This document shows positions 1 to 64,000 of a DNA stretch of 64,000 bases, in pieces (positions within the stretch are counted from its first letter, which is position 1; the number at the start of each line of letters is the position of its first letter). Source of the stretch: Roseivirga seohaensis (lineage in GTDB: Bacteria > Bacteroidota > Bacteroidia > Cytophagales > Cyclobacteriaceae); contig NZ_LRPB01000048.1 of assembly GCF_001592945.1 (NCBI RefSeq), forward strand, positions 62,001 through 126,000. Direction: 5' to 3'. Below the pieces are notes generated by a model. The model saw nothing but the letters and a program-made list of their open reading frames with translations, had not been told where the DNA came from and did not search any database. The translations under genes were made by a program, and so were the position numbers.

Positions 1-49
1 AACTATCAGCTTCGATGCCACAATATTTACACCGGGGAAAGGTATCTCT

Positions 50-637
50 TTGAAAATCACTTCTCGAAGATTAATGAATTTCAGCTGGTCTGGCATTATA
101 TTTATCGCAATAACTTATTCATATTTCGACTTAAACAGCCCCCCCGATCACCCAGTTACTTACGTTATTGCAGTTTTAGCATCATTAATGCCCATTGCAA
201 GTTATTGGGGTTATCATGCGAAAGAACATAAACATGGAAAATTAGAAGGAGAGCTATCCGTCACGAATGATGGCATAACCATTAATGAAGAAACCTACAG
301 TTGGCCCAAAATCAAAGATTTACAATATAAAGTCGGCCATACTTTAAACGAACTACTATTTGACGACATCTTGTTTGACAGATATAGATATTATGGAGGA
401 CCAGCTTATTCAGCCGGTGTAGATAGTTACATATCTTTCAAATATAATGACGAGTATTTTAAATTTCGCTTTAGGTTAGAAACACCTTCTCATTTAGTTC
501 AGTACAGAAACTTGATAAAGAGTCTTTACTATAATGACTATCTTCCACTCAATAAAACTTACGAGGGTCTACAGTTAGAATATGAAGAAATACAAATACT
601 AAAGGAAGCTAAGAGACAACTGAAACAAACTTCATAA
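50..637 (+). CDS. hypothetical two-helix membrane protein
   Basis: Family not recognised. Two hydrophobic segments lie near the N terminus (about residues 9-30 and 36-56). A soluble part rich in beta-type and aromatic residues follows, resembling small membrane proteins with a PH-like cytoplasmic domain, though this is only an impression. The given start is a TTG with a purine-rich GGAAAGG upstream. An ATG at 74 would give a protein starting MNFSWSG. The frame stays open upstream to the window edge, so the true start could also lie outside. It converges on sufU, and the two coding ends overlap by 6 bp. Confidence 0.6.
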   Translation: MKITSRRLMNFSWSGIIFIAITYSYFDLNSPPDHPVTYVIAVLASLMPIASYWGYHAKEHKHGKLEGELSVTNDGITINEETYSWPKIKDLQYKVGHTLNELLFDDILFDRYRYYGGPAYSAGVDSYISFKYNDEYFKFRFRLETPSHLVQYRNLIKSLYYNDYLPLNKTYEGLQLEYEEIQILKEAKRQLKQTS

Positions 638-1060
638 AACCTCCTTCAGCTTTTCCCAGGCTAGGTTGGCGCAGGTTAGGCGTTCAGGGAATTCTCGGGC
701 GGAAGCAAAGGCCAAAAATTCTTCATCTGAAGTTAACGATTCGGGTGATTCACTGCTCTCAGGGTTAATTAGCTTCAAAAACAGCTCAACCAATACTTTT
801 GCTTCGCTTTTGCTTTTCCCTAACAGTTGCTTTATGAGTACCGAAGTTGAAGCCTTTGAAATAGCACATCCGTAACCTCTAAAGGAAGTATTCTGAATAA
901 CATCTCCTTCGAACTTTAAGTACAGGTCAAATTGATCGCCACATACTGGATTATAAGCTTGAAGCTTATGGGTATAATCTTCCAAAACACCTTCATTAAA
1001 AGGATTTTTGGCATGGGCCAATATTTGGGTTTTGTAAAGTGCTTTTAGACGGTCGTTCAT
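632..1060 (-). CDS. sufU: SufU-type Fe-S cluster assembly protein
   Basis: IscU-fold protein of 142 aa. In the SUF system of Gram-positive bacteria and Bacteroidota, SufU is a zinc-bound sulfur acceptor for SufS. The three conserved cysteines are visible: NPVCGD near residue 41, GYGCAIS near 65 and RLTCANLAW near 130. The extra stretch between the second and third cysteines, typical of SufU compared with IscU, is present. The start ATG overlaps the sufS stop by 4 bp on the same strand (ATGA), so the two are translationally coupled. Length and motifs fit the family, and the SufS neighbour supports the call. Confidence 0.9.
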   Translation of the reverse strand: MNDRLKALYKTQILAHAKNPFNEGVLEDYTHKLQAYNPVCGDQFDLYLKFEGDVIQNTSFRGYGCAISKASTSVLIKQLLGKSKSEAKVLVELFLKLINPESSESPESLTSDEEFLAFASAREFPERLTCANLAWEKLKEVL

Positions 1061-2268
1061 AAGAAGAAGCTTCTGATTTCGACTAAGGTATTTTTAAGTA
1101 AATCCACTTCTTCTTCAGAATTATAAATATTGAAAGAAACCCTCACCGTCCCTGCAATGTCAAGTTTTTGCATTAACGGATACGTGCAATGGTGACCCGC
1201 ACGAACGGCAATGCCCTTTTCGGCTAAAAATGCTGCAATATCATGCGGATGAATTCCTTCCATCGTAAAAGAAAGGATGGCAGTACTTTTAGCATCTTTT
1301 GCAAAGAGTGTTAAACCTTCAATTTCTGATAAACGCTTCACCGCGTATTTTCTTAACTCAGCACCGTGTCTACCGATTTCCTCCACACCGACTGAATTGA
1401 TAAAGTCAATCGCAGCTGCTAGACCAATTGTTCCTGCAATATTGGGCGTTCCGGCTTCGTGTTTGGCTGGCAAATCGGCCATCATTGTTTTATCTATACT
1501 CACTTGCTGCACCATTCCTCCACCATAAGCCAAGGGAGACATCTTTTCCAACAAAGCTTGCTTTCCGTACAAAATGCCAATCCCTGTTGGACCAAAAACC
1601 TTGTGTCCTGAAAAAGCCAGAAAGTCACAATCCATGTTCTGCACATTAATCTTTTCTGAAAGGGGCAGTTGCGCGGCATCTACAAAAACCTTGATGTTAT
1701 GTTGATGAGCTAAATTGATAATACTCTTTAAATCATTCTTCACCCCCAGCGTATTGGAAATGGCAGTAATGGCCAGAATTTTCACCTTGTCAGTCAACAT
1801 TGCAGCAAACTTGCTAAGATCTAAATTCAGCCCTGCATCTAGCGGAATCACTTTCAGTTTCGCGCCTTTTGATTGACAGGCTTGTTGCCAAGGAACGAAA
1901 TTACTATGGTGCTCCATTTCTGAAACCAGCACTTCATCACCTTTTTCCAATTGCGGCAACAAAAAAGAGTTGACTACTTTATTAACAGCATCAGTGGTTC
2001 CTGAAGTAAAAATCACTTCCTTTTTAGAAGAGGCTCCGATAAATGCCCTCACCTTTTCACGGGCTTGATCATAATTAAAAGAAGCAGCGGTTGCCGGCCA
2101 ATATAAGCCACGGCCTACATTCGCATAATAACCAGCATAAAATCCAGTAACGGCATTAATAACGCATTGAGGCTTTTGGGTGGTGGAAGCATTGTCTAAA
2201 AAAATCAGAGGCCTACCCTCTTTTCTTGCAGTCTCAAAAATCGGAAATTCGGACTTCAGCGATTGCAT
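1057..2268 (-). CDS. sufS: cysteine desulfurase SufS
   Basis: PLP-dependent class V aminotransferase fold, 403 aa, the usual length of group II desulfurases. It takes sulfur from L-cysteine, giving alanine and an enzyme persulfide that is passed to SufU. Visible marks are the N-terminal LDNASTTQKP, the PLP lysine in SGHKVFGPTG (K223) and the catalytic cysteine in RAGHHCTYP (C361) on the short loop typical of SufS. It is the first gene of a two-gene operon with sufU. No sufBCD genes are seen here, so the rest of the pathway must lie elsewhere in the genome. Confidence 0.95.
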   Translation of the reverse strand: MQSLKSEFPIFETARKEGRPLIFLDNASTTQKPQCVINAVTGFYAGYYANVGRGLYWPATAASFNYDQAREKVRAFIGASSKKEVIFTSGTTDAVNKVVNSFLLPQLEKGDEVLVSEMEHHSNFVPWQQACQSKGAKLKVIPLDAGLNLDLSKFAAMLTDKVKILAITAISNTLGVKNDLKSIINLAHQHNIKVFVDAAQLPLSEKINVQNMDCDFLAFSGHKVFGPTGIGILYGKQALLEKMSPLAYGGGMVQQVSIDKTMMADLPAKHEAGTPNIAGTIGLAAAIDFINSVGVEEIGRHGAELRKYAVKRLSEIEGLTLFAKDAKSTAILSFTMEGIHPHDIAAFLAEKGIAVRAGHHCTYPLMQKLDIAGTVRVSFNIYNSEEEVDLLKNTLVEIRSFFL

Positions 2269-2298
2269 AGTTAAAAGATAGAGGATTTACCTTAATGG

Positions 2299-2979
2299 TT
2301 AATTGGATGAAGTAGTAACAGTAGTCACAACAATTGCAGACATCATGGCTACCATAATGGCCGCCTGAATTTCCCGAATACTTTTGTTCACGCTCTGGCT
2401 AATTTTAATATCCTGAGTAACTTCTTTGATCCTCTTCTTCACCACATTGTACTCTTCCTTATTACGAAAAGCTTCTTTAGTAAGGTCTGAAACATCAATT
2501 AAGCTCAAAAGCATTACATCACGTGCTTCTGATTTTGCTCCGCGAAGCATTACATCACTCAGGCGTTGCCTTACTTTATTCTCAGGTGTAATGTTGGTGG
2601 TTGGGTATTTATTGTTCGGAATAATCCAGAGAATCTTATGCTCTTCCTTCCGCAAAATACCTTTATTCTGAAGCCCAAGTAATGTATCCTCTTTAAGTTC
2701 TTTGGCCTGTTTTGACAGAACCTCAATCCACTTTTTGAGTTTACGAGGCTTTGAATTTTTAATCTGATCAATCACTTTATTGATGACCATTTCTACTTCA
2801 TATTCGTCATGAATAAGCTTAAGCTTATCTCCTGATACATCAATCTTTTCGCGAAGTGCCATTTCTAGCAGAATAGCTCCTGCAAAGCCAAAGTACAAGT
2901 GTGTGGAGTCGATAACGAATTGACCTTTTTCGTCATCAAGGGCTATTAATAAAAATTCTTCGATGAGGTTGAGTTGCAT
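2299..2979 (-). CDS. GPP34 (GOLPH3-like) family protein
   Basis: The N-terminal pattern MQLNLIEEFLLIALDDEKG and the helical stretch ending in GAILLEMALREKI match the GPP34 fold. This fold is known from eukaryotic GOLPH3/Vps74, where it binds phosphoinositides and glycosyltransferases. Bacterial members are of unknown function. At 226 aa it is full length. The C-terminal 35 residues form a basic/polar helix followed by a hydrophobic Ala/Val/Met-rich tail, which could insert into a membrane (inference). It lies 30 bp upstream of sufS on the same strand, so cotranscription is possible without implying a shared role. Confidence 0.75.
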   Translation of the reverse strand: MQLNLIEEFLLIALDDEKGQFVIDSTHLYFGFAGAILLEMALREKIDVSGDKLKLIHDEYEVEMVINKVIDQIKNSKPRKLKKWIEVLSKQAKELKEDTLLGLQNKGILRKEEHKILWIIPNNKYPTTNITPENKVRQRLSDVMLRGAKSEARDVMLLSLIDVSDLTKEAFRNKEEYNVVKKRIKEVTQDIKISQSVNKSIREIQAAIMVAMMSAIVVTTVTTSSN

Positions 2980-3068
2980 GTTGTTTGTTTTGCCTTATTC
3001 TTGAAATCTTGGTTTGAACCGTTTTTAAAGGTCGTACTTTTTTTTCTTTCGTTCAAAGCTTAAAGCAT

Positions 3069-3728
3069 CTACTTCAATTTCACCAACTCAGCATTTATAT
3101 CTATCAGTAAGCTATCGCATTTAACGGAAGTTAAACGGTAAATTGCTTCTCTTTCTTTAAGTAGGTTGGTATAGCTTCCAATCATGTTTCTCACCTTATT
3201 ATTTTTTAAAGGTTTATCATCGAATATTTCGTTTTGACCAAATTGAGCACTCCCAAACTGAATATTTTCAATCATATAGGGATAGATTTGCCCATTGACC
3301 AAGTCATGAATAAAATCATCGGCTTTGGCAATTTCGTCATAATGAAAATTGTATAAATCTGTAATAGACGCCCTCAGCTTATAATTACTGATCAAATCTA
3401 AAGAGCCAGCTTTTGCATTGAAATAAGGTGCTGAATAAGTACTTGTGATGTGGCCATATTTTAAATCTTCTAAAGGCCCACTCGCATAAACATAGCGCAT
3501 CAGGAAATCGATGTTACGATTAAGCACTTTGGATGAATCCATAATATGTTTCAACTCTATATTATCATTGGTAATATCATCCCTTAACGAAGTCAAATAA
3601 TTAATTTGACTCTCTCGGTCACGCCTTTTTTCGGCCCAATTCTCCATTGCAAAGGCAATCGTTATGCCGATAACCACCACCAAGAGTTCGATAAAATGAT
3701 TGCGCCAGTTGATTTTACTTTTAGCCAT
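3069..3728 (-). CDS. DUF6090-type single-pass membrane protein
   Basis: The pattern NWRNHFIELLVVVIGITIAF followed by a charged MENWAEKRRDR segment is the hallmark of the DUF6090 family, which is common in Bacteroidota and of unknown function. One transmembrane helix (about residues 10-28) precedes a helical soluble part of about 190 residues. The chosen start is the ATG giving MAKSKINW. An upstream extension to 3773 has no family support and runs into the accA terminator region. The preceding hairpin separates it from accA. Confidence 0.75.
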   Translation of the reverse strand: MAKSKINWRNHFIELLVVVIGITIAFAMENWAEKRRDRESQINYLTSLRDDITNDNIELKHIMDSSKVLNRNIDFLMRYVYASGPLEDLKYGHITSTYSAPYFNAKAGSLDLISNYKLRASITDLYNFHYDEIAKADDFIHDLVNGQIYPYMIENIQFGSAQFGQNEIFDDKPLKNNKVRNMIGSYTNLLKEREAIYRLTSVKCDSLLIDINAELVKLK

Positions 3729-3765
3729 AAAACAATATTTACAACTGAAAGTAGCTAAAAACAAA

Positions 3766-3795
3766 AGAACCACAAAGCGCTGGCCTTGTGGTTCT
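3766..3795 (-). terminator. intrinsic terminator of accA
   Basis: A perfect 10-bp stem (AGAACCACAA paired with TTGTGGTTCT) with a 10-nt loop is followed, on the minus strand, by TTTGTTTTT. It lies 22 bp past the accA stop codon. Confidence 0.8.
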
Positions 3796-3817
3796 ATAAT
3801 CAGAATGTTTTTGTTTT

Positions 3818-4765
3818 TTATTCTATTACTGAGCCCATGTCAGAGAACTTCTCAATACGTAAATCAATACGCTCATTCGCATCCATGGTGCTTAACGCTT
3901 TAAGTTCTTCCAGAATATTCTTTTTAAGTTCGTTACACATCCACGGAATATTTCGGTGTGCTCCGCCAAGCGGTTCTTTTATAATTCCGTCAATTAAACC
4001 AAAGCCCTTCATGTCTTGAGCGGTAAGTTTCAACGCCTCGGCAGCTTGCTCTTTATAGTCCCAGCTTCTCCATAAAATAGAAGAACATGATTCTGGAGAA
4101 ATAACAGAGTACCAAGTATTTTCTAACATCAAAACTCTATCTCCTATGGCAATTCCCAAAGCTCCACCCGATGCACCTTCACCAATAATGATACAGATGA
4201 CAGGCACTTTAAGCATAAACATATCTCTGATATTCCTAGCAATAGCTTCGCCTTGACCTCGCTCTTCTGCCTCGAAACCTGGATATGCGCCAGGAGTGTC
4301 AATCAAAGTAACAATGGGAATATTAAATTTCTCGGCCATCTTCATTAAGCGAAGTGCTTTTCTATAGCCTTCGGGGTTGGCCATACCGAAATTACGCATC
4401 TGGCGTTGTTTGGTATTTCTACCTTTTTGTTGGCCAATAAACATTACTGTTTGACCATCAACGGTACCCAAACCGCCCACCATTGCTTTATCATCTTTAA
4501 CCGTTCGGTCGCCAAACAGTTCGATAAAGTCATCGGTAATACTATATATATAATCCAGTGTATAAGGTCTATCTGGATGACGGGAAAGTTGTACTCTCTG
4601 CCATCTGGTTAGGTTCTTATAAGTTTCCTCCTTGAGGGTTTGGATTTTCTTTTCTAGAGATTTTATGTCCTCGCTCACGTTGACCTTACTGTTTTCAGCA
4701 AGCTCTTTCATTTCAGCAAGTTTCTCTTCAAGTCTGACAATTGGTTGTTCGAATTCCAAAAGCAT
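3818..4765 (-). CDS. accA: acetyl-CoA carboxylase carboxyltransferase subunit alpha
   Basis: Subunit alpha of the carboxyltransferase half of acetyl-CoA carboxylase, which makes malonyl-CoA for fatty acid synthesis. Marks are an N-terminal helical region ([13 protein letters not shown]), [12 protein letters not shown], the crotonase-type core with [16 protein letters not shown], and [15 protein letters not shown]. With the ATG at 4765 it is 315 aa, the normal size. A longer frame to 4852 adds 29 unrelated residues and is rejected. A -7-like TAAATTTG lies at 4787-4794 on the same strand. accC is in this window at 60.4 kb, but accB and accD are not seen. Confidence 0.95.
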
Positions 4766-4890
4766 TAGTTTAGTTGATTCAATGTACAAATTTAATATAT
4801 AAACCCATGCCCACCTTATAAGAGAATGAAAATTTCGATGAAGGCAGGTCAATTCTTCATTTTTATGTACTTTTCGGTAAATCCCGTAAT

Positions 4891-5970
4891 ATGCTTCCCG
4901 ATAACAATATTGTAACGATTAAAAACATACTGTTACTTTTTATGGGCATCGTCATAGTGCTCGTAATCAAAGAATTATCTGCACTTCTAATTCCATTGAC
5001 CTTTGCCATTTTCATAGGCATTTTGCTACAGCCTGTTATTGCTTATCTGGACAGAAAAGGTTGGCCCTACATGCTAAGCATTACGGTAATAACGGTACTT
5101 ACTTTAGGTTTTGTATTTCTTGTCGGCTTAATCGTGTTCGATACGGGCTTACAAATTGTAGATCAGAAAGATAAACTCTTAACGCAGATTGGAAATAAGC
5201 TTAATAGCTTAGTGATTCAATTCGAGAGTATTCCGGGCTTTTCGGCCCTAAAAGAGCGCGATTTCACCGAAACTTTATACCAAATTCTTTCTCCTGAAAT
5301 GATGCTAAACACCTCGGGAATGGTAGCCACTGAAGTGGGGAATTTTGTATTCAACCTTGTGCTTTCTGCCATTTATTTGGTGGCGGTTTTGGGCAGTATT
5401 GTTAAGTATGAAAAGTACATCAGCTATTTAGAGGGAGATGATGATATTGGAAAACAACGTTTACTCAAGGCTTTTGTAGAAATTAAAGATGCTGTGGCCA
5501 GTTATATGAAGGTGAAGTTTTTCACCAGTTTAAGCACGGGGGCTTTCTTTGGAATTATTTGCTGGAGCTTTGGAGTGGACTTCGCGCTATTCTGGGGTTT
5601 TTTGGCTTTTATGCTCAATTTTATTCCTACTGTTGGGTCAATTATGGCCACCATCCCTCCTGTTCTGTTAGGCCTTATTCAGATAGACAATGGTTCCAGC
5701 TACCTGTTTTTCATTTTACTTCTGATTGCCACACAGTTTGTTTGGGGTAATGTTGTAGAACCGCTTATGATGGGCTCTAAAGTGGCCTTGAATACCGTAG
5801 CCGTTATTTTAGGGCTTGTAATCTGGGGGTATATTTGGGGAATTGCCGGAATGCTATTGTCTGTGCCTTTAATTGTATTGGCCAGAGTAATATTGGCTCA
5901 AATTCCAGATGCCGACCTTATTGTAAAACTGATGGGGCGAAGTCAGCTTGATGCTGACGAGACGGATTAA
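4891..5970 (+). CDS. AI-2E family (PerM/YdiK-type) transporter
   Basis: Polytopic membrane protein of 359 aa with about eight helices. A pair of helices at the N terminus (residues 10-50) is followed by a soluble loop of about 80 residues, then helices to the C terminus. The family signature is in the second half: [17 protein letters not shown], then [13 protein letters not shown] and LSVPL. Members are efflux-type transporters, and named ones export autoinducer-2 or Na+/H+, but the substrate here cannot be told. Transcribed divergently from accA, with 125 bp between them. Confidence 0.85.
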
Positions 5971-6035
5971 AGGTTCAGTTTTAAAGAACAGCACCTTTTT
6001 TACTTTAGATTGAAATTCAGAAACAACGAAGAAAA

Positions 6036-6209
6036 ATGAAAAAGAAATCACTTATACTCATTGTTGCGGGCATGTCTGTTATTGTTGCTAGTCAATTCAT
6101 AACACACTTTGTTTCTACATCAGACTTTCTGGGTGGAGCTCTTTTAGGCATTGGTATTGGTATAATATTTTTGGGCTTAGTTCGGCTAAAACCTAAGTCT
6201 GCCAAGTAA
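6036..6209 (+). CDS. small two-helix membrane protein (57 aa)
   Basis: A short frame begins ATGAAAAAGAAATCA and encodes a lysine-rich N terminus, then two hydrophobic stretches (about residues 5-20 and 30-47) separated by a short polar turn, ending RLKPKSAK. The positive-inside pattern at both ends is what a real small membrane protein would show. It lies 65 bp after the AI-2E transporter gene on the same strand and could be the end of that transcript. No family is recognised, and it rests on composition and context only. Confidence 0.5.
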   Translation: MKKKSLILIVAGMSVIVASQFITHFVSTSDFLGGALLGIGIGIIFLGLVRLKPKSAK

Positions 6210-6263
6210 AACTTAGCAGTCATATTATTCTGAAGCTCCCAAAAGCTAAAAACTGAAGATCGC

Positions 6264-7583
6264 CTATTTCTTCGTTTTCAAATCCACCCCTTTATAAAGC
6301 CTATAAATCAAAACGGCTGCTCTTTTCGACTGCTTTGGCAAAGCACGAAGGTCTCCAGTTTCATTGATGGTATGATCGTCAGCGCCTGACATTCCCATGG
6401 CATCAATTCCCATTTCGATATGACCTGCAGTAAAGGAAATATCAGCTGCACCTGCATCGGCAGGGTTTACTGCTGTTACTTCTCCAAAACCCAAATCTTG
6501 ACTCACTTTGCTAAACAAGTTCATGAGTTGATAATTTCCTTCGGTTGGCGCAAAAGGCGGATAACCTTCAGCAAAAGTGATTCTAGCGTTGGTGCCTGGA
6601 AGATGATTGGCCACAATTCGCTTCATGGTTTCTTGGGTTCTTGTAATTTGTTCTGGCGTTAAGGCACGAATATCGCCAGTGACCGTTACATCTTTCGACA
6701 CTACATTATTCTTTCCAAAAGCGGTTCCAGTATTTTCCGACTTGTTGTAACTCACTTCAGTTCCACCTGCAATCATTCCAGAGTTGAAGGTTAAATATTC
6801 TTCTCCTGCTAACTCATCATAAAACTGATAGAGAATTCTAGAGGCTTCGTAAATGGCACCCGCTCCTACTTTTGGCTTAAAAATTTGTGAGGAATGAGAG
6901 GCATTACCCGTTACTGTTAATGTCCATCCAGAAGAACTTCTTCTGGCTACGTTTACTGTGGCAGGGTTTCCGTCTCCGTTTTCAAACCCCAAAGCTACAT
7001 CTGCCCATTTTGCTGCATCAATCAATGCCTTTTTAGATTCAGAAAGGGGACTTCCTGAAAGTTCTTCATCGCCTGTCATCACCACAGTAATGTTCATATC
7101 CTTCAACAAACCAACACTGTGCAAAGCCGCCAGCGATTGAAGGATAATTACATCACCACCTTTCATGTCGGCAATGCCCGGGCCTTTGATGGTGTTTTCA
7201 TCTACTTGAGACCATTTCTGATTCGGACTGTCGGGTTCGAAAACGGTATCTAAATGACCGATCATTAAAATCTTCTTTCCTTTTCCACCTTCAATACGCG
7301 CTACTAAATGGCCAGCACGATTGAATGACGATCCATCTACCCATTCTACTTCCATACCCAGCGCCTTGAACTTTTCCATCAAGACATCGCCTACTTGACG
7401 CACCCCTTCAAAATTCATGGTGCCGCTATTGATGTTGATCAACTCTTTCAGTAGGTTCAAGTATTCATCATTATGAGTATCGACATACTGAATTAGTTTC
7501 TTTTCGGTTTTATCAGTTTGTGCCGTTAATGGCGAAGCAATGATGAGTGCAACTAAAGCAAACAGAATAGATATTTTTCGCAT
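6264..7583 (-). CDS. secreted M20 family metallopeptidase (glutamate carboxypeptidase-like)
   Basis: Zinc peptidase of the M20A/CPG2 group, predicted to cleave a C-terminal residue (often glutamate) or a small amide in the periplasm. The signal peptide MRKISILFALVALIIASPLTAQ supports the ATG at 7583, and the longer frame to 7721 is rejected. Metal and catalytic motifs are in order: IGHLDTVFEP, ADMKGGDVIIL, GDEELSGSPLS and the C-terminal DDHTINETGDL. A dimerisation domain sits between them. The N-terminal TDKTEKKLIQYVDTH region begins right after the signal. 439 aa is normal for the family. The physiological substrate is unknown. Confidence 0.85.
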   Translation of the reverse strand: MRKISILFALVALIIASPLTAQTDKTEKKLIQYVDTHNDEYLNLLKELININSGTMNFEGVRQVGDVLMEKFKALGMEVEWVDGSSFNRAGHLVARIEGGKGKKILMIGHLDTVFEPDSPNQKWSQVDENTIKGPGIADMKGGDVIILQSLAALHSVGLLKDMNITVVMTGDEELSGSPLSESKKALIDAAKWADVALGFENGDGNPATVNVARRSSSGWTLTVTGNASHSSQIFKPKVGAGAIYEASRILYQFYDELAGEEYLTFNSGMIAGGTEVSYNKSENTGTAFGKNNVVSKDVTVTGDIRALTPEQITRTQETMKRIVANHLPGTNARITFAEGYPPFAPTEGNYQLMNLFSKVSQDLGFGEVTAVNPADAGAADISFTAGHIEMGIDAMGMSGADDHTINETGDLRALPKQSKRAAVLIYRLYKGVDLKTKK

Positions 7584-7821
7584 TGTATATTTTTTACGAT
7601 CGTTATTTAAAAGGAAGGTGTTGTTAGCGTAAAAACTGAGCTTACGGCCTGTCCTTTTTTCAAAATTGAAATTAAGAAAGATTATCGAGATGACGCATTG
7701 GGTTGTAGTTTGTCTTAACAATTCAGCGGATAAATGGTATATGTTGAAAAGTAATTTAGTGAATTAAAAAAAGTCCGCTCAAGAAAAATATCTTTATCAT
7801 TGCGGAAAATCTGGATAAGGC

Positions 7822-8823
7822 ATGGCAAAAAGGAAGGCAGCAGTTTCAAGTAGAGGTACATCTAAAAAGAAAACCACTTCGGGAAGAAAAGGGAAATCAG
7901 GAGGTTTTAGCCTTTGGAAATTCTCTTTAGGGCTTATCATCCTTATCGCCTTGGGCTATGGCTATCTGGCTATTAAAGAAGAAAAGCTAATTCCTTCGTT
8001 TTTTGATGAAGAAGTAACTCCAGTTTTATCACCTGAAGAACTTGATTCTAAACAGGAAATTCCAAAAACAGAAAAAACCACTCCTACAAAGCAGGAAGAA
8101 AGTAAAGTAGATTTTGATACTTACGACCTCTACTTCACCAAAGCCTTTGATTTTGCGTGGCCAGCTTATGAAACATCGCAGGCCATAATAGAAAGACCTT
8201 ATTACACTTTGCGTTATAGCGAAGAACATGAGCAAGCTGTATGGGTTGCCTACACCCTATTTGCCGATAGTTTAAAACAAACCACCTTTGAAAGAAAAGA
8301 TGATTTTAGAGAAGACAGTAGAGTAAAAACAGGCTCAGCTAGCTTAAATGATTACAAAGGAAGTGGTTATGACCGAGGCCATTTAGCACCAGCAGCCGAT
8401 TTTTCCTATAGTGAATTTGCCTTGAGCCAGTCCTTTTTTATGAGCAATATGAGTCCGCAAGACCCATCTTTTAATCGCGGAATTTGGAAAAAACTAGAAG
8501 ACCGAGTAAGAACTTGGGCGATTGAAAACGATCAGATTTATGTAGTTACAGGTCCTGTATTGAATAAGAAATACAAAACCATAGGTTCGAACCAAGTTTC
8601 TGTACCTGAATATTACTACAAGATTATTCTGGACATGAGAAAACCAGAAGTTAAAGCCATTGCCTTCTTAATGAAGAATGAAGCAAGTTCAGCACCACTT
8701 TCGTCATTCGTAGTCACTATAGACAGTGTTGAACAACTGACTGGGTTAGACTTTTTTCCGGGCATTTCAGACGAACTGGAAAACGCTCTGGAAAGTAGTT
8801 TAATGACTTCGAAATGGTTTTAA
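7822..8823 (+). CDS. membrane-anchored DNA/RNA non-specific endonuclease
   Basis: Beta-beta-alpha metal nuclease of the Serratia NucA/EndoG family. The catalytic motif DRGHLAPAADF carries the general base H187, and MSNMSPQDPSFNRGIW supplies the metal-ligand asparagine region. The N terminus is Lys/Ser/Arg-rich (residues 1-30) and is followed by one hydrophobic helix (about 32-50), so the enzyme should be tethered to the inner membrane with the nuclease outside. A Pro/Thr/Glu-rich linker precedes the domain. Many Bacteroidota carry such an anchored nuclease, perhaps to degrade or feed on extracellular DNA (inference). Confidence 0.9.
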   Translation: MAKRKAAVSSRGTSKKKTTSGRKGKSGGFSLWKFSLGLIILIALGYGYLAIKEEKLIPSFFDEEVTPVLSPEELDSKQEIPKTEKTTPTKQEESKVDFDTYDLYFTKAFDFAWPAYETSQAIIERPYYTLRYSEEHEQAVWVAYTLFADSLKQTTFERKDDFREDSRVKTGSASLNDYKGSGYDRGHLAPAADFSYSEFALSQSFFMSNMSPQDPSFNRGIWKKLEDRVRTWAIENDQIYVVTGPVLNKKYKTIGSNQVSVPEYYYKIILDMRKPEVKAIAFLMKNEASSAPLSSFVVTIDSVEQLTGLDFFPGISDELENALESSLMTSKWF

Positions 8824-8840
8824 CCTTAATAATTTCAAAA

Positions 8841-9440
8841 TTAACGGCAGTGCTTTGCCAGTGCCTCAGAAGCCTCAGAAGAACCTAAAGCTTTAGATCG
8901 AGTAAAATCCTGACAAGCAGTTTTAGTCTGATTTAGAGCAATCTTTAGCGCTCCTCTGTAAAGGAATGCTTCAGCGTTGTCATTGTCAAAGTTAATGGCC
9001 TGATTGTAGTTTTCCATAGCTTTCTCAAAGTCGCCTTTTTGATGATAGCTTCGGCCTCTGAGCATGTACGCATCAGAACGCAAACCATCCAACTCTATCA
9101 CTTTATCAAAAAATATGATCGCTTTGTTGAATTCTTTTTGATTGTACCAGAGCTTACCCATGCTTAAATTGGCATTCAGATTATCTCCATCAACATCTAA
9201 AACAGCTATAAAATCAGCTTTAGCCTTTTCCAACTGCTTTAATTCTTCATATGCCCTTCCACGATTATAAAGAGATTTAATATCTTTTGGATTGGTTTTA
9301 AGATATTCAGAGTAAGCCTCAACCGCCTCTTTAAAATTCCCTTCACTGTATAGCTGATCTCCCTTTCTAGTAACGTCATCATTACAAGAAAACAAGAAAG
9401 CAATTAGAACTAAAACCAAAAGAGATAAGCGATTTTTCAT
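8841..9440 (-). CDS. TPR-repeat lipoprotein
   Basis: A lipoprotein signal with lipobox LFSC (cysteine at residue 19) is followed by four to five tetratricopeptide repeats covering nearly the whole protein. Examples are GDQLYSEGNFKEAVEAYSEYL, SLYNRGRAYEELKQLEKA and AYMLRGRSYHQKGDFEKAM. TPR proteins are protein-protein scaffolds, so a specific role cannot be assigned. The gene converges on the nuclease gene with a gap of 17 bp. A good Bacteroidota promoter candidate lies upstream at 9526-9556. Confidence 0.85.
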   Translation of the reverse strand: MKNRLSLLVLVLIAFLFSCNDDVTRKGDQLYSEGNFKEAVEAYSEYLKTNPKDIKSLYNRGRAYEELKQLEKAKADFIAVLDVDGDNLNANLSMGKLWYNQKEFNKAIIFFDKVIELDGLRSDAYMLRGRSYHQKGDFEKAMENYNQAINFDNDNAEAFLYRGALKIALNQTKTACQDFTRSKALGSSEASEALAKHCR

Positions 9441-9525
9441 TGAATACGATATAAATGATTTTGAAGAATGAATCCGTTTCAGACAATGTCTAAGATTGAT
9501 TCAGCCAATAATGGTTTAAAGGCTG

Positions 9526-9556
9526 CAAAAGTATTTGTTTAAACCGAATACAACAA
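9526..9556 (-). promoter_or_regulatory. Bacteroidota-type promoter of the TPR gene
   Basis: On the minus strand, TTG, 20 nt, then TACTTTTG matches the phylum consensus TTG-N19-21-TAnnTTTG. It would give a leader of about 80 nt before the start codon. Confidence 0.55.
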
Positions 9557-9568
9557 TGTTTTTAACAG

Positions 9569-9592
9569 AAGAAGGGCCCGAAGGCCCTTCTT
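9569..9592. terminator. GC-rich hairpin, probable terminator of dapD or of the TPR leader region
   Basis: GAAGGGCC pairs with GGCCCTTC around a CGAA loop, with two further A-T pairs. A short T tract on each side is weak, so its role as a terminator rather than another structured element is uncertain. It lies just upstream of the TPR promoter. Confidence 0.45.
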
Positions 9593-9674
9593 TAGGTAGC
9601 GTGAAAGCACTCTACCCAACCATAATATGGTCAACTCAAAACAACACTTGTTATTACACAAAGCTGATACCAAA

Positions 9675-9705
9675 AAATAAACCACTGAAATTCAGTGGTT
9701 TATTT
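9675..9705 (-). terminator. intrinsic terminator of dapD
   Basis: A 13-15 bp perfect inverted repeat (AAATAAACCACTG paired with CAGTGGTTTATTT) is followed on the minus strand by a run of T. It lies 50 bp beyond the dapD stop. Confidence 0.75.
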
Positions 9706-9754
9706 ATTTAACTCTGTTGATTTTTTTCTCAGTACGAGAAATATATTCTCATTT

Positions 9755-10570
9755 TTACACAGCAACATTATTTTCGCGTAAAGCTTCGTTTAAAGAAGTT
9801 TTTTTATCTGTGCTCTCCTTTCTCTTACCAATAATCAAAGCTGCAGGCACATTATAGGTTCCTGCAGGAAACTCTTTTGCATAAGAGCCTGGAATTACCA
9901 CAGACCTTTCAGGTACATACCCTTTATACTCTACTGGTTTTTCGCCTGTTACATCTATAATTTTAGAGCTTCCAGTTAAGGTAACGTTTGCGCCTAAAAC
10001 AGCCTCTTTACCAACTCTCACCCCTTCTACTACAATACATCGTGAGCCAATAAAGGCGCCATCTTCAATAATTACTGGTGCGGCCTGAACAGGCTCTAGA
10101 ACTCCTCCAATACCAACTCCACCACTTAAGTGTACATCTTTACCAATTTGGGCACAACTGCCCACTGTAGCCCAAGTATCAACCATAGTACCCGCATCTA
10201 CATATGCTCCAATATTCACATAAGACGGCATCATCACTACACCGCTGCTAATGTATGCACCATATCGCGCTACAGCATGTGGTACTACGCGGATTCCCTT
10301 GCTTGCATAGCCAGTTTTCAACCTTATTTTATCATGAAATTCGAATGGACCAACTTCAATTGTTTGCATTTTTTGTAATGGAAAATACAGAATCACTGCT
10401 TTCTTAATCCATTCATTCACTTGCCAGCCATCTACAGTCGGTTCAGCGACTCTTATATCGCCACGATCAAGATCTTCGATCACCGTTTTTACGGCCAAAA
10501 CCGTCTGTTTCTCTTTTAATAATTCTCGGTTGTCCCAAGCCGCTTCAATGATCTTCTTTAATGCCTCCAT
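9755..10570 (-). CDS. dapD: 2,3,4,5-tetrahydropyridine-2,6-dicarboxylate N-succinyltransferase
   Basis: Cytoplasmic trimeric left-handed beta-helix acyltransferase of the succinylase branch of lysine and meso-diaminopimelate synthesis. The N-terminal helical domain (KKIIEAAWDNRELL) is followed by hexapeptide repeats: GVVMMPSYVNIGAYVDAGTM, GVGIGGVLEP and GAFIGSRCIVVEGV. The length of 271 aa is typical. dapA, an earlier step of the same pathway, is at 57.8 kb in the window but is not linked to it. The gene stands alone, divergent from the glycosyltransferase gene. Confidence 0.95.
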   Translation of the reverse strand: MEALKKIIEAAWDNRELLKEKQTVLAVKTVIEDLDRGDIRVAEPTVDGWQVNEWIKKAVILYFPLQKMQTIEVGPFEFHDKIRLKTGYASKGIRVVPHAVARYGAYISSGVVMMPSYVNIGAYVDAGTMVDTWATVGSCAQIGKDVHLSGGVGIGGVLEPVQAAPVIIEDGAFIGSRCIVVEGVRVGKEAVLGANVTLTGSSKIIDVTGEKPVEYKGYVPERSVVIPGSYAKEFPAGTYNVPAALIIGKRKESTDKKTSLNEALRENNVAV

Positions 10571-10599
10571 TAGTAATTAGAAATTTTCAATAAATTCGA

Positions 10600-11727
10600 A
10601 TGTTCATGAACAAGACCAAACTTCTAATTGCTTCTACTTTAAAGCCCATTGACGATTCTCGCATGTACGAGAAGTTTGGTATTTCATTGGCGAAAACAAA
10701 CGAATATGAGGTTAATATCATAGGCTTTACGTCAAAAAATACGTTAACTCACAATTCAATTCACTTTTTCCCACACGGACCTTTCGGAAGAATGTCTTTC
10801 GATAGGGTTAAAAACCCGTTCAAAACCTTTAAAATTTATATTAAAGTAAAGCCTAAAATAATAATATGTAATACCCATGAATTACTGATAGTTACATCTA
10901 TATACAAAATATTATTTGGTGGTCGAATCATCTATGATTTGAGAGAAAACTATGTGAAAAACATTCGGAACACTAACGTTTTCAATCCTATACTCAGACC
11001 TTTTATTGCAGCTTATGTGAGAGCAAAAGAGTTAATCACTAAACCTTTTTTTGATGGTTTTATCATGGCAGAAAGAATTTACACTGAACAACTAAGCTTT
11101 GTTCCTCCCTATAAATCCATCGTGATTGAAAACAAGTTTATGCCTGTAGAAGTAACTGAGCATAAGTTAAAAACCAATTCAGAAAACACTGTTTTGCTAT
11201 ATTCAGGGACGATTTCAGCATCGAACGGAGTATTTGATGCCATAAAAATTACTGATGAGCTTCATAAGCTTGATTCAAACATAAGGCTGCGGATTATAGG
11301 CTACTGTGCTCTCAAAAAAGACCTTAGAGAACTTCAGGAAGCCATTTCGGACAAAGACTACATAGAGTTAATTGGAGGCGACTTCCTTGTTCCCCACCAA
11401 CAGATTATTCAAGAAATAAAAATCGCAGACTTTGGCTTTGTGCTCAAAAAACCAAACAATGGTATAAATGATGACAAAATACTGACGCGCCTATTTGAAT
11501 ACTCCGCCAATAAGCTTCCTATGCTTCTTTTGAACAACCCTACTTGGGTTAAATTCTGTAATGAATTCAATGCTGCCATACCAATAAACCCTAATTATTT
11601 CAACCCTATTGAGATACTGGCTTTAATGAAGAATACTAACTTCTATACCCAAGGAAATACCAAATCTAGTTTATGGGAAAGTGAAGAATCTAAACTACTC
11701 GATTTCATAGCTCAATTTCGCGATTAA
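10600..11727 (+). CDS. glycosyltransferase family 1/4-like protein
   Basis: GT-B type protein of 375 aa. The N-terminal Rossmann half starts KLLIASTLKPIDDSRMYEKF and contains IIICNTHELL and IIYDLREN. The C-terminal half begins after ENKFMPVEV with LLYSGTISASNGVFDAI and contains IRLRIIGYCALKK, FGFVLKKPNNGINDD and EYSANKLPML, where the sugar-nucleotide binding Glu motif would be. The acceptor is unknown, perhaps a surface polysaccharide or lipid. It stands alone rather than in a polysaccharide locus. A second ATG lies 6 bp downstream of the chosen one. Confidence 0.75.
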   Translation: MFMNKTKLLIASTLKPIDDSRMYEKFGISLAKTNEYEVNIIGFTSKNTLTHNSIHFFPHGPFGRMSFDRVKNPFKTFKIYIKVKPKIIICNTHELLIVTSIYKILFGGRIIYDLRENYVKNIRNTNVFNPILRPFIAAYVRAKELITKPFFDGFIMAERIYTEQLSFVPPYKSIVIENKFMPVEVTEHKLKTNSENTVLLYSGTISASNGVFDAIKITDELHKLDSNIRLRIIGYCALKKDLRELQEAISDKDYIELIGGDFLVPHQQIIQEIKIADFGFVLKKPNNGINDDKILTRLFEYSANKLPMLLLNNPTWVKFCNEFNAAIPINPNYFNPIEILALMKNTNFYTQGNTKSSLWESEESKLLDFIAQFRD

Positions 11728-11731
11728 AATA

Positions 11732-11747
11732 TTTAGATTAATCGAAA
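11732..11747. promoter_or_regulatory. candidate DtxR-family operator, distal copy
   Basis: TTTAGATTAATCGAAA is a 16-bp palindrome with a single mismatched pair. It matches the proximal site at 11830-11845 at all but a few central and edge positions. It lies just after the glycosyltransferase stop. Confidence 0.45.
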
Positions 11748-11829
11748 TAATAATTTCGAAAAAACCAACCCACTGTAAATAAGTTATAAACACACGTTTT
11801 GATTAAATTTAGTTAATGCATAATTTTTT

Positions 11830-11845
11830 ATTAGACCAATCTAAA
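11830..11845. promoter_or_regulatory. candidate DtxR-family operator overlapping the promoter
   Basis: ATTAGACCAATCTAAA contains the interrupted palindrome TTAGA-N4-TCTAA. It ends 3 bp before the -7 element at 11849, so a bound repressor would block RNA polymerase. The TTAG...CTAA half-sites resemble known DtxR/IdeR boxes. Confidence 0.5.
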
Positions 11846-11848
11846 TAC

Positions 11849-11856
11849 TATATTTG
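11849..11856 (+). promoter_or_regulatory. -7 promoter element of the DtxR gene
   Basis: TATATTTG matches TAnnTTTG. It is 40 bp upstream of the ATG at 11896. A clear -33 TTG is not seen. Confidence 0.5.
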
Positions 11857-11895
11857 CGCTATAACCAGCCCTTACCTATAGCCACAAACACTCCT

Positions 11896-12555
11896 ATGTT
11901 AAGCTTTGTAGAAGAGAATTATTTAAAGGCCATTTACCATCTTTCAGAAGCTGGGAAGCGTCCAGTGAACACCAACGCATTGGCAGAAGAAATGAAAACG
12001 GCTCCCGCTTCCGTAAGCGACATGATTAAGCGACTCTCTGAAAAGAGAATGGTGGATTACCAAAAATACCGAGGTGTAAATATTTCGGAAAAGGGAAAGA
12101 TTAAAGCACTGCATGTCATTCGGCAACACAGAATTTGGAAAGTGTTTTTAGTAGAAAAACTCAACTTTCAATGGGATCAATTGGACGAAGTGGCCGAACA
12201 GTTAGAGCACATCAAATCTCCCCTACTCTTTCAGCGACTAGATGAGTTTTTGGGATTCCCTAAATTCGATCCGCATGGTGACCCAATTCCTGATGAAAAT
12301 GGTCAGCTGATAGAAAAGCGTAAAGACCCAATAGCTCAACTTCCAGTAGGTACTGCTGGTATTGTGGTAGGTGTTAATGGATCGAGTGCTTCGTTTTTAA
12401 AGTATTTAGATAAAGTGGGAATTTCCATCGGTACAAGATTACAGATTGTGGACAGAATGGAGTTTGACGGCTCTGTAGACATAACTATTGACGGTAAGAA
12501 AACGATTACTATTTCCCCCACCGTTGCGGAGAACATCTTACTTTCAGAAGCTTGA
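11896..12555 (+). CDS. DtxR/MntR family metal-dependent transcriptional regulator
   Basis: Fe2+ or Mn2+ responsive repressor of 219 aa. From the N terminus come a winged helix (FVEENYLKAIYHL, then APASVSDMIKRLSEKRMVDYQKYRGV), a dimerisation and metal-binding helical domain (IRQHRIWKVFLVEKL, LEHIKSPLLFQRLDEFLGFP with the HGDPIP motif) and a C-terminal FeoA/SH3-like domain from about residue 145. The ATG at 11896 fits the family start, while a TTG at 11854 would overlap the promoter. Two related palindromes upstream suggest autoregulation. No transporter gene is adjacent, so the metal cannot be read from context. Confidence 0.85.
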   Translation: MLSFVEENYLKAIYHLSEAGKRPVNTNALAEEMKTAPASVSDMIKRLSEKRMVDYQKYRGVNISEKGKIKALHVIRQHRIWKVFLVEKLNFQWDQLDEVAEQLEHIKSPLLFQRLDEFLGFPKFDPHGDPIPDENGQLIEKRKDPIAQLPVGTAGIVVGVNGSSASFLKYLDKVGISIGTRLQIVDRMEFDGSVDITIDGKKTITISPTVAENILLSEA

Positions 12556-12737
12556 TTAACGTACAATTGATAAAGAGATCATTTCGAAGAAAAAACGGAA
12601 ATGAAACTCACTGTTGAACAGACACTCAGACATAGTTATTTGCTAAATCTCTTGACAACATACTACAGAAGATATAGAGGTTGCCAAAAGAGATTGTTTT
12701 GAAGTCAACTTGAGCATTCCTAATTATCAAATTACAT

Positions 12738-12745
12738 TACCTTTG
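12738..12745 (+). promoter_or_regulatory. -7 promoter element at the mnmE start
   Basis: TACCTTTG matches TAnnTTTG and lies only 4 bp before the ATG, so the transcript would be leaderless or nearly so. The -33 match is poor. Confidence 0.35.
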
Positions 12746-12749
12746 CCCT

Positions 12750-14129
12750 ATGCGCGCACTAGCTCAAAATGAAGACACCATTATTGCATTGGCTACACCA
12801 CAAGGCGTGGGTGCCATTGGCGTAATCCGTTTATCTGGAAAAGAAGCCATAAGCATTACCAATGCGGTTTTTAAGGGAAAAGACCTTACAAAACAAGAAT
12901 CGCATACGATTCATTTTGGCACAATTCGCGATGGCGAGAAGATTCTTGATGAAGTGCTTGTCTCGCTTTTCATTGCGCCAAAATCCTTCACCAAAGAGAA
13001 CGTAATTGAGATTTCTTGCCACGGATCGAGTTATATTATACGCCAGATTATTCAGTTGCTAATCCGTAAAGGGGCGCGACCAGCCAAACCGGGAGAGTTC
13101 ACCAAACGCGCCTTTATGCACGGCCAATTTGATTTGGCGCAAGCCGAAGCCGTAGCCGACTTGATCAATGCAGATTCGGAAGCGGCCCACCAAACTGCCC
13201 TTAGCCAAATGCGTGGTGGTTTTTCTGATGAAATTAAACGCTTGCGCGAAGAGCTGATTCACTTTGCATCCATGATTGAGCTTGAACTCGATTTTGGGGA
13301 AGAAGATGTAGAATTCGCCAGCCGCGAGGATTTAACAAACTTGGTCAACCGACTTCTGAAAGTGATCAATGCGCTGATTCAAAGTTTTGATTTGGGCAAC
13401 GTGATCAAAAACGGTGTACCGACCGTGATTGCAGGTAAACCCAATGCCGGCAAGTCTACCCTACTGAATGCCCTACTGAACGAAGAAAAAGCCATTGTCT
13501 CTGACATTGCAGGTACGACTCGGGATTTTATTGAAGACGAAATCATTATTGGTGGCATCGCCTTCCGTTTTATCGATACGGCTGGTTTACGTGAAACTAC
13601 CGATGTTATTGAAGCCATGGGCGTAGAGCGTACCCAAGCGAAAATGAAAACCGCCTCGCTGATCATTTATCTGTTCGATTTAGCGGACACTTCTATTGTG
13701 GAAGTGAACAAAGAAATCAATTTGCTTGAAAACGCTGGTGTACCCTTTTTAAAATTGGCCAATAAGCTGGACAAGGCCGATCCCACTTTTATTGAAACAC
13801 TTCAAGGCCAGCATCCCGATATGCTGTTTCTTTCGGCTAAAGATCCAGAACAGGTAGAAAAGCTCAAAGAGCGAATCCTCGAGCTTGTGAATATGGACAA
13901 GTTTAAGAAAGGCGATACTGTAGTGACGAACATCCGTCATTATGATTCCCTACTTCAAACCAAAAACGCTTTAACTGCAGTCATCGAAGGCATTGACAAC
14001 CAAGTCACTAATGATTTTGTCGCCATGGACATCCGCCAAAGCCTCCACTACCTTGGGGAGATCACAGGAGAAATCACTACTGATGATTTATTAGCGAATA
14101 TTTTTAGCAAGTTTTGTATCGGAAAGTAA
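12750..14129 (+). CDS. mnmE: tRNA modification GTPase MnmE
   Basis: With MnmG it makes the cmnm5 modification of the wobble U34 of certain tRNAs. An N-terminal folate-binding domain (DTIIALATPQGVGAIGVIRLSG) precedes a helical domain interrupted by a Ras-like G domain: GKPNAGKST near 229-237, DTAGLRETTD, and NKLDKA. The C terminus ends FSKFCIGK with the catalytic cysteine of the CIGK motif. 459 aa is full length. A -7 promoter element lies directly before the ATG. mnmG is not in the window. Confidence 0.95.
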   Translation: MRALAQNEDTIIALATPQGVGAIGVIRLSGKEAISITNAVFKGKDLTKQESHTIHFGTIRDGEKILDEVLVSLFIAPKSFTKENVIEISCHGSSYIIRQIIQLLIRKGARPAKPGEFTKRAFMHGQFDLAQAEAVADLINADSEAAHQTALSQMRGGFSDEIKRLREELIHFASMIELELDFGEEDVEFASREDLTNLVNRLLKVINALIQSFDLGNVIKNGVPTVIAGKPNAGKSTLLNALLNEEKAIVSDIAGTTRDFIEDEIIIGGIAFRFIDTAGLRETTDVIEAMGVERTQAKMKTASLIIYLFDLADTSIVEVNKEINLLENAGVPFLKLANKLDKADPTFIETLQGQHPDMLFLSAKDPEQVEKLKERILELVNMDKFKKGDTVVTNIRHYDSLLQTKNALTAVIEGIDNQVTNDFVAMDIRQSLHYLGEITGEITTDDLLANIFSKFCIGK

Positions 14130-14133
14130 AACT

Positions 14134-14661
14134 GTTGGAAACACAGATTATACGGATTAATGGATAACACAGATTTCTGCCTATATTGAACTATGCCTAG
14201 TGAAGACTATCAGTTCAAAGACCTCACGCATCAAATAATTGGTGCAGCTATGAGAGTTCATTCTTTTTTGGGAAATGGTTTTCAAGAGGTGATCTATCAA
14301 CGAGCATTGGCCTACGAATTCAATCAGGCCAACCTTAATTTCCAAAGAGAACAAGAACAATATATCTTTTACAGAGAATGCGCTGAACCAATAGGCACCA
14401 GAAGAGCAGACTTTATTGTTGAAAACAAAGTGCTTGTTGAACTCAAGGCCACTACAAAGCTAGAAGAAGTTCATAAAGCACAAATTATCAATTACTTGCG
14501 CGCTTATAGGTTTGAGGTTGGACTTCTCATCAATTTTGGAGAAAAGAGCCTCTTCTTTAAAAGGTTCGTTATGAACCTTGACGACAAAGCCGACACTACC
14601 AAACCTTAGCCAATCTGAGCAATCCCAAAATCCATCAAATCTGTGATACAGACAAAAAAAG
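14134..14661 (+). mobile_element. gene-carrying copy of a repeat unit (GxxExxY cassette)
   Basis: The left arm (14134-14181) and right arm (about 14610-14661) match the two halves of the gene-less tandem units that follow. The GxxExxY gene sits exactly between them. So this unit reads as repeat-left, gene, repeat-right, and the short units look like copies without the gene. Mobility is inferred: no transposase, target duplication or attachment site is visible. Confidence 0.5.
14193..14609 (+). CDS. GxxExxY protein (PD-(D/E)XK nuclease-like fold)
   Basis: The defining motif GFQEVIY lies in the context FLGNGFQEVIYQRAL (about residues 26-40). A nuclease-like core RADFIVENKVLVELKA (about 70-87) follows, with Asp, Glu and Lys spaced as in PD-(D/E)XK enzymes. 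The family is widespread in Bacteroidota, and its function is not established. 138 aa is slightly above the common 120-130. The gene is flanked on both sides by a repeat that continues downstream as five gene-less units, so it may ride in or serve the repeat. The stop lies at the right repeat arm. Confidence 0.85.
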   Translation: MPSEDYQFKDLTHQIIGAAMRVHSFLGNGFQEVIYQRALAYEFNQANLNFQREQEQYIFYRECAEPIGTRRADFIVENKVLVELKATTKLEEVHKAQIINYLRAYRFEVGLLINFGEKSLFFKRFVMNLDDKADTTKP

Positions 14662-15267
14662 GTAGAAACACAGATTCATAAGGATTAATGGATAACACAG
14701 ATGCTTGCTTAAAACTTTTTCTACTTCAATCCTAAATCAGCGTAATCCCTAAATCCATCAAATCTTTGATACAGACAATAAAAGTTAGAAACGCAGATGA
14801 TAAGGATTAATGGATAACACAGATGCTTGCTTAAAACTTTTTCTACTTCAATCCTAAATCAGCGTAATCCCAAAATCCATCCAATCTTTGATACAGACAA
14901 TAAAAGTTAGAAACGCAGATTCATAAGGATTAATGGATAGCACAGATGCTTGCTTAAAACTTTTTCTACTTCAATCCTAAATCAGCGTAATCCCTAAATC
15001 CATCAAATCTGTGATACCGACAAAAAAGTAGAAACACAGATTCATAATGATTAAAGGATAACACAGATGCTTGCTTAAAACTTTCTCTACTTCAATCCTA
15101 AACCAGCGTAATCCCTAAATCCATCCAATCTTTGATACAGACAAAAAAAGGTAGAAACACAGATTCATAAGGATTAAAGGATAGCACAGATGCTTGCTTA
15201 AAACTTTTTCTACTTCAATCCTAAATCAGCGTAATCCCTAAATCCATCCAATCTTTGATACAGATAG
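14662..15267. repeat. five tandem 122-123 bp units without the gene
   Basis: Units start at 14662, 14784, 14906, 15028 and 15151, each beginning GTAGAAAC or GTTAGAAAC. Each has a left arm with GGATTAATGGATAACACAGAT (or near variants), a 30-nt middle TGCTTGCTTAAAACTTT..., and a right arm with AATCCCTAAATCCATC and GATACAGAC. Units differ by a few substitutions. Across some unit junctions AATCTGTG faces CACAGATT and can form a hairpin. The array fills the space between two convergent genes and contains no credible coding frame. Confidence 0.9.
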
Positions 15268-15274
15268 CAGAAAC

Positions 15275-16273
15275 CTACCTTGTGAAAATATGATGCTGGG
15301 TAGCTGTAAAATAGTCTCTGAAGATTTGATTGAGCACAGCATTCTCTCTGCTTGCATTCACCCCCAAATAGGGTTGTAAACCAATAATGGCTACCGATAA
15401 GTTTTTAACAGAAGCAGAGGCGGCTTGGTGCACTTCCTGAATAAAGGCTTCAGTAAACTGATTACACTGTGCAGTCAGGTTTTCCACTTGCTGAGCGAAA
15501 GCATAGACTTGCTGATTTGCAGCATCAATTACCGATTTTAAGTCAGTCAACCAATTCTCATCTTTTACCCGAGCCTTCGCCAAAAAATGTTCTGCCATAC
15601 CAATGTAGTTTACCCAAAGGGTGAGGTCGGCAAAAACTGAAAAGTGCGTTTTAAAAATTGGCTGAGGAAGATGAAACTGATTGTAGACAAAGCTGTACTC
15701 CTCTCCTACTAGCACATCCTTCACTTCGAAGGAATGAGTAGCCGAGGCCTTTAGCCCCATCGTGTTCCAGTCATTGATTATGCGGACTGTGTTGGCCGGA
15801 ATTACAAAAGATAGGAATTTTGGTGTACCGTCTTCATTTACCTGCTCAACACCATTTTCTACGATCTTAGCATTTAAAGTAAAATGGGTTAAATAAGGCG
15901 CACCTGTTGCATATCGCCAAGTGCCCTTCAGTCGGTAGCAGCTCCCCTCCTTTTCGGCAGTACCAAACATGCCTCCACTTCCACCAAAAATTGCTGCCTG
16001 AGCAAAAAGTTCCTTTGCCACTTCGGGCTGAAGGTTTCCGATAAAGAAATTGGCACCACTGCAAAGGGTCACAGTCCAACCTAAGCTACCGTCAATTCTG
16101 GCCAATGATTGAAGTTGCTTTAGCCCTTCGGTTAAAGGCATTTCTCTTCCTTTAAATGCCTTCGGTACCCAAATATTCCACAGGTTTTCTTTGGCGATCC
16201 AGTCCAGCACTTCTGGTCTAAAAACAGGTGCATCACTACACCATTCTTTAAGCTGTTGCATATGCATTCCCAT
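15275..16273 (-). CDS. acyl-CoA dehydrogenase-like flavoprotein in the TPP-riboswitch operon
   Basis: Acyl-CoA dehydrogenase fold, closest in feel to the group D flavin monooxygenase/dehydrogenase branch. An N-terminal helical domain (DGSLGWTVTLCSGANFF) is followed by a beta domain with the FAD-site pattern GTWRYATGAPYLTHF and DWNTMGLKASATHSFEV, then a helical C terminus. 332 aa is a little short. Of several in-frame starts, the GTG at 16282 is less likely than the ATGs at 16273, 16267 or 16261. All overlap the end of pnuT, so translation is coupled. The shared TPP leader suggests a role in thiamine or precursor handling. The substrate is unknown. Confidence 0.7.
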   Translation of the reverse strand: MGMHMQQLKEWCSDAPVFRPEVLDWIAKENLWNIWVPKAFKGREMPLTEGLKQLQSLARIDGSLGWTVTLCSGANFFIGNLQPEVAKELFAQAAIFGGSGGMFGTAEKEGSCYRLKGTWRYATGAPYLTHFTLNAKIVENGVEQVNEDGTPKFLSFVIPANTVRIINDWNTMGLKASATHSFEVKDVLVGEEYSFVYNQFHLPQPIFKTHFSVFADLTLWVNYIGMAEHFLAKARVKDENWLTDLKSVIDAANQQVYAFAQQVENLTAQCNQFTEAFIQEVHQAASASVKNLSVAIIGLQPYLGVNASRENAVLNQIFRDYFTATQHHIFTR

Positions 16274-16853
16274 TTTCTTCACTCATTAATTTGCGCCATT
16301 TCAAATAACCCGATGTACCCATAATAAACAAGAACACCGACATACCTGCGTAGATATAGAGGTCTTTATAAATCAAAAGCGGTATTGAAATGATGTTGCT
16401 AATATTCAAATAAACCCAGTTTTCAATCTTGCGTTTGGCCATTAACCACATACCCGCCCAGGCAAAAGCACTTACAGTTGCATCCCAAATGGGCACATCA
16501 GAATCCGTATGGAAGTTGAGCCAATAACTCATCAACCCAAAACAGCCGAGCACTATTAGAATAGCCTTTAAATGTTCTTGCTGAGTAGAATTACTAATGG
16601 GTGCTTCTGCTTTTTGTTTGCCGTATTTCCAGTATAGCCAGCCATAAATACTCATGACCAAATAATACATATGCAGCAAAATATCGGCATACAATGCACT
16701 TTGGTAAAGTACCCACATACTCATGAGTATGGCCACTATTCCGAATAAGTATGTATTGATATTATTTTGACGTGCAAGTATCACCTGCACAATACCAAAA
16801 AGCGTTCCTAGGCCTTCAAGCCAAGTAAGTTCTGTTAGAAATTCCTCTATCAT
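16248..16853 (-). CDS. pnuT: PnuC-family transporter, probable thiamine transporter PnuT
   Basis: A vitamin uptake facilitator of 201 aa with about seven helices. PnuC motifs are visible: SIYGWLYWKYG, WDATVSAFAWAGMWLMAKRKIENWVYLNISNIISIPLLIYKDLY. PnuC imports nicotinamide riboside, but the gene here is preceded by a clear TPP riboswitch. Bacteroidota homologues under that control are assigned to thiamine (PnuT). The thiamine call therefore rests on the riboswitch, not on the protein alone. First gene of an operon with the flavoprotein gene downstream. Confidence 0.85.
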   Translation of the reverse strand: MIEEFLTELTWLEGLGTLFGIVQVILARQNNINTYLFGIVAILMSMWVLYQSALYADILLHMYYLVMSIYGWLYWKYGKQKAEAPISNSTQQEHLKAILIVLGCFGLMSYWLNFHTDSDVPIWDATVSAFAWAGMWLMAKRKIENWVYLNISNIISIPLLIYKDLYIYAGMSVFLFIMGTSGYLKWRKLMSEENGNAYATA

Positions 16854-16911
16854 TGTTCGTAATTTTCAATGAAATGAGGAGATGAACCGGGTCATTACAG
16901 ACCGTAATAAC

Positions 16912-17005
16912 CTTAAATCCCTACGCCAGCATTATCTGGATCAGGTGCGGAGCAAAACTCCTGGGTATCATCTCAGCCTGCCACTTAGCAAGCACCCCAC
17001 TTAAC
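16912..17005 (-). promoter_or_regulatory. TPP (thi-box) riboswitch
   Basis: On the minus strand the leader reads GGGGTGC ... GGCTGAGATGATACCC ... ACCTGATCCAGATAATGCTG, then GCGTAGGGA. These are the conserved pyrimidine-sensor (CTGAGA, at 16971-16976) and pyrophosphate-sensor parts in the right order and spacing. It lies about 60 bp upstream of pnuT and should lower expression when thiamine pyrophosphate is high. No strong terminator follows, so control of translation initiation is more likely. Confidence 0.95.
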
Positions 17006-17007
17006 GG

Positions 17008-17015
17008 CAAATGTA
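17008..17015 (-). promoter_or_regulatory. -7 promoter element of the TPP leader
   Basis: TACATTTG on the minus strand matches TAnnTTTG. Transcription would start at about 17001, right at the 5' edge of the riboswitch. The -33 region has only TTTT at the right distance. Confidence 0.55.
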
Positions 17016-17187
17016 TGATTCAAACGTCTAGTAGAAAAGGATTCAGGGGTTTTTATTAAAGGGTGTAAAAACTAGCGCTGTTGCTTATCGTCAAACCTAG
17101 TCATTAAACGAAATAAAGGGTTCACTCATCGAAAAATCAGCTTTTCACCCCTCGTTGTATCGATTTTTGACTCAAATCTAGTGAAAT

Positions 17188-19152
17188 ATGAAAAAGCTCT
17201 TGTACTTAGCAATAATCGTAACACTTTCCTCCTGCATTGAAGAACCTTCTTTCGAAGAAGCGATTGAAAACACGGAATCGTTAAGCGATTATTCCTTCCA
17301 AAACTTCGATTTTGAAACCTCAAAGAAGGTTAATCTAAGCATACAAGATTACAATACCACTCCTGCCAAATACGAACTATATTATCTATACAATGGAGAA
17401 CGTCAAATGCTGGGAGCCTACATTAAACAAACCAACGGACTTAATGTAAGTCAGTGGCTTCCCTCTTCTGTAGAAGATATGCATGTACTAAAATCTGACG
17501 CGGGAGGTACGGAGGATTACCTATTAAATATTGAAGGAAGTAGTGCAAACCTGACCATAGATGTCAGCATTAGTTCAGCGGCAGCTAATAGCAATGAAGG
17601 CTGTTTCGATCACCTTTATGCGGTAAATAGTAATGGCGATTTCTTTACGATTGATGTATCGGGTGAGGCCTTTAACCCAACCGATTTGAGTCAGTTAGAA
17701 GGTGGAGGATCAATTGCCAATGCCTTAGATCAAGAGAATGGAATTATGTATTACAATGTAAACAAAACATTATATGCTTACGATATTACCAACGGCACCT
17801 TCTCTATTAAACACAACAGTAATCCATTTAATGGAAGTTACCCAAGGTTAGAATACAAAGACGGCTTTTTTTACATGGGCAATAAAGAACTGCTTTATAA
17901 AGTGGATGCCGAAACCAATGATGTAGTTGCAGAATATACCATAAATGGCTTTATCAACAACAGTGGTGGAGGTGACTTGGCTTTCGATTCGGCTGGCGAA
18001 CTCTATTTGGCCTGTTTTTCAGGTTTGTACAAGTTTACCGAGATTAACGACACAAACAACACAGCTGAGATTATAAGAATTAGTGCGGAAAACTTCCCCT
18101 TCCAGCTTACTTCTATGGCCATCGACAGGCAAGACCGCATTTTTGTGGGTACCAATGATGCTAACTCAAACCTTATCCAAATCAGTAAAGAAGATGGCGC
18201 TTACCAAATTGTAAAAACTTTCGACAAAAAAATAAATGACCTTACTGCATGGAGATGTAAGACGACAGATTTAAGTCAGCAAGACTCCGATAATGATGGA
18301 GTTATTGACGAATTAGATGATTATCCTAACGATCCAGAGGCAGCAGTTGACACCTACACACCTTCTGCATTAGGAATGGGTTCTTTCGCTTTTGAAGATT
18401 TATGGCCTTTAAAAGGTGACTACGACTTCAATGACATGGTGATTGGGTACCGATATACCAATGTGTTGAATAGTAATAACAAGAGTGTGAGATTTATCAT
18501 GAACTTTACTATAAGAGCCGTAGGAGCTGCAAAACATAGCGGATTTGGAATAGAACTAGATGTTGACCCCATTTTAGTGGAATCGGTAAGAGGGCATAAA
18601 ACGGCTGGTAATAATACTTCCCTAAATGCCAAAGGCCTAGAAGATCAGCAAGATAAGACTGTAATCATTGTCTTCAACGATAGTTTCAATCATATGAAAC
18701 CAGCCACGGGAGCAAAATTCATAAATACAGATCCAAATGAAGCTAAAGTTACTCCATTCGAAATTGAGGTGGTTGTAGAATTTACCCACCCAATTGATCC
18801 TGAATTGATCGGTGACGCCCCTTTCAATCCATTCATTTTCTCAAGTTATGACCGAGGAACTGAACTGCACTTGGCAGGAAAAATGCCTACTTCTCTAGCA
18901 AATGGAAGTCTATTCGGAACGGAATATGACGACACGAATTTAGTTGCAGGAAAAACCTATCAAGACAGCAATAATTTACCTTGGGCAATCCATATTATTC
19001 ATGAATTCAGATACCCAATTGAAAAAGCTAGAATAGATCAGGGCTATAACAAATTTGTAGATTGGGGATTAAGCCAAGGAGCAACGTATCGCGATTGGTA
19101 TGGAGACAATTCTGGCTATCGAAATATAAGCAAGCTCTATTTTAATAATTGA
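17188..19152 (+). CDS. LruC domain (DUF4842) lipoprotein
   Basis: The signal ends in lipobox LSSC (cysteine at residue 16), so this is a lipoprotein. The middle (about residues 140-350) has repeated blades of the SMP-30/NHL kind (DLAFDSAGELYLACFSGLYKF). A calcium-binding type 3 thrombospondin-like motif DSDNDGVIDELDDYPNDP follows near 372. The C-terminal LruC domain starts with GSFAFEDLWPLKGDYDFNDMV. LruC proteins of Leptospira and Bacteroidota are surface or periplasmic and poorly characterised. 654 aa. Transcription stops at the hairpin at 19192-19230. Confidence 0.85.
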   Translation: MKKLLYLAIIVTLSSCIEEPSFEEAIENTESLSDYSFQNFDFETSKKVNLSIQDYNTTPAKYELYYLYNGERQMLGAYIKQTNGLNVSQWLPSSVEDMHVLKSDAGGTEDYLLNIEGSSANLTIDVSISSAAANSNEGCFDHLYAVNSNGDFFTIDVSGEAFNPTDLSQLEGGGSIANALDQENGIMYYNVNKTLYAYDITNGTFSIKHNSNPFNGSYPRLEYKDGFFYMGNKELLYKVDAETNDVVAEYTINGFINNSGGGDLAFDSAGELYLACFSGLYKFTEINDTNNTAEIIRISAENFPFQLTSMAIDRQDRIFVGTNDANSNLIQISKEDGAYQIVKTFDKKINDLTAWRCKTTDLSQQDSDNDGVIDELDDYPNDPEAAVDTYTPSALGMGSFAFEDLWPLKGDYDFNDMVIGYRYTNVLNSNNKSVRFIMNFTIRAVGAAKHSGFGIELDVDPILVESVRGHKTAGNNTSLNAKGLEDQQDKTVIIVFNDSFNHMKPATGAKFINTDPNEAKVTPFEIEVVVEFTHPIDPELIGDAPFNPFIFSSYDRGTELHLAGKMPTSLANGSLFGTEYDDTNLVAGKTYQDSNNLPWAIHIIHEFRYPIEKARIDQGYNKFVDWGLSQGATYRDWYGDNSGYRNISKLYFNN

Positions 19153-19191
19153 TAAAACGAAATAAGACTTGATCACTAGTTTTAAAAACAA

Positions 19192-19230
19192 AAATATAAG
19201 CGAAAGCCACGGTAGCTTTCGCTTATATTT
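19192..19230 (+). terminator. intrinsic terminator of the LruC gene
   Basis: A perfect 16-bp stem (AAATATAAGCGAAAGC and its complement) with a 7-nt loop, 39 bp past the stop. Confidence 0.8.
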
Positions 19231-19302
19231 TCATCATTTTAATTGAATCAATTAATAAAAAAGTTTTACTTAAGGTTTTATTAATAACCTTAATTTAAAA
19301 CC

Positions 19303-19896
19303 ATGTCCGTAGCTGCCGTTGCCAATGATCGTGTTAGATTACCCTTTACTTTCGATGTAGAAAAAATGAAAGCTGAGGTGAAAACCTTGGGCATGAACGA
19401 ATTTATTTATTACAATGTAATTCCGCTGCGAGCACCTGCCCACCAGGTAGACCCATCCCTCCCCTTTCCTCCTCCTGCCGATGATTATGCAGATGGTAGC
19501 TGGACAGAATGGATGAACATTCCAGCCTTGGCTTCAACCCCATATTTAACCAGCATCATAGATAAGTTTCAGGAACATACTCGTGTCACTTTAGTGAGAG
19601 TTTTGAGATTGGCTGCTGGCAACGAAGTAAAAGAACATACCGACCCTACTTTAGGTTTAGAAGTTGAAAGGTCTGTGGTGCGTTTAACCATTCCTATACT
19701 TGTGGGTAAGGAAGTAGATTTTTTCTTAAACGGAACCCCTGTACCCATGCAACCTGGTGAATGCTGGTATTTACGCCTTACCGACCCACATAAAGTAGTG
19801 AATGGCAGCACAACCGACAGAATCAATCTCACCATTGATATGGCTCCGAATGATTGGTTGAGAAATCTTATCCAAAAAGCAGCCACAAACGATTAA
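19303..19896 (+). CDS. aspartyl/asparaginyl beta-hydroxylase-like protein
   Basis: Fe(II)/2-oxoglutarate oxygenase fold of the Asp/Asn beta-hydroxylase (LpxO-like) family. A jelly-roll core contains TRVTLVRVLRLAAGNEVKEH, then EHTDPTLG with the first His and Asp iron ligands. The distal His is in DPHKVVNGS, and the 2-oxoglutarate-binding Arg is in TDRINLTID. 197 aa, full domain. The substrate, protein side chain or small molecule, cannot be told. A cupin-like gene follows 70 bp downstream on the same strand. Confidence 0.75.
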   Translation: MSVAAVANDRVRLPFTFDVEKMKAEVKTLGMNEFIYYNVIPLRAPAHQVDPSLPFPPPADDYADGSWTEWMNIPALASTPYLTSIIDKFQEHTRVTLVRVLRLAAGNEVKEHTDPTLGLEVERSVVRLTIPILVGKEVDFFLNGTPVPMQPGECWYLRLTDPHKVVNGSTTDRINLTIDMAPNDWLRNLIQKAATND

Positions 19897-19966
19897 GACA
19901 AATACATTTTCTGAAAAAGGTTGAAGTCTCTATGTGTGTAAATATTTTTTCACTTTCTTCACCCCC

Positions 19967-20350
19967 ATGATCAGCATCCCTACCATCAGCGTGAATGAAG
20001 ATTTCGTTACCATTTTTTCGGAAGAAGCCTTCCCTCAACATGTTCGGGGCGGAATGAATTTAACCGAGCGAATTAATGCCCAGAATCTAAGAATTCGAAC
20101 CAGCAAAGCAGGCTATGAAAGCGATTGGCATGTGGCAGGCGACCCCACTTTAATTCTAGTGCAAAGCGGCACTTTAAGAATTACGCTTCGGAATGGGAAA
20201 CATAAAGACTTTAGCGCTGGCAGCATGTTTATTGCCAAAGACTACCTGCCAAAACATATTCTTTTCGATACTGAAAAGCATGGGCATTCTGTCAAAGTTT
20301 TGGGTAACGAAACCTTACTAGCCGTTCATATCAAATTGGAGCAAATCTAA
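19967..20350 (+). CDS. cupin-like small protein
   Basis: 127 aa from the ATG at 19967. The longer start at 19934 adds a hydrophobic stretch without support. The pattern LILVQSGTLRITLRNGKHKDFSAGSMFIAKDYLP reads as the second half of a single cupin barrel with its Gly-turn, but the usual HxH metal motif is not obvious (only DWHVAGD). It may therefore be a non-metal cupin. It follows the beta-hydroxylase-like gene and ends 3 bp before the hipA stop, convergent. Confidence 0.5.
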   Translation: MISIPTISVNEDFVTIFSEEAFPQHVRGGMNLTERINAQNLRIRTSKAGYESDWHVAGDPTLILVQSGTLRITLRNGKHKDFSAGSMFIAKDYLPKHILFDTEKHGHSVKVLGNETLLAVHIKLEQI

Positions 20351-20353
20351 ATC

Positions 20354-21649
20354 CTATTTCAGTTTTCGGTGGGTTTTACCAATGATTGAAGCCCTACTTT
20401 TATCTACCCCAGTTTGAGCAGCATATTTCGGCCAATCATTCACTACAGAAGTCACCTGATCGATTAATTGCTGAGCTTTCTTGATGGAATTCTCCTTAGC
20501 AAAAACCAATAGATCGTCCAGCGTAAAATTATCACGCTTTCCCCTAATCGACATTTGGTGCTGACTGGTCCAGTCGCCCAGAGGGTTATAGGCCCAATTG
20601 ACATCATAGGCTGGTGACAGTCTCCATTCTCCGCCTTGAGGCAATAGAAAAGCAATATTCTTAGTATGGTCGTCTTGATTTCTCGCGATTACATTGAACA
20701 CCATACGCAAATACTGTTGCTCAAAATCCTGATATGGCAACCGCAATTCACGCATATCGGCAAAAGCATCTTCATAACCATACAGCCCAGGCATCATGAA
20801 ATCGTAATGTGCCATGGCACACAAAGTTTGCATGTGTAGTTTCTTTCCTTCTTCTCCCCGATCGAAACGCTGAGTCATAAAATGCGCTCGCCCATTTTCT
20901 TCCAAAAGCTGACAAGGCATCATATCAATGCCACAATCTTTCGCCATTAAATGATAAGCCATTTCTATACGTCCATAACCCGCTGGGTCACCTAAACTCC
21001 CTTCATTTACCCCATCAAATTTTAGCATGTAATATTCAAATCCCTTAGGCAAAGTAAACTGCCCCGATTTAATCGCTTTAGTTTTAGGATTGAAACCAAT
21101 AATTGCTTTGGGGCGCTGCCCCCCAGCCGAAGTGCCTACCCGAATCAAGTCGGTCATGGCTTGCTCCTCATCTGCCGTCAGATTAAGGTTTACCGCTTGC
21201 CGTTCTTCCAATACCTTATTGGTTAGCGAAAGCAAGGATTCCACTTCGATATCCTTCACCTGCGTTCCGAAGGGCGTAGTAGCTGGCTCAAACTCCAGTG
21301 CCCCCATGCCACGAATACCCACATAACCCAATTTTTCAATGGGGTTAATGGAGTTGATAGCCCTCCCTTGAGAAGCCAACCAAGAACGGATGATCTGATT
21401 TCCAAAAGCATCGGGGAGTGAATCAGAAAGTAAGCCTGGTAAACCGCTATAAGTGGCCTTCCCTAAATTGGGGAATGAAAAAATGCGCTCACCCCGCTTA
21501 ATATCTTCCAAAGGCATGGTGAGTGGCGCCAAGTCGGTAATACCTTCTGCAAACTCAGGAGCAAACTCGAAAGAAGCCAGCTGCCTTTGCTCGTTCCAAA
21601 GCACAGCACCCACTAGTTCGCCCCAAATCTTTACCCTTAATACTAGCAT
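20354..21649 (-). CDS. hipA: HipA-family serine/threonine kinase toxin
   Basis: Full-length HipA of 431 aa. In E. coli HipA phosphorylates glutamyl-tRNA synthetase and causes persistence. Visible are the N-terminal HipA_N domain (WGELVGAVLW ... FSFPNLGKATYSGLPGLLSDSLPDAFGN), the Gly-rich loop TSAGGQRPKA with S174 at the place of the autophosphorylated serine, MLKFDG for ATP, the catalytic loop RNQDDHTKN with D326, and the metal-binding LSPAYDVN. All key residues are present, so it should be active. The start is 2 bp after the hipB stop. The target here is unknown. Confidence 0.9.
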   Translation of the reverse strand: MLVLRVKIWGELVGAVLWNEQRQLASFEFAPEFAEGITDLAPLTMPLEDIKRGERIFSFPNLGKATYSGLPGLLSDSLPDAFGNQIIRSWLASQGRAINSINPIEKLGYVGIRGMGALEFEPATTPFGTQVKDIEVESLLSLTNKVLEERQAVNLNLTADEEQAMTDLIRVGTSAGGQRPKAIIGFNPKTKAIKSGQFTLPKGFEYYMLKFDGVNEGSLGDPAGYGRIEMAYHLMAKDCGIDMMPCQLLEENGRAHFMTQRFDRGEEGKKLHMQTLCAMAHYDFMMPGLYGYEDAFADMRELRLPYQDFEQQYLRMVFNVIARNQDDHTKNIAFLLPQGGEWRLSPAYDVNWAYNPLGDWTSQHQMSIRGKRDNFTLDDLLVFAKENSIKKAQQLIDQVTSVVNDWPKYAAQTGVDKSRASIIGKTHRKLK

Positions 21650-21651
21650 GA

Positions 21652-21960
21652 CTATTTCTTTTTAGATTTACGTACCCGCTGCATAGGTTTAAGCTCACGC
21701 TCCATCACCATCATCGGACTTTCTTCCACTTCAGGAATGAGGTAATCAAGCTGATCGAGAGATTTGAGCGCACGAAGCACCTGAATTAATACCGATAAAG
21801 TAACAGAACGCCCATATTCGAGATTTTGAATCGTATTGACATTTACCCCAGCATTTTGAGCAAGCTCTTTCTGAGTGTACCTTTTCTGCAACCTTAACTG
21901 CTTGACCCGCCTGCCCATCTCATCGACAATGGCCTGATCTGTCATCCTCTTCCAATTCAT
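21652..21960 (-). CDS. hipB: HipB-like XRE-family antitoxin/repressor
   Basis: Helix-turn-helix protein of 102 aa (ATG at 21960). RRVKQLRLQKRYTQKELAQ and AGVNVNTIQNLEYGRSV form the XRE domain (about residues 17-70). A short tail ends in KSKKK, perhaps the part that contacts HipA. HipB neutralises HipA and represses the operon. Three palindromes of one kind lie between the start codon and 22073, and a fourth lies at 22099. A TTG-started longer form (to 21990) would run through the first operator and is less likely. Confidence 0.85.
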   Translation of the reverse strand: MNWKRMTDQAIVDEMGRRVKQLRLQKRYTQKELAQNAGVNVNTIQNLEYGRSVTLSVLIQVLRALKSLDQLDYLIPEVEESPMMVMERELKPMQRVRKSKKK

Positions 21961-21962
21961 AC

Positions 21963-21978
21963 ACCTAAATTTATAGGT
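21963..21978. promoter_or_regulatory. hip operator 1
   Basis: ACCTAAATTTATAGGT, a 16-bp imperfect palindrome directly before the hipB ATG. One of four copies. Confidence 0.65.
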
Positions 21979-22003
21979 TTTAAATAACAAATATACACAT
22001 AAA

Positions 22004-22019
22004 ACCTAATGTTATAGGT
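22004..22019. promoter_or_regulatory. hip operator 2
   Basis: ACCTAATGTTATAGGT, same 16-bp form as operator 1. It lies just downstream of the expected transcription start (about 22026). Confidence 0.65.
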
Positions 22020-22032
22020 GTAACATACTAAA

Positions 22033-22040
22033 CAAAGATA
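22033..22040 (-). promoter_or_regulatory. -7 promoter element of hipBA
   Basis: TATCTTTG on the minus strand fits TAnnTTTG and lies between operators 2 and 3. The -33 match is weak. Confidence 0.45.
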
Positions 22041-22057
22041 GAGTTCATTTTCAAAAA

Positions 22058-22073
22058 ACCTATAATAAAAGGT
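22058..22073. promoter_or_regulatory. hip operator 3
   Basis: ACCTATAATAAAAGGT, same form with one mismatch in the right half. It covers the -33 side of the promoter. Confidence 0.6.
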
Positions 22074-22088
22074 GTTAAATACAAAATA

Positions 22089-22124
22089 GCCACATAAAAC
22101 CTATTTTAATAGGTTTTATGTGGC
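22089..22124 (-). terminator. hairpin terminator containing hip operator 4
   Basis: A perfect 16-bp inverted repeat (GCCACATAAAACCTAT and its complement) with a TTTA loop, 40 bp after the stop of the membrane protein gene at 22164. It has no T run, so it is not a classic terminator. Its centre is operator-like sequence. Confidence 0.55.
22099..22114. promoter_or_regulatory. hip operator 4, inside the hairpin
   Basis: ACCTATTTTAATAGGT, the fourth and most symmetrical copy. Confidence 0.5.
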
Positions 22125-22163
22125 TTCAGTTAATGTAAAAAAGTAACCGATCAATAAGACCAA

Positions 22164-22505
22164 TTATCTCATGAAAAAAAAGATGAAGCTTAAAAGACTC
22201 AACAAAATAGCACCACTGATTATATACCAGTTCAGCTTTACCGATCTTTCGTCAAGCTTCATATGTCTCGCCCAAAAGTTAAGCGAAATCGCAATCAATA
22301 GTGTAGGCATGCTAAGCACTAGGTTGAAATAATAAAACCACATCCAGCTGGTAACCAAAGACCAAATGGCCAAAGCAGCCGTAACAAAAGGAATCGCTCT
22401 ATGTATGTTCGGAGTGGCCTTCTCAGGTGAACGAAAATAATAAATGAGTAACAAGAGCACTAAAAGCCCCGCCAAAATCAACACCCATGAAAGTATACCC
22501 GGCAT
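22164..22505 (-). CDS. small four-helix membrane protein
   Basis: 113 aa with four hydrophobic segments (about 5-24, 38-57, 60-78 and 92-111). The second and third are linked by an aromatic stretch TSWMWFYYFN. The loop after helix 3 is charged (ARHMKLDERSVK). No family is recognised. The start is 3 bp downstream of the stop of the preceding minus-strand gene, so the two form an operon. Confidence 0.65.
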   Translation of the reverse strand: MPGILSWVLILAGLLVLLLLIYYFRSPEKATPNIHRAIPFVTAALAIWSLVTSWMWFYYFNLVLSMPTLLIAISLNFWARHMKLDERSVKLNWYIISGAILLSLLSFIFFFMR

Positions 22506-22508
22506 ATT

Positions 22509-23411
22509 CTATTTGTTTATAGGGTTAGTCTTCTTGATAAACGAATAATCTGGCTCCAAAGAACCAGTAGGCTCCTTCCACCATAATTTAGTTTTCTTAA
22601 AACCATAAAGCTCCTCTATCACCTTTCCCTCTTGATCGAGCCTTTTTCGATAAACCTTCGTCCAGTTATCCTGTCCATCGTACTCATACATACTTTCAGA
22701 ATTGGTGTACTGCTTACCCCTTGCCTCCATCACCGATTTAACAACAGCATTATGTTTATCTCTGAATAAAACCTCTTTCCGTTCACCTTTAAGTTCATAG
22801 CTTTTTCTATAACCATTCTCGTCAAACACAATCTCCTCCGCTCCTAGCTTGCGATCGCCTTCAACATGAGTAATGTTAATACTGCTAAGAACAGTGCTAT
22901 TTGGATAATACTTATGGTCTTCAATTCTTTTTTTAACCCCTTTACCATTGAATACGATCAACATTTTTGGTGTTTCAGGAGAGCCAGTCACATACTGATA
23001 AACTTGGGCGGTATCGGCACTTGAAATTTCATAAGTTATCCACTTACCAGCACTTCGTACATGACTAAACTTTGCAAAGCGACTATTTTTATTACCTGCA
23101 AAACTCACCTCATTGAGCATCTCGCTTGCTGCCCCATTTTCATTCCAAGTGTAACTATGTTCTATTACTCTATCCTCCAGCACTTCAGAAGTTTTGTCTT
23201 GCAATTGTCTGCCTGCCTCATCAAAAAGCGCATAAGTCTCTCTTATTTTTGTAATGGTTTTAGTCTCCCTGTCGTACCTATACCAATGAATTTGGCTTTC
23301 TACCACCTGCCCCTTCAATGAAAGATCCGTTATAGATTTAGAAAATTGTGCTGCAACAGTGTTGGCCATTATCACCAGTAACGCCATCGATAAATTTGAT
23401 ACCCTTCCCAT
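22509..23411 (-). CDS. exported hypothetical protein with repeated beta strands
   Basis: A signal peptide (MGRVSNLSMALLVIMANTVAAQ) is followed by about 278 residues of regularly spaced aromatic/charged beta-type strands, such as YALFDEAGRQLQDKT, YTWNENGAASEML, IVFDENGYRKSYELKG and YEYDGQDNWTKVYRKRLD. These resemble the YD/RHS-like strands of other Bacteroidota envelope proteins, but no domain is clearly identified. It should be periplasmic or on the outer surface. First gene of a pair with the small membrane protein. Confidence 0.7.
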   Translation of the reverse strand: MGRVSNLSMALLVIMANTVAAQFSKSITDLSLKGQVVESQIHWYRYDRETKTITKIRETYALFDEAGRQLQDKTSEVLEDRVIEHSYTWNENGAASEMLNEVSFAGNKNSRFAKFSHVRSAGKWITYEISSADTAQVYQYVTGSPETPKMLIVFNGKGVKKRIEDHKYYPNSTVLSSINITHVEGDRKLGAEEIVFDENGYRKSYELKGERKEVLFRDKHNAVVKSVMEARGKQYTNSESMYEYDGQDNWTKVYRKRLDQEGKVIEELYGFKKTKLWWKEPTGSLEPDYSFIKKTNPINK

Positions 23412-23787
23412 TTAAATATATTTATTTGATGACCAACGCTCATACCTGAGTCATCTTTTCATGATATCAAATCTACTGTCAATTAAGAGTTTACTCAATA
23501 CCAGCCAAGTGGCATAAGCCATACCCTCTGGAGGGTATAGATTGAAGTACATATTTCAAAGCAAGTTCCAACCTTTGATTGTTTACTCTTGTCTATTAAC
23601 ACTGTGGAAAAAACTACATAAGTTGATGTTATACGCCACATTGAACTAGCGGCTTGATAAGGGTAAATTCACTTCAACAGTGAAAGTTCCATGGCATTAA
23701 ACTTGTGGTTTTAATCCCGAACACTTGTCTACTAAGGCAGTAGGCACAACAAAATAAATAACCTAAATCAAATAAAAATTCAGAATT
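23412..23787. other. 376-bp intergenic region between divergent genes
   Basis: The only structure seen is the 18-bp palindrome ATACCCTCTGGAGGGTAT at 23521-23538. No coding frame, RNA or recognisable promoter could be supported. Confidence 0.6.
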
Positions 23788-24507
23788 ATGAAATTAAATG
23801 CAAAGCAAGAGATTCCGTTTAAAGGAATGATGAGGAGTATGATGATGTTGGTTGCCACAGTATTTTTACTTTCTAGCTGTAATACAGATGATGGTGATAG
23901 CATTCCAGATAACGTGGCTTACGTTTCACTTTATCAAGCATCGCCCAACGCTCCAGCCTTAGACATCGAAATTGATAACAGGCAATTGAATACTTATCCT
24001 TTCGATTATGCAGATTACACAGGGTATTTAAGGTTTTTTACAGGTAGTAGAAATTTTAAATTTACCCCAGCCAATGCCAATAATATTGTTGCCGATACTA
24101 CCTTGGCTTTAGGCGCAGGAAGAGCCTACTCAATATTTACCGTAGGAGAATATGATGATTTGAAAGTGTTGAAATTAGAGGACAATTCAGATACCCCAAG
24201 TAATGGAAATGCCAAAGTAAGGCTGGTAAACCTATCACCAGATGCACCAACATTACAAGTTACAGCTGAGGGCCAAGCCGCCCCTTTATTTAGCGACTCA
24301 AATTTTATGGATGCTTCTGATTTTATGGAACTTACTGCAGCAGAATATGACCTAAAAGTAACATCTCCAGATGACAATACGATTGAACTGAATGTATCTG
24401 ATATCAAATTTCAGAATGGGTATTACTACACTATTATTCTACGAGGATATAATACACCACCAGCAGGCAACAGCAATACATTAAGCGCACAAATTATAGT
24501 AAACTAA
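23788..24507 (+). CDS. DUF4397 lipoprotein
   Basis: Lipobox LLSSC (cysteine at residue 31) after an unusually long charged N-region. Two DUF4397 beta-sandwich repeats follow: VAYVSLYQASPNAPALDIEID and AKVRLVNLSPDAPTLQVTAEG, each with the (N/D)APxLD/Q motif. These domains are found in many Bacteroidota surface lipoproteins of unknown role. 239 aa. A Met-rich N terminus (MMRSMMMLV) makes the start uncertain by a few codons. A terminator follows at 24533. Confidence 0.85.
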   Translation: MKLNAKQEIPFKGMMRSMMMLVATVFLLSSCNTDDGDSIPDNVAYVSLYQASPNAPALDIEIDNRQLNTYPFDYADYTGYLRFFTGSRNFKFTPANANNIVADTTLALGAGRAYSIFTVGEYDDLKVLKLEDNSDTPSNGNAKVRLVNLSPDAPTLQVTAEGQAAPLFSDSNFMDASDFMELTAAEYDLKVTSPDDNTIELNVSDIKFQNGYYYTIILRGYNTPPAGNSNTLSAQIIVN

Positions 24508-24532
24508 TAAAATCAGGCGATTAGAAACAAGA

Positions 24533-24556
24533 AAGGCAACCCAGTTGGGTTGCCTT
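24533..24556 (+). terminator. intrinsic terminator of the DUF4397 gene
   Basis: AAGGCAACCC pairs with GGGTTGCCTT around an AGTT loop, followed by CTTATTTTA. Confidence 0.8.
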
Positions 24557-24579
24557 CTTATTTTACAATTATGATATTT

Positions 24580-24900
24580 TTAAAGAATAATAATCAATAA
24601 AAGAATAACTATAATAGCTCCTGAAGAGATGTAAAGCCCTCCTCCTCCGCTATCGCGAATATCTTTTTTCATAGCACGTACCTCTTTACGCAGTTCCTTT
24701 CTTTCTTCTCTGGTCAAACTGGATTTGTCCATGTCTTTGATTTCATTCAAGCGAACCACCATAGCCTGCATTTCCTCATGCGTTAATTTCTCTTTCGACT
24801 CTTCAGTTATTGGGTCACTTATTGATGAAGCCTTCATCGGGCTTGGAACAAACATTAATAGTATTATCCCAAAAGTGAAATAGATAGATAATTTTTTCAT
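24580..24900 (-). CDS. small exported protein with C-terminal helix
   Basis: 106 aa. A signal-like N terminus (MKKLSIYFTFGIILLMFVPSP) is followed by a charged helical region with HEEMQAMVVRLNEIKDMDKSSLTREERKELRKEVRAMKKD, then a Gly-rich turn and a hydrophobic C-terminal helix (ISSGAIIVILLLIIIL). Similar small proteins recur in Bacteroidota. The role is unknown. It converges on the DUF4397 gene. Confidence 0.7.
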   Translation of the reverse strand: MKKLSIYFTFGIILLMFVPSPMKASSISDPITEESKEKLTHEEMQAMVVRLNEIKDMDKSSLTREERKELRKEVRAMKKDIRDSGGGGLYISSGAIIVILLLIIIL

Positions 24901-24975
24901 TGCTTAAAATTTAATGTTTTAGGATTAACCTTTAAGTTACAACAAATGTTTTCTAACCCACGACAGAATACCGGT

Positions 24976-26025
24976 CTATTTCTTTTTGAGCTTTGCGTCA
25001 CTTTTCACTTCATATAATTCATTATCGGAAGTCATAAACCCAAACACCCAATCTGTAGCTTTACCTTTAAAGACCATAATAAGATCGCCCATTCTCAGCT
25101 GTTCATAATTACTTTCATTTACACTAATGAGCTGATAATTGGTACGAATGAAAAAACCTCTGGTATTTCCAGTATGTCTAAATTTGTCGAGCACCAATTC
25201 TGAATAAACGACTTTCATTCCAGTATTCACTTCCTTTCTATAGGCCAAAATATATTTAACAATCTTTCTGAAAGCTAAAAACCACCAAATAGTAAAAGGA
25301 AAAAGCATAATAGGTATAAGCCAAAGCCCAGAAAACAAGGAGCCAATAACCACCCAACCTAAGACAACAACAACCCAAATACGATTTTTGATTGCACGAT
25401 TTCTAGCCTTTTTTAGAAGCTCAAAATCAGCTTTGGTCATTTGTAACTCTCGTTCCTTTGGCACGAAGTTTTGATGCTTATCAACATCAGGAACAATGGC
25501 TTTGATGTTATCCTCACTGATTTTGGCCTCAGCGATTACCCTGCTATAAAAAACGGTTTGAGAATACTTGGAATAATGAATTTCAACTTCCATTCCCACC
25601 GACATACGCCCATAGATAGAGGCGTCCACAGGTAATTTTTTATCATCAAAATAAAGGTAATATGTTCTCCGAGTAGTAGTCTTATTTCCGCTACTTCCTC
25701 GGACTCCCCCTCGAGAACTATGCGAGGTGGTAATGTCTATATGTTTATCGGTAATAATACCCGTAAGAATTTGCTTCTTTCTTTTAAAGAAATCCAAAAT
25801 AAAACCTCTCATTATATAGCCTAACACGGCTAAGAACAAGAGAAAAAACACTCCAAAAATGACAATAGGTATCATTTCATCGATGTCGGAAAGAAGGTTA
25901 TCCCAGAAAAAGAACTTTATAAACGCGAAGAAAATGAGCATAAAAATTAAAATCCCAATCAAATTGGTTTTTGCTTTCTTCAATTCCTCGGGAAGTAAAT
26001 CCACTTCCTGTTCTGTATAAGCCAT
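24976..26025 (-). CDS. membrane protein with two helix pairs and DUF3592-like loops
   Basis: 349 aa. Two hydrophobic pairs lie at about residues 20-75 and 215-255. After each pair comes a soluble beta-type region with a similar pattern: LTGIITDKHIDITTSHSSRG, and later MKVVYSELVLDKFRHTG. The first is Ser/Thr/Arg-rich (RGGVRGSSGNKTTTRR). The repeated plan suggests an internal duplication of a DUF3592-like unit, which is an inference. No function is known. A palindrome lies 60 bp upstream at 26085. Confidence 0.65.
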   Translation of the reverse strand: MAYTEQEVDLLPEELKKAKTNLIGILIFMLIFFAFIKFFFWDNLLSDIDEMIPIVIFGVFFLLFLAVLGYIMRGFILDFFKRKKQILTGIITDKHIDITTSHSSRGGVRGSSGNKTTTRRTYYLYFDDKKLPVDASIYGRMSVGMEVEIHYSKYSQTVFYSRVIAEAKISEDNIKAIVPDVDKHQNFVPKERELQMTKADFELLKKARNRAIKNRIWVVVVLGWVVIGSLFSGLWLIPIMLFPFTIWWFLAFRKIVKYILAYRKEVNTGMKVVYSELVLDKFRHTGNTRGFFIRTNYQLISVNESNYEQLRMGDLIMVFKGKATDWVFGFMTSDNELYEVKSDAKLKKK

Positions 26026-26084
26026 ACGTTCTTTTTTTGAGTTAAATTTCTAGAAGTTATGCCCAAGCGACTATACCGTTGTGT

Positions 26085-26102
26085 GGGTATATTCTTATAC
26101 CC
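26085..26102. repeat. palindrome GGGTATA-TTCT-TATACCC
   Basis: Perfect 7-bp arms with a 4-nt centre, 60 bp upstream of the membrane protein start. It may be an operator. Confidence 0.4.
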
Positions 26103-26111
26103 TTAAACAAA

Positions 26112-26145
26112 AAAAGCACTTTCAATTAAAACTGAAAGTGCTTTT
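26112..26145 (-). terminator. intrinsic terminator of the porin gene
   Basis: A 13-bp perfect stem (AAAAGCACTTTCA and its complement) with an 8-nt loop and a T run on the minus strand, 19 bp after the porin stop. Confidence 0.8.
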
Positions 26146-26163
26146 CTAAATAGATGGCTAGCC

Positions 26164-27480
26164 TTATAAAATCACTTGCCCACCTAGTACCACACCATGA
26201 CTAAATGAGCCTCTCACACTGTGGGTTTCTCCTGGTGCTAAATTACCTCCGCTTACAAAGTTCAAAGGTACATAGCCATCGGTTCTAAAAGCTTCGAAAA
26301 AGAGTTTGCAAGAACGATTGATCATGCCCGCAAAACCAATCACAAGCTGGTTTTGTCTTTCCCATGGCGCTCCTTCAGGTCCGGCAATAAATTTCGAAAA
26401 CTCGCCTGACAGCGTATATACAACATTGCTTTCTGGGTTGAAATTGTATTTTGCTCCAATATCAAAAGAAGAGACTTTTGAAGCTGGAAACACATCTAGC
26501 GGAGGATTGGGATTAAAAGTGCCAGGCCAAACTTTTACAGTTTTAGCAAAACTACCTTGCGCTACAAATTTATCGCTGATTTTTAAGTTGCCATATGCAG
26601 TATAGGCCGGATTATTATCTTGACATGGGTTGAAATGTGTTACAGGATATGCATGACAATACGCACTACCAAATACAAACGAGCCGCCTACATTCAGTTC
26701 AGCTTCTTCGCTCAAATTCATTGTATAATTAAGGTCAGATACAAAGTTGTTGATTTTAGAAGGCACCTTTGAACCATTACCTACTGGAGTAGCCAAGGCG
26801 CGGAACTGGCTGCCACCTTGAACAGCCATAAATTTGGCATGAATTCCTCCTTTTCTATACCCCACTTGTAAGCCATAACCTAAACCACCGAAGGCATGCC
26901 AAGTAGTAGAATTAGAAAATGGACTCACGCTTCCTACCTGACCAAAAGGTGCGTCCATTTTACCAATAGCACCATAAAATGGAGATTTATTCAAATCACC
27001 CATTACCAAAAATGCTTTGTAAAGTTGAATCTGGTTCCGGGTTAATGTAGTAATAGTTCCTTGCCCAAAACTTTGCTCTGGATTATACAGTAATTCGGCA
27101 TGAACTGTAATCCAGTTATTAATGGCCCCTGTTGTAGAAATCTGAAAAGAATGAATTACTGCTTCAGTAACGGTTTTTCCAATCTGGTTTGTGGATGTTG
27201 GGTGGCGCATAAGGTACGCGAACTTCGAGTCTTCATTCGATCTTTGATAATCAAAAATAGAAATAAGAGAGGTGCCGATTGTTAAACTTCTATCTTCTAA
27301 AGCTCCTTTTTGCCTTTCCTCTAATAGAATATTTACTTTCCTGAGGTTCTGACTAGGGTCCAACATTTTGTATGAAAATTGAGAGTTGATCCCAATTGTT
27401 CCTTTTGAATTTTCTTGCGCGTTGCTTTGAGCAATAGCCCAATTGCACAATAGCATCATTGCGAAAAACACCTTTTTCAT
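26164..27480 (-). CDS. outer-membrane porin, LbtU-like
   Basis: A signal peptide (MKKVFFAMMLLCNWAIAQ) is followed by a 16-plus-strand beta-barrel pattern ending in an aromatic/hydrophobic C-terminal strand. The stretch LTRNQIQLYKAFLVMGDLN, then SPFYGAIGKMDAPFGQ, resembles the LbtU/FslE siderophore porin family, which imports siderophores without TonB. This identification is by motif resemblance only. 438 aa. A perfect palindrome lies about 65 bp upstream (27543). A general porin remains possible. Confidence 0.6.
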   Translation of the reverse strand: MKKVFFAMMLLCNWAIAQSNAQENSKGTIGINSQFSYKMLDPSQNLRKVNILLEERQKGALEDRSLTIGTSLISIFDYQRSNEDSKFAYLMRHPTSTNQIGKTVTEAVIHSFQISTTGAINNWITVHAELLYNPEQSFGQGTITTLTRNQIQLYKAFLVMGDLNKSPFYGAIGKMDAPFGQVGSVSPFSNSTTWHAFGGLGYGLQVGYRKGGIHAKFMAVQGGSQFRALATPVGNGSKVPSKINNFVSDLNYTMNLSEEAELNVGGSFVFGSAYCHAYPVTHFNPCQDNNPAYTAYGNLKISDKFVAQGSFAKTVKVWPGTFNPNPPLDVFPASKVSSFDIGAKYNFNPESNVVYTLSGEFSKFIAGPEGAPWERQNQLVIGFAGMINRSCKLFFEAFRTDGYVPLNFVSGGNLAPGETHSVRGSFSHGVVLGGQVIL

Positions 27481-27791
27481 TTTATTGTTTTGAATATTAA
27501 ATGAGAAGAAAACTAAATGGAGAGGTCATTAATAATTACCATGTCAGCATGCTGACTTAAAAAATCATACAAGTGTAGTGCTTTCACTTAAAAAGGCCAA
27601 AAATGCGCCTCATTTTTATTCGATAGAGAACAGAAAAGCCAAATTAGCAAATTGTAAACTTGACCAATTCGGCTAACTGTTGTGTTTTAAACGAATTTTA
27701 GGAATAGATTCAGAGTTGTTATTTACACTTCTGAATGTCAACAAAATCTATAAAAAGAGTATTGAATCGTTATAGAAGTTACAGGTCTGGA
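27481..27791. other. 311-bp intergenic region with a 14-bp palindrome
   Basis: The perfect palindrome GTCAGCATGCTGAC lies at 27543-27556, about 65 bp upstream of the porin start. Nothing else with clear structure is seen. Confidence 0.55.
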
Positions 27792-28187
27792 CTATTTAAT
27801 CTCGTAGGAGAAGCTCACTACTCCAGAAACCACCAAATCCTTTCGAATACATTTTACATCAATATTTTTATTCAACCTTAATGCTTCTTTTAGTTCATTT
27901 AAACGATAATAAGACTCCGAAATAATACCTATTTCCTTTCCATTGCATTCAACTGAAATTTGGCCAAATTCTGAATTGAGCTTTAATTTTACAGAATCCC
28001 CAGCGGTTAACTGCCTAAATTCCGACTGTTGAGGTTTAATTTCGGCTAGGTTGAAAGTGCCATAACTAGAAGCTAAGGCCAGCTGCCTTTCTTTATTGAG
28101 GTTACGAACAACAGTTATGTCCTCTTTGTGCAAATCCTTGTCTAACAAAAATGCATTCGATAAAAAACCAGCTACTTCTAAAATCAT
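27792..28187 (-). CDS. hypothetical protein, 131 aa
   Basis: No family recognised. Mixed alpha/beta pattern with no signal peptide or helix long enough for a membrane: LHKEDITVVRNLNKERQLALASS, then SVKLKLNSEFGQISVECNGKEI, then a C-terminal strand VVSGVVSFSYEIK. Base composition is like the neighbours. The gene stands alone between two gaps of about 300 bp. Confidence 0.6.
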   Translation of the reverse strand: MILEVAGFLSNAFLLDKDLHKEDITVVRNLNKERQLALASSYGTFNLAEIKPQQSEFRQLTAGDSVKLKLNSEFGQISVECNGKEIGIISESYYRLNELKEALRLNKNIDVKCIRKDLVVSGVVSFSYEIK

Positions 28188-28486
28188 CAGTCTATATTTT
28201 GATATAAAGGCAATACGCCATTGCCACCACCAGAGTTACAAAAACCATGATACTCCTTTTCGAACACAAAACTGAATGAATTCATGTTCATCGGTTTATT
28301 TGCTAGGATGAATAATTCTAGATTTAATCACACTCCCCAAATTTAAGTTATATGTGCTTTAACAATAGGGTTTACTGAACCGTTAATTGTAATTATGAAT
28401 TGTTAGATGTCGAAACTAAACACCATCATTTTTCTTCTTATCGGCTTAAGTCCTGATGAAATAAATCAATTTGAAATGCATCCGAA

Positions 28487-28945
28487 TTAAAACATTGAAG
28501 CAACTAGGGTAAAAAGCCATGAAATTGCTAATCCCGACCAAACAATGAGAATTCCCATTCTTGATTTTATCTTTTTCCCATGGTTAAACCAATGATAGCC
28601 CAAACCGATAAAAAACAAGATTAAGAATGGCCAGTCAATTATATATACATCCAAAGGAAGAACTGAGGCCAAAGAAAATATAAAAAAACCCAAACCACTG
28701 AGTACAAAAAACAGTATCTGAGGCTTTTTCATTGAAAATGAACTGGTAGACTCGAAGCTCGCCAACAACGAAAAAAAGCCTATAGCTACAGGAGCGTAGG
28801 TGGATATTTCATAATAATTAACAACAGAAGCAATTGCGCTAAAACCAAGCAAAACAATAACGAGCTTTGTGAACTGACTTTTGGCCTTTTTAAGCTTAAA
28901 AAGGCCAAAAACACCCGCTAAAGCAATAATTAAAGATGAAATCAT
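28487..28945 (-). CDS. small multi-pass membrane protein, 152 aa
   Basis: Five hydrophobic segments cover almost the whole length, with positive clusters at GLFKLKKAKSQFTK and HWFNHGKKIKSRMG. No family is recognised. There is no signal for an operon with its neighbours. Confidence 0.6.
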   Translation of the reverse strand: MISSLIIALAGVFGLFKLKKAKSQFTKLVIVLLGFSAIASVVNYYEISTYAPVAIGFFSLLASFESTSSFSMKKPQILFFVLSGLGFFIFSLASVLPLDVYIIDWPFLILFFIGLGYHWFNHGKKIKSRMGILIVWSGLAISWLFTLVASMF

Positions 28946-29371
28946 ATGCTCAATAAATGTAACAACAGATTAGCAGTTTAGATAAATAAAAATGATTATC
29001 GAATTGTGATATTTACTTAGTTCAAATATTCATTTTTTAACGATTGCACTATTTTTTCATAGTGATAAAATTAGCCAAAGAACATTGTCAAAATTTGATC
29101 ATTTTACAGCCACAATCTCGGTATAAAATCACACATAAAACCTACCCCTTTTGGGTGGTTTTTTAATGGAATCAATAGAATGAATAAAAACTATGGTAAT
29201 TACCTCTATTCAACTTTGAGCATGCTTATAACGATTATTACTATGGCATTTAACATCTTAGAAGTTTGTGAAAAAATTGAGAACACACTATAGTTCACAA
29301 CTCAATCTATTTTTTATTTTTTTGAGTTATGACTAATCTTCTCCAACTTGCCTATTATCAAACTGCCAACA
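28946..29371. other. 426-bp intergenic region with an orphan terminator-like hairpin
   Basis: AACC(T)ACCC pairs with GGGTGGTT at 29139-29160, with a TTTTTT run, on the plus strand where no gene lies upstream. A 37-codon frame (29180-29293) encodes a mostly hydrophobic peptide, with too little evidence to call a gene. The rest is AT-rich without visible features. Confidence 0.5.
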
Positions 29372-29953
29372 ATGCAAAAAATTAAAAAGGTTTGTATTTA
29401 CTGCGCTTCTAGCGAAAACATTGACCAAAAGTATTTTGAGGCTACTGAAAAACTAGCAAGGGTGCTTGTTAAAAACAATATCACTGTAGTTTATGGCGGT
29501 GGTAGCCGAGGCTTAATGGGTAAACTTGCCGATACAATACTTTCTGAAAAAGGTCGAATTGTGGGTATAATGCCCCACTTTATGAAAGAGGTTGAATTCC
29601 ACCATAAAGACGTTAATGAATTTATTTTCACGGCTGACATGCACGAGCGTAAGAAACAGTTTATGGTTGGTGTAGATGCCCTAATTACATTACCTGGTGG
29701 CTGTGGAACAATGGAAGAATTACTAGAAGCCATGACACTAAAAAGGCTCGGTATTTTCACCAAACCTATCGTAATACTAAATGCCTTTGGCTATTACGAT
29801 CACTTAATTAAAATGTTAGAACACTCGATTGAAGAGAATTTCATGAAGCCTATTCATAATAACATTTGGAATGCTTTTGAAGATCCCGAGAAAGTACTTG
29901 AAGCAATTCATCAGTCTGCACCTTGGAGTAAAGACGCTTTAAAATTTTCGTGA
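29372..29953 (+). CDS. LOG-family phosphoribohydrolase
   Basis: Nucleoside 5'-monophosphate phosphoribohydrolase of the LOG (TIGR00730) family. Its plant members release active cytokinin from its riboside monophosphate, and bacterial members cleave AMP-like nucleotides. Motifs are CIYCASSE near the N terminus, VYGGGSRGLMG and the catalytic PGGCGTMEELLE. 193 aa from the ATG at 29372. A TTG at 29348 adds residues outside the family. It is one of the last ordinary genes before the sensor kinase gene. Confidence 0.85.
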   Translation: MQKIKKVCIYCASSENIDQKYFEATEKLARVLVKNNITVVYGGGSRGLMGKLADTILSEKGRIVGIMPHFMKEVEFHHKDVNEFIFTADMHERKKQFMVGVDALITLPGGCGTMEELLEAMTLKRLGIFTKPIVILNAFGYYDHLIKMLEHSIEENFMKPIHNNIWNAFEDPEKVLEAIHQSAPWSKDALKFS

Positions 29954-30101
29954 TTTAAAAACACAATAAACCCTTTGAAATACAGTATTTCGCTTGTTAT
30001 CATATTCTTTAATATTAAGTATATTGATATTTAACAAAGCTAGAAATTATTAGCATTTTTGAATACCGATTTACAGAACCATTTCCCTTGTTAAAGACTA
30101 T

Positions 30102-32597
30102 ATGTTTAGGGTTTCTATTCTTATTATTCTATTTATTAGTGGGCAATCGCTCATAGCGAAATCTGATAGCATTGCCGACTACTGGTATCAGCATAGAATA
30201 TATAATAGTGAAACCCAGTACATCCCTTCTTCTCAAATAATGGTGTTTCGCGATGATAGCAATAACCTTAACTACAATCAGGTAAAGGATTTTGGGTCAA
30301 GTTACTATATTGGTTTAGATGAGATTGATTTGTTTGAGACCAACAAAACTTATTGGGTTAAACTAATTCTTTCAAACTATTCAGACCGATACCAGAACCT
30401 AGTAGTTTATACTGGCGATAATGCATATTCAACCGTATATATTCAAAAATCCGAAAAGCTCGACTCTTTAAAGACTGGCTATTTTGTACCCGTTAGTGAG
30501 CGAAATGTTAAAAAGGGATACCAATCTCAATTCAAGCTAGAGTTAAAAATAGGTGAAAAAGCTACACTGCTAATCAAAACCAAGTCATTAGACAACTACC
30601 CTCCTCGCTTTAATTTCAAAGCGGTTCAACTTGAAAAATGGCAGCAACAAGCAGAACAAAAGGCATTATTGGAAGGAATCTTCACTGGTTTATTAATCAT
30701 ATTATCAATTCTTAGTATTTCTCTGTACATCTACGTTAGAAGAATAGTTTTCCTTTTTTATGCATTTTACGCCATAACAAATACCATTTACTTTCTCTTT
30801 TTCCATGGCTTTCTAGACCCTTATATTTTTCCTGAGCACCCTGAAAAACTATCTTTACTATGGCTACTACCCAACCTTTCGGCCGTATTCTATTTTTCTT
30901 TCGCGCGTCATTTTCTTAATACAAAAGAACATTACCCAAAATGGGACTATTACTTCAAAGTTTTTATTGGAGTAATGCTAGTAGCTTTCGTTTTCAACTC
31001 TATCTACATTACTATTACACATGATGTATATAATGGACTTATTATACATAACCTCTTTAATATTGGGATATCGGCAAGTGTAGTTGTTTTCATTCTATCG
31101 CTTAGAAGGTTGAATAGCTTAGAGTTACGCTATTTCGCTCTTGGCTCTATTTTCCTAGTTACTATTGCATTGTTTGCTTCGGCTCAGTACATACTTGACC
31201 TTGATGCCAAAATAGTTCCTTATGTTCAGTTAGCTGTAGGGGTTGAAATAGTATTCTTTGCTCTGGGCTTAGGCCATAGAATGAGAAAACTCACTGAAAA
31301 CCATGCCATTACACAAGAATCTCTCATAATTCAATTGGTTGAAAATGAGAAACTTCAAGAAAAGACTAATGCAGAACTAAAAGAAAAAGTAGCAGAACGA
31401 ACCCACCAAATCAATGTTCAGAATATTGAATTAAAGAAAGCACGATTAGAAGCAGAGAAGGCTACTAAATCAAAATCTGACTTCTTATCTGTGATGAGTC
31501 ACGAAATTCGCACACCATTAAATGCAATTATCAGTTTAAGCCATTTAATGGATATTGATAATGAAAATGAGGAAACCCAAGAATACATTGATGCACTTAA
31601 GTTTTCTGCAGAAAATCTTAGCTCACTCATCAATGATATACTTGATTACAACAAAATTGAAGCTGGGAAATTAAAGCTAGAAATGATTGATTTCTCATTA
31701 ATCGATCTACTCAAAAATATTCGAGACAGCTTTAAGTTTAAAGCCCACAGCAAGAATATTACGCTAGACTTTCACCTTTCGGAAAACACCCCAAACCGAC
31801 TTATTGGTGACCCCACCAGACTTACTCAGATTTTCAATAACCTAATGAGTAATGCCTTAAAATTTACCGAACAGGGCAGCATAGTAGTAAGTGCAGAATT
31901 ACTAGGGATTGAGGACGAAAAGGTTAGTATAGAATTTACGGTAACAGACACCGGGATTGGAATTCCAGAAGACAAAATCAATGAAATTTTCAACGATTAC
32001 GAACAGGCCAGTAGTGATACGACAAGGAAATATGGCGGCACCGGACTTGGTTTGTCAATTACTAAGAAGCTATTAGAACTACACAATAGCAAGGTATCAG
32101 TATCCAGTAAGCTTGGTGAAGGCACATCGTTTCAGTTTGAAATTGAGTTTAAACTACCTGAAACTTTTGACTTATTAGCCTCAAATAAAACAGATACTAT
32201 TTACGACCTAAAGCAAGCCAAAATACTTGTTGTAGATGATAACTACATGAATAGAATGGTATTAAGTAGGTTGTTTCAAAAATGGAATGCTGAATTTCAT
32301 GAAGCCTCTAATGGTAATAAGGCATTTCAAAAAAGCAATGAAGAGCTTTTCGACCTAATTCTAATGGATATTCATATGGACGAGATGGATGGGTTCGAAT
32401 GCACAGCGCTAATTAGAGAACAATCAATCCTTAATAGAAAAACTAATATTATAGGAATGACTGCTTTTTCAAAGAATGACCTTCAAGAAAACCCCAAGAG
32501 AGCCGTTTTAGATGAATTTATTTCTAAACCGTTCGACCCAAAAGAACTACTTAATAAACTCGTCTTATACTTAAAAAAGGATACAAAGGAGGTTTAA
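30102..32597 (+). CDS. hybrid sensor histidine kinase with 7TMR-DISM sensor
   Basis: 831 aa. Order of parts: signal-like helix (1-20), periplasmic 7TMR-DISMED2 beta domain (about 30-165), seven-helix 7TMR-DISM membrane region (about 190-400), coiled coil (about 405-450), HisKA with the phospho-accepting H467 in SHEIRTPLN, HATPase with N-box region NNLMSNALKFT and DTGIGIP/GGTGLGLSI (about 560-690), and a receiver domain with D756 in LILMDIHMDEMDG and KPF. No phosphotransfer domain or DNA-binding regulator is adjacent, so the output must be encoded elsewhere. Carbohydrate-like ligands are known for DISMED2, but this one is unknown. Confidence 0.9.
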   Translation: MFRVSILIILFISGQSLIAKSDSIADYWYQHRIYNSETQYIPSSQIMVFRDDSNNLNYNQVKDFGSSYYIGLDEIDLFETNKTYWVKLILSNYSDRYQNLVVYTGDNAYSTVYIQKSEKLDSLKTGYFVPVSERNVKKGYQSQFKLELKIGEKATLLIKTKSLDNYPPRFNFKAVQLEKWQQQAEQKALLEGIFTGLLIILSILSISLYIYVRRIVFLFYAFYAITNTIYFLFFHGFLDPYIFPEHPEKLSLLWLLPNLSAVFYFSFARHFLNTKEHYPKWDYYFKVFIGVMLVAFVFNSIYITITHDVYNGLIIHNLFNIGISASVVVFILSLRRLNSLELRYFALGSIFLVTIALFASAQYILDLDAKIVPYVQLAVGVEIVFFALGLGHRMRKLTENHAITQESLIIQLVENEKLQEKTNAELKEKVAERTHQINVQNIELKKARLEAEKATKSKSDFLSVMSHEIRTPLNAIISLSHLMDIDNENEETQEYIDALKFSAENLSSLINDILDYNKIEAGKLKLEMIDFSLIDLLKNIRDSFKFKAHSKNITLDFHLSENTPNRLIGDPTRLTQIFNNLMSNALKFTEQGSIVVSAELLGIEDEKVSIEFTVTDTGIGIPEDKINEIFNDYEQASSDTTRKYGGTGLGLSITKKLLELHNSKVSVSSKLGEGTSFQFEIEFKLPETFDLLASNKTDTIYDLKQAKILVVDDNYMNRMVLSRLFQKWNAEFHEASNGNKAFQKSNEELFDLILMDIHMDEMDGFECTALIREQSILNRKTNIIGMTAFSKNDLQENPKRAVLDEFISKPFDPKELLNKLVLYLKKDTKEV

Positions 32598-32606
32598 CTC
32601 TAAATA

Positions 32607-33266
32607 CTAAGGATTTAACAAACCGAGCTCCACATCATCGATAACTGCTAGCAACTCACTTAACATCATAGCGGTAGCGCCCCAAACTAAATGTCCATCC
32701 ACATTAAAATAAGGCGACTGAATAACATACTTACCAAATCTCATTTCTTCTACCCCTCTTTTATTCATGTCATAAAATTGAGAGATTGGCACCTCTAAAA
32801 CCGCCTCTACCTCATAAGGGTCAGGAATGAATTTAGGGGTATAATTAACCACGCCAACTGTTGGTAACACCTTAAAATTGCTAGCAATAATAAACAACTC
32901 AGACAATTGCCCAATAACCGAAACCTCTTTGGCCCTTACGCCAATTTCTTCCTCTGTTTCTCGTAAAGCCGTCTCTATTAAACTCAAATCCTGCTTTTCT
33001 GCCTTTCCACCCGGAAAACTAACCTGCCCGCCATGAGCTCCATTATAACCTGGTCGCTTCATCAGTGGTAAATACAACTCTCCATTTTTAGGATAAATCA
33101 ATACCATCACGCCTCCAGGTCTTGCAGGTCTATTAGCGATTTCTTTAAAGCGATTCTCGTCTATTGGTGTAGGCGCCATTCTTATTTGAGCCTCTCTTCC
33201 CGGTAGCGGCAATTCTAGACGAGCCCTCAGCTGATTAACAACTAAATCGATGTTAGAAAATCTCAT
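32607..33266 (-). CDS. NUDIX hydrolase, CoA pyrophosphatase type
   Basis: 219 aa. The extended pattern MKRPGYNGAHGGQVSFPGGKAE leads into the Nudix box ETALRETEEEIGV, with the catalytic glutamates in RETEEEIG. This N-terminal form (UPF0035) marks the NudL/CoA diphosphatase subgroup, which splits CoA or oxidised CoA into 4'-phosphopantetheine and 3',5'-ADP. It converges on the hybrid kinase with a gap of 9 bp. Confidence 0.85.
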   Translation of the reverse strand: MRFSNIDLVVNQLRARLELPLPGREAQIRMAPTPIDENRFKEIANRPARPGGVMVLIYPKNGELYLPLMKRPGYNGAHGGQVSFPGGKAEKQDLSLIETALRETEEEIGVRAKEVSVIGQLSELFIIASNFKVLPTVGVVNYTPKFIPDPYEVEAVLEVPISQFYDMNKRGVEEMRFGKYVIQSPYFNVDGHLVWGATAMMLSELLAVIDDVELGLLNP

Positions 33267-33404
33267 TTGCTTCTATTGGAGTAAACTTCGTTGAGAATAT
33301 AGCGTTCTTGTATAAAAGTTGGTTCAATTATAACCCGCTTTCTTTATTTCATTTAGAATTTTCCCTAATATGTTCTCTTAAAGAAAATAAGCTTAGTCGA
33401 ACTT

Positions 33405-34067
33405 ATGAAAGCCAACCGAATTCTTTTTTCTCTCGCCTTCCTTTTTTTTAGTGTACTAGCTTCTGCTCAACAAGCCAAAGTCAAAATTGCTAAATTAAAA
33501 TATAATGGCGGAGGTGATTGGTATGCAAACAAAACAGCCCTACCCAACTTGGCTACTTTCTGTAATGAAAATCTAAAAACAAATATAGACACCCAAGATG
33601 CTGTGGTAGAAATTGGAAACCCCAGCTTATTTGAATACCCGTTTATTTATATGACAGGCCACGGCAATGTTGTATTCTCTAGTCAAGAAGCTGAAAACCT
33701 AAGAAACTACCTTACCGCTGGCGGCTTTCTTCACATTGACGATAATTATGGTTTAGATCAGTTTGTGAGGTTAGAGATGAAAAAGGTTTTCCCTGAATTA
33801 GAATTTATAGAGCTACCTCACGACCACCCTGTATACAATCAAAAATTTAAATTCGACAAAGGCATTCCCAAAATCCATGAACATGATGGTAAATCGCCCC
33901 AAGGCTTCGGCTTAATATATGAAGGCAGATTGGTGTGCTATTATTCTTATGAAAGCGATTTAGGCAACGGCTGGGAAGATCAGCGTATTTATAATGATCC
34001 CGAATCTATTAGGCTTCAGGCCTTACGTATGGGCGCAAACCTAATCTCATACGCTTTTACCCAATAA
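33405..34067 (+). CDS. exported DUF4159 protein
   Basis: A signal peptide (MKANRILFSLAFLFFSVLASAQ) precedes the DUF4159 domain: KLKYNGGGDWYANKTALPNL, YPFIYMTGHGNVVFS, GGFLHIDDNYG and a C-terminal RMGANLISYAF. The fold is glutamine amidotransferase-like without a catalytic Cys, and DUF4159 proteins are often linked with moxR-type clusters, but none is here. 220 aa, full domain. Confidence 0.85.
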   Translation: MKANRILFSLAFLFFSVLASAQQAKVKIAKLKYNGGGDWYANKTALPNLATFCNENLKTNIDTQDAVVEIGNPSLFEYPFIYMTGHGNVVFSSQEAENLRNYLTAGGFLHIDDNYGLDQFVRLEMKKVFPELEFIELPHDHPVYNQKFKFDKGIPKIHEHDGKSPQGFGLIYEGRLVCYYSYESDLGNGWEDQRIYNDPESIRLQALRMGANLISYAFTQ

Positions 34068-34094
34068 TTTCTTAAGACTATATTTTAGAACCAA

Positions 34095-34134
34095 AAAACT
34101 ATTGCATTAGTTGGAAAACTAGTGCAATAGTTTT
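34095..34134 (+). terminator. hairpin between the DUF4159 gene and blaI-like gene
   Basis: A 16-bp stem (AAAACTATTGCATTAG with its complement, one G-U pair) with an 8-nt loop and a following TTTT. It ends the DUF4159 transcript but is also close enough to the regulator gene to be a control site. Confidence 0.65.
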
Positions 34135-34177
34135 ATTATTGATATTAGAATTACTCGAGTGTTTTAATTTACAGATT

Positions 34178-34546
34178 ATGAAAGAATTAACGAAAGCAGA
34201 AGAGCAGGTAATGCAAATACTATGGCAGATTGAGAGAGGCTTCGTGAAAGATGTGCTTTCAAAAATGCCAGAACCAAAACCTGCCTACAATACTGTGTCA
34301 ACAATTATTAGAATTTTAGAGAAAAAAGGCTTTGTAGGTTATAAGGCTTACGGTAAGACTCATGAATACTTTCCTTTGGTAGACAAAACAAGCTACAGCA
34401 ACTTCTATCTTAAAAACTTTATTGGAGGCTACTTTGGGGGCTCCTTTCAAAAGTTGGTATCATTTTTCGCACAAGAAAATGACATGGATATCAAAGAATT
34501 TGAGTCGCTAGCAAAACATGTTGGAGAAGATTTAAAAGAAGACTAA
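34178..34546 (+). CDS. BlaI/MecI-family transcriptional regulator
   Basis: Winged-helix repressor of 122 aa (ATG at 34178 giving MKELTKAEEQVMQILW). The DNA-binding core has PAYNTVSTIIRILEKKGFVGYKAYGKTHEYFP. The C-terminal dimer region contains the segment where the partner protease cuts BlaI. The M56 peptidase gene starts 10 bp after its stop, forming the usual BlaI-BlaR1-like pair. In Bacteroidota these pairs are rarely linked to beta-lactamases, and none is visible nearby. The signal is unknown. Confidence 0.85.
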   Translation: MKELTKAEEQVMQILWQIERGFVKDVLSKMPEPKPAYNTVSTIIRILEKKGFVGYKAYGKTHEYFPLVDKTSYSNFYLKNFIGGYFGGSFQKLVSFFAQENDMDIKEFESLAKHVGEDLKED

Positions 34547-34556
34547 GCTCTAGGTT

Positions 34557-35855
34557 ATGTCAAAACACCCCGCTTTAGTATTGTTAGATTCGCTAAATAA
34601 TGCGCTTCTATATGCATTAGAAACTGCCACATGTTTGGCAGTATTTTACTTGCTTTATCATTTTGTTTTGAGAAAAGAGAGCAGCTTCCAATACAATAGA
34701 TTTTATCTATTGGCAGCCATACTTATATCTTTATCATTTCCATTACTTAAAGTGGGGTATAACCCTGAAAACACTCCAAGTGTATTAAATTCATTGCACA
34801 ATGTGAGCAATGAAGTGAGCAAAGAGCCTATAATAGAACCGAAGGGTTTTTACTCCGTTACCGTAACAGCAAATTCTGAAAAACCCTTCTTAAGATGGTG
34901 GGAAACAGTTATTCTTGCTTATATGATTGGAATGATTGCTTTAGCTTTAAGGCTATTTATTCAGATGAGATCTTTCAGGGAATTTCTATGGTATAAAAGA
35001 CACAATACCCGATTTAAAGATGGTTACTTTATGGTAAAGACGGAAGGTTCAATGCCTACTTTCGCGTTCTTTAAATACCTGATGTGGGACGATAGTCAAA
35101 ACCTTTCTGAAGCTGAACAAAAGCAAATATTGGATCATGAGAAAGTGCATATTAAGCAAAGGCACTCTTATGACATAATGTTAATGGAAGTTCTTAAAGT
35201 GTTTTTCTGGTTCAATCCATTTATCTACTTGTATAGAAATTTAATCGAAGAAATACACGAATATGAAGCAGACAGAACAGCTGTAAAAGCCAATGGACAA
35301 GTGGCTTACACTAGGCTTCTCGTAAAACTAGTATTTCAAAAAATGGGAATTCCGCAAGGAAGCTTCTTTGCTAAAAGCAAAACTCTGAAGAGGGTAAATA
35401 TGATTACTACTCAACGGAAAATCAATTGGTTCAAATTATTGATTCCAATTCCGGTAGTAGCTCTGCTATTCTTTATTTTCTCATGTGAGGCTGATTTAAA
35501 AACCGAATCGGTAACTATTTCTGAATCAGCTTATGTTTATGCCAGCTTTGGAGAAAAGGATTTAAAACCAACCCCAAAAAACGGATTTAATGACTGGAAA
35601 GACTATTTACTTGAAAACATTAAATACCCCCAAACCAAACCCCAAGGGCGATTGGAAGGAGAAGTGAGTGTTTCGTTTATTGTAAATGAATTGGGTGAAA
35701 TCAAGGATGTAAAGTTAGAAGAAGGAATAGGAAGAGATTTTGATAATCAGGTATTGAATGCTATCAAAAAATCACCAAAGTGGTCGCCAGGAGTTAAAGG
35801 TGGATTTGCTATTCCAACTAAAATTGAAATACCCGTAACTTTTAAAGCTTCTTAA
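34557..35855 (+). CDS. M56 metallopeptidase with C-terminal TonB domain
   Basis: BlaR1-like membrane protein of 432 aa. Helices are at about residues 16-35, 42-62 and 115-135, then the zinc motif HEKVH (H194, E195, H198) with the distal EADRTAV, then a helix at about 295-312 followed by FSC. The last 90 residues are a TonB C-terminal domain (GEVSVSFIVNELGEIKDVKLEEGIG, SPKWSPGVKGG). So a protease and an energy-transducer-like domain are fused, as in many Bacteroidota. It probably cleaves the neighbouring BlaI-like repressor after a periplasmic cue. Confidence 0.85.
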   Translation: MSKHPALVLLDSLNNALLYALETATCLAVFYLLYHFVLRKESSFQYNRFYLLAAILISLSFPLLKVGYNPENTPSVLNSLHNVSNEVSKEPIIEPKGFYSVTVTANSEKPFLRWWETVILAYMIGMIALALRLFIQMRSFREFLWYKRHNTRFKDGYFMVKTEGSMPTFAFFKYLMWDDSQNLSEAEQKQILDHEKVHIKQRHSYDIMLMEVLKVFFWFNPFIYLYRNLIEEIHEYEADRTAVKANGQVAYTRLLVKLVFQKMGIPQGSFFAKSKTLKRVNMITTQRKINWFKLLIPIPVVALLFFIFSCEADLKTESVTISESAYVYASFGEKDLKPTPKNGFNDWKDYLLENIKYPQTKPQGRLEGEVSVSFIVNELGEIKDVKLEEGIGRDFDNQVLNAIKKSPKWSPGVKGGFAIPTKIEIPVTFKAS

Positions 35856-36322
35856 TACTTTCGGTTAAAAATTTCACCCATTACAAAGGCCTTTCGAGCA
35901 CCGTCTGTATCGCCAATTAATGCGGCATAATCCGTTCTTTCCACATCTTCCTCTTCGGGTTCGTGAAATACAACTACTGGGCTTTCTGTGCGTTTTTTAG
36001 TACCGTAAATCTTATTTGCTTCGGAATAAATAGATTTTCTTGATTGAGCTGGCTTAACCTCTTCAATCACACGAGTTGTTGGTTCTTCGGCAATAAATGG
36101 TTTAGGCTCTTCTTTTACTTTACGTTGACCAGTAAACTGCTCAAGCAATTCTTCAAAAGTAGGTTGTTGATTACTAGGGACTGGCCCCACGGTATCTCCT
36201 CTCCTCTCTGGTGCTGAAGACGATTCACCTGCATTTTTCTTTTGGCCTTTCTTTTTTGCTGTAAAAACAAAGTAAAGAATAGCAAAAGCGATATAGAGTA
36301 AGTTTCCTGAGTCAAATTCCAT
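35852..36322 (-). CDS. hypothetical protein with N-terminal helix and disordered middle
   Basis: 156 aa. One hydrophobic helix (about 8-22), then a Lys/Glu/Pro-rich low-complexity middle with FEELLEQFTGQRKVKEEPK, and a more ordered C terminus (TDGARKAFVMGEIFNRKY) that recurs in Cytophagales proteins of unknown role. The stop overlaps the end of the M56 gene by 4 bp. A -7 element TAGATTTG lies at 36331-36338, only 8 bp before the start, so a very short leader is expected. Divergent from smc. Confidence 0.65.
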   Translation of the reverse strand: MEFDSGNLLYIAFAILYFVFTAKKKGQKKNAGESSSAPERRGDTVGPVPSNQQPTFEELLEQFTGQRKVKEEPKPFIAEEPTTRVIEEVKPAQSRKSIYSEANKIYGTKKRTESPVVVFHEPEEEDVERTDYAALIGDTDGARKAFVMGEIFNRKY

Positions 36323-36391
36323 GCTATTAGCAAATCTAAGAATTAATTCTAATTTTGCTTACTAAGGTCGATTTTTCGCAATCCTCACTCA

Positions 36392-39300
36392 ATGCAGCTT
36401 ACAAAATTAGAAATCAAGGGCTTTAAAAGTTTTGGTGATCGCATAGTCATCAATTTTGATGAAGGTATTACTGGTATTGTTGGCCCAAACGGTTGTGGCA
36501 AATCAAATGTTGTGGATGCAATCCGTTGGGTATTGGGCGAGCAAAAAACAAGGATGCTGCGTTCCGAAAAAATGGAGAACATCATCTTCAACGGAACTAA
36601 GAAAAGAAAGCCTACTCAACTGGCCGAAGTTTCATTGAGCTTCAAAAACACTAAGAACCTCCTTCCTACAGAATATACAGAAGTAACCATCACCAGACGC
36701 TACTACAGGTCTGGCGAAAGCGAGTACCTTTTAAATGGGGTTAGCTGCCGACTCAAAGACATCAATGAATTGTTCATGGATACTGGCATCGCATCGAACA
36801 GTTATGCGATTATCGAGCTTAAAATGGTCGATGACCTTTTGAACGATAAGGAAAACTCTCGAAGAGACCTTTTCGAGGAAGCGGCTGGGATTTCAAAATT
36901 CAAGAAGAGAAAAAGGGAAACACTTAAAAAGCTTAAAGACACCGATGACGATTTAGACCGGGTAGAGGATTTACTTTTTGAGATCGAAAAGAACCTCAAG
37001 TCATTAGAAAAGCAGGCCAAACAAGCCATAAAATACTACGAGTATAAAGAAGAGTATAAAAACTTAAGTGTTCGACTTACTCGAAAAACGGTAGAAACAC
37101 AGAACAATAAACTAAAGTCGCTTGAAAAAGAAATTCAGCAACTGAACGATAAAAAAGTTGAGATCAATCAAATGATGTCAACACAAGAGGCGGCCATCGA
37201 AAAAGGGAAGGCCGACCTTATTGTGAAAGAAAAGCTACTTTCTACCCGCCAACGAACCCTGAACGAGCACGTAAATAAAATCCGTCAGTTTGAAAGCGAC
37301 AGAAAAATCAAAAATGAAAGGCTCACCTTTCTTCAAGACAAAAGCGACAATCTTCGAGAGCAATTAGAAGCAGATAAAAAAAGTAATGAGCGTGCGGCTT
37401 TCAGTTTAGAAAGCTTAAAAAACGAGAAAGAAGTTGCCGAAAAAGATTTAAAAGCAGCCACTTCTCAAATAGAAAGCTTAAAAGCTGCCTTTGAAGCACA
37501 ACGCACTGCGGCTCAAGAAGCACAAGCCAGTTTTGACCAAAAAAGTAAGGCCTTTAACGAAAAGCGCGAGACCCTTTATAACCTTAAGAAGGAGATTGAA
37601 ATCAAGGAAATTCAGCTCCAAACCTTGAATAGAGAATTAGAAAAAACTACCTCAGATACTTCCGAGCAATCTGCCAATCTTGAATCCTTTGATTCCAAAC
37701 TAGAGGAAATAGGGGTAATTCTTGAGCAAAAGAAAAAAGACCTTGAAGCGAAGAAAAATCAGGAGGAAAAGCAGCGCACTTCTATTGAAAGTACAGAAGA
37801 AACAATCAATGTAGTTCGTGAGAAATTAACGAAACTGAGCCGTAAACTCGATTCGCAGCGCAACGAGTATAACCTAACCAAAAGCTTGGTTGAAAATCTT
37901 GAAGGTTTTCCGGAAGCCATAAAATTCTTAAAAAAGAAAGCCAGTTGGAGCAAAAATGCCCCACTCCTTTCCGATATTCTTACCTGTGACGATCGCTACC
38001 GAATTACAATAGAGAATTACTTAGAGCCTTACATGAACTACTATATTGTAGACAATGAAAGGCAGGCTTTTGAGGCCGTGAATATTTTAAGTGATGCCGC
38101 AAAAGGCAAAGCAAACTTCTTCGTTCTCGATGCTTTTGACAGGTACGAAGCCCCTCAAGCGAAACTCTATCAAAATGCCGTTCCAGCCACAGAGATTGTG
38201 GAATACGAACCGAGATATAAGCGTTTGATCAGTTTTATTCTGGAAAATGTATTCGTCATTGCTGGTGGGCCTGGCGAAATCCCTATTGATGAAGATGCTG
38301 TTTTCATTACCGAAAGTGGCAAATACACTAAGCGTAAATTCAGCATTTCTGGCGGTTCTGTGGGACTTTTTGAGGGCAAAAGAATTGGTCGCGCTAAGAA
38401 CTTAGAAAAGCTTCAAAAGACAATTAAAGAGCTAGAAACTCAAATTGCAGAGGTTAAGGAAAGGCTTGATGAAAAACAGAAAGAGCTGGCCCATTTAAAG
38501 TCGAGCAGTTACAGAACTGAAATAGACAGCCTACAAAAAGAATATAGTCAGGTAAACGAAGAGTTCATTTCGGTTAAAACCAGAAAGGAACAGCTTGGTC
38601 AGATGTTAAGTAGCAACGCCAACCGAAGAGAGGACATTACCCGAAACATTGATAATATTTCTGCTGATTTACTTGAGTTAAGACCAGAAGTAAAAGATGC
38701 TGAAAGAAGCTATATAGCGCTACAACAAGGCATTGGTGAGCTAGAGGTTACGGCCAAAAAAGAAAACGAACTACTTTCAGAAAAGTCGCAGAAATACAAC
38801 GAAATAAACATCCAATTCCATCAAAAACAGAATAAACTTCAGTCTGTTACCCAAGAGATTGACTACAAGCAAACTGCCTATGACGGAAGTAAGTCAAGAA
38901 TTGAAAAGAATCAGGTAGAATTAGAGAGAAACGAAACAGAAATCAAGCGTTTGATCGATACCACCGAAAGCAATGATGATGAACTCATAGGGCTTTACGA
39001 TGAAAAAGAGAGCATCGAAAAAGGGGTAAACGAATCGGAAAAGGAATATTATGCCCAGCGCGGCAACATTGATGTGTCGGATAAAACCTTACGTGAATTG
39101 CGCCAAAAGCGCGAGCAAGCCGATACTATTTTAATGGAGTTTCAATCTAAATTGAATGAAACCAAAGTTGAACTCAGTGCTGTAAAAGAGCGATTGTCTG
39201 TAGAATTCAACATCGACTTGAATGCTCTTCTGAAAGAAGAGGTTGAAGAGGAAGACCACACACCAGTGGAAGAACTTCAGGCTTTGGTTCAAAAAGTAAA

Positions 39301-39922
39301 AGACAAAATTGAACGCATAGGCCCGATCAACCCTATGGCAATGGAAGCCTACGAAGAAATCAAAGAACGCTACGATTTTATCACTGTTCAGAAAAATGAT
39401 TTAATTGAGGCAAAAGGCTCGCTAATGCAAACCATCGATGAAATTGACACAGTAGCTAGAGAAACCTTTCTTTCGGCATTTGGTCAAATCAGAGATAACT
39501 TCATCAAAGTTTTTAGGTCTTTATTTACCGATGAAGATGATTGTGAGCTGAAACTGGTGGATCCAAGTAATCCGTTAGAATCGGCTATTGAGATTATGGC
39601 CAAACCAAAAGGAAAGCGACCTTTGAGTATTAATCAGCTTTCGGGGGGCGAAAAAACACTAACTGCGACAGCACTATTATTTTCCATTTACCTGCTCAAA
39701 CCAGCTCCATTCTGTATTTTCGATGAAGTAGATGCTCCGTTGGATGACGCCAATATTGATAAATTCAACGAGATCATTAAAAAATTCTCAGCTGATTCTC
39801 AATTCATTATAGTAACCCACAACAAGAGAACGATGATCAGCACTGATGTAATTTATGGCATCACTATGATTGAGCAAGGGGTTTCTAGAGTTGTGCCTGT
39901 AGACTTACGAGAGTTGGTGTAG
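36392..39922 (+). CDS. smc: chromosome partition protein SMC
   Basis: SMC ATPase of 1176 aa, usual length. Walker A GPNGCGKSN (residues 31-39), long coiled coils (about 170-500 and 680-1010) interrupted by the hinge (about 510-640, including NYLEPYMNYYIVD), signature LSGGEKTLTA from L1083, Walker B FCIFDEVDAP near 1107-1116. It compacts and segregates the chromosome with ScpA and ScpB, not seen here. A -7 element TAATTTTG lies at 36350-36357. An SGNH hydrolase gene follows. Confidence 0.97.
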   Translation: MQLTKLEIKGFKSFGDRIVINFDEGITGIVGPNGCGKSNVVDAIRWVLGEQKTRMLRSEKMENIIFNGTKKRKPTQLAEVSLSFKNTKNLLPTEYTEVTITRRYYRSGESEYLLNGVSCRLKDINELFMDTGIASNSYAIIELKMVDDLLNDKENSRRDLFEEAAGISKFKKRKRETLKKLKDTDDDLDRVEDLLFEIEKNLKSLEKQAKQAIKYYEYKEEYKNLSVRLTRKTVETQNNKLKSLEKEIQQLNDKKVEINQMMSTQEAAIEKGKADLIVKEKLLSTRQRTLNEHVNKIRQFESDRKIKNERLTFLQDKSDNLREQLEADKKSNERAAFSLESLKNEKEVAEKDLKAATSQIESLKAAFEAQRTAAQEAQASFDQKSKAFNEKRETLYNLKKEIEIKEIQLQTLNRELEKTTSDTSEQSANLESFDSKLEEIGVILEQKKKDLEAKKNQEEKQRTSIESTEETINVVREKLTKLSRKLDSQRNEYNLTKSLVENLEGFPEAIKFLKKKASWSKNAPLLSDILTCDDRYRITIENYLEPYMNYYIVDNERQAFEAVNILSDAAKGKANFFVLDAFDRYEAPQAKLYQNAVPATEIVEYEPRYKRLISFILENVFVIAGGPGEIPIDEDAVFITESGKYTKRKFSISGGSVGLFEGKRIGRAKNLEKLQKTIKELETQIAEVKERLDEKQKELAHLKSSSYRTEIDSLQKEYSQVNEEFISVKTRKEQLGQMLSSNANRREDITRNIDNISADLLELRPEVKDAERSYIALQQGIGELEVTAKKENELLSEKSQKYNEINIQFHQKQNKLQSVTQEIDYKQTAYDGSKSRIEKNQVELERNETEIKRLIDTTESNDDELIGLYDEKESIEKGVNESEKEYYAQRGNIDVSDKTLRELRQKREQADTILMEFQSKLNETKVELSAVKERLSVEFNIDLNALLKEEVEEEDHTPVEELQALVQKVKDKIERIGPINPMAMEAYEEIKERYDFITVQKNDLIEAKGSLMQTIDEIDTVARETFLSAFGQIRDNFIKVFRSLFTDEDDCELKLVDPSNPLESAIEIMAKPKGKRPLSINQLSGGEKTLTATALLFSIYLLKPAPFCIFDEVDAPLDDANIDKFNEIIKKFSADSQFIIVTHNKRTMISTDVIYGITMIEQGVSRVVPVDLRELV

Positions 39923-39959
39923 TCGTTAGTTTTCTTAATTTTATTGAAAAATAAACATT

Positions 39960-40661
39960 ATGAAACAAAGGCTTCCTCTATTAGCATTGTTAGTTATTTT
40001 CATTACCCTTTTAAGCATGAACTCATTAACTGCTCAAAAAACTGATCACCAAACCGCTGCTAAAACCTATTTAGCACTTGGCGATTCTTATACCATTGGT
40101 GAAAGCGTGGCTGAATCGGAACGCTGGCCTATGCAACTTGCAGCACGCTTGGTCCATGAGGGGATTCCAATGAAAGACCCAAAAATCATTGCCAAAACAG
40201 GCTGGAGAACCGATAACCTAAAGTCCGCCATTGAAGCAGATAACGAACTTTTGGAAAGCTATGATTTAGTATCACTATTAATCGGAGTGAATAACCAATA
40301 CCAAGGAAAATCGGTAGAAAGCTTTGCTCCTGAATTTGAAGAACTTCTTCAGATCGCTATAAAATATGCGGGAGGAAAAAAGGAGAATGTTTTTGTAGTA
40401 TCAATTCCAGATTACGGAAAAACACCCTTTGGAGCAGCCAAAGAAGAGCAAATAAAAAAGGAACTGGATGCTTATAACAAAGTCAGTAAGAATATTGCTA
40501 AGAAATATGGAGTAGCCTACTACAACATTACCCCTATTTCCAGAATGGCGAAATCTCACCCAGAACTTATCGCAAACGATGACCTCCACCCTTCGGGTAA
40601 AATGTATACCAAATGGGTTGAATTGTTTGAGAAGAAGGTGGAGAAAATGCTTAAAAAATGA
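39960..40661 (+). CDS. exported SGNH/GDSL hydrolase
   Basis: Lipase/esterase-type hydrolase of 233 aa with a signal peptide (MKQRLPLLALLVIFITLLSM...LTAQ). The four blocks are YLALGDSYTIGES (catalytic Ser), WRTDNL (Gly block region), LLIGVNNQYQG (Asn) and DDLHPSGKMY (Asp-x-x-His). The protein is likely periplasmic. The substrate, perhaps an acyl ester, is unknown. It starts 37 bp after smc. Confidence 0.85.
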   Translation: MKQRLPLLALLVIFITLLSMNSLTAQKTDHQTAAKTYLALGDSYTIGESVAESERWPMQLAARLVHEGIPMKDPKIIAKTGWRTDNLKSAIEADNELLESYDLVSLLIGVNNQYQGKSVESFAPEFEELLQIAIKYAGGKKENVFVVSIPDYGKTPFGAAKEEQIKKELDAYNKVSKNIAKKYGVAYYNITPISRMAKSHPELIANDDLHPSGKMYTKWVELFEKKVEKMLKK

Positions 40662-40756
40662 GAAAAATGAGCCAATTTCTCTTTATTACGATTTCATTGT
40701 TTATCAACCAGTAGAAAGCTAAAAAAGTGAAGATTAAAGAAGTTGAGAACAATTCT

Positions 40757-41302
40757 TTACAACTTCAAACTCAATTCAATGATCAGTTCGTCTTGCACCT
40801 TGATTAAGCCAAAGAGCTTTTTAGGAGGGCTTAAATCGAAATGATCTAAAGAAATGGTGATTTCAGAGAACAGAAACTCCCCTTCTTCATCTTTATTAAT
40901 GTCAAAAGGAATATGCTCCATTTTCATTTTTTTACCGGTGAGCATGATCCATATATCCCCAAAGTACTGTTGACCAATTCGTTTAAAATCATCAAGCTTT
41001 ACTTCGATGTGTGGGAATTCATCAGATTTTAATGTTTTCCCAAAGTCTCTATCCAACATTCTATTCCCACAATCAAAAGAGGCCACAGGAATAGATAAAT
41101 CCATTAAAGATTCTGCATTTGGTACTTTTGAAAAGCTAACAGTATCTTGATCATGCTCATTTTGGTAAGTGCAAGAAAACCTCCCGAAAGAGGTTTTTCC
41201 TTTAATAAGGACTGTCTTCCTCATCACTACCAAATACTCTTGTCCGGTAAGTGTTATTGAAGAAAACAGTCCTAAAAATATTATGATGATCAGTTTCTGC
41301 AT
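40757..41302 (-). CDS. YceI-like exported protein, short form
   Basis: Lipocalin-like YceI fold that binds isoprenoid-type lipids in known members. A signal peptide (MQKLIIIIFLGLFSSITLTGQ) precedes KTVLIKGKTSFGRFSCTY, then FDCGNRMLDRDFGKTLKSDEFPHIEVKLDDF and a C-terminal IIELSLKL. Two cysteines (FSCTY, FDCGN) could form a disulfide. 181 aa. It is 51 bp downstream of the porin gene on the same strand. Confidence 0.75.
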   Translation of the reverse strand: MQKLIIIIFLGLFSSITLTGQEYLVVMRKTVLIKGKTSFGRFSCTYQNEHDQDTVSFSKVPNAESLMDLSIPVASFDCGNRMLDRDFGKTLKSDEFPHIEVKLDDFKRIGQQYFGDIWIMLTGKKMKMEHIPFDINKDEEGEFLFSEITISLDHFDLSPPKKLFGLIKVQDELIIELSLKL

Positions 41303-41353
41303 TCAGCTTAAAGCTTATGTTTTTAAAAGTGAAATCCAATCATTGTTAATTCA

Positions 41354-42616
41354 CTAGAAGCTAATTGCGGCTTCCAAAACAACTCCATTAAACTTACCAT
41401 CTTGGAATCGGCTGTTGGCAAAACCAGCACCAGAGTACTCTTGATTAACATATTCTAGTTTCACCAAAACGTTGTTAGTCATAAACCAGCCTCCACCAAG
41501 ATTCATTCGGCTAATTTCGTTTGTGCTTGCCAAATCGCTTTTCTCACCACTTACATTATTATAGCGCCCGCCAAAGTACCATTGCTCGTTCATTCCAAAT
41601 CTATAAAGCCCTTCTAAGCCAACCTGAGTAAAGCTACCTCCAACTGCATCGTTGCCGTTATTTACAAACTCCATTACTCCAAAAAACTCTAATCCTTTAA
41701 ACTTAACAAATGGGTTAAACTGAATGGCTGTTTGAGAACCAAAACCTGGGTTAAATCTTGGGTCGAAATCTGAACCACCGTTAGCTACTGTGGCCAAAGT
41801 GCTATAGTATCTACCTCCGGCTCTGTCGCCACCGTAGATATAGTCACGGGTACTTTTGTCTGAACTTGAATATAATGAACCTGTCAATCTCAATCTTAGG
41901 TCGTCATTCATTTGTTTGTCCCAACCTACTTTACTGTACACAACCATGCCGTCATCACCTTTTACTGGGCTTTGATTTAATCTACCATTGGTTACACCAG
42001 CAACTAAAATAAAATCAGATGGCTGTAATGTTACTTCAAAGAAAGGTTCAGTAGTAAAGGCATCCATAATATAGTTACTCACAAATGGATTGTAAATAGT
42101 CATGGCATTATCCGATCTTCTGAATTGTGCATCTCCGTAATTGATCTGATCCATACCTACACGAATGGTTGCGATTTCCATTAATTCTGAAAGAAATCCT
42201 TCTTTGATAAAATCGAGTTTATCCATCTGTAGATATCCACCTTTTACATAAGATTCAGTATGGTGACGTGATGATAAATAGGTTCTTAAATGTAAGCGCA
42301 TACCATCTGCTAGTTGAACATCAAGGTTCAGGTTAGCGGTTGGTAAACTAAAATTGGAAGCTAAATCAACCAGCGGATCACCAACAATAGAGTTTTCATG
42401 ACTCAAGCCCTGAAATTGAAGTGCAAAATCACCCCCTACTCTTACATTAATTCCTTCAAAAATTACGGTATCTGCTTTTGAGGTTTCAAATACGTTTATG
42501 CCTTTCTTTCCTGCATCTCTCCTAAACTGTAAAGGTGAGCGCAAATCTACTTGAGCAAAACTCGCTACACTGCTCAATAAAAACAGTGCTAGAAATGTCG
42601 TTTTAAAATTCTTCAT
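41354..42616 (-). CDS. outer-membrane porin-like beta-barrel protein
   Basis: A signal peptide (MKNFKTTFLALFLLSSVASFAQ) precedes about 400 residues of alternating strands with aromatic girdle residues, ending in a C-terminal Phe (VVLEAAISF), as expected for outer-membrane insertion. It resembles the phosphate-selective (OprO/P) group in layout: LNLDVQLADGMRLHLRTYLS, IRVGMDQINYGDAQFRRSDN. The solute cannot be told. It lies between two YceI genes, 4 bp after the upstream one, a likely operon. Confidence 0.75.
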   Translation of the reverse strand: MKNFKTTFLALFLLSSVASFAQVDLRSPLQFRRDAGKKGINVFETSKADTVIFEGINVRVGGDFALQFQGLSHENSIVGDPLVDLASNFSLPTANLNLDVQLADGMRLHLRTYLSSRHHTESYVKGGYLQMDKLDFIKEGFLSELMEIATIRVGMDQINYGDAQFRRSDNAMTIYNPFVSNYIMDAFTTEPFFEVTLQPSDFILVAGVTNGRLNQSPVKGDDGMVVYSKVGWDKQMNDDLRLRLTGSLYSSSDKSTRDYIYGGDRAGGRYYSTLATVANGGSDFDPRFNPGFGSQTAIQFNPFVKFKGLEFFGVMEFVNNGNDAVGGSFTQVGLEGLYRFGMNEQWYFGGRYNNVSGEKSDLASTNEISRMNLGGGWFMTNNVLVKLEYVNQEYSGAGFANSRFQDGKFNGVVLEAAISF

Positions 42617-42620
42617 GGCT

Positions 42621-43211
42621 TTATTGTTTTTGGTTTTTGAATGTTAGATTGAATTCAACAATGACATCGTCACCGGTTTTAATTGTTCCCATCAATGCTG
42701 TAGGAGGATCAATTTTAAAATCTGTCAGTTTAAAAGCTGAAGTGCCTGATACTGTAATTGTGCCTGTTCCTTGAACAGTCTCAACTTCAAAAGTGACTGG
42801 CTTGGTAAATCCGGCAATAGTCAGATCTCCCTTAACAAGGCCTTTACCTGCTTGTTTTGCTTCAAAAGCCGAGAGTTTAAATTCAATCCAAGGAAAATCT
42901 TCTGTTTTGAGGGCCTTATAAGCATTTTTATCCATTCCTCTTTTTCCACTCTCTAAGGCTTCAGCCCTAAACTTTACTTCAGCTTTTTGAATATTGATAA
43001 TTCCGTTAGTCTGCGTCAATACACACTCACCTTGGCCGTCAGTAGCCTCCATATGCCAATCGTGCAATGATGAAGTACCCTTCACCGTAAATTTCTGATT
43101 GGATTTCACCAAACTGTATTGTTCTTGTGCGCTCAGAACACTATATGACATTGTCATAAGCATAATGAGCATTAATCTTATTGTGAATTTTATTGTAGTG
43201 TTAACCTTCAT
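42621..43211 (-). CDS. YceI family protein
   Basis: 196 aa from the ATG at 43211, because the longer frame to 43244 lacks a proper signal peptide. A signal (MKVNTTIKFTIRLMLIMLMT...SVLSAQ) is followed by KFTVKGTSSLHDWHM, a typical YceI entry, then FRAEALESGKRGMDKNAYKALKTEDFPWIEFKL, KGDLTIAGFTKPVTFEVE and a closing strand. YceI proteins bind polyisoprenoid or fatty-acid-like lipids in the periplasm. First gene of the YceI-porin-YceI set. Confidence 0.9.
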   Translation of the reverse strand: MKVNTTIKFTIRLMLIMLMTMSYSVLSAQEQYSLVKSNQKFTVKGTSSLHDWHMEATDGQGECVLTQTNGIINIQKAEVKFRAEALESGKRGMDKNAYKALKTEDFPWIEFKLSAFEAKQAGKGLVKGDLTIAGFTKPVTFEVETVQGTGTITVSGTSAFKLTDFKIDPPTALMGTIKTGDDVIVEFNLTFKNQKQ

Positions 43212-43379
43212 AGCTCTAGGTTTTGGTAACAATACAAAGGTCAAAAACTAATTACCCTTTTTGATTGATGTGTATCAAGGCAGGTCGTGACTTTAGACAC
43301 CTTTAAACATGATCTAGGTCATAATACTGGAATCGACATTTTACCTCAAAAAAGATGTTCTATAGTAAAATTCAATACA

Positions 43380-43411
43380 TTGAAGTGATGACTCCTTATG
43401 TAGTAGCTTTG
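43380..43411 (+). promoter_or_regulatory. Bacteroidota-type promoter of the ECF operon
   Basis: TTG, 21 nt, then TAGCTTTG, about 80 bp before the sigma-factor start. Confidence 0.55.
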
Positions 43412-43489
43412 AAGTCCGAAGGATTCTTTAACTTCCTTCAAACTTTTTAAAAGCTTATTTCATCATAAATTCAGGAACACGATAATCCA

Positions 43490-44110
43490 ATGAAGGAAAT
43501 CAACCTGATGCCACAAACCAACTTCTTGATTACCGCTGCAAAACAGGGGGATGCTATTGCGCTGAACCAACTGGTGAAACAATGGTATAAGCGTATTTAC
43601 AACTTCGCCCTAAAATATTTTGGCGACCATGATCAAGCAATGGAGGTGACTCAGAAAACCTTTATCAGCATGAACAAGAACCTGAAATCCTTACAAGATG
43701 AACGCAGGTTTAAACCTTGGCTCTATAGGATTGCTTCCAATTACTGTCATGAAGAAGCCCGAAGACAAAAGGCAAAATGGGTTTTTCCTTTTATGAAAGT
43801 TCAGTCGAAAACCGATCAGGAGTTTATTCATAACACCAAATCGACAGACAGGAATAGTGACCCAGAAAAGGAATTCGGCAGTATGGAATTAAAAGAAGTA
43901 TTGAAAAAAGCCTTGGCCGAATTACCAGAAGAACAACGACTGGTAGTGATTATGAAAGAATATGAGGGGCTGAAAATAAGAGAGATTGCCGAGGCGATGG
44001 ACATTTCGGAAAACACAGTTAAATCTCGCTTGTATTATGCACTAGGTTCCTTAAAAAAGCTTTTGGCCCAATGGAACATTAACCAAGAAACAATTCATTA
44101 TGAGCTATAA
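43490..44110 (+). CDS. ECF RNA polymerase sigma factor
   Basis: Sigma-70 family, two-domain ECF type, 206 aa. Region 2 runs about 20-90 (NFALKYFGDHDQAMEVTQKTF, PWLYRIASNYCHEEARR). Region 4 runs about 140-195 (LAELPEEQRLVVIMKEYEGL, IAEAMDISENTVKSRLYYAL). The stop overlaps the start of the anti-sigma gene by 11 bp, so the pair is coupled. It probably directs transcription of this operon and others in response to an envelope cue. An in-frame ATG at 43508 is also possible. Confidence 0.9.
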   Translation: MKEINLMPQTNFLITAAKQGDAIALNQLVKQWYKRIYNFALKYFGDHDQAMEVTQKTFISMNKNLKSLQDERRFKPWLYRIASNYCHEEARRQKAKWVFPFMKVQSKTDQEFIHNTKSTDRNSDPEKEFGSMELKEVLKKALAELPEEQRLVVIMKEYEGLKIREIAEAMDISENTVKSRLYYALGSLKKLLAQWNINQETIHYEL

Positions 44111-44873
44111 ACCAACAAACGAAGATCTTATGGATTATCTCTACGATGAGATCAGTCCAGAGAAAAAAGCTCAGATCGATGATTATATGAAATCTCATCC
44201 TGAGGCAAAAGAAGAACTGCAAGGGCTTGAAGCCACCAGAATGGTGATGGCCGATTTGAATGATGAAGAACCCGAGTCTATTCCTTTTATGATGCCGCAA
44301 ACGAATAGTGAATGGCTCTACTGGAGGAAGTATGTGGCTGTAGCCGCTACAATTCTGCTCGTTATTACCGCAGGTTGGGCTTCTGGTTTTTCAATTCAGT
44401 ATAACGATGATGGGCTTCAAATGGCTTTTGGCGATATCCAAAACGGGCTCACAGAGCAACAAGTCGCTGATATTGTAAATAATGATCGCCAATTGATGCT
44501 CGATTATATGCAAACCAGTTTGAAATCTGTGCAAGACAGTATCGGTAATGAAATGCAAGTTCTACAGGCCAATATGAGTTCAGAAGAAGTAATCAAAAAG
44601 GTATTTGAGCAAGAAAAAAATGATTTGATGTATCAAATGGCTTCGCTGAATGATAAACTCGGAGGCGATTATCGAGATATGCTAAGAGAAATTGTTGTGG
44701 CCTTTTCAAACAATTGGGAAAGTCAGCGCATCGAAGATTTAAGAAACATTCAAGCCGCATTTACCAACCTTGAAGATGCCACCATCAACAAGCAACTAGA
44801 CATTGAAGATGCAATATTAACCCTTTCTGAAAAAGTGAATATCATAGCCGCAAACAACCCAAACAAAAAGTAA
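44100..44873 (+). CDS. membrane anti-sigma factor
   Basis: 257 aa. The cytoplasmic N-terminal helical region (about 1-75) begins DLMDYLYDEISPEKKAQIDDYM, the usual anti-sigma pattern without a zinc finger. One transmembrane helix (about 80-98, YVAVAATILLVITAGW) follows, then a long helical, coiled-coil-like periplasmic part. It overlaps the sigma gene by 11 bp and ends 1 bp before the next gene. It should hold the sigma factor until a periplasmic signal releases it. Confidence 0.75.
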   Translation: MSYKPTNEDLMDYLYDEISPEKKAQIDDYMKSHPEAKEELQGLEATRMVMADLNDEEPESIPFMMPQTNSEWLYWRKYVAVAATILLVITAGWASGFSIQYNDDGLQMAFGDIQNGLTEQQVADIVNNDRQLMLDYMQTSLKSVQDSIGNEMQVLQANMSSEEVIKKVFEQEKNDLMYQMASLNDKLGGDYRDMLREIVVAFSNNWESQRIEDLRNIQAAFTNLEDATINKQLDIEDAILTLSEKVNIIAANNPNKK

Positions 44874-44874
44874 A

Positions 44875-45507
44875 ATGGTCAAAAACTCAAAATATCTGAT
44901 TTACCTCCTTGGTCTGGTGGTAAGCATAAACGCACAAGCCCAACTACAACAAAATGGCTTGAGCCCAATCAAAAGAGACTTAGAAATTACTAGAGTCACT
45001 TTTGAAAACTTCCTCAAACATTATGACGATGCAGTGCTATTGAATAACATAAAAGAAAGTGAAGCGGATTATAAAGACGGCAAAGGCGTTGAGATTCACT
45101 TTGAAGCTTATAATGCAAACATCTATATAGCTACGGCATCGGCCAGATTCGGCAAAAATGATTACGAGGTACTCGACACATTTTACACCGATGAAATCAT
45201 CAGCCTTCAACAAAAACGATTAGAAGAGGCTACCAAGAAATTTATCAGGGATTTCTATTCTTATCTACCTCAGCTAAAACCAAATGAAGAATTCAGGTTT
45301 GTTTTTCACATTGAAGACAGCAAAATAAAAGTAGATGGAAAAGAACTCCCTCCTTCTCCGAAATCAGCAAAGCGAACATACATGTTAGAAGCAGTTTGGA
45401 AAATGAGCGACATAGCGGCTTTCAGTAAAGGAGAAATCAACGAAAGTCAATTATCAAACAGAATCAAAATCGAAAAAAAAATAACACTCAAAATATCAAA
45501 ATCATGA
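44875..45507 (+). CDS. exported hypothetical protein, single-module form
   Basis: A signal peptide (LIYLLGLVVSINAQA) precedes one copy of a module also found twice in the next gene: RDLEITRVTFENFLKHY, KGVEIHFEAYN, then ATKKFIRDFYSYLPQLKPNEEFRFVFHI and a closing AFSKGEINESQLSNRI. No known family is recognised. 210 aa. It overlaps the next gene by 4 bp (ATGA), so it belongs to the sigma/anti-sigma operon, and it is probably a target or partner of that system. Confidence 0.75.
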   Translation: MVKNSKYLIYLLGLVVSINAQAQLQQNGLSPIKRDLEITRVTFENFLKHYDDAVLLNNIKESEADYKDGKGVEIHFEAYNANIYIATASARFGKNDYEVLDTFYTDEIISLQQKRLEEATKKFIRDFYSYLPQLKPNEEFRFVFHIEDSKIKVDGKELPPSPKSAKRTYMLEAVWKMSDIAAFSKGEINESQLSNRIKIEKKITLKISKS

Positions 45508-46838
45508 AAATGAAAACAACAATCAAAGCACTCGCCTTAGCATCTCTAATGATGTTTGGCGGCTCATTAAATGCACAACAGTTCGTTAGCACTACTGGGT
45601 CAACAGTGGTGAGCGGGTTTCCTTCCCGAGACCAAGACTTATCTAAACTTCCTAAAATGGAGCGCGACATTATCATTCTTCAAAACGTGTTGAGTGATAT
45701 GTTTCGAAACTCAGACAGCCCCTTTTACACATCATCTACCGGAGATATAAAGGGCATTCATATTCCAGGCAAAGGGGTAATTTTCAATGTTGGAAATGAT
45801 GGTCTATTTGGAAGAGTGATTTTTGCTCAAAGTACGAATTTAGATGTAAAATCAACCAAAGAGAAAAAGGAAACCGACACAGAAGAAGTCAATATAGATC
45901 AATCTAACAAAGAAAGAGAAAACGAACTCAAAGAACTCTCTAAAGAATTCTTACTCAACTATGGCAGTATTCTTTCTGATTTAAAAGACAACGAGCAAAT
46001 TATGCTGAATGTAAAATATTCGCCCATTAGTGAAAATAGCAGAAAGGCGAATCAAGGCGAAAATATTGTGTTTTTAAATACTAGAGGTGGATCAAATACA
46101 AAGCGTATCTCATCTTCCATTCAGTTTAAAGATTTAAAAGATGTATTGAGTGGAAAGCTTTCTTTTGAAGCCGCCAAAGGCAAGATAACTACCAAGGTAA
46201 TGGACGATGAAACAAAGGAATCGTCTGACACTAAAATTATGGCAGGCATTCTAGACGACCTATTTCAATCTACTTTTGACGGAACCTATAGAAAAACAAG
46301 CAATACCAGCTATACCTATTTTGAAGGTTTTGGATTAATGTACAACATAGGTTTATCATACAATACAGGGGGAACAAATGCCCGAATAGCTTTTTATAGC
46401 ACTCAACGAGCAGAAGTTGTCAAAGAAGACACAGAGGAGAAAAAGAAAGAAGAAGAGCAACTCAATAAAATTGAAGAGTCTTTCGATGATTTGATTGAAA
46501 TGGCAAAAGAAAGCCTAATTACTTACGGGCGTACTTTACGTAGTGTAAAAAGCGATGAGGTGATCATTCTCAACTTGAATTTCAGTACGTTTTTCAGTAA
46601 AAGCACACTTCCAAAATCTGTTCGTATCTCAGTCAACAAAAGCCAGATCGATCAATTTTCTAAAGGAAGCATTAGCATAGACCAACTAAAGAAAGATATT
46701 GATGTAAAGAAGCTGACTTCCAGTATTAACTCCGTAGCTGAAGGGGTTTACTTTTACGAACCAAGCGCAGTAGGCACAGGAGTAACTTATGATAAAGCTA
46801 GAGCGATTATTAAAGGTCAAGCAGAAGGCAAAAATTAG
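45504..46838 (+). CDS. exported hypothetical protein, double-module form
   Basis: 444 aa with signal MKTTIKALALASLMMFGGSLNA. Two module copies occupy about residues 50-235 and 245-430. The first has ERDIIILQNVLSDMFRNS, KGVIFNVGN and LKELSKEFLLNYGSILSDLKDNEQIML. The second has MAGILDDLFQS, FGLMYNIGLS, and LIEMAKESLITYGRTLRSVKSDEVIILNL, closing FSKGSISIDQLKKDI. The copies are related to each other and to the protein encoded before it. A charged Glu/Lys linker joins them. The terminator at 46865 ends the four-gene operon. Confidence 0.75.
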   Translation: MKMKTTIKALALASLMMFGGSLNAQQFVSTTGSTVVSGFPSRDQDLSKLPKMERDIIILQNVLSDMFRNSDSPFYTSSTGDIKGIHIPGKGVIFNVGNDGLFGRVIFAQSTNLDVKSTKEKKETDTEEVNIDQSNKERENELKELSKEFLLNYGSILSDLKDNEQIMLNVKYSPISENSRKANQGENIVFLNTRGGSNTKRISSSIQFKDLKDVLSGKLSFEAAKGKITTKVMDDETKESSDTKIMAGILDDLFQSTFDGTYRKTSNTSYTYFEGFGLMYNIGLSYNTGGTNARIAFYSTQRAEVVKEDTEEKKKEEEQLNKIEESFDDLIEMAKESLITYGRTLRSVKSDEVIILNLNFSTFFSKSTLPKSVRISVNKSQIDQFSKGSISIDQLKKDIDVKKLTSSINSVAEGVYFYEPSAVGTGVTYDKARAIIKGQAEGKN

Positions 46839-46864
46839 TTAGAATTTCAGAATAAGGTCAAAGC

Positions 46865-46907
46865 AATAAGTGGTATGATGCAGTTTCATGCCACTTATTT
46901 ATTTTTT
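46865..46907 (+). terminator. intrinsic terminator of the ECF operon
   Basis: A 14-bp stem (AATAAGTGGTATGA with its complement, one G-U) with a 7-nt loop, followed by TATTTTTT. Confidence 0.85.
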
Positions 46908-46944
46908 AAGGCGAAGTGATTTCAAAAAACTGGTCTTGGTAAAA

Positions 46945-47191
46945 AGCAAAAAGCCCCGATAAATCGGAGCTTTTCATAAACCCTTTAGAACTCGGAGGTT
47001 TTTGAACCTCCTTAATAGACAGGATTTGGGCTATCCCTTTGCCCGCAACAGTCCACTGTTATCCTGCTCTTTCGAACGAGGCCTTGTGCCGAAAAACGGA
47101 ACAAGGTGAGGCCTTGTTTTGTGCGAGAATCACCCGGAATTTTAGTTTAACTTGTAAAGTTCAAAAATTTGTCCGAGCCCCTTAGGGAATA
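46945..47191 (-). ncRNA. structured non-coding RNA, possibly 6S-like
   Basis: On the minus strand a transcript of about 245 nt can be drawn. Near its 5' end CCCT ... CTCGGA pairs with TCCGAG ... AGGG near its 3' end. Inside are hairpins GGAGGTT-CAAA-AACCTCC, ACAAGG-CCTCA-CCTTGT and GGGC-GCCC, the last within a CAGGAT/ATCCTG stem. The start follows a TAGCTTTG element, and the end is a terminator stem that pairs fully only on the minus strand. Closing stem plus inner 3' hairpin recall 6S RNA, but no diagnostic motif was found. tmRNA and RNase P signatures are absent. The identity is open. Confidence 0.65.
46949..46974 (-). terminator. terminator of the structured RNA
   Basis: 12-bp stem AAAAGCTCCGAT/ATCGGGGCTTTT (minus strand) with one G-U, followed by a T-rich stretch. 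The plus-strand copy would carry a C-A mismatch. Confidence 0.8.
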
Positions 47192-47197
47192 TACATA

Positions 47198-47205
47198 CAA
47201 AGCTA
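47198..47205 (-). promoter_or_regulatory. -7 element of the structured RNA
   Basis: TAGCTTTG matches TAnnTTTG. No good -33 at the expected distance. Confidence 0.5.
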
Positions 47206-47396
47206 CGAAGCCAATTGTTCCATAAAAACTAAAACTATTCCTTTTTATTGGCTGTTACCCAAACCTCTAATTTTACGTCATACCCTAACAAACAATAAAA
47301 AATGCGTTTGAGAAACTTTCGGTTTTCATTCGTGATAATTTATTCTTTGTTTTGTCAAATGCCTTTAAGGCAATTATCCATAAAGAGATTTAGCTT

Positions 47397-48584
47397 TTGC
47401 AGACCGATAAGATTTTAACCAGAGATTTCGTACTCCATTTTATTTCCTATTTCTTAATGGCAACAGCGTTCTATTTTCTGTTGCCTACCCTACCTGTATA
47501 TGCCGTAGATGCATTAGGAGCTAATAAAAATCAAGTAGGCTACATTATTGGAGTATATGCTTTATCGGCCTTAATCATTCGCCCTTTTTGCGGTTATGCG
47601 TTAGATGCTTACGGCAGGCGGTCAGTTTATCTTTGGGCATTGGGCATTTTCACTTTACTCTTTGCGCTCTATCACTTATCCTCTACCTTCTTCATCCTAT
47701 TAATACTACGAGTATTCCATGGTTTTACTTGGGGAACGATTACAACTAGTGGAAGCACAATAGCTGCTGATCTTATTCCTGAAAACAAAAGAGGCGAAGG
47801 AATCGGTTACTTCGGGCTTGCAATGACCTTCTCTATTGCTTTTGCGCCTTACGCTGGCGACCAAATTATGGGGCAAGGCAATTTCACCAACCTATTTAAC
47901 ATTTCGTTTGCGGTGTGCTTTGCTTCCCTTGTGCTTGCATTAATTATTAAAGTGCCGAATATTAAAACAGGAGAAACGAAACTTAGCATTAAAAAAATGT
48001 TTGATAGCCGTGTAAATCGTATCGCAGCAGTAATGTTTATGGGAGCTTTTCCCTATGCCGCCATCATTTCTTTTATCAGAATTTACAGTGATGAACTTGG
48101 TCTAAAACAAGGTGCATTATTTTTCATTTTCATGGCCATTGGAGTAGCTGTAGCCAGACTATTGGTAGGCAAAGTAATGGATAGAAAAGGCCCTACGGGC
48201 ATTGTAGTTATTGGTTTGGTGGTTACTATTATTGGGTTGATTTGGCTCAAATACACAGAAACCTTCTGGCCATTTATGATGTGTGGCGTTTTAGTAGGTA
48301 TGGGCAATGGATTGATTATGCCTACTGTTCAAACCATGGCCTTAAACATTGTTCCTATTGAAAGACGAGGAGCTGCAAATGCTACTTTCTTTTCCGCTGT
48401 TGACTTAGGAATTGGCGCAGGCTCAATAGCCCTAGGTTATGTTGCAGAATATTATGGCATCGACACGATGTTTTTCATCTGTGGCTTAATACTTTTGCTT
48501 CCGTTAGCATTTTATTTTCTGTTTGTACGTAACCACTACTACCGACAGTTGGAATTGCTAAAAAAGGAAGAACACAATGGCTAG
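47397..48584 (+). CDS. MFS transporter
   Basis: About 12 membrane helices over 395 aa, with the MFS motif between helices 2 and 3 (RPFCGYALDAYGRRSVYLW) and a repeat in the second half (GKVMDRKGPTGIVVIG). The group resembles drug/sugar exporters, but the substrate is unknown. The start is a TTG giving MQTDKILTRDFVLHF, and the next Met lies inside helix 1. It overlaps the aminotransferase gene by 8 bp, so the two are coupled. Confidence 0.85.
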   Translation: MQTDKILTRDFVLHFISYFLMATAFYFLLPTLPVYAVDALGANKNQVGYIIGVYALSALIIRPFCGYALDAYGRRSVYLWALGIFTLLFALYHLSSTFFILLILRVFHGFTWGTITTSGSTIAADLIPENKRGEGIGYFGLAMTFSIAFAPYAGDQIMGQGNFTNLFNISFAVCFASLVLALIIKVPNIKTGETKLSIKKMFDSRVNRIAAVMFMGAFPYAAIISFIRIYSDELGLKQGALFFIFMAIGVAVARLLVGKVMDRKGPTGIVVIGLVVTIIGLIWLKYTETFWPFMMCGVLVGMGNGLIMPTVQTMALNIVPIERRGAANATFFSAVDLGIGAGSIALGYVAEYYGIDTMFFICGLILLLPLAFYFLFVRNHYYRQLELLKKEEHNG

Positions 48585-49662
48585 AAAAATTTACTTTACC
48601 CCAGGGCCATCTGCCCTTTATTTTACCGTAGAAGAACACCTGAAACAAGCCGTTAAAGAGCAAGTGATGGAGGTGAATCATAGAAGCAAACAAGCAGCCG
48701 CCTATTATCAACATGCTGTAGAAAACCTAAAGAGCTTGATGAATATTCCTGAAGGCTATCATGTCTTCTTTCTTAGTTCAGCTACAGAAATTTGGGAACG
48801 ACAAATTCAAAACTTGGTGGTAGATAAATCTTATCACTTCTGCAATGGTGCTTTCTCTAACCGATTCTATGAGTTTTCTAAAAGTCTAGGAAAACAAGCT
48901 TTAAAAAGTGAATCCAAGTTTGGAACCATTCCCGAAGTAAACCCAGAAAATATTCCTCAAGACAGCGAATTGATCAGTTTTGCGCTGAACGAAACCAGTA
49001 CTGGAGTTACTTTTCCTGTAGAAGAAATCTATAAAGTAAGAAAGTCACATCCCGAAGCAATTATTGCCATTGATGGCGTTTCTGCATTTCCGGTGATTGA
49101 CATTGATTTCGCGCAAATTGATAGTGCCTATTTTTCGGTACAAAAGTGCTTTGGGTTGCCTGCAGGTTTAGGTGTATGGATTGTAAATAACCGTTGCATT
49201 GAAAAGGCTTTAAAGAAAGAAGCCGATGGACACTCAATAGGCACATACCAAACACTACCGAACCTACTTAAAAACGGAAGTAAGTTCCAAACCACCTACA
49301 CCATTAATGTGCTCAACATTTATTTGTTGATGAAAGTAACTACCGACATGCTGAATAAAGGCATTGATATGATTAGAAGAGAAAGTGCCTATAAAGGGTT
49401 GCTTTTACAAAAATTGGTTACCGATCATCCTTCTTTTAATCATTTTGTTTCAGATGAAAAGCTAAGGTCTAAAACGGTAATAGTTGCCAATACATCCACC
49501 CCATCTCAAGAATGGATTGATGAACTTACATCCAAAGGTTTTGTGGTGGGAAATGGTTATGGCGACTATAAAGGAAAACAAATCAGAATCGCTTCGTTCC
49601 CAACACATTCAAAAGAATTGATAGAATTACTCTATGATACCATAAATGGAATGAAGCTTTAA
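48577..49662 (+). CDS. class V aminotransferase, SerC-like
   Basis: PLP enzyme of 361 aa. FTPGPSALYFTVEEHLKQAV at the N terminus, LSSATEIWERQIQNLV, the PLP-ligand region IIAIDGVSAFPVIDIDF, and the Schiff-base lysine in YFSVQKCFGLPAGLG. It resembles phosphoserine aminotransferase and the alanine-glyoxylate group, but the SerC-specific sequence is not complete. Co-translated with the MFS transporter, so the transported compound may be its product or substrate (inference). Confidence 0.8.
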   Translation: MARKIYFTPGPSALYFTVEEHLKQAVKEQVMEVNHRSKQAAAYYQHAVENLKSLMNIPEGYHVFFLSSATEIWERQIQNLVVDKSYHFCNGAFSNRFYEFSKSLGKQALKSESKFGTIPEVNPENIPQDSELISFALNETSTGVTFPVEEIYKVRKSHPEAIIAIDGVSAFPVIDIDFAQIDSAYFSVQKCFGLPAGLGVWIVNNRCIEKALKKEADGHSIGTYQTLPNLLKNGSKFQTTYTINVLNIYLLMKVTTDMLNKGIDMIRRESAYKGLLLQKLVTDHPSFNHFVSDEKLRSKTVIVANTSTPSQEWIDELTSKGFVVGNGYGDYKGKQIRIASFPTHSKELIELLYDTINGMKL

Positions 49663-49768
49663 GTCGCTCATAAAAAAACGTATTAGAATCTGTTTAAATT
49701 TTGACTATATTCATGGGTATATCTATCTTTTATATCTTTAATTTTGCCCTTAGGTTTATATTATAACT

Positions 49769-50692
49769 ATGCCCAAAAGAGAGAAAATTTTGGTGTTGAT
49801 GGACACCAGCGATGTTGACAAAACGCTCCTCAAGTTTATTGAGGTAATTGCCACCGCACACGAGACCAAAGAAATTCATTTCTTTAATAGTATTAGTGAA
49901 ATGAAAATTCCGGAGGAAGTTTTAAAAAGCTTTCCTGAAATAAAGGTTAAATCCATCGAGGAAAGAAGAAAAATGATCCAGGACTTGGTATCTTCTTCTC
50001 TTCCCGAAAAACTCGTTGGAATCAGTGAGGTACATATTAAAGAAGGCTCACCAGCTAAGGCCATCCTGAAATTTGTCGAAAAGAACGGTATCGACTTAAT
50101 TATGATGGGACGCCATAAAGATTTTGTTGGCGGTGGAATTTTATCTAATCGCCTAGCGCGTAGAGCCGATTGTGCACTTTTCATTATCCCTGAAAACTCT
50201 GGCTCTAATTTAAACCTGATTCACGTGCCTTGCGACTTCTCTGAGCATTCTAGAATTGCAATGGAAGAAGCAATTGGTATTTCAAGAAAGTACGACAACG
50301 ATATAAAGATCATTTGTCAAAATGTATATACCGTACCAGGTGGATACCATTACTCTGGTAAAACTTACGAAGAGTTTGCTGAAGTAATGCGAGCAAATGC
50401 AGAAAGGGATTATAAAAAATTCATGGCTGGTATTGACCATGAAGGCTGCGACATTGAAGTGGTGTATTCGTTAGATACCAATGACGACCCGGTAAATGAC
50501 ATTATTGACTTTGCCAATGAACATAAACCTACTACAATTATCATAGGTGTTAAAGGAAGAACAGCCACTACCGCTTTATTTATTGGAAGCAGAGCCGAGC
50601 AACTCATTCAAATCAACAACAACATTCCAATGATGATTGTACGACCTAAAGGGAAAAATTCAGGCTTAATGGATTTCATAAGAGAAATTTAA
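49769..50692 (+). CDS. universal stress protein with two Usp domains
   Basis: 307 aa, two tandem Usp folds (about 1-145 and 150-300). Domain 1 has KILVLMDTSDVDKTLLKF and a nucleotide-loop-like GIDLIMMGRHKDFVGGG. Domain 2 has LIHVPCDFSEHSRIAMEEA and IIIGVKGRTATTALFIGSRAEQL, where G-2X-G-9X-G-(S/T)-like spacing suggests ATP binding. A -7 element TAATTTTG lies at 49739-49746. The strong hairpin after the gene ends it. Confidence 0.9.
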   Translation: MPKREKILVLMDTSDVDKTLLKFIEVIATAHETKEIHFFNSISEMKIPEEVLKSFPEIKVKSIEERRKMIQDLVSSSLPEKLVGISEVHIKEGSPAKAILKFVEKNGIDLIMMGRHKDFVGGGILSNRLARRADCALFIIPENSGSNLNLIHVPCDFSEHSRIAMEEAIGISRKYDNDIKIICQNVYTVPGGYHYSGKTYEEFAEVMRANAERDYKKFMAGIDHEGCDIEVVYSLDTNDDPVNDIIDFANEHKPTTIIIGVKGRTATTALFIGSRAEQLIQINNNIPMMIVRPKGKNSGLMDFIREI

Positions 50693-50710
50693 ATCCAAAG
50701 TATTCCATAG

Positions 50711-50746
50711 AAAAAGCCTTTCATTCTTACGAGTGAAAGGCTTTTT
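50711..50746. terminator. bidirectional terminator between usp and the heme-binding gene
   Basis: 13-bp stem AAAAAGCCTTTCA/TGAAAGGCTTTTT with T runs on both strands. Serves the two convergent genes. Confidence 0.85.
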
Positions 50747-50763
50747 TATGTACCTAAATTAAG

Positions 50764-51171
50764 TTATTTCCCTTTAATTCTTTTCTCTTCAGCTTCCATC
50801 CAAGTCAATAACGCCTTGGTCTCATCATCTGTCAATTTCATGTCAGGATTTCGTTCCACCATTCTTGGAGGAGGCATTTTACCTTCTTCTAATACTTCAA
50901 ACATCTCTGCAATAAAGTGAGATTGTTCTTCCTTGTTCATTTTTGCCACCTTTTCCCACTGAAGCTTTTCCTTTGCTTTTTCGTTTCGTGCATCAGGCTT
51001 GTGGCAATTCATACACTTCGCATCTATAATTACTTGAATATTTTCCGGAAATGTAATCCCTTCTTGCTCGTTTATCGCTTGTGTTAATGGAGCCTCTGGT
51101 TTACTCTTGAATGAAACGGAAATGATAAGAAAAGCAAAAAGTAGTGTACTAGCTTTAAGAGAGTTTTTCAT
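50764..51171 (-). CDS. small exported heme-binding (cytochrome c-like) protein
   Basis: A signal-like N terminus (LKASTLLFAFLIISVSF) is followed by a CxxCH heme motif, CMNCH (C53, C56, H57), and a downstream GKMPPPRM carrying the likely methionine ligand. This arrangement marks the haem-binding domain family (Haem_bd) of Bacteroidota. 135 aa. It is probably periplasmic, with a role in electron transfer or heme sensing. The MarR gene upstream on the same strand is separated by 117 bp. Confidence 0.8.
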   Translation of the reverse strand: MKNSLKASTLLFAFLIISVSFKSKPEAPLTQAINEQEGITFPENIQVIIDAKCMNCHKPDARNEKAKEKLQWEKVAKMNKEEQSHFIAEMFEVLEEGKMPPPRMVERNPDMKLTDDETKALLTWMEAEEKRIKGK

Positions 51172-51288
51172 AGTTAAAATAGTTTTTAAGAGAGTAAGAT
51201 TAAAAAAGCTTTTAAAGGTTTAATACAGAAATTGTTAGATAGTAAAATAATACATACCAACGGCACAGAATTGGTATTTACGTTTTTC

Positions 51289-51750
51289 CTAATCCTGCAT
51301 AGACCGCAATTCATCCAGTAAAATATTAGCTTCTTTTACTCTCTCCTCTTCAATCTTCTTAAACCTGTCCATCCAATGTTTAGATTGTATCTCTACTTCA
51401 TCGAGTAAGTCGAGCCCTTTTTGAGTAATGAGCACATCTTTTGCTCGTCTATCAGTTTCGCTCACCTCTCTCACCACAAGCGCTTTAGCCTCGAGCCTAT
51501 CTACGATACGAGAAGCGTTAGACATCCTATCAATCATTCGATCTATAATTGTATTGATGGTGCACGGTTTAGGATAATGGCCTCGCAAAATTCTTAACAC
51601 ATTATACTGAGCAGAAGAAATACCGAAGGGTTTAAAAATATTAAGCTGTTGCTCTGAAATCCAGCTGTTAGTATAAATCAGGTTTACTATAAGTTTTTCA
51701 TACTCATTCGTAAACTTTCGGCCTTGCTTAATATCTTCTTCTAACCCCAC
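51289..51750 (-). CDS. MarR-family transcriptional regulator
   Basis: 153 aa winged helix: SAQYNVLRILRGHYPKPCT, MSNASRIVDRLEAKALVVREVSETDRRAKDVLITQKGLDLL. The recognition helix and the wing DRRAKDV are clear. It may control the divergent ECF operon or the downstream heme protein gene. No ligand can be inferred. Confidence 0.85.
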   Translation of the reverse strand: MGLEEDIKQGRKFTNEYEKLIVNLIYTNSWISEQQLNIFKPFGISSAQYNVLRILRGHYPKPCTINTIIDRMIDRMSNASRIVDRLEAKALVVREVSETDRRAKDVLITQKGLDLLDEVEIQSKHWMDRFKKIEEERVKEANILLDELRSMQD

Positions 51751-51910
51751 TGTATGTGAATTATATACTTAATGTTAAATATAAAGAACGAAAACCAAAC
51801 AGCATATACCTCTAAGTGGTTCAAAGTTTTTAATTTGATTAAAACCAATTAACTTTCAACTAAACCAATCCACATTCAGAGCATCTAACAGCCTAAACAA
51901 CACATTCTTT

Positions 51911-52450
51911 TTGGACGATCATCAAATCATAGAGGATTTTAAAAATCCAGCCACACGAAATAAAGCTTTTAATGTACTTATAGATAGGTACCAACAACGC
52001 ATTTATTGGCATATTCGAAAGATTCTAATTGACCATGATGACACCGATGATGTAGTGCAAGAGGTGTTTATTAAGGTTTTTAAAAATCTTGAAGGATTCA
52101 GAGAAGCCTCTCAATTATATACTTGGATTTACAGAATAGCCACAAACGAAGCACTTACTTTTTTAAAGAAAAGGCAAAGAAAACAAGCTTGGTCAATTGA
52201 CGATGTCAATCATGATTTAGAAAACAAATTAACTAGCGGTTCATATATTGACGGAGATGAGATTCAAATCAAACTTCAAAAGGCAATTCTAACCTTGCCC
52301 GAAAAGCAAAAGCTAGTATTCAATATGAAATATTTTGACGACATGAAGTATGAAGACATTTCAGAAATTATTGGCACTAGCGTGGGCGGACTCAAAGCAA
52401 ATTACCATTTGGCGGTTAAAAAAATAGAGGAGTATTTAGCTCAAGATTAA
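51911..52450 (+). CDS. ECF RNA polymerase sigma factor
   Basis: 179 aa, sigma-70 region 2 (about 20-85, DDTDDVVQEVFIKVFKNL, YTWIYRIATNEALTFLKKR) and region 4 (about 115-175, TLPEKQKLVFNMKYFDDMKYEDISEIIGTSVGGLKANYHLAVKKI). The start appears to be a TTG, since no ATG precedes the family start and a stop lies upstream. First gene of a three-gene set with an anti-sigma-like protein and a Spy-like protein. Confidence 0.9.
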   Translation: MDDHQIIEDFKNPATRNKAFNVLIDRYQQRIYWHIRKILIDHDDTDDVVQEVFIKVFKNLEGFREASQLYTWIYRIATNEALTFLKKRQRKQAWSIDDVNHDLENKLTSGSYIDGDEIQIKLQKAILTLPEKQKLVFNMKYFDDMKYEDISEIIGTSVGGLKANYHLAVKKIEEYLAQD

Positions 52451-52481
52451 ACCTTATAACCCTTTGATAATCAAAGCATCG

Positions 52482-53135
52482 ATGTCGGACGAAACTCCAT
52501 ATAAAAAACTTAAAGACCCTAAGCTCAAAAACAATATTTTTGAAGTTCCAGAGGGGTATTTTGATAGTCTGAAAGAAAAAACTGATCAAGAAATTAATGT
52601 CGAAAAGAATAAATTTCTTAATAAGGAAAAGCTTAAGAAAGGTGTTTTCAATGTTCCCAATGGCTACTTCGACAAACTAAATAAAAAAATAATTTCAGCG
52701 ACTAGTATTACTAAAGAGGAAGGAATTCTTGGTAATGAGCATCTTAAGGGAAATGCTTTTACAACACCAGAAAATTATTTTGAGAAGCTGAACGCTGAAA
52801 TTCTTTCAAAAGTTAAACCAGAAGCCAAAATTATTCCGCTGTACCAAACCACATGGTTCAAATCAGTGGCCGCTGCAGTGATACTTATAATGGTAGCATT
52901 GTTATCGATACCAAAAAATGAAGTAAGTGAATCTGAACTATTGAGTGAAATTTCTGATGAGGCGATCATAAACTATTTAGAAGAACGCCAAGCCATCGAA
53001 TATGAACTCCTTTCATCTATTGAAGGTTTAGATGCAATACTTGACAATATGATTCTGGAAGAAACATCGAGCTATAGCTTTGCATTAAATGAAAACCCAG
53101 AATTAGATTACGACTTTGAATATTTAGATTACTAG
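52482..53135 (+). CDS. anti-sigma-like protein with triple VPxGYF repeat
   Basis: 217 aa. Three copies of one short motif: NIFEVPEGYFDSLKEK, GVFNVPNGYFDKLNKK and NAFTTPENYFEKLNAE, each about 40-50 residues apart. One membrane helix (about 125-142) follows, then an acidic C terminus. The repeats with a single helix right after an ECF gene fit a membrane regulator of the sigma factor. The TTG at 52464 adds six residues. Likely cotranscribed with its neighbours. Confidence 0.7.
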   Translation: MSDETPYKKLKDPKLKNNIFEVPEGYFDSLKEKTDQEINVEKNKFLNKEKLKKGVFNVPNGYFDKLNKKIISATSITKEEGILGNEHLKGNAFTTPENYFEKLNAEILSKVKPEAKIIPLYQTTWFKSVAAAVILIMVALLSIPKNEVSESELLSEISDEAIINYLEERQAIEYELLSSIEGLDAILDNMILEETSSYSFALNENPELDYDFEYLDY

Positions 53136-53145
53136 TGTAATAACC

Positions 53146-53631
53146 ATGAAAAAATTTATTTTCACATTATACATACTGACCTTCTGCTTTACGGCATTTG
53201 CTCAAAATGGCAGACCCCCACAAGACAGAGAGAAAATTCAGAAAGCGAAAATCGCATTCTTAACAAATCGTTTAGACTTGAGCGTAGATCAAGCCAAATT
53301 ATTCTGGCCAATATTTACAGAATACGATAGTAAGAAAATTGAGCTATCGCACCTGTATATTCAAAAGAAAAGAGAAATTTTCGCAAAGTCAGAAGACTCT
53401 AGAAACATGAAAGAAGAGGATGCTAATACCCTTTTAGATATTTATTTAGACCAAAAACAAGCGGAGTTAGATGTAGAAAAAACCTACATGAAGAAATTCA
53501 GTGAAGTTTTAAACTCAAGACAAATTTGGAGAATGATTTCTTTTGAAAGCGATTTTAGAAGATCGCTAATTGATCGTAGTATGAAACACGATGATAAGGA
53601 AGAACCTAAGCGAGGTGGTAATCGCAACTAA
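53146..53631 (+). CDS. Spy/CpxP-like periplasmic protein
   Basis: A signal peptide (MKKFIFTLYILTFCFTAFAQ) precedes a helical protein with LTNRLDLSVDQAKLFWPIFTEYDSKK, the family's LTxxQ-type helix pattern, and a basic C terminus. Spy/CpxP proteins bind or chaperone envelope proteins under stress. In Bacteroidota such a gene often follows an ECF sigma/anti-sigma pair. 161 aa. The terminator at 53656 ends the transcript. Confidence 0.7.
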   Translation: MKKFIFTLYILTFCFTAFAQNGRPPQDREKIQKAKIAFLTNRLDLSVDQAKLFWPIFTEYDSKKIELSHLYIQKKREIFAKSEDSRNMKEEDANTLLDIYLDQKQAELDVEKTYMKKFSEVLNSRQIWRMISFESDFRRSLIDRSMKHDDKEEPKRGGNRN

Positions 53632-53655
53632 AGCAATAACACCCCAGAAAAATTT

Positions 53656-53682
53656 AAATCCTGCTAACGCAGGATTTTTTGT
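53656..53682 (+). terminator. intrinsic terminator of the second ECF operon
   Basis: AAATCCTGC pairs with GCAGGATTT around TAAC, followed by a T run. Confidence 0.8.
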
Positions 53683-53725
53683 TTAATCCCATTTGATCAA
53701 GAATGGCATTGATGTAATTTGCGTT

Positions 53726-55022
53726 ATGACTCACCTCACTCTTTTTGAGTTAACCAGCCTCATTAAATCAGAACTCGAGAAAAATCTCGAACCTTCCTAT
53801 TGGGTTATTGCTGAAATCAGCGAAATGAGGCTTAATCCAAAAGGCCATTGCTATATGGAGTTGGTAGATAAAGAAGGTCAGTATGTAACCAGCAAAATCA
53901 GAGCAAACATTTGGGCTTATACCTACCGAAATCTTAGCGCTTGGTTTGAGTCCATTACAAAAACCTCGTTGCAGTCTGGAATAAAAGTATTGCTAAATGT
54001 TCAAGTACAGTATCACGAACTGTACGGCATGAGTCTGAATATTAAAGATATTGACCCGAACTTTACTCTAGGAGAGCGTGCCCGAAAACGTCAGGAAATA
54101 ATTCAAAAGCTTCAAGACGAAGGCGTATTCGATATCAACAAAGAACTAACACTCCCTATCGTTCCGCAATGCATCGCAATCATCAGTTCCGAAACTGCGG
54201 CTGGTTATGGTGATTTTAAAAATCAAATTGAACAAAACTCAAGAGGCTATTCTTTCACAACAAAACTCTTTCAATCGTTAATGCAGGGCGATCAAGCCCC
54301 AAGCGCTATAATATCGGCCTTACACCAAATTCATGCTGAAATACAAGCTTTTGATTTAGTGGTAATTATTCGCGGTGGTGGATCTCAGGTTGATCTAGAT
54401 TGTTTTGATGACTATGAATTAGCTTCTCATATTGCACAATTTCCCCTTCCTGTGATTACTGGAATTGGTCATGAACGAGATGAAACGATAGCCGATTTAG
54501 TAGCCCATACTCAAATGAAAACGCCTACCGCTGTGGCTGAATTCCTTATTTCTGGAATAGAACGTTATGACGATAGCCTAAACGAGATGGCCTATCGGTT
54601 AGAGAAATCAGGAAAACACCTTCTACAGGTTTCGGCTTACGAAATAATGAACGTGGGTTATTCATTAAAAACTTCGATGAAGGCAATAATGCATCAGTCT
54701 GAAAATGCATTAAACCAAAAACAGTTAAGGCTAAATTACGCGGTTAAAAATCTTTTTAGGGTTGAAAACAAGAAAGTAGATAACGTTGAATTACCCTTAG
54801 CGAAAGCTAAATACCAAAGACTAAAAGAAGCAGAAAAAAAATTGGACGGGCTGGAAAAACAGCTCAAATTACTTGACCCAGCATCGGTTTTAAATCGAGG
54901 TTATTCAATTACACTAATTAATGGAAAACCTATTTCCGCAGTACAAGATGTGAAAACTGGAGAAGAATTAGAAACCATAACTGCTAAACACAGAATTAAG
55001 AGTACGGTAAAATCAGCCAACA

Positions 55023-55030
<8 letters not shown>
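53726..55030 (+). CDS. xseA: exodeoxyribonuclease VII large subunit
   Basis: 434 aa from the ATG at 53726, whose N terminus LTLFELTSLIKSELEKNLE fits the family. OB-fold N domain (about 1-105) with WVIAEISEMRLNPKGHCYMEL, then the catalytic domain with IAIISSETAAGYGDF, DLVVIIRGGGSQVDLDCFDDYELA, FPLPVITGIGHERDETIAD and QMKTPTAVAEFL, then a coiled-coil C-terminal part. With XseB it degrades single-stranded DNA from both ends. It overlaps xseB by 8 bp. Confidence 0.95.
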
Positions 55031-57291
<2,261 letters not shown>

Positions 57292-57292
<1 letters not shown>

Positions 57293-57786
57293 TGTCATTA
57301 TTCGCAAAATCATCAACCGTAAATGATAATACCCAAGAAAGCTTCAAACTTTTTTCTGAGTCGAAACACATAGGGTTACTTTATTCTTGGGAAGACAGCC
57401 ATAAGGAAAAATCTATTCAAGAGTTCGCTAATTCATTAGGCTCAAACAAGTCCATTGACTTTTTGTGCTTCAACCCTATAAAAAAAATTCAACCGGCTAC
57501 AGAAAGCCCAACCTTTAGCCGAGCTGATTTCAATTTATTCGGAAAGATTCAGTCTGAAACTGTTCTATCTTTTATGGAAAAACCTTTCGACTACTTATTT
57601 CATCTTGATTTCGATATTAATTCATCTATTAAACCCTTGCTGACAAAATCAAGGGCTAATTGGAAAGTAGGTTGTCATTCAGACCAAGGTGAAGGCATTT
57701 ATGACCTGATGATTAAAATTAATAAAAGTGCAGGTTTGAAGAACTTATCAGACCAAATGCTTATTTATGTAAACGCATTGAAGTAA
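57292..57786 (+). CDS. DUF6913-type hypothetical protein
   Basis: 164 aa from the ATG at 57292, which shares a base with the ligA stop. The pattern FGLLY..., FCFNP, then FNLFGKIQSETVLSFMEKPFDYLFHLDFD and KSRANWKVG matches the Bacteroidota DUF6913 family, often next to dapA and ligA. Function unknown. The dapA start lies 5 bp downstream. Confidence 0.7.
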
Positions 57787-57791
57787 AGAAA

Positions 57792-58652
57792 ATGGAGATA
57801 TTAAAAGGTACAGGTGTAGCGCTAGTTACACCTTTTAATGAAGATTTAACAATTGATTTTGACGGGTTATTAAAGCTCTTAGAGCACACCGCCAAAGGGG
57901 TTGATTATTTCGTAGTACAAGGTACAACGGGAGAATCGGCCACTACTACTGCAGCGGAAAAAGCTGAGATTCTCTCGTTTGTAAAGAAGAATAATAAAAC
58001 TGGTTTACCCATTGTATATGGTATTGGAGGAAACAACACACAGTCTGTTTTAGACAATATTAAATCGGCTGATTTAGATGGCGTAGACGCAATACTATCT
58101 GTAAGTCCATACTATAATAAGCCAAGCCAAGAAGGAATTTATCAGCATTTTAAAATGATTGCCGATGCATCTCCGGTTCCTGTAATTTTATACAATGTAC
58201 CTGGTAGAACGCAATCAAATATATCAGCAAACACTACATTACGTTTGGCTCAACACAAAAATATTGTTGCAATTAAAGAAGCTTCTGGTGATTTAACACA
58301 GTGCATGTCCATTTCAAAAGATGCTCCGGAAGACTTTTTATTGATTTCTGGTGACGATTTATTGACAACTCCCATGATGGCGACTGGGGCAGTTGGTGTT
58401 ATTTCTGTGCTTGCAAATGCCTTCCCAGAAACCTTTAAGAGGATAACAAAGGCAGCATTTTCTGCCGATTTTAAAGCATCTTCAGAAGCCACTTTTGAGT
58501 TAATCGACATTAATCCTTTGATGTATGCAGAAAGCAACCCAGTAGGAATAAAGCAGGTTTTAGAAGAATTCGGTATATGTAAAAACTACGTACGAATGCC
58601 TCTATTACCAGCCTCAGAAGACCTTAAAACAAAGATTAAGGCTTTATTATAA
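57792..58652 (+). CDS. dapA: 4-hydroxy-tetrahydrodipicolinate synthase
   Basis: TIM-barrel class I aldolase of 286 aa that condenses pyruvate with aspartate semialdehyde, the first step of the lysine/DAP branch. Motifs: GTGVALVTPFNEDLTIDFDGL, QGTTGESATTT, VSPYYNKPSQEGIYQHF, YNVPGRTQSN and the Schiff-base lysine in IVAIKEASGD. Fifth gene of the xseA-xseB-ligA-DUF6913-dapA run. Confidence 0.95.
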   Translation: MEILKGTGVALVTPFNEDLTIDFDGLLKLLEHTAKGVDYFVVQGTTGESATTTAAEKAEILSFVKKNNKTGLPIVYGIGGNNTQSVLDNIKSADLDGVDAILSVSPYYNKPSQEGIYQHFKMIADASPVPVILYNVPGRTQSNISANTTLRLAQHKNIVAIKEASGDLTQCMSISKDAPEDFLLISGDDLLTTPMMATGAVGVISVLANAFPETFKRITKAAFSADFKASSEATFELIDINPLMYAESNPVGIKQVLEEFGICKNYVRMPLLPASEDLKTKIKALL

Positions 58653-58668
58653 GTAATTACAGCACAAA

Positions 58669-58704
58669 AAAAGAGAGGCCAATCTAACGATTAGCCTCTC
58701 TTTT
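58669..58704. terminator. terminator between dapA and the Hc1-like gene
   Basis: A 16-bp stem (AAAAGAGAGGC plus AATC, with their complements) around a TAAC loop. One pair is G-U on the minus strand but C-A on the plus strand, so it works best for the minus-strand gene. T runs flank both sides. Confidence 0.75.
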
Positions 58705-58725
58705 ATTTTTCAAAGGATGTAATAA

Positions 58726-58902
58726 TTATCCTTGGTTCTTAATGTTTTGAACATCAATTCGAATTTCTTGAGCTAAGTTCTTAAGGTCTTGCATTCCTTT
58801 TCTAACTCTAGTACCCGCAGCTTGATTTTTCTTGTCGTAGAACTTTTCGAAATCACCCTCTAAAGAGTCAATTAAGTTTTTTACTTCGCTAAATCTGCTC
58901 AT
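58726..58902 (-). CDS. histone H1/Hc1-like small basic protein
   Basis: 58 aa from the ATG at 58902. MSRFSEVKNLIDSLEGDFEKFYDKKNQAAGTRVRKGMQDLKNLAQEIR matches the chlamydial Hc1-like small proteins that recur in Bacteroidota and may bind DNA. The usual Lys/Ala-rich tail is missing, so this is the short core form. An upstream frame to 58950 lacks family support. Confidence 0.75.
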   Translation of the reverse strand: MSRFSEVKNLIDSLEGDFEKFYDKKNQAAGTRVRKGMQDLKNLAQEIRIDVQNIKNQG

Positions 58903-59000
58903 ATTATTTGTGCTTTTAAGGTTGTTGAAAAATGTTTGTTTGGATAGCAATTTAAATCAAAATACTCTATTTGCAACAGTCAGGGCACTTTTTTTTAACA

Positions 59001-60251
59001 TTACTCCCCAAAGGCAGCCGCTAACTCGGCATTTTTGTACTCACCGCTCGTTAACTTACCCTTAATTGCCTCAAATGCAGCAATAGTTTCGTTTACATCT
59101 TCCATACTGTGAGACGCTGTTGGAATTAGTCTTAAAATGATCATTCCTTTTGGCACTACTGGGTATATCACAACAGAACAGAAAATATTAAAATTCTCCC
59201 TTAAATCCTTACTTAAGGTTGCGGCCTCACCAACGGTTCCGTTCAGTACCACCGGAGTTACACTCGATTTGGTGGTTCCAATACTAAAACCTTTTGCTTG
59301 TAACCCACCTTGAAGTGCGTTTACAATTTTCCAAAGGTTTTCCTTATGCTGAGGCTGAGTTTTTATGATCTCTAATCTTTTAAGACCACCAATCACAAAT
59401 GGCATTGGTAATGCTTTCGCGAAAATCTGAGACCTCATATTGTATTTAAGGTAATGGATAATTCGCTTATCTCCTGCTACAAAAGCCCCAATCGCGGCCA
59501 TTGATTTAGCAAAGGTTGAGAAATACAAATCAACTTCATCAACACAATTCAAGTGCTCGTGGGTACCAGCACCAGTAGCTCCCATAGTACCAAAACCATG
59601 AGCATCATCTACAAAAAGTCTAAAGTTGAATTTAGATTTTAAGGCAGCAATCTCGTTTAATGAACCCAGGTTACCAGTCATCCCAAATACACCTTCGGTA
59701 ATCACTAAAATTCCACCTCCAGTTTCTTTAGTTAAACGAGTAGCTCTTTCAAGCTGCTTTTCAAGGTTTTCAATATCGTTATGTGGGTACACAAAGCGTT
59801 TACCCATGTGCAATCTTACGCCATCGATAATACAAGCATGCGATTCGCCATCATACACAATTACATCCTTACGATCAACCAAAGCATCTATAATAGAAAG
59901 AACGCCTTGATATCCGTAATTCAATAAATATCCAGATTCCTTGCCCACAAAAGAGGCCAAGCCCTGTTCTAATTCTTCATGATAATCCGTGTTTCCAGAC
60001 ATCATTCTAGCTCCCATAGGGTAAGCTAAGCCCCAATCGGCAGCAGCCTTAGCATCTGCCTCTCTAACTTCTGGCAGGTTACCCAAACCCAAATAGTTAT
60101 TTAAACTCCAAGTAAGGACTTCTTTGCCCATAAACTTCATTCGTGGAGCAATTTCACCTTCTAATTTAGGGAACGTAAAGTACCCTTCTGATATCTCTGA
60201 ATGTTTCCCTAATGGGCCGTTATCAGCAAGTAATTTTTCAAATAGATCCAA
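59001..60251 (-). CDS. spt: AOS-family PLP acyltransferase (serine palmitoyltransferase-like)
   Basis: Alpha-oxoamine synthase fold, 416 aa. NNYLGLGNLPEVREAD, MGARMMSGNTDYHEELEQGLASF, YDGESHACIIDGVRLH, VDDAHGFGTMGATGAGTHEH and the PLP lysine in STFAKSMAAIGAFVAG. In Bacteroidota this group makes the sphingoid base of sphingolipids or the cysteate-derived base of sulfonolipids. Glycine C-acetyltransferase and AONS are related alternatives. The gene has a strong Bacteroidota promoter at 60298-60329. Confidence 0.85.
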   Translation of the reverse strand: MDLFEKLLADNGPLGKHSEISEGYFTFPKLEGEIAPRMKFMGKEVLTWSLNNYLGLGNLPEVREADAKAAADWGLAYPMGARMMSGNTDYHEELEQGLASFVGKESGYLLNYGYQGVLSIIDALVDRKDVIVYDGESHACIIDGVRLHMGKRFVYPHNDIENLEKQLERATRLTKETGGGILVITEGVFGMTGNLGSLNEIAALKSKFNFRLFVDDAHGFGTMGATGAGTHEHLNCVDEVDLYFSTFAKSMAAIGAFVAGDKRIIHYLKYNMRSQIFAKALPMPFVIGGLKRLEIIKTQPQHKENLWKIVNALQGGLQAKGFSIGTTKSSVTPVVLNGTVGEAATLSKDLRENFNIFCSVVIYPVVPKGMIILRLIPTASHSMEDVNETIAAFEAIKGKLTSGEYKNAELAAAFGE

Positions 60252-60297
60252 TTCCTTTAGACTTTAAGTTGATTAACCTAAGTAACAAATAAGGCTG

Positions 60298-60329
60298 CAA
60301 ATGTAACACTATAAACGCCATTTATCAAA
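60298..60329 (-). promoter_or_regulatory. Bacteroidota-type promoter of the AOS synthase gene
   Basis: TTG within a T tract, 20 nt, then TACATTTG, giving a leader of about 40 nt. One of the best matches in the window. Confidence 0.65.
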
Positions 60330-60410
60330 AAACCGCAGGTATATATCACAAGCCCAAACTTAGATTTTAGCAGATAATTAATTAGCATTGTAAGCAAAAT
60401 TTTGAAGGGA

Positions 60411-61907
60411 ATGGAAATCAGGAAAATAAAGAAAATTTTAGTAGCCAACCGCGGTGAAATTGCTATCAGGGTAATGAAAACAGCCCGCGAAATGGGAATC
60501 AAAACCGTAGCCATATATAGCGATGCAGACCGCCATTCGCCACATGTGCGCTATGCAGACGAAGCCGTTAACGTTGGTCCTCCTCCTTCCGCACAGTCTT
60601 ATTTAATGACTGATAAGATTATCGAAATTTGTAAAGACTTAGCAGTTGATGCCGTGCATCCTGGCTATGGATTCCTCTCCGAAAACGCTGGCTTTGCAAA
60701 AAAGATAGAAGAAAACGGTATCATTTTTATTGGCCCATCTACAAAAGCTATTGAAATTATGGGCGATAAGCTCTCTGCCAAAGAGGCTGTATCGGGCTAT
60801 AATGTTCCTATGGTACCAGGAGTAAATCATGCCGTTACAGATCCAGAAGAGGCAAGAAAAATTGCTGAGCAAGTAGGTTACCCGGTTCTAATTAAGGCCA
60901 GCGCTGGTGGTGGCGGTAAAGGAATGAGGGTTGTCGAAAATCCAGAAGAACTAGAAGAGCAAATGAAACGTGCCATTAGCGAAGCACAATCTGCTTTTGG
61001 TAATGGCGCTGTTTTCGTTGAAAAATTCATCACTTCTCCACGTCATATCGAAATTCAGGTATTGGGTGATAAACATGGAAACTTAGTTTACCTTTTCGAA
61101 CGCGAATGTTCTATTCAAAGAAGACATCAAAAAGTAATTGAAGAAGCTCCCTCTGCCATTCTCACTCCAGAAAAGCGTAAAGCCATGGGCGAAGCTGCTT
61201 TGGGAGTTGCCAAGTCTTGCGACTACTACAGTGCAGGTACGGTAGAGTTTATTGTAGACGAAAATTTAGATTTCTTCTTTTTAGAAATGAATACACGTTT
61301 ACAAGTAGAACACCCCGTTACCGAAGAAATTACCGGTGTAGACTTAGTAAAGGAACAGATTTTAATTGCCGAAGGTCATCCATTAAGCTTTAAACAAGAA
61401 GACCTTAAAATAAAAGGACATTCATTGGAAGTAAGGGTTTATGCTGAAGACCCAACCAATAATTTCCTACCAGATATTGGATATTTAAGCACCTACAATC
61501 GACCTGAGGGGCCAGGGATCAGAGTAGATGACGGTTTTGAAGAGGGAATGGATATTCCTATCTATTACGACCCAATGATAGCCAAGCTTATTGCCTCAGG
61601 AAAAGACCGAACTGAAGCCATTGAAAGAATGGTAAAAGCTATTCAGGAATATGAAATAACAGGTTTTAAAACTACGCTTAACTTCTGCGAATTCGCCATT
61701 AAGCACGAAGCCTTTACTTCAGGTAAATTCGACACCAAGTTTGTAGAAACATATTACAAACCTGAATTGCTTCAAGAAGTAAACCCCGAGCATCACGACA
61801 TTGCTTTGGTACTTGCTGCTTTAATCAGTGAAGAAAAAAGTAACAATAGTCTCAAGTTAAAGAGTAACACTACCTCCAGTAACTGGAAGCTAAGAGTACG
61901 CGACTAA
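60411..61907 (+). CDS. accC: acetyl-CoA carboxylase biotin carboxylase subunit
   Basis: ATP-grasp biotin carboxylase of 498 aa from the ATG at 60411. KKILVANRGEIAIRVMKTAREMG, the flexible loop KASAGGGGKGMRVV, EMNTRLQVEHPVTE and the C-terminal KLIASGKDR. The C terminus runs about 50 residues past the usual end with a polar tail (KSNNSLKLKSNTTSS) but no biotinyl motif, so BCCP must be separate. Followed 5 bp later by DUF1015. Confidence 0.95.
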   Translation: MEIRKIKKILVANRGEIAIRVMKTAREMGIKTVAIYSDADRHSPHVRYADEAVNVGPPPSAQSYLMTDKIIEICKDLAVDAVHPGYGFLSENAGFAKKIEENGIIFIGPSTKAIEIMGDKLSAKEAVSGYNVPMVPGVNHAVTDPEEARKIAEQVGYPVLIKASAGGGGKGMRVVENPEELEEQMKRAISEAQSAFGNGAVFVEKFITSPRHIEIQVLGDKHGNLVYLFERECSIQRRHQKVIEEAPSAILTPEKRKAMGEAALGVAKSCDYYSAGTVEFIVDENLDFFFLEMNTRLQVEHPVTEEITGVDLVKEQILIAEGHPLSFKQEDLKIKGHSLEVRVYAEDPTNNFLPDIGYLSTYNRPEGPGIRVDDGFEEGMDIPIYYDPMIAKLIASGKDRTEAIERMVKAIQEYEITGFKTTLNFCEFAIKHEAFTSGKFDTKFVETYYKPELLQEVNPEHHDIALVLAALISEEKSNNSLKLKSNTTSSNWKLRVRD

Positions 61908-61912
61908 ACATT

Positions 61913-63211
61913 ATGGCAAGAATAAAACCCTTTCGCGCTTGGCGATATAACCGTGAATTATCAAATAAAATTGAAGATTTAGCTTCTCCCCTTTTTGATG
62001 TCGTTTCAAAAAAACAACGAGAGGCACTTTATAACAATCCATATAACAGCATCCACATCAGCGTTCCTAGAGATATCGAAACGCAGAAGAGGACAGTAGA
62101 AGAATGGAAGGCAGAAGGCATTATCAATCAAGATCAAATTCCGGGCATTTACGTTTATTACCAACATTTTACACTACCCGGCAGTAGACGAACATATATT
62201 AGAAAGGGCTTTATTTGCTTTATAGAAGCCACAGATTGGAACAGTGTAGATTCTGATGTGCTTCGCCATGAGAACACAATGCCGCATTCTGTAAACGACA
62301 GAATAGATATTTTAGCACAAAGCCAAATGAATGTGAGTCCAACGCATGGGCTTTATTTCGACCCTGAATTTAGCCTTGAGCAATACATGGACGAAAGCAT
62401 GAAAAACCCCATTTATGATAGGGAAGATTATCAGGGTGTTCGTGATGTTTTGAGTGTAATTCATGATTTTGAAGTCATCAAAAAGTTTGTGGCTAAACTG
62501 AAAGATCAGCAAGTGATTTTAGCCGATGGTCATCATAGATACGAAGGCTCTTTGCTATATAAACAGCGAATGAAGGCTCAAAACCCAAACCACACTGGTA
62601 ATGAGGCTTACAATTTTCATTTGATGTACCTGACCAATGCAGAAGCCGATGATTTAAGAATTCTACCTACCCACAGATTACTCTCTGGCTTAAAAAACTT
62701 CAACAAAGAAGATCTGCTCAATACGCTTTCTGAAGACTTTATTATTAAACCACTTGACAACCCAAATGATGTAAATGAAATCATTTTAGGCAAAAAATGG
62801 GCCTTTGGTTTATTATTTGGAAAAGAGGCCGTGAAAGTAAGATTGAAGCCTGAACGAATTACTGAACTCAAATGGAATTTCCCTCAGGTAGTTAAAGATT
62901 TGGACTTAACCGTAATGCACTATTTTATCATAGAAAAAGCATTGGGTATTTTAGGTAAAGACCAACGAAGTTCTGAGCATATTTCCTTTGAAAGAAACTT
63001 CTCAAACTGTTTAGAAAAAACCATTACTGGGGAAGTGGATTTTGCCATTATCACTCAAGATATCAGCATGGAAGATGTGAAAAACGTTTGCCACTCAGGA
63101 TATACCCTACCCCAAAAATCGACCTACTTCTACCCTAAAGTAATTAGTGGTTATTTATTCGGATCAATTAAAGAAGATGAATTTACCCTACCATTTGATA
63201 TTGGCTTCTAA
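61913..63211 (+). CDS. DUF1015 family protein
   Basis: 432 aa. IKPFRAWRYN at the N terminus, DIETQKRTVEEWKAEG, LADGHHRYEGSLLYKQRM and a C-terminal FTLPFDIGF region. The family is conserved in Bacteroidota, with members next to serA/serC in other bacteria, and its role is unknown. It overlaps maf by 35 bp, an unusually long overlap, which suggests coupled translation. Confidence 0.85.
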   Translation: MARIKPFRAWRYNRELSNKIEDLASPLFDVVSKKQREALYNNPYNSIHISVPRDIETQKRTVEEWKAEGIINQDQIPGIYVYYQHFTLPGSRRTYIRKGFICFIEATDWNSVDSDVLRHENTMPHSVNDRIDILAQSQMNVSPTHGLYFDPEFSLEQYMDESMKNPIYDREDYQGVRDVLSVIHDFEVIKKFVAKLKDQQVILADGHHRYEGSLLYKQRMKAQNPNHTGNEAYNFHLMYLTNAEADDLRILPTHRLLSGLKNFNKEDLLNTLSEDFIIKPLDNPNDVNEIILGKKWAFGLLFGKEAVKVRLKPERITELKWNFPQVVKDLDLTVMHYFIIEKALGILGKDQRSSEHISFERNFSNCLEKTITGEVDFAIITQDISMEDVKNVCHSGYTLPQKSTYFYPKVISGYLFGSIKEDEFTLPFDIGF

Positions 63212-63743
63212 ATCTCCTCGAAGACAAGAACTGCTTCGATCTTTGGAAGTGGATTTTGAAATCAGAACAAAAGAGGTGGACGAGTCTTTTCCTCTATCAA
63301 TACCCGTAAACGAAGTAGCTGAGTATTTAGCAGTTAAAAAATCTGATGCTTTTGAGAATTTAGAAGAAAACGAATTAGTCATTACTTCCGACACTACGGT
63401 TTTGAATGAAGACCAAATTTTAAATAAAGCCGAAAATGCACAGGAAGCGTTTCAAATGATTCAGTCGCTTTCAGGAAAAACGCATCAGGTAATCACAGGC
63501 GTTTGTCTTCGTTCTTCCAATAAAAAAAGAAGTTTTTCAGAAACTACCAAAGTCACTTTTCGAAAGCTAGAAAAAGCTGAAATCGAGCATTATATCAAAA
63601 AATACAAGCCTTTCGACAAGGCGGGTGCCTACGGAATCCAAGAATGGATTGGCATGGTGGGGATCGAGAAAATTGAAGGTGATTTTTACAATGTGATGGG
63701 CCTGCCCTTGCACAAGCTATATAAAGAACTTCTAAGTTTTTAA
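63177..63743 (+). CDS. maf: Maf-family nucleoside triphosphate pyrophosphatase
   Basis: 188 aa from the ATG at 63177. LILASKSPRRQELLRSL, then TSDTTVLNE, LSGKTHQVITGV and the C-terminal AGAYGIQEW. It hydrolyses modified or non-canonical NTPs such as dTTP, UTP or m7GTP, depending on subfamily. An upstream frame from 63147 is the DUF1015 overlap and not family-supported. Confidence 0.9.
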   Translation: MNLPYHLILASKSPRRQELLRSLEVDFEIRTKEVDESFPLSIPVNEVAEYLAVKKSDAFENLEENELVITSDTTVLNEDQILNKAENAQEAFQMIQSLSGKTHQVITGVCLRSSNKKRSFSETTKVTFRKLEKAEIEHYIKKYKPFDKAGAYGIQEWIGMVGIEKIEGDFYNVMGLPLHKLYKELLSF

Positions 63744-63818
63744 TCTTCCCTTCATTTCTCATTGAAATCAATTCTGAACTTTAGTAACTAGCTATGGGTT
63801 AAATCGCTAATTTTAATC

Positions 63819-64000
63819 ATGCTTGATTTTTGGTTCACGCTTTCTCCTTTCCTTCTAGGGCTATATTATTTAGCTATTTTTATTGTGGTCATTAATATTT
63901 TGCTTGAAAACAGAAACCCGCTAAAAACGCATTCTTACCTCTTACTGTTATTATTATTGCCTGTTTTAGGCCTAATCATCTATCTATTTTTTGGGCAGCA
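63819..64000 (+). CDS. cls: cardiolipin synthase, N-terminal part (truncated by window end)
   Basis: Two hydrophobic helices separated by a short loop, the second within LLLLLLLPVLGLIIYLFFG, match the N-terminal domain of Cls (LENRNPLKTHSYLL...IYLFFG). The phospholipase D domains are beyond the window edge. It likely makes cardiolipin from phosphatidylglycerol. The ATG at 63819 is 76 bp after maf. Confidence 0.75.
   Translation, partial: MLDFWFTLSPFLLGLYYLAIFIVVINILLENRNPLKTHSYLLLLLLLPVLGLIIYLFFGQ

Follow-up and report, generated by a model that had tools for sequence, protein, structure and literature searches.

REPINs and their RAYT proteins form a system of short palindromic hairpin units, which are dispersed and also lie in tandem clusters beside one gene, as do the repeats examined here (PMC3116915). 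They come in several flavours, each with its own protein, which is a further likeness to the present element. REPINs are also not known to make a short target-site duplication (TSD), again like the elements examined here. MITEs are short non-coding copies with terminal inverted repeats that are dispersed between genes, a description shared by the gene-less copies reported below, and free-standing homing endonuclease genes are inserted between genes without breaking them and are present or absent among relatives, as is also the case here. The intervening sequence (IVS) of 23S rRNA is a hairpin with an S23 ORF which is excised by RNase III; like the present element, it is patchily distributed and is a hairpin of terminal inverted repeats whose loop holds a single small ORF (PMC4990558).

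The window analysed here is a stretch of 64,000 nucleotides from Roseivirga seohaensis (GCF_001592945.1, contig NZ_LRPB01000048.1, positions 62,001 to 126,000 of the forward strand), part of a 4.15 Mb genome labelled G000. A preliminary description of this DNA had proposed a GxxExxY gene nested between the halves of a repeat and followed by five tandem gene-less units built of both halves. This layout was borne out, as the left half (14134-14183) and the right half lie on either side of the ORF and both recur in the five downstream units (Table 1), with a start-to-start spacing of 121-123 bp and a TRF score of 1113 (93% matches). All five units were recovered by a covariance model at E values of 4e-15 to 4e-19, window unit 1 being among the 22 copies of its training set. 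The arms of the window element are built as CACAGATT..GGATT..GGAT..CACAGAT and its near reverse complement. Each arm comprises three or four short words and, because these stand in near reverse complement, the whole element can fold as a long interrupted hairpin. The hairpin-forming ends proposed earlier, CACAGATT and AATCTGTG, do pair in the unit folds, completely in one unit and in mismatched or shorter form in units 1, 2, 4 and 5. Comparison with congeners showed that the 3' side of mnmE is a variable site within the genus.

Table 1. Features of the GxxExxY locus and its neighbours (positions in the window).
Feature	Position	Strand	Evidence
mnmE, upstream neighbour, same strand as GxxExxY gene	12750..14129	+	family profile, congener comparison
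Left arm of gene-bearing copy (GTTGGAAACACAGATT..GGATTAATGGATAACACAGAT) and leader	14134..14192	+	direct repeat family, sequence
GxxExxY protein gene, 138 aa	14193..14609	+	family profiles, purifying selection, AF2 model
Right arm of gene-bearing copy (..AATCCCAAAATCCATCAAATCTGTGATACAGACA)	about 14610..14660	+	repeat family, sequence
Gene-less hairpin unit 1	14660..14777	+	repeat family, fold, covariance model
Gene-less hairpin unit 2	14783..14899	+	repeat family, fold, covariance model
Gene-less hairpin unit 3, full CACAGATT / AATCTGTG pairing	14905..15022	+	repeat family, fold, covariance model
Gene-less hairpin unit 4	15026..15143	+	repeat family, fold, covariance model
Gene-less hairpin unit 5	15149..15266	+	repeat family, fold, covariance model
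Acyl-CoA dehydrogenase-like gene, downstream neighbour, opposite strand to GxxExxY gene	15275..16282	-	family profiles

The ORF belongs to the GxxExxY family, scoring 132 bits against TIGR04256 (curated cut-off 35) and 125 bits against PF13366 PDDEXK_3 (curated cut-off 22), and its earlier label as a small PD-(D/E)XK-like protein was upheld by the residues D73 (14409-14411), E83 (14439-14441) and K85 (14445-14447). Across 64 related proteins D73 and E83 are invariant and K85 is conserved in at least 90%, so that a conserved D and ExK lie within the fold. The AlphaFold2 model of the protein (pLDDT 90.6) was compared by Foldseek and, among the matches listed, SSO0001, a Cas4, was the nearest fold (E 1.2e-4, TM 0.50-0.57) and the only entry passing E <= 0.001. 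It was followed by LHK-Exo, lambda exonuclease and AddAB, with tRNA-splicing endonucleases lower down at ranks 17, 20 and 34. The model thus resembles Cas4 and lambda-type exonucleases, and the protein is a predicted nuclease. No solved structure was matched by sequence similarity at E <= 1, PADLOC gave no defence-system label other than a weak Cas4 resemblance (best E 0.0022), and the only PHROGs match was a weak one (E 0.0006), to a family with no assigned function. The Ka/Ks of the gene, 0.037-0.064, indicates purifying selection; the protein has therefore been kept.

To place the window among other GxxExxY genes, 153 loci were collected. Eighty were kept from a set of at least 575 named proteins related to that of the window; the other 73 came from the own genome and its relatives and are part of the places listed in those genomes. 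Near full length was found in 149, and 132 were distinct with 200 nt on either side, the rest being dropped. The flank inverted-similarity score of these 132 loci had a median of 29, compared with a median of 17 for 1981 control placements made within them; 97/132 reached 22 (4.0% of controls), 50/132 reached 35 (0/1981 controls) and 35/132 stayed below 22. When neighbour ORFs were used as a control, 6/57 reached 22 and none of the 57 reached 28. In an earlier inverted-repeat test, 39/99 loci beat all 15 partner swaps and 66/99 beat all 20 shuffles, the swapped-partner comparison telling us less, since arms are common to loci of one type. Ends resembling TGTCTGAATC and GATTCAGACA recur within the window's clade, in members of Bacteroidota, Cyanobacteriota, Chloroflexota, Pseudomonadota, Spirochaetota and others. 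When up to one mismatch was allowed within a distance of 300 nt, 38/99 loci had the left end, 38/99 the right end and 24/99 both; the motifs stood on the wrong side in 16/99 and 14/99 loci, some of which are explained by tandem copies (by eye). On these sequence comparisons, the tie of GxxExxY to hairpin repeats that had been suspected from the window extends far beyond it, and the hairpin-flanked gene is not a local oddity of this genome but recurs across many phyla.

The words of the arms differ between loci. The own genome has four GxxExxY genes, each lying between repeats of another word (flanks read and words counted): GGATT at the window, TGATT at L003, GAATT at L004 and CAAAG/CAGAG at L001. 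A word label, from classes that the analyst defined after inspection of the flanks, could be assigned in 96/149 loci, the other 53 being dropped, and on the FastTree protein tree these labels changed 9 times, whereas 200 shuffles gave at least 28 changes and on average 35. With the relatives only (n=45 labelled), there were 7 changes against a shuffled minimum of 15. In a control region 600-770 nt away, 10/149 loci were labelled, loci with short flanks being counted as unlabelled. Each GxxExxY protein clade was thereby shown to carry its own short repeated word, clade and word being inherited together.

Gene-less copies coexist with gene-bearing ones well outside the window, as the preliminary description had led us to expect; 39 with clear ends were found in 27/153 loci. 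Nineteen of them were aligned with three copies from the window's genus, and the same words were present throughout, the anatomy being common to gene-less copies from different phyla. In the consensus hairpin, with its 21 pairs, standard pairing is seen in 93.7% of cells. Cells changed on both sides of a pair numbered 15 compared with 6.8 in shuffles (0/500 as high), while the number of pairs with double-sided change was matched by 52/500 shuffles and that of further pair types by 25/500, which is not convincing, and the RNAalifold covariation term of +0.4 gave no support for covariation. The covariance model built from this alignment found dispersed copies in 21/59 relatives and in 19/20 of the genomes behind the named loci. 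In a count over 20 genomes, which were picked for having the gene and searched with a model of one word type whose training set includes some of the copies, 30/87 listed repeat places lay within 300 bp of a GxxExxY gene (about 0.06% would be expected by chance) and 57/87 lay further away, and only 21/73 GxxExxY genes or pieces had a listed copy within 300 bp.

The five units of the window had been read as deletion derivatives of the gene-bearing copy. This reading was ruled out by the tight tandem cluster and by the roughly 30-nt middle of the units (GCTTGCTTAAAACTTTTTCTACTTCAATCC), for which inspection by eye revealed no clear equivalent in the gene-bearing copy; the units are thus not simple deletion derivatives. 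They are 92-97% identical to each other, compared with 81-87% to five copies elsewhere (own genome and two congeners); as the units are closer to each other than to other copies, the array in this genome is taken to have grown through local tandem duplication. Two observations had been set against a link between repeat and gene in the preliminary description: tandem expansion of the array, which was found, and arms occurring genome-wide with no tie to GxxExxY, which was not, since a GxxExxY gene is present in 20/21 relatives with repeat copies compared with 16/38 without.

In the own genome, the 122-bp unit was found only at the window locus and in one other region, on contig C5, where it stands at either end of some 10 kb of DNA with type I restriction-modification genes. 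This island (L015, G000:C5:128500-143500, 2290-12981) carries hsdR, hsdM, hsdS, an AAA ATPase and small genes between direct repeat copies and is close to a tRNA-like stretch. Because the relative G014 has a single repeat copy at the corresponding place (L235), repeat copies may serve as recombination ends for restriction islands. Other arrangements were also seen. In G040, the repeat is found between tandemly arranged genes (L246, L247) that encode about 800 aa and resemble each other at both the N and the C terminus, many of them at a spacing of about 2.5 kb. In G064, a GxxExxY gene is split by an inserted 421 aa ORF with hairpin copies on either side (L249, G064:C1:1037463-1039177), and a second cluster resembling it lies at 4.64 Mb.

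The junction between topoisomerase subunits B and A (parE|parC) was compared in 19 congeneric genomes, with types assigned by eye. A GAATT-type element of 449-493 bp is present in five (G000, G014, G006, G015, G007) and a CAAAG-type element of 444-471 bp in three (G004, G011, G012), the GxxExxY gene of G004 being in pieces. Decayed remains were found in G016 and G009, short gene-less remains in G010 and G018, and the junction is empty (1-27 bp) in 7/19. G000 and G004 differ in element type here, yet their ParE fragments match at 100%. G014 and G006 lack the L001 element and G004 has a truncated form of it, the polymorphic stretch at this site exceeding the arm-to-arm length. The same junction in congeners was thus shown to hold different contents, whether empty, filled, decayed or of another type, and the empty sites anticipated in relatives exist at both places.

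At the window site, G014 has a gene-less copy, a gene-bearing copy and further gene-less copies, and G004 has gene-less copies, hsdM, a KAP NTPase, hsdS and hsdR, and then copies with a GxxExxY gene. Of the 17 genomes with a full-length match, the remaining 14 showed no repeat in the sequence examined past mnmE, although G015 carries a lone TGTCTGAATC at that place. The type I restriction cluster and KAP NTPase of G004 lie between repeat copies at 3046-12154 of L232 (G004:C45), and the cluster shares 85% identity over 365 bp with the C5 island in G000 at the left junction, although the genes of the two are different. Extra mnmE 3'-end fragments were seen at G014:C13:43002, G002:C5:1239307 and G007:C81:224308 and 219153, which might be leftovers of island integration.

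The GxxExxY gene at the window is out of step with its flanking genes in synonymous divergence. Between G000 and G014 its pS is 0.30 (0.20-0.40) compared with 0.44 and 0.47 for the flanking genes, and between G000 and G004 it is 0.63 (0.51-0.76) compared with 0.41 and 0.32. Flanking duplications scoring at least 22 were found in 6/36 clear-ended loci compared with 2.1% of 420 mismatched pairs, and those scoring at least 43 in 4/36, the highest score among the mismatched pairs being 30. The four strongest, of 32-57 bp, derive from the start or the end of a gene, and in L176 the 3' end of a histidine-kinase gene occurs three times, split by a short remnant and a gene-bearing element (by eye). 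Long duplications of this kind at some loci fit recombination better than transposition. No short TSD was convincingly shared by 52 elements, the best shared offset giving 5 matches of 3 nt where 8 shuffles gave at most 4, and classical transposition with a short TSD was rejected on this ground.

The strongest rival explanation takes these junctions as its starting point. A free-standing, homing-type nuclease would cut empty junctions and repair would copy the element in, so that it recurs at the same junctions, the arms only making the insertion harmless in the transcript. The topoisomerase junction speaks for it, being occupied in 12/19 genomes by two word types when decayed copies and remnants are counted (by eye), as do the histidine-kinase 3' ends that flank the element in L074, L100 and L176 (by eye; L176 confirmed), an hsdM-like gene upstream in L056 and similar junctions in other loci (by eye), the discordant synonymous divergence and the long flanking duplications. 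Dispersed gene-less copies, however, would not be expected from homing, and no known homing enzyme was recognised among the 50 fold matches listed. We regard homing at gene junctions as unlikely.

A second explanation, which we find distinctly unlikely, is that another enzyme, such as a Y1/RAYT transposase, moves the arms and that GxxExxY is cargo or a helper. Palindromic repeats without a TSD are typical of the Y1 world, Y1 genes were found in 43/59 relatives with three matches in the own genome, and copies can exist without GxxExxY, as in G040, which has 45 covariance-model matches (both strands counted) and no GxxExxY gene. Against this, G021 and G050 have repeat copies and no Y1 match, the own genome's two listed Y1 matches, of three in all, are found on different contigs from the element (C9 and C33), and cargo status alone would leave the match between word type and GxxExxY clade unexplained.

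It is less probable again that the hairpin is an RNA-level element like the 23S rRNA IVS, its transcript being processed by an enzyme such as RNase III and the protein acting on the RNA. Its orientation would suit such a role: among the 108 distinct loci with two near neighbours (from 153), the neighbours are on one strand in 82, GxxExxY is on that strand in 74/82, and the upstream gene has the GxxExxY strand in 94/108. Four-helix-bundle genes (TIGR02436, the S23 family) in the same relatives also lie between word repeats, outside rRNA (L128-L157), with a flank score of at least 22 in 15/24 scorable loci and the strand of both neighbours in 21/23. Many of them adjoin thiolase and acyl-CoA dehydrogenase genes (by eye; checked in L140 only), and these loci are for that reason not independent. 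The tRNA-splicing endonucleases among the fold matches point the same way, but the best folds are DNA nucleases and the covariation is weak. A known RNA family was rejected, as Rfam gave one sub-threshold match at 14000-15400 (22.5 bits against a gathering score of 38) and none at the gathering score in 14 loci.

That the locus is a mere local tandem repeat beside an unrelated gene can be dismissed: the tandem expansion of the five units would fit it, but GxxExxY genes of many phyla have flanks of the same anatomy, and the flank-score and word-tree results already contradict it.

We infer, with a probability of about 50%, that the locus is a copy of a widespread small mobile hairpin element whose own PD-(D/E)XK nuclease acts on its arms and promotes its spread. 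The elements lie between genes, in most cases with the orientation of the adjoining genes, and would probably be expressed by read-through. Their sole gene, in the loop of the hairpin, encodes the GxxExxY putative nuclease; the gene-less copies would behave like MITEs. Because GxxExxY clade matches word type, the nuclease could recognise or cut own-type arms, whether single-stranded or in a cruciform. Its action might promote the spread of gene-bearing and gene-less copies alike, as has been proposed for RAYTs and REPINs. Phage or plasmid carriage was rejected, as GxxExxY had no match in 50,697 phage records and was found in 8/72,556 plasmid records; this near-absence is unusual for a mobile gene and counts against the element reading. 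So do the gene-less copies of G040, the 57/87 listed copies far from a GxxExxY gene, the loci with low flank scores or with end motifs on the wrong side, the neighbour ORFs that reach 22, the weak covariation, the long flanking duplications, the overlong polymorphic stretch at L001 and the single fold match at E <= 0.001.

More broadly, and tentatively, GxxExxY proteins could be dedicated mobilising nucleases of phylum-spanning hairpin elements without a TSD, with clade-matched words and gene-less copies moved in trans, as a PD-(D/E)XK counterpart of RAYT/REPIN, and the S23 hairpin elements would be a parallel class. If so, many genes without an assigned function and many nameless intergenic repeats would be one kind of mobile element, it would be explained why GxxExxY genes sit between genes of one strand, and the S23 hairpin elements would link the intervening sequences of 23S rRNA to a much larger, unrecognised between-gene group. 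To our knowledge, the PD-(D/E)XK enzyme class has not previously been seen in such a mobilising role. Searches of open-access full text found no function for GxxExxY (PF13366, TIGR04256, PDDEXK_3), none of five consensus stretches of the repeat and no prior description of the element; a related paper (PMC3733652) reportedly deals with GTAG/CGTC palindromes. The element looks like an undescribed class of small mobile DNA between genes, with or without a nuclease gene.

Compared with known systems, the gene-less copies are dispersed, short and non-coding with terminal inverted repeats, as in MITEs, but differ from them in having no short TSD shared by the 52 elements and no known transposase. 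Insertion between genes with empty alleles in relatives, found at the topoisomerase junction and the L001 site, is the pattern of homing endonucleases, from which the element differs by its hairpin arms and dispersed gene-less copies. The 23S rRNA IVS is approached through the four-helix-bundle genes of relatives, which lie in similar word repeats; unlike it, the present element lies outside 23S rRNA, between mnmE and an acyl-CoA dehydrogenase-like gene, carries a gene of another protein family than S23 and has dispersed gene-less copies. In contrast to REPIN/RAYT, in which RAYT is a Y1 transposase, the present gene is of the PD-(D/E)XK type and lies inside the hairpin, the arms are about 40-50 nt of iterated words, and related ends (TGTCTGAATC/GATTCAGACA) occur across many phyla. 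The element is not a member of REPIN/RAYT, since its enzyme is a different one and none of the Y1 matches listed for the own genome shares a contig with it. In its behaviour, however, REPIN/RAYT is its closest parallel (PMC3116915).
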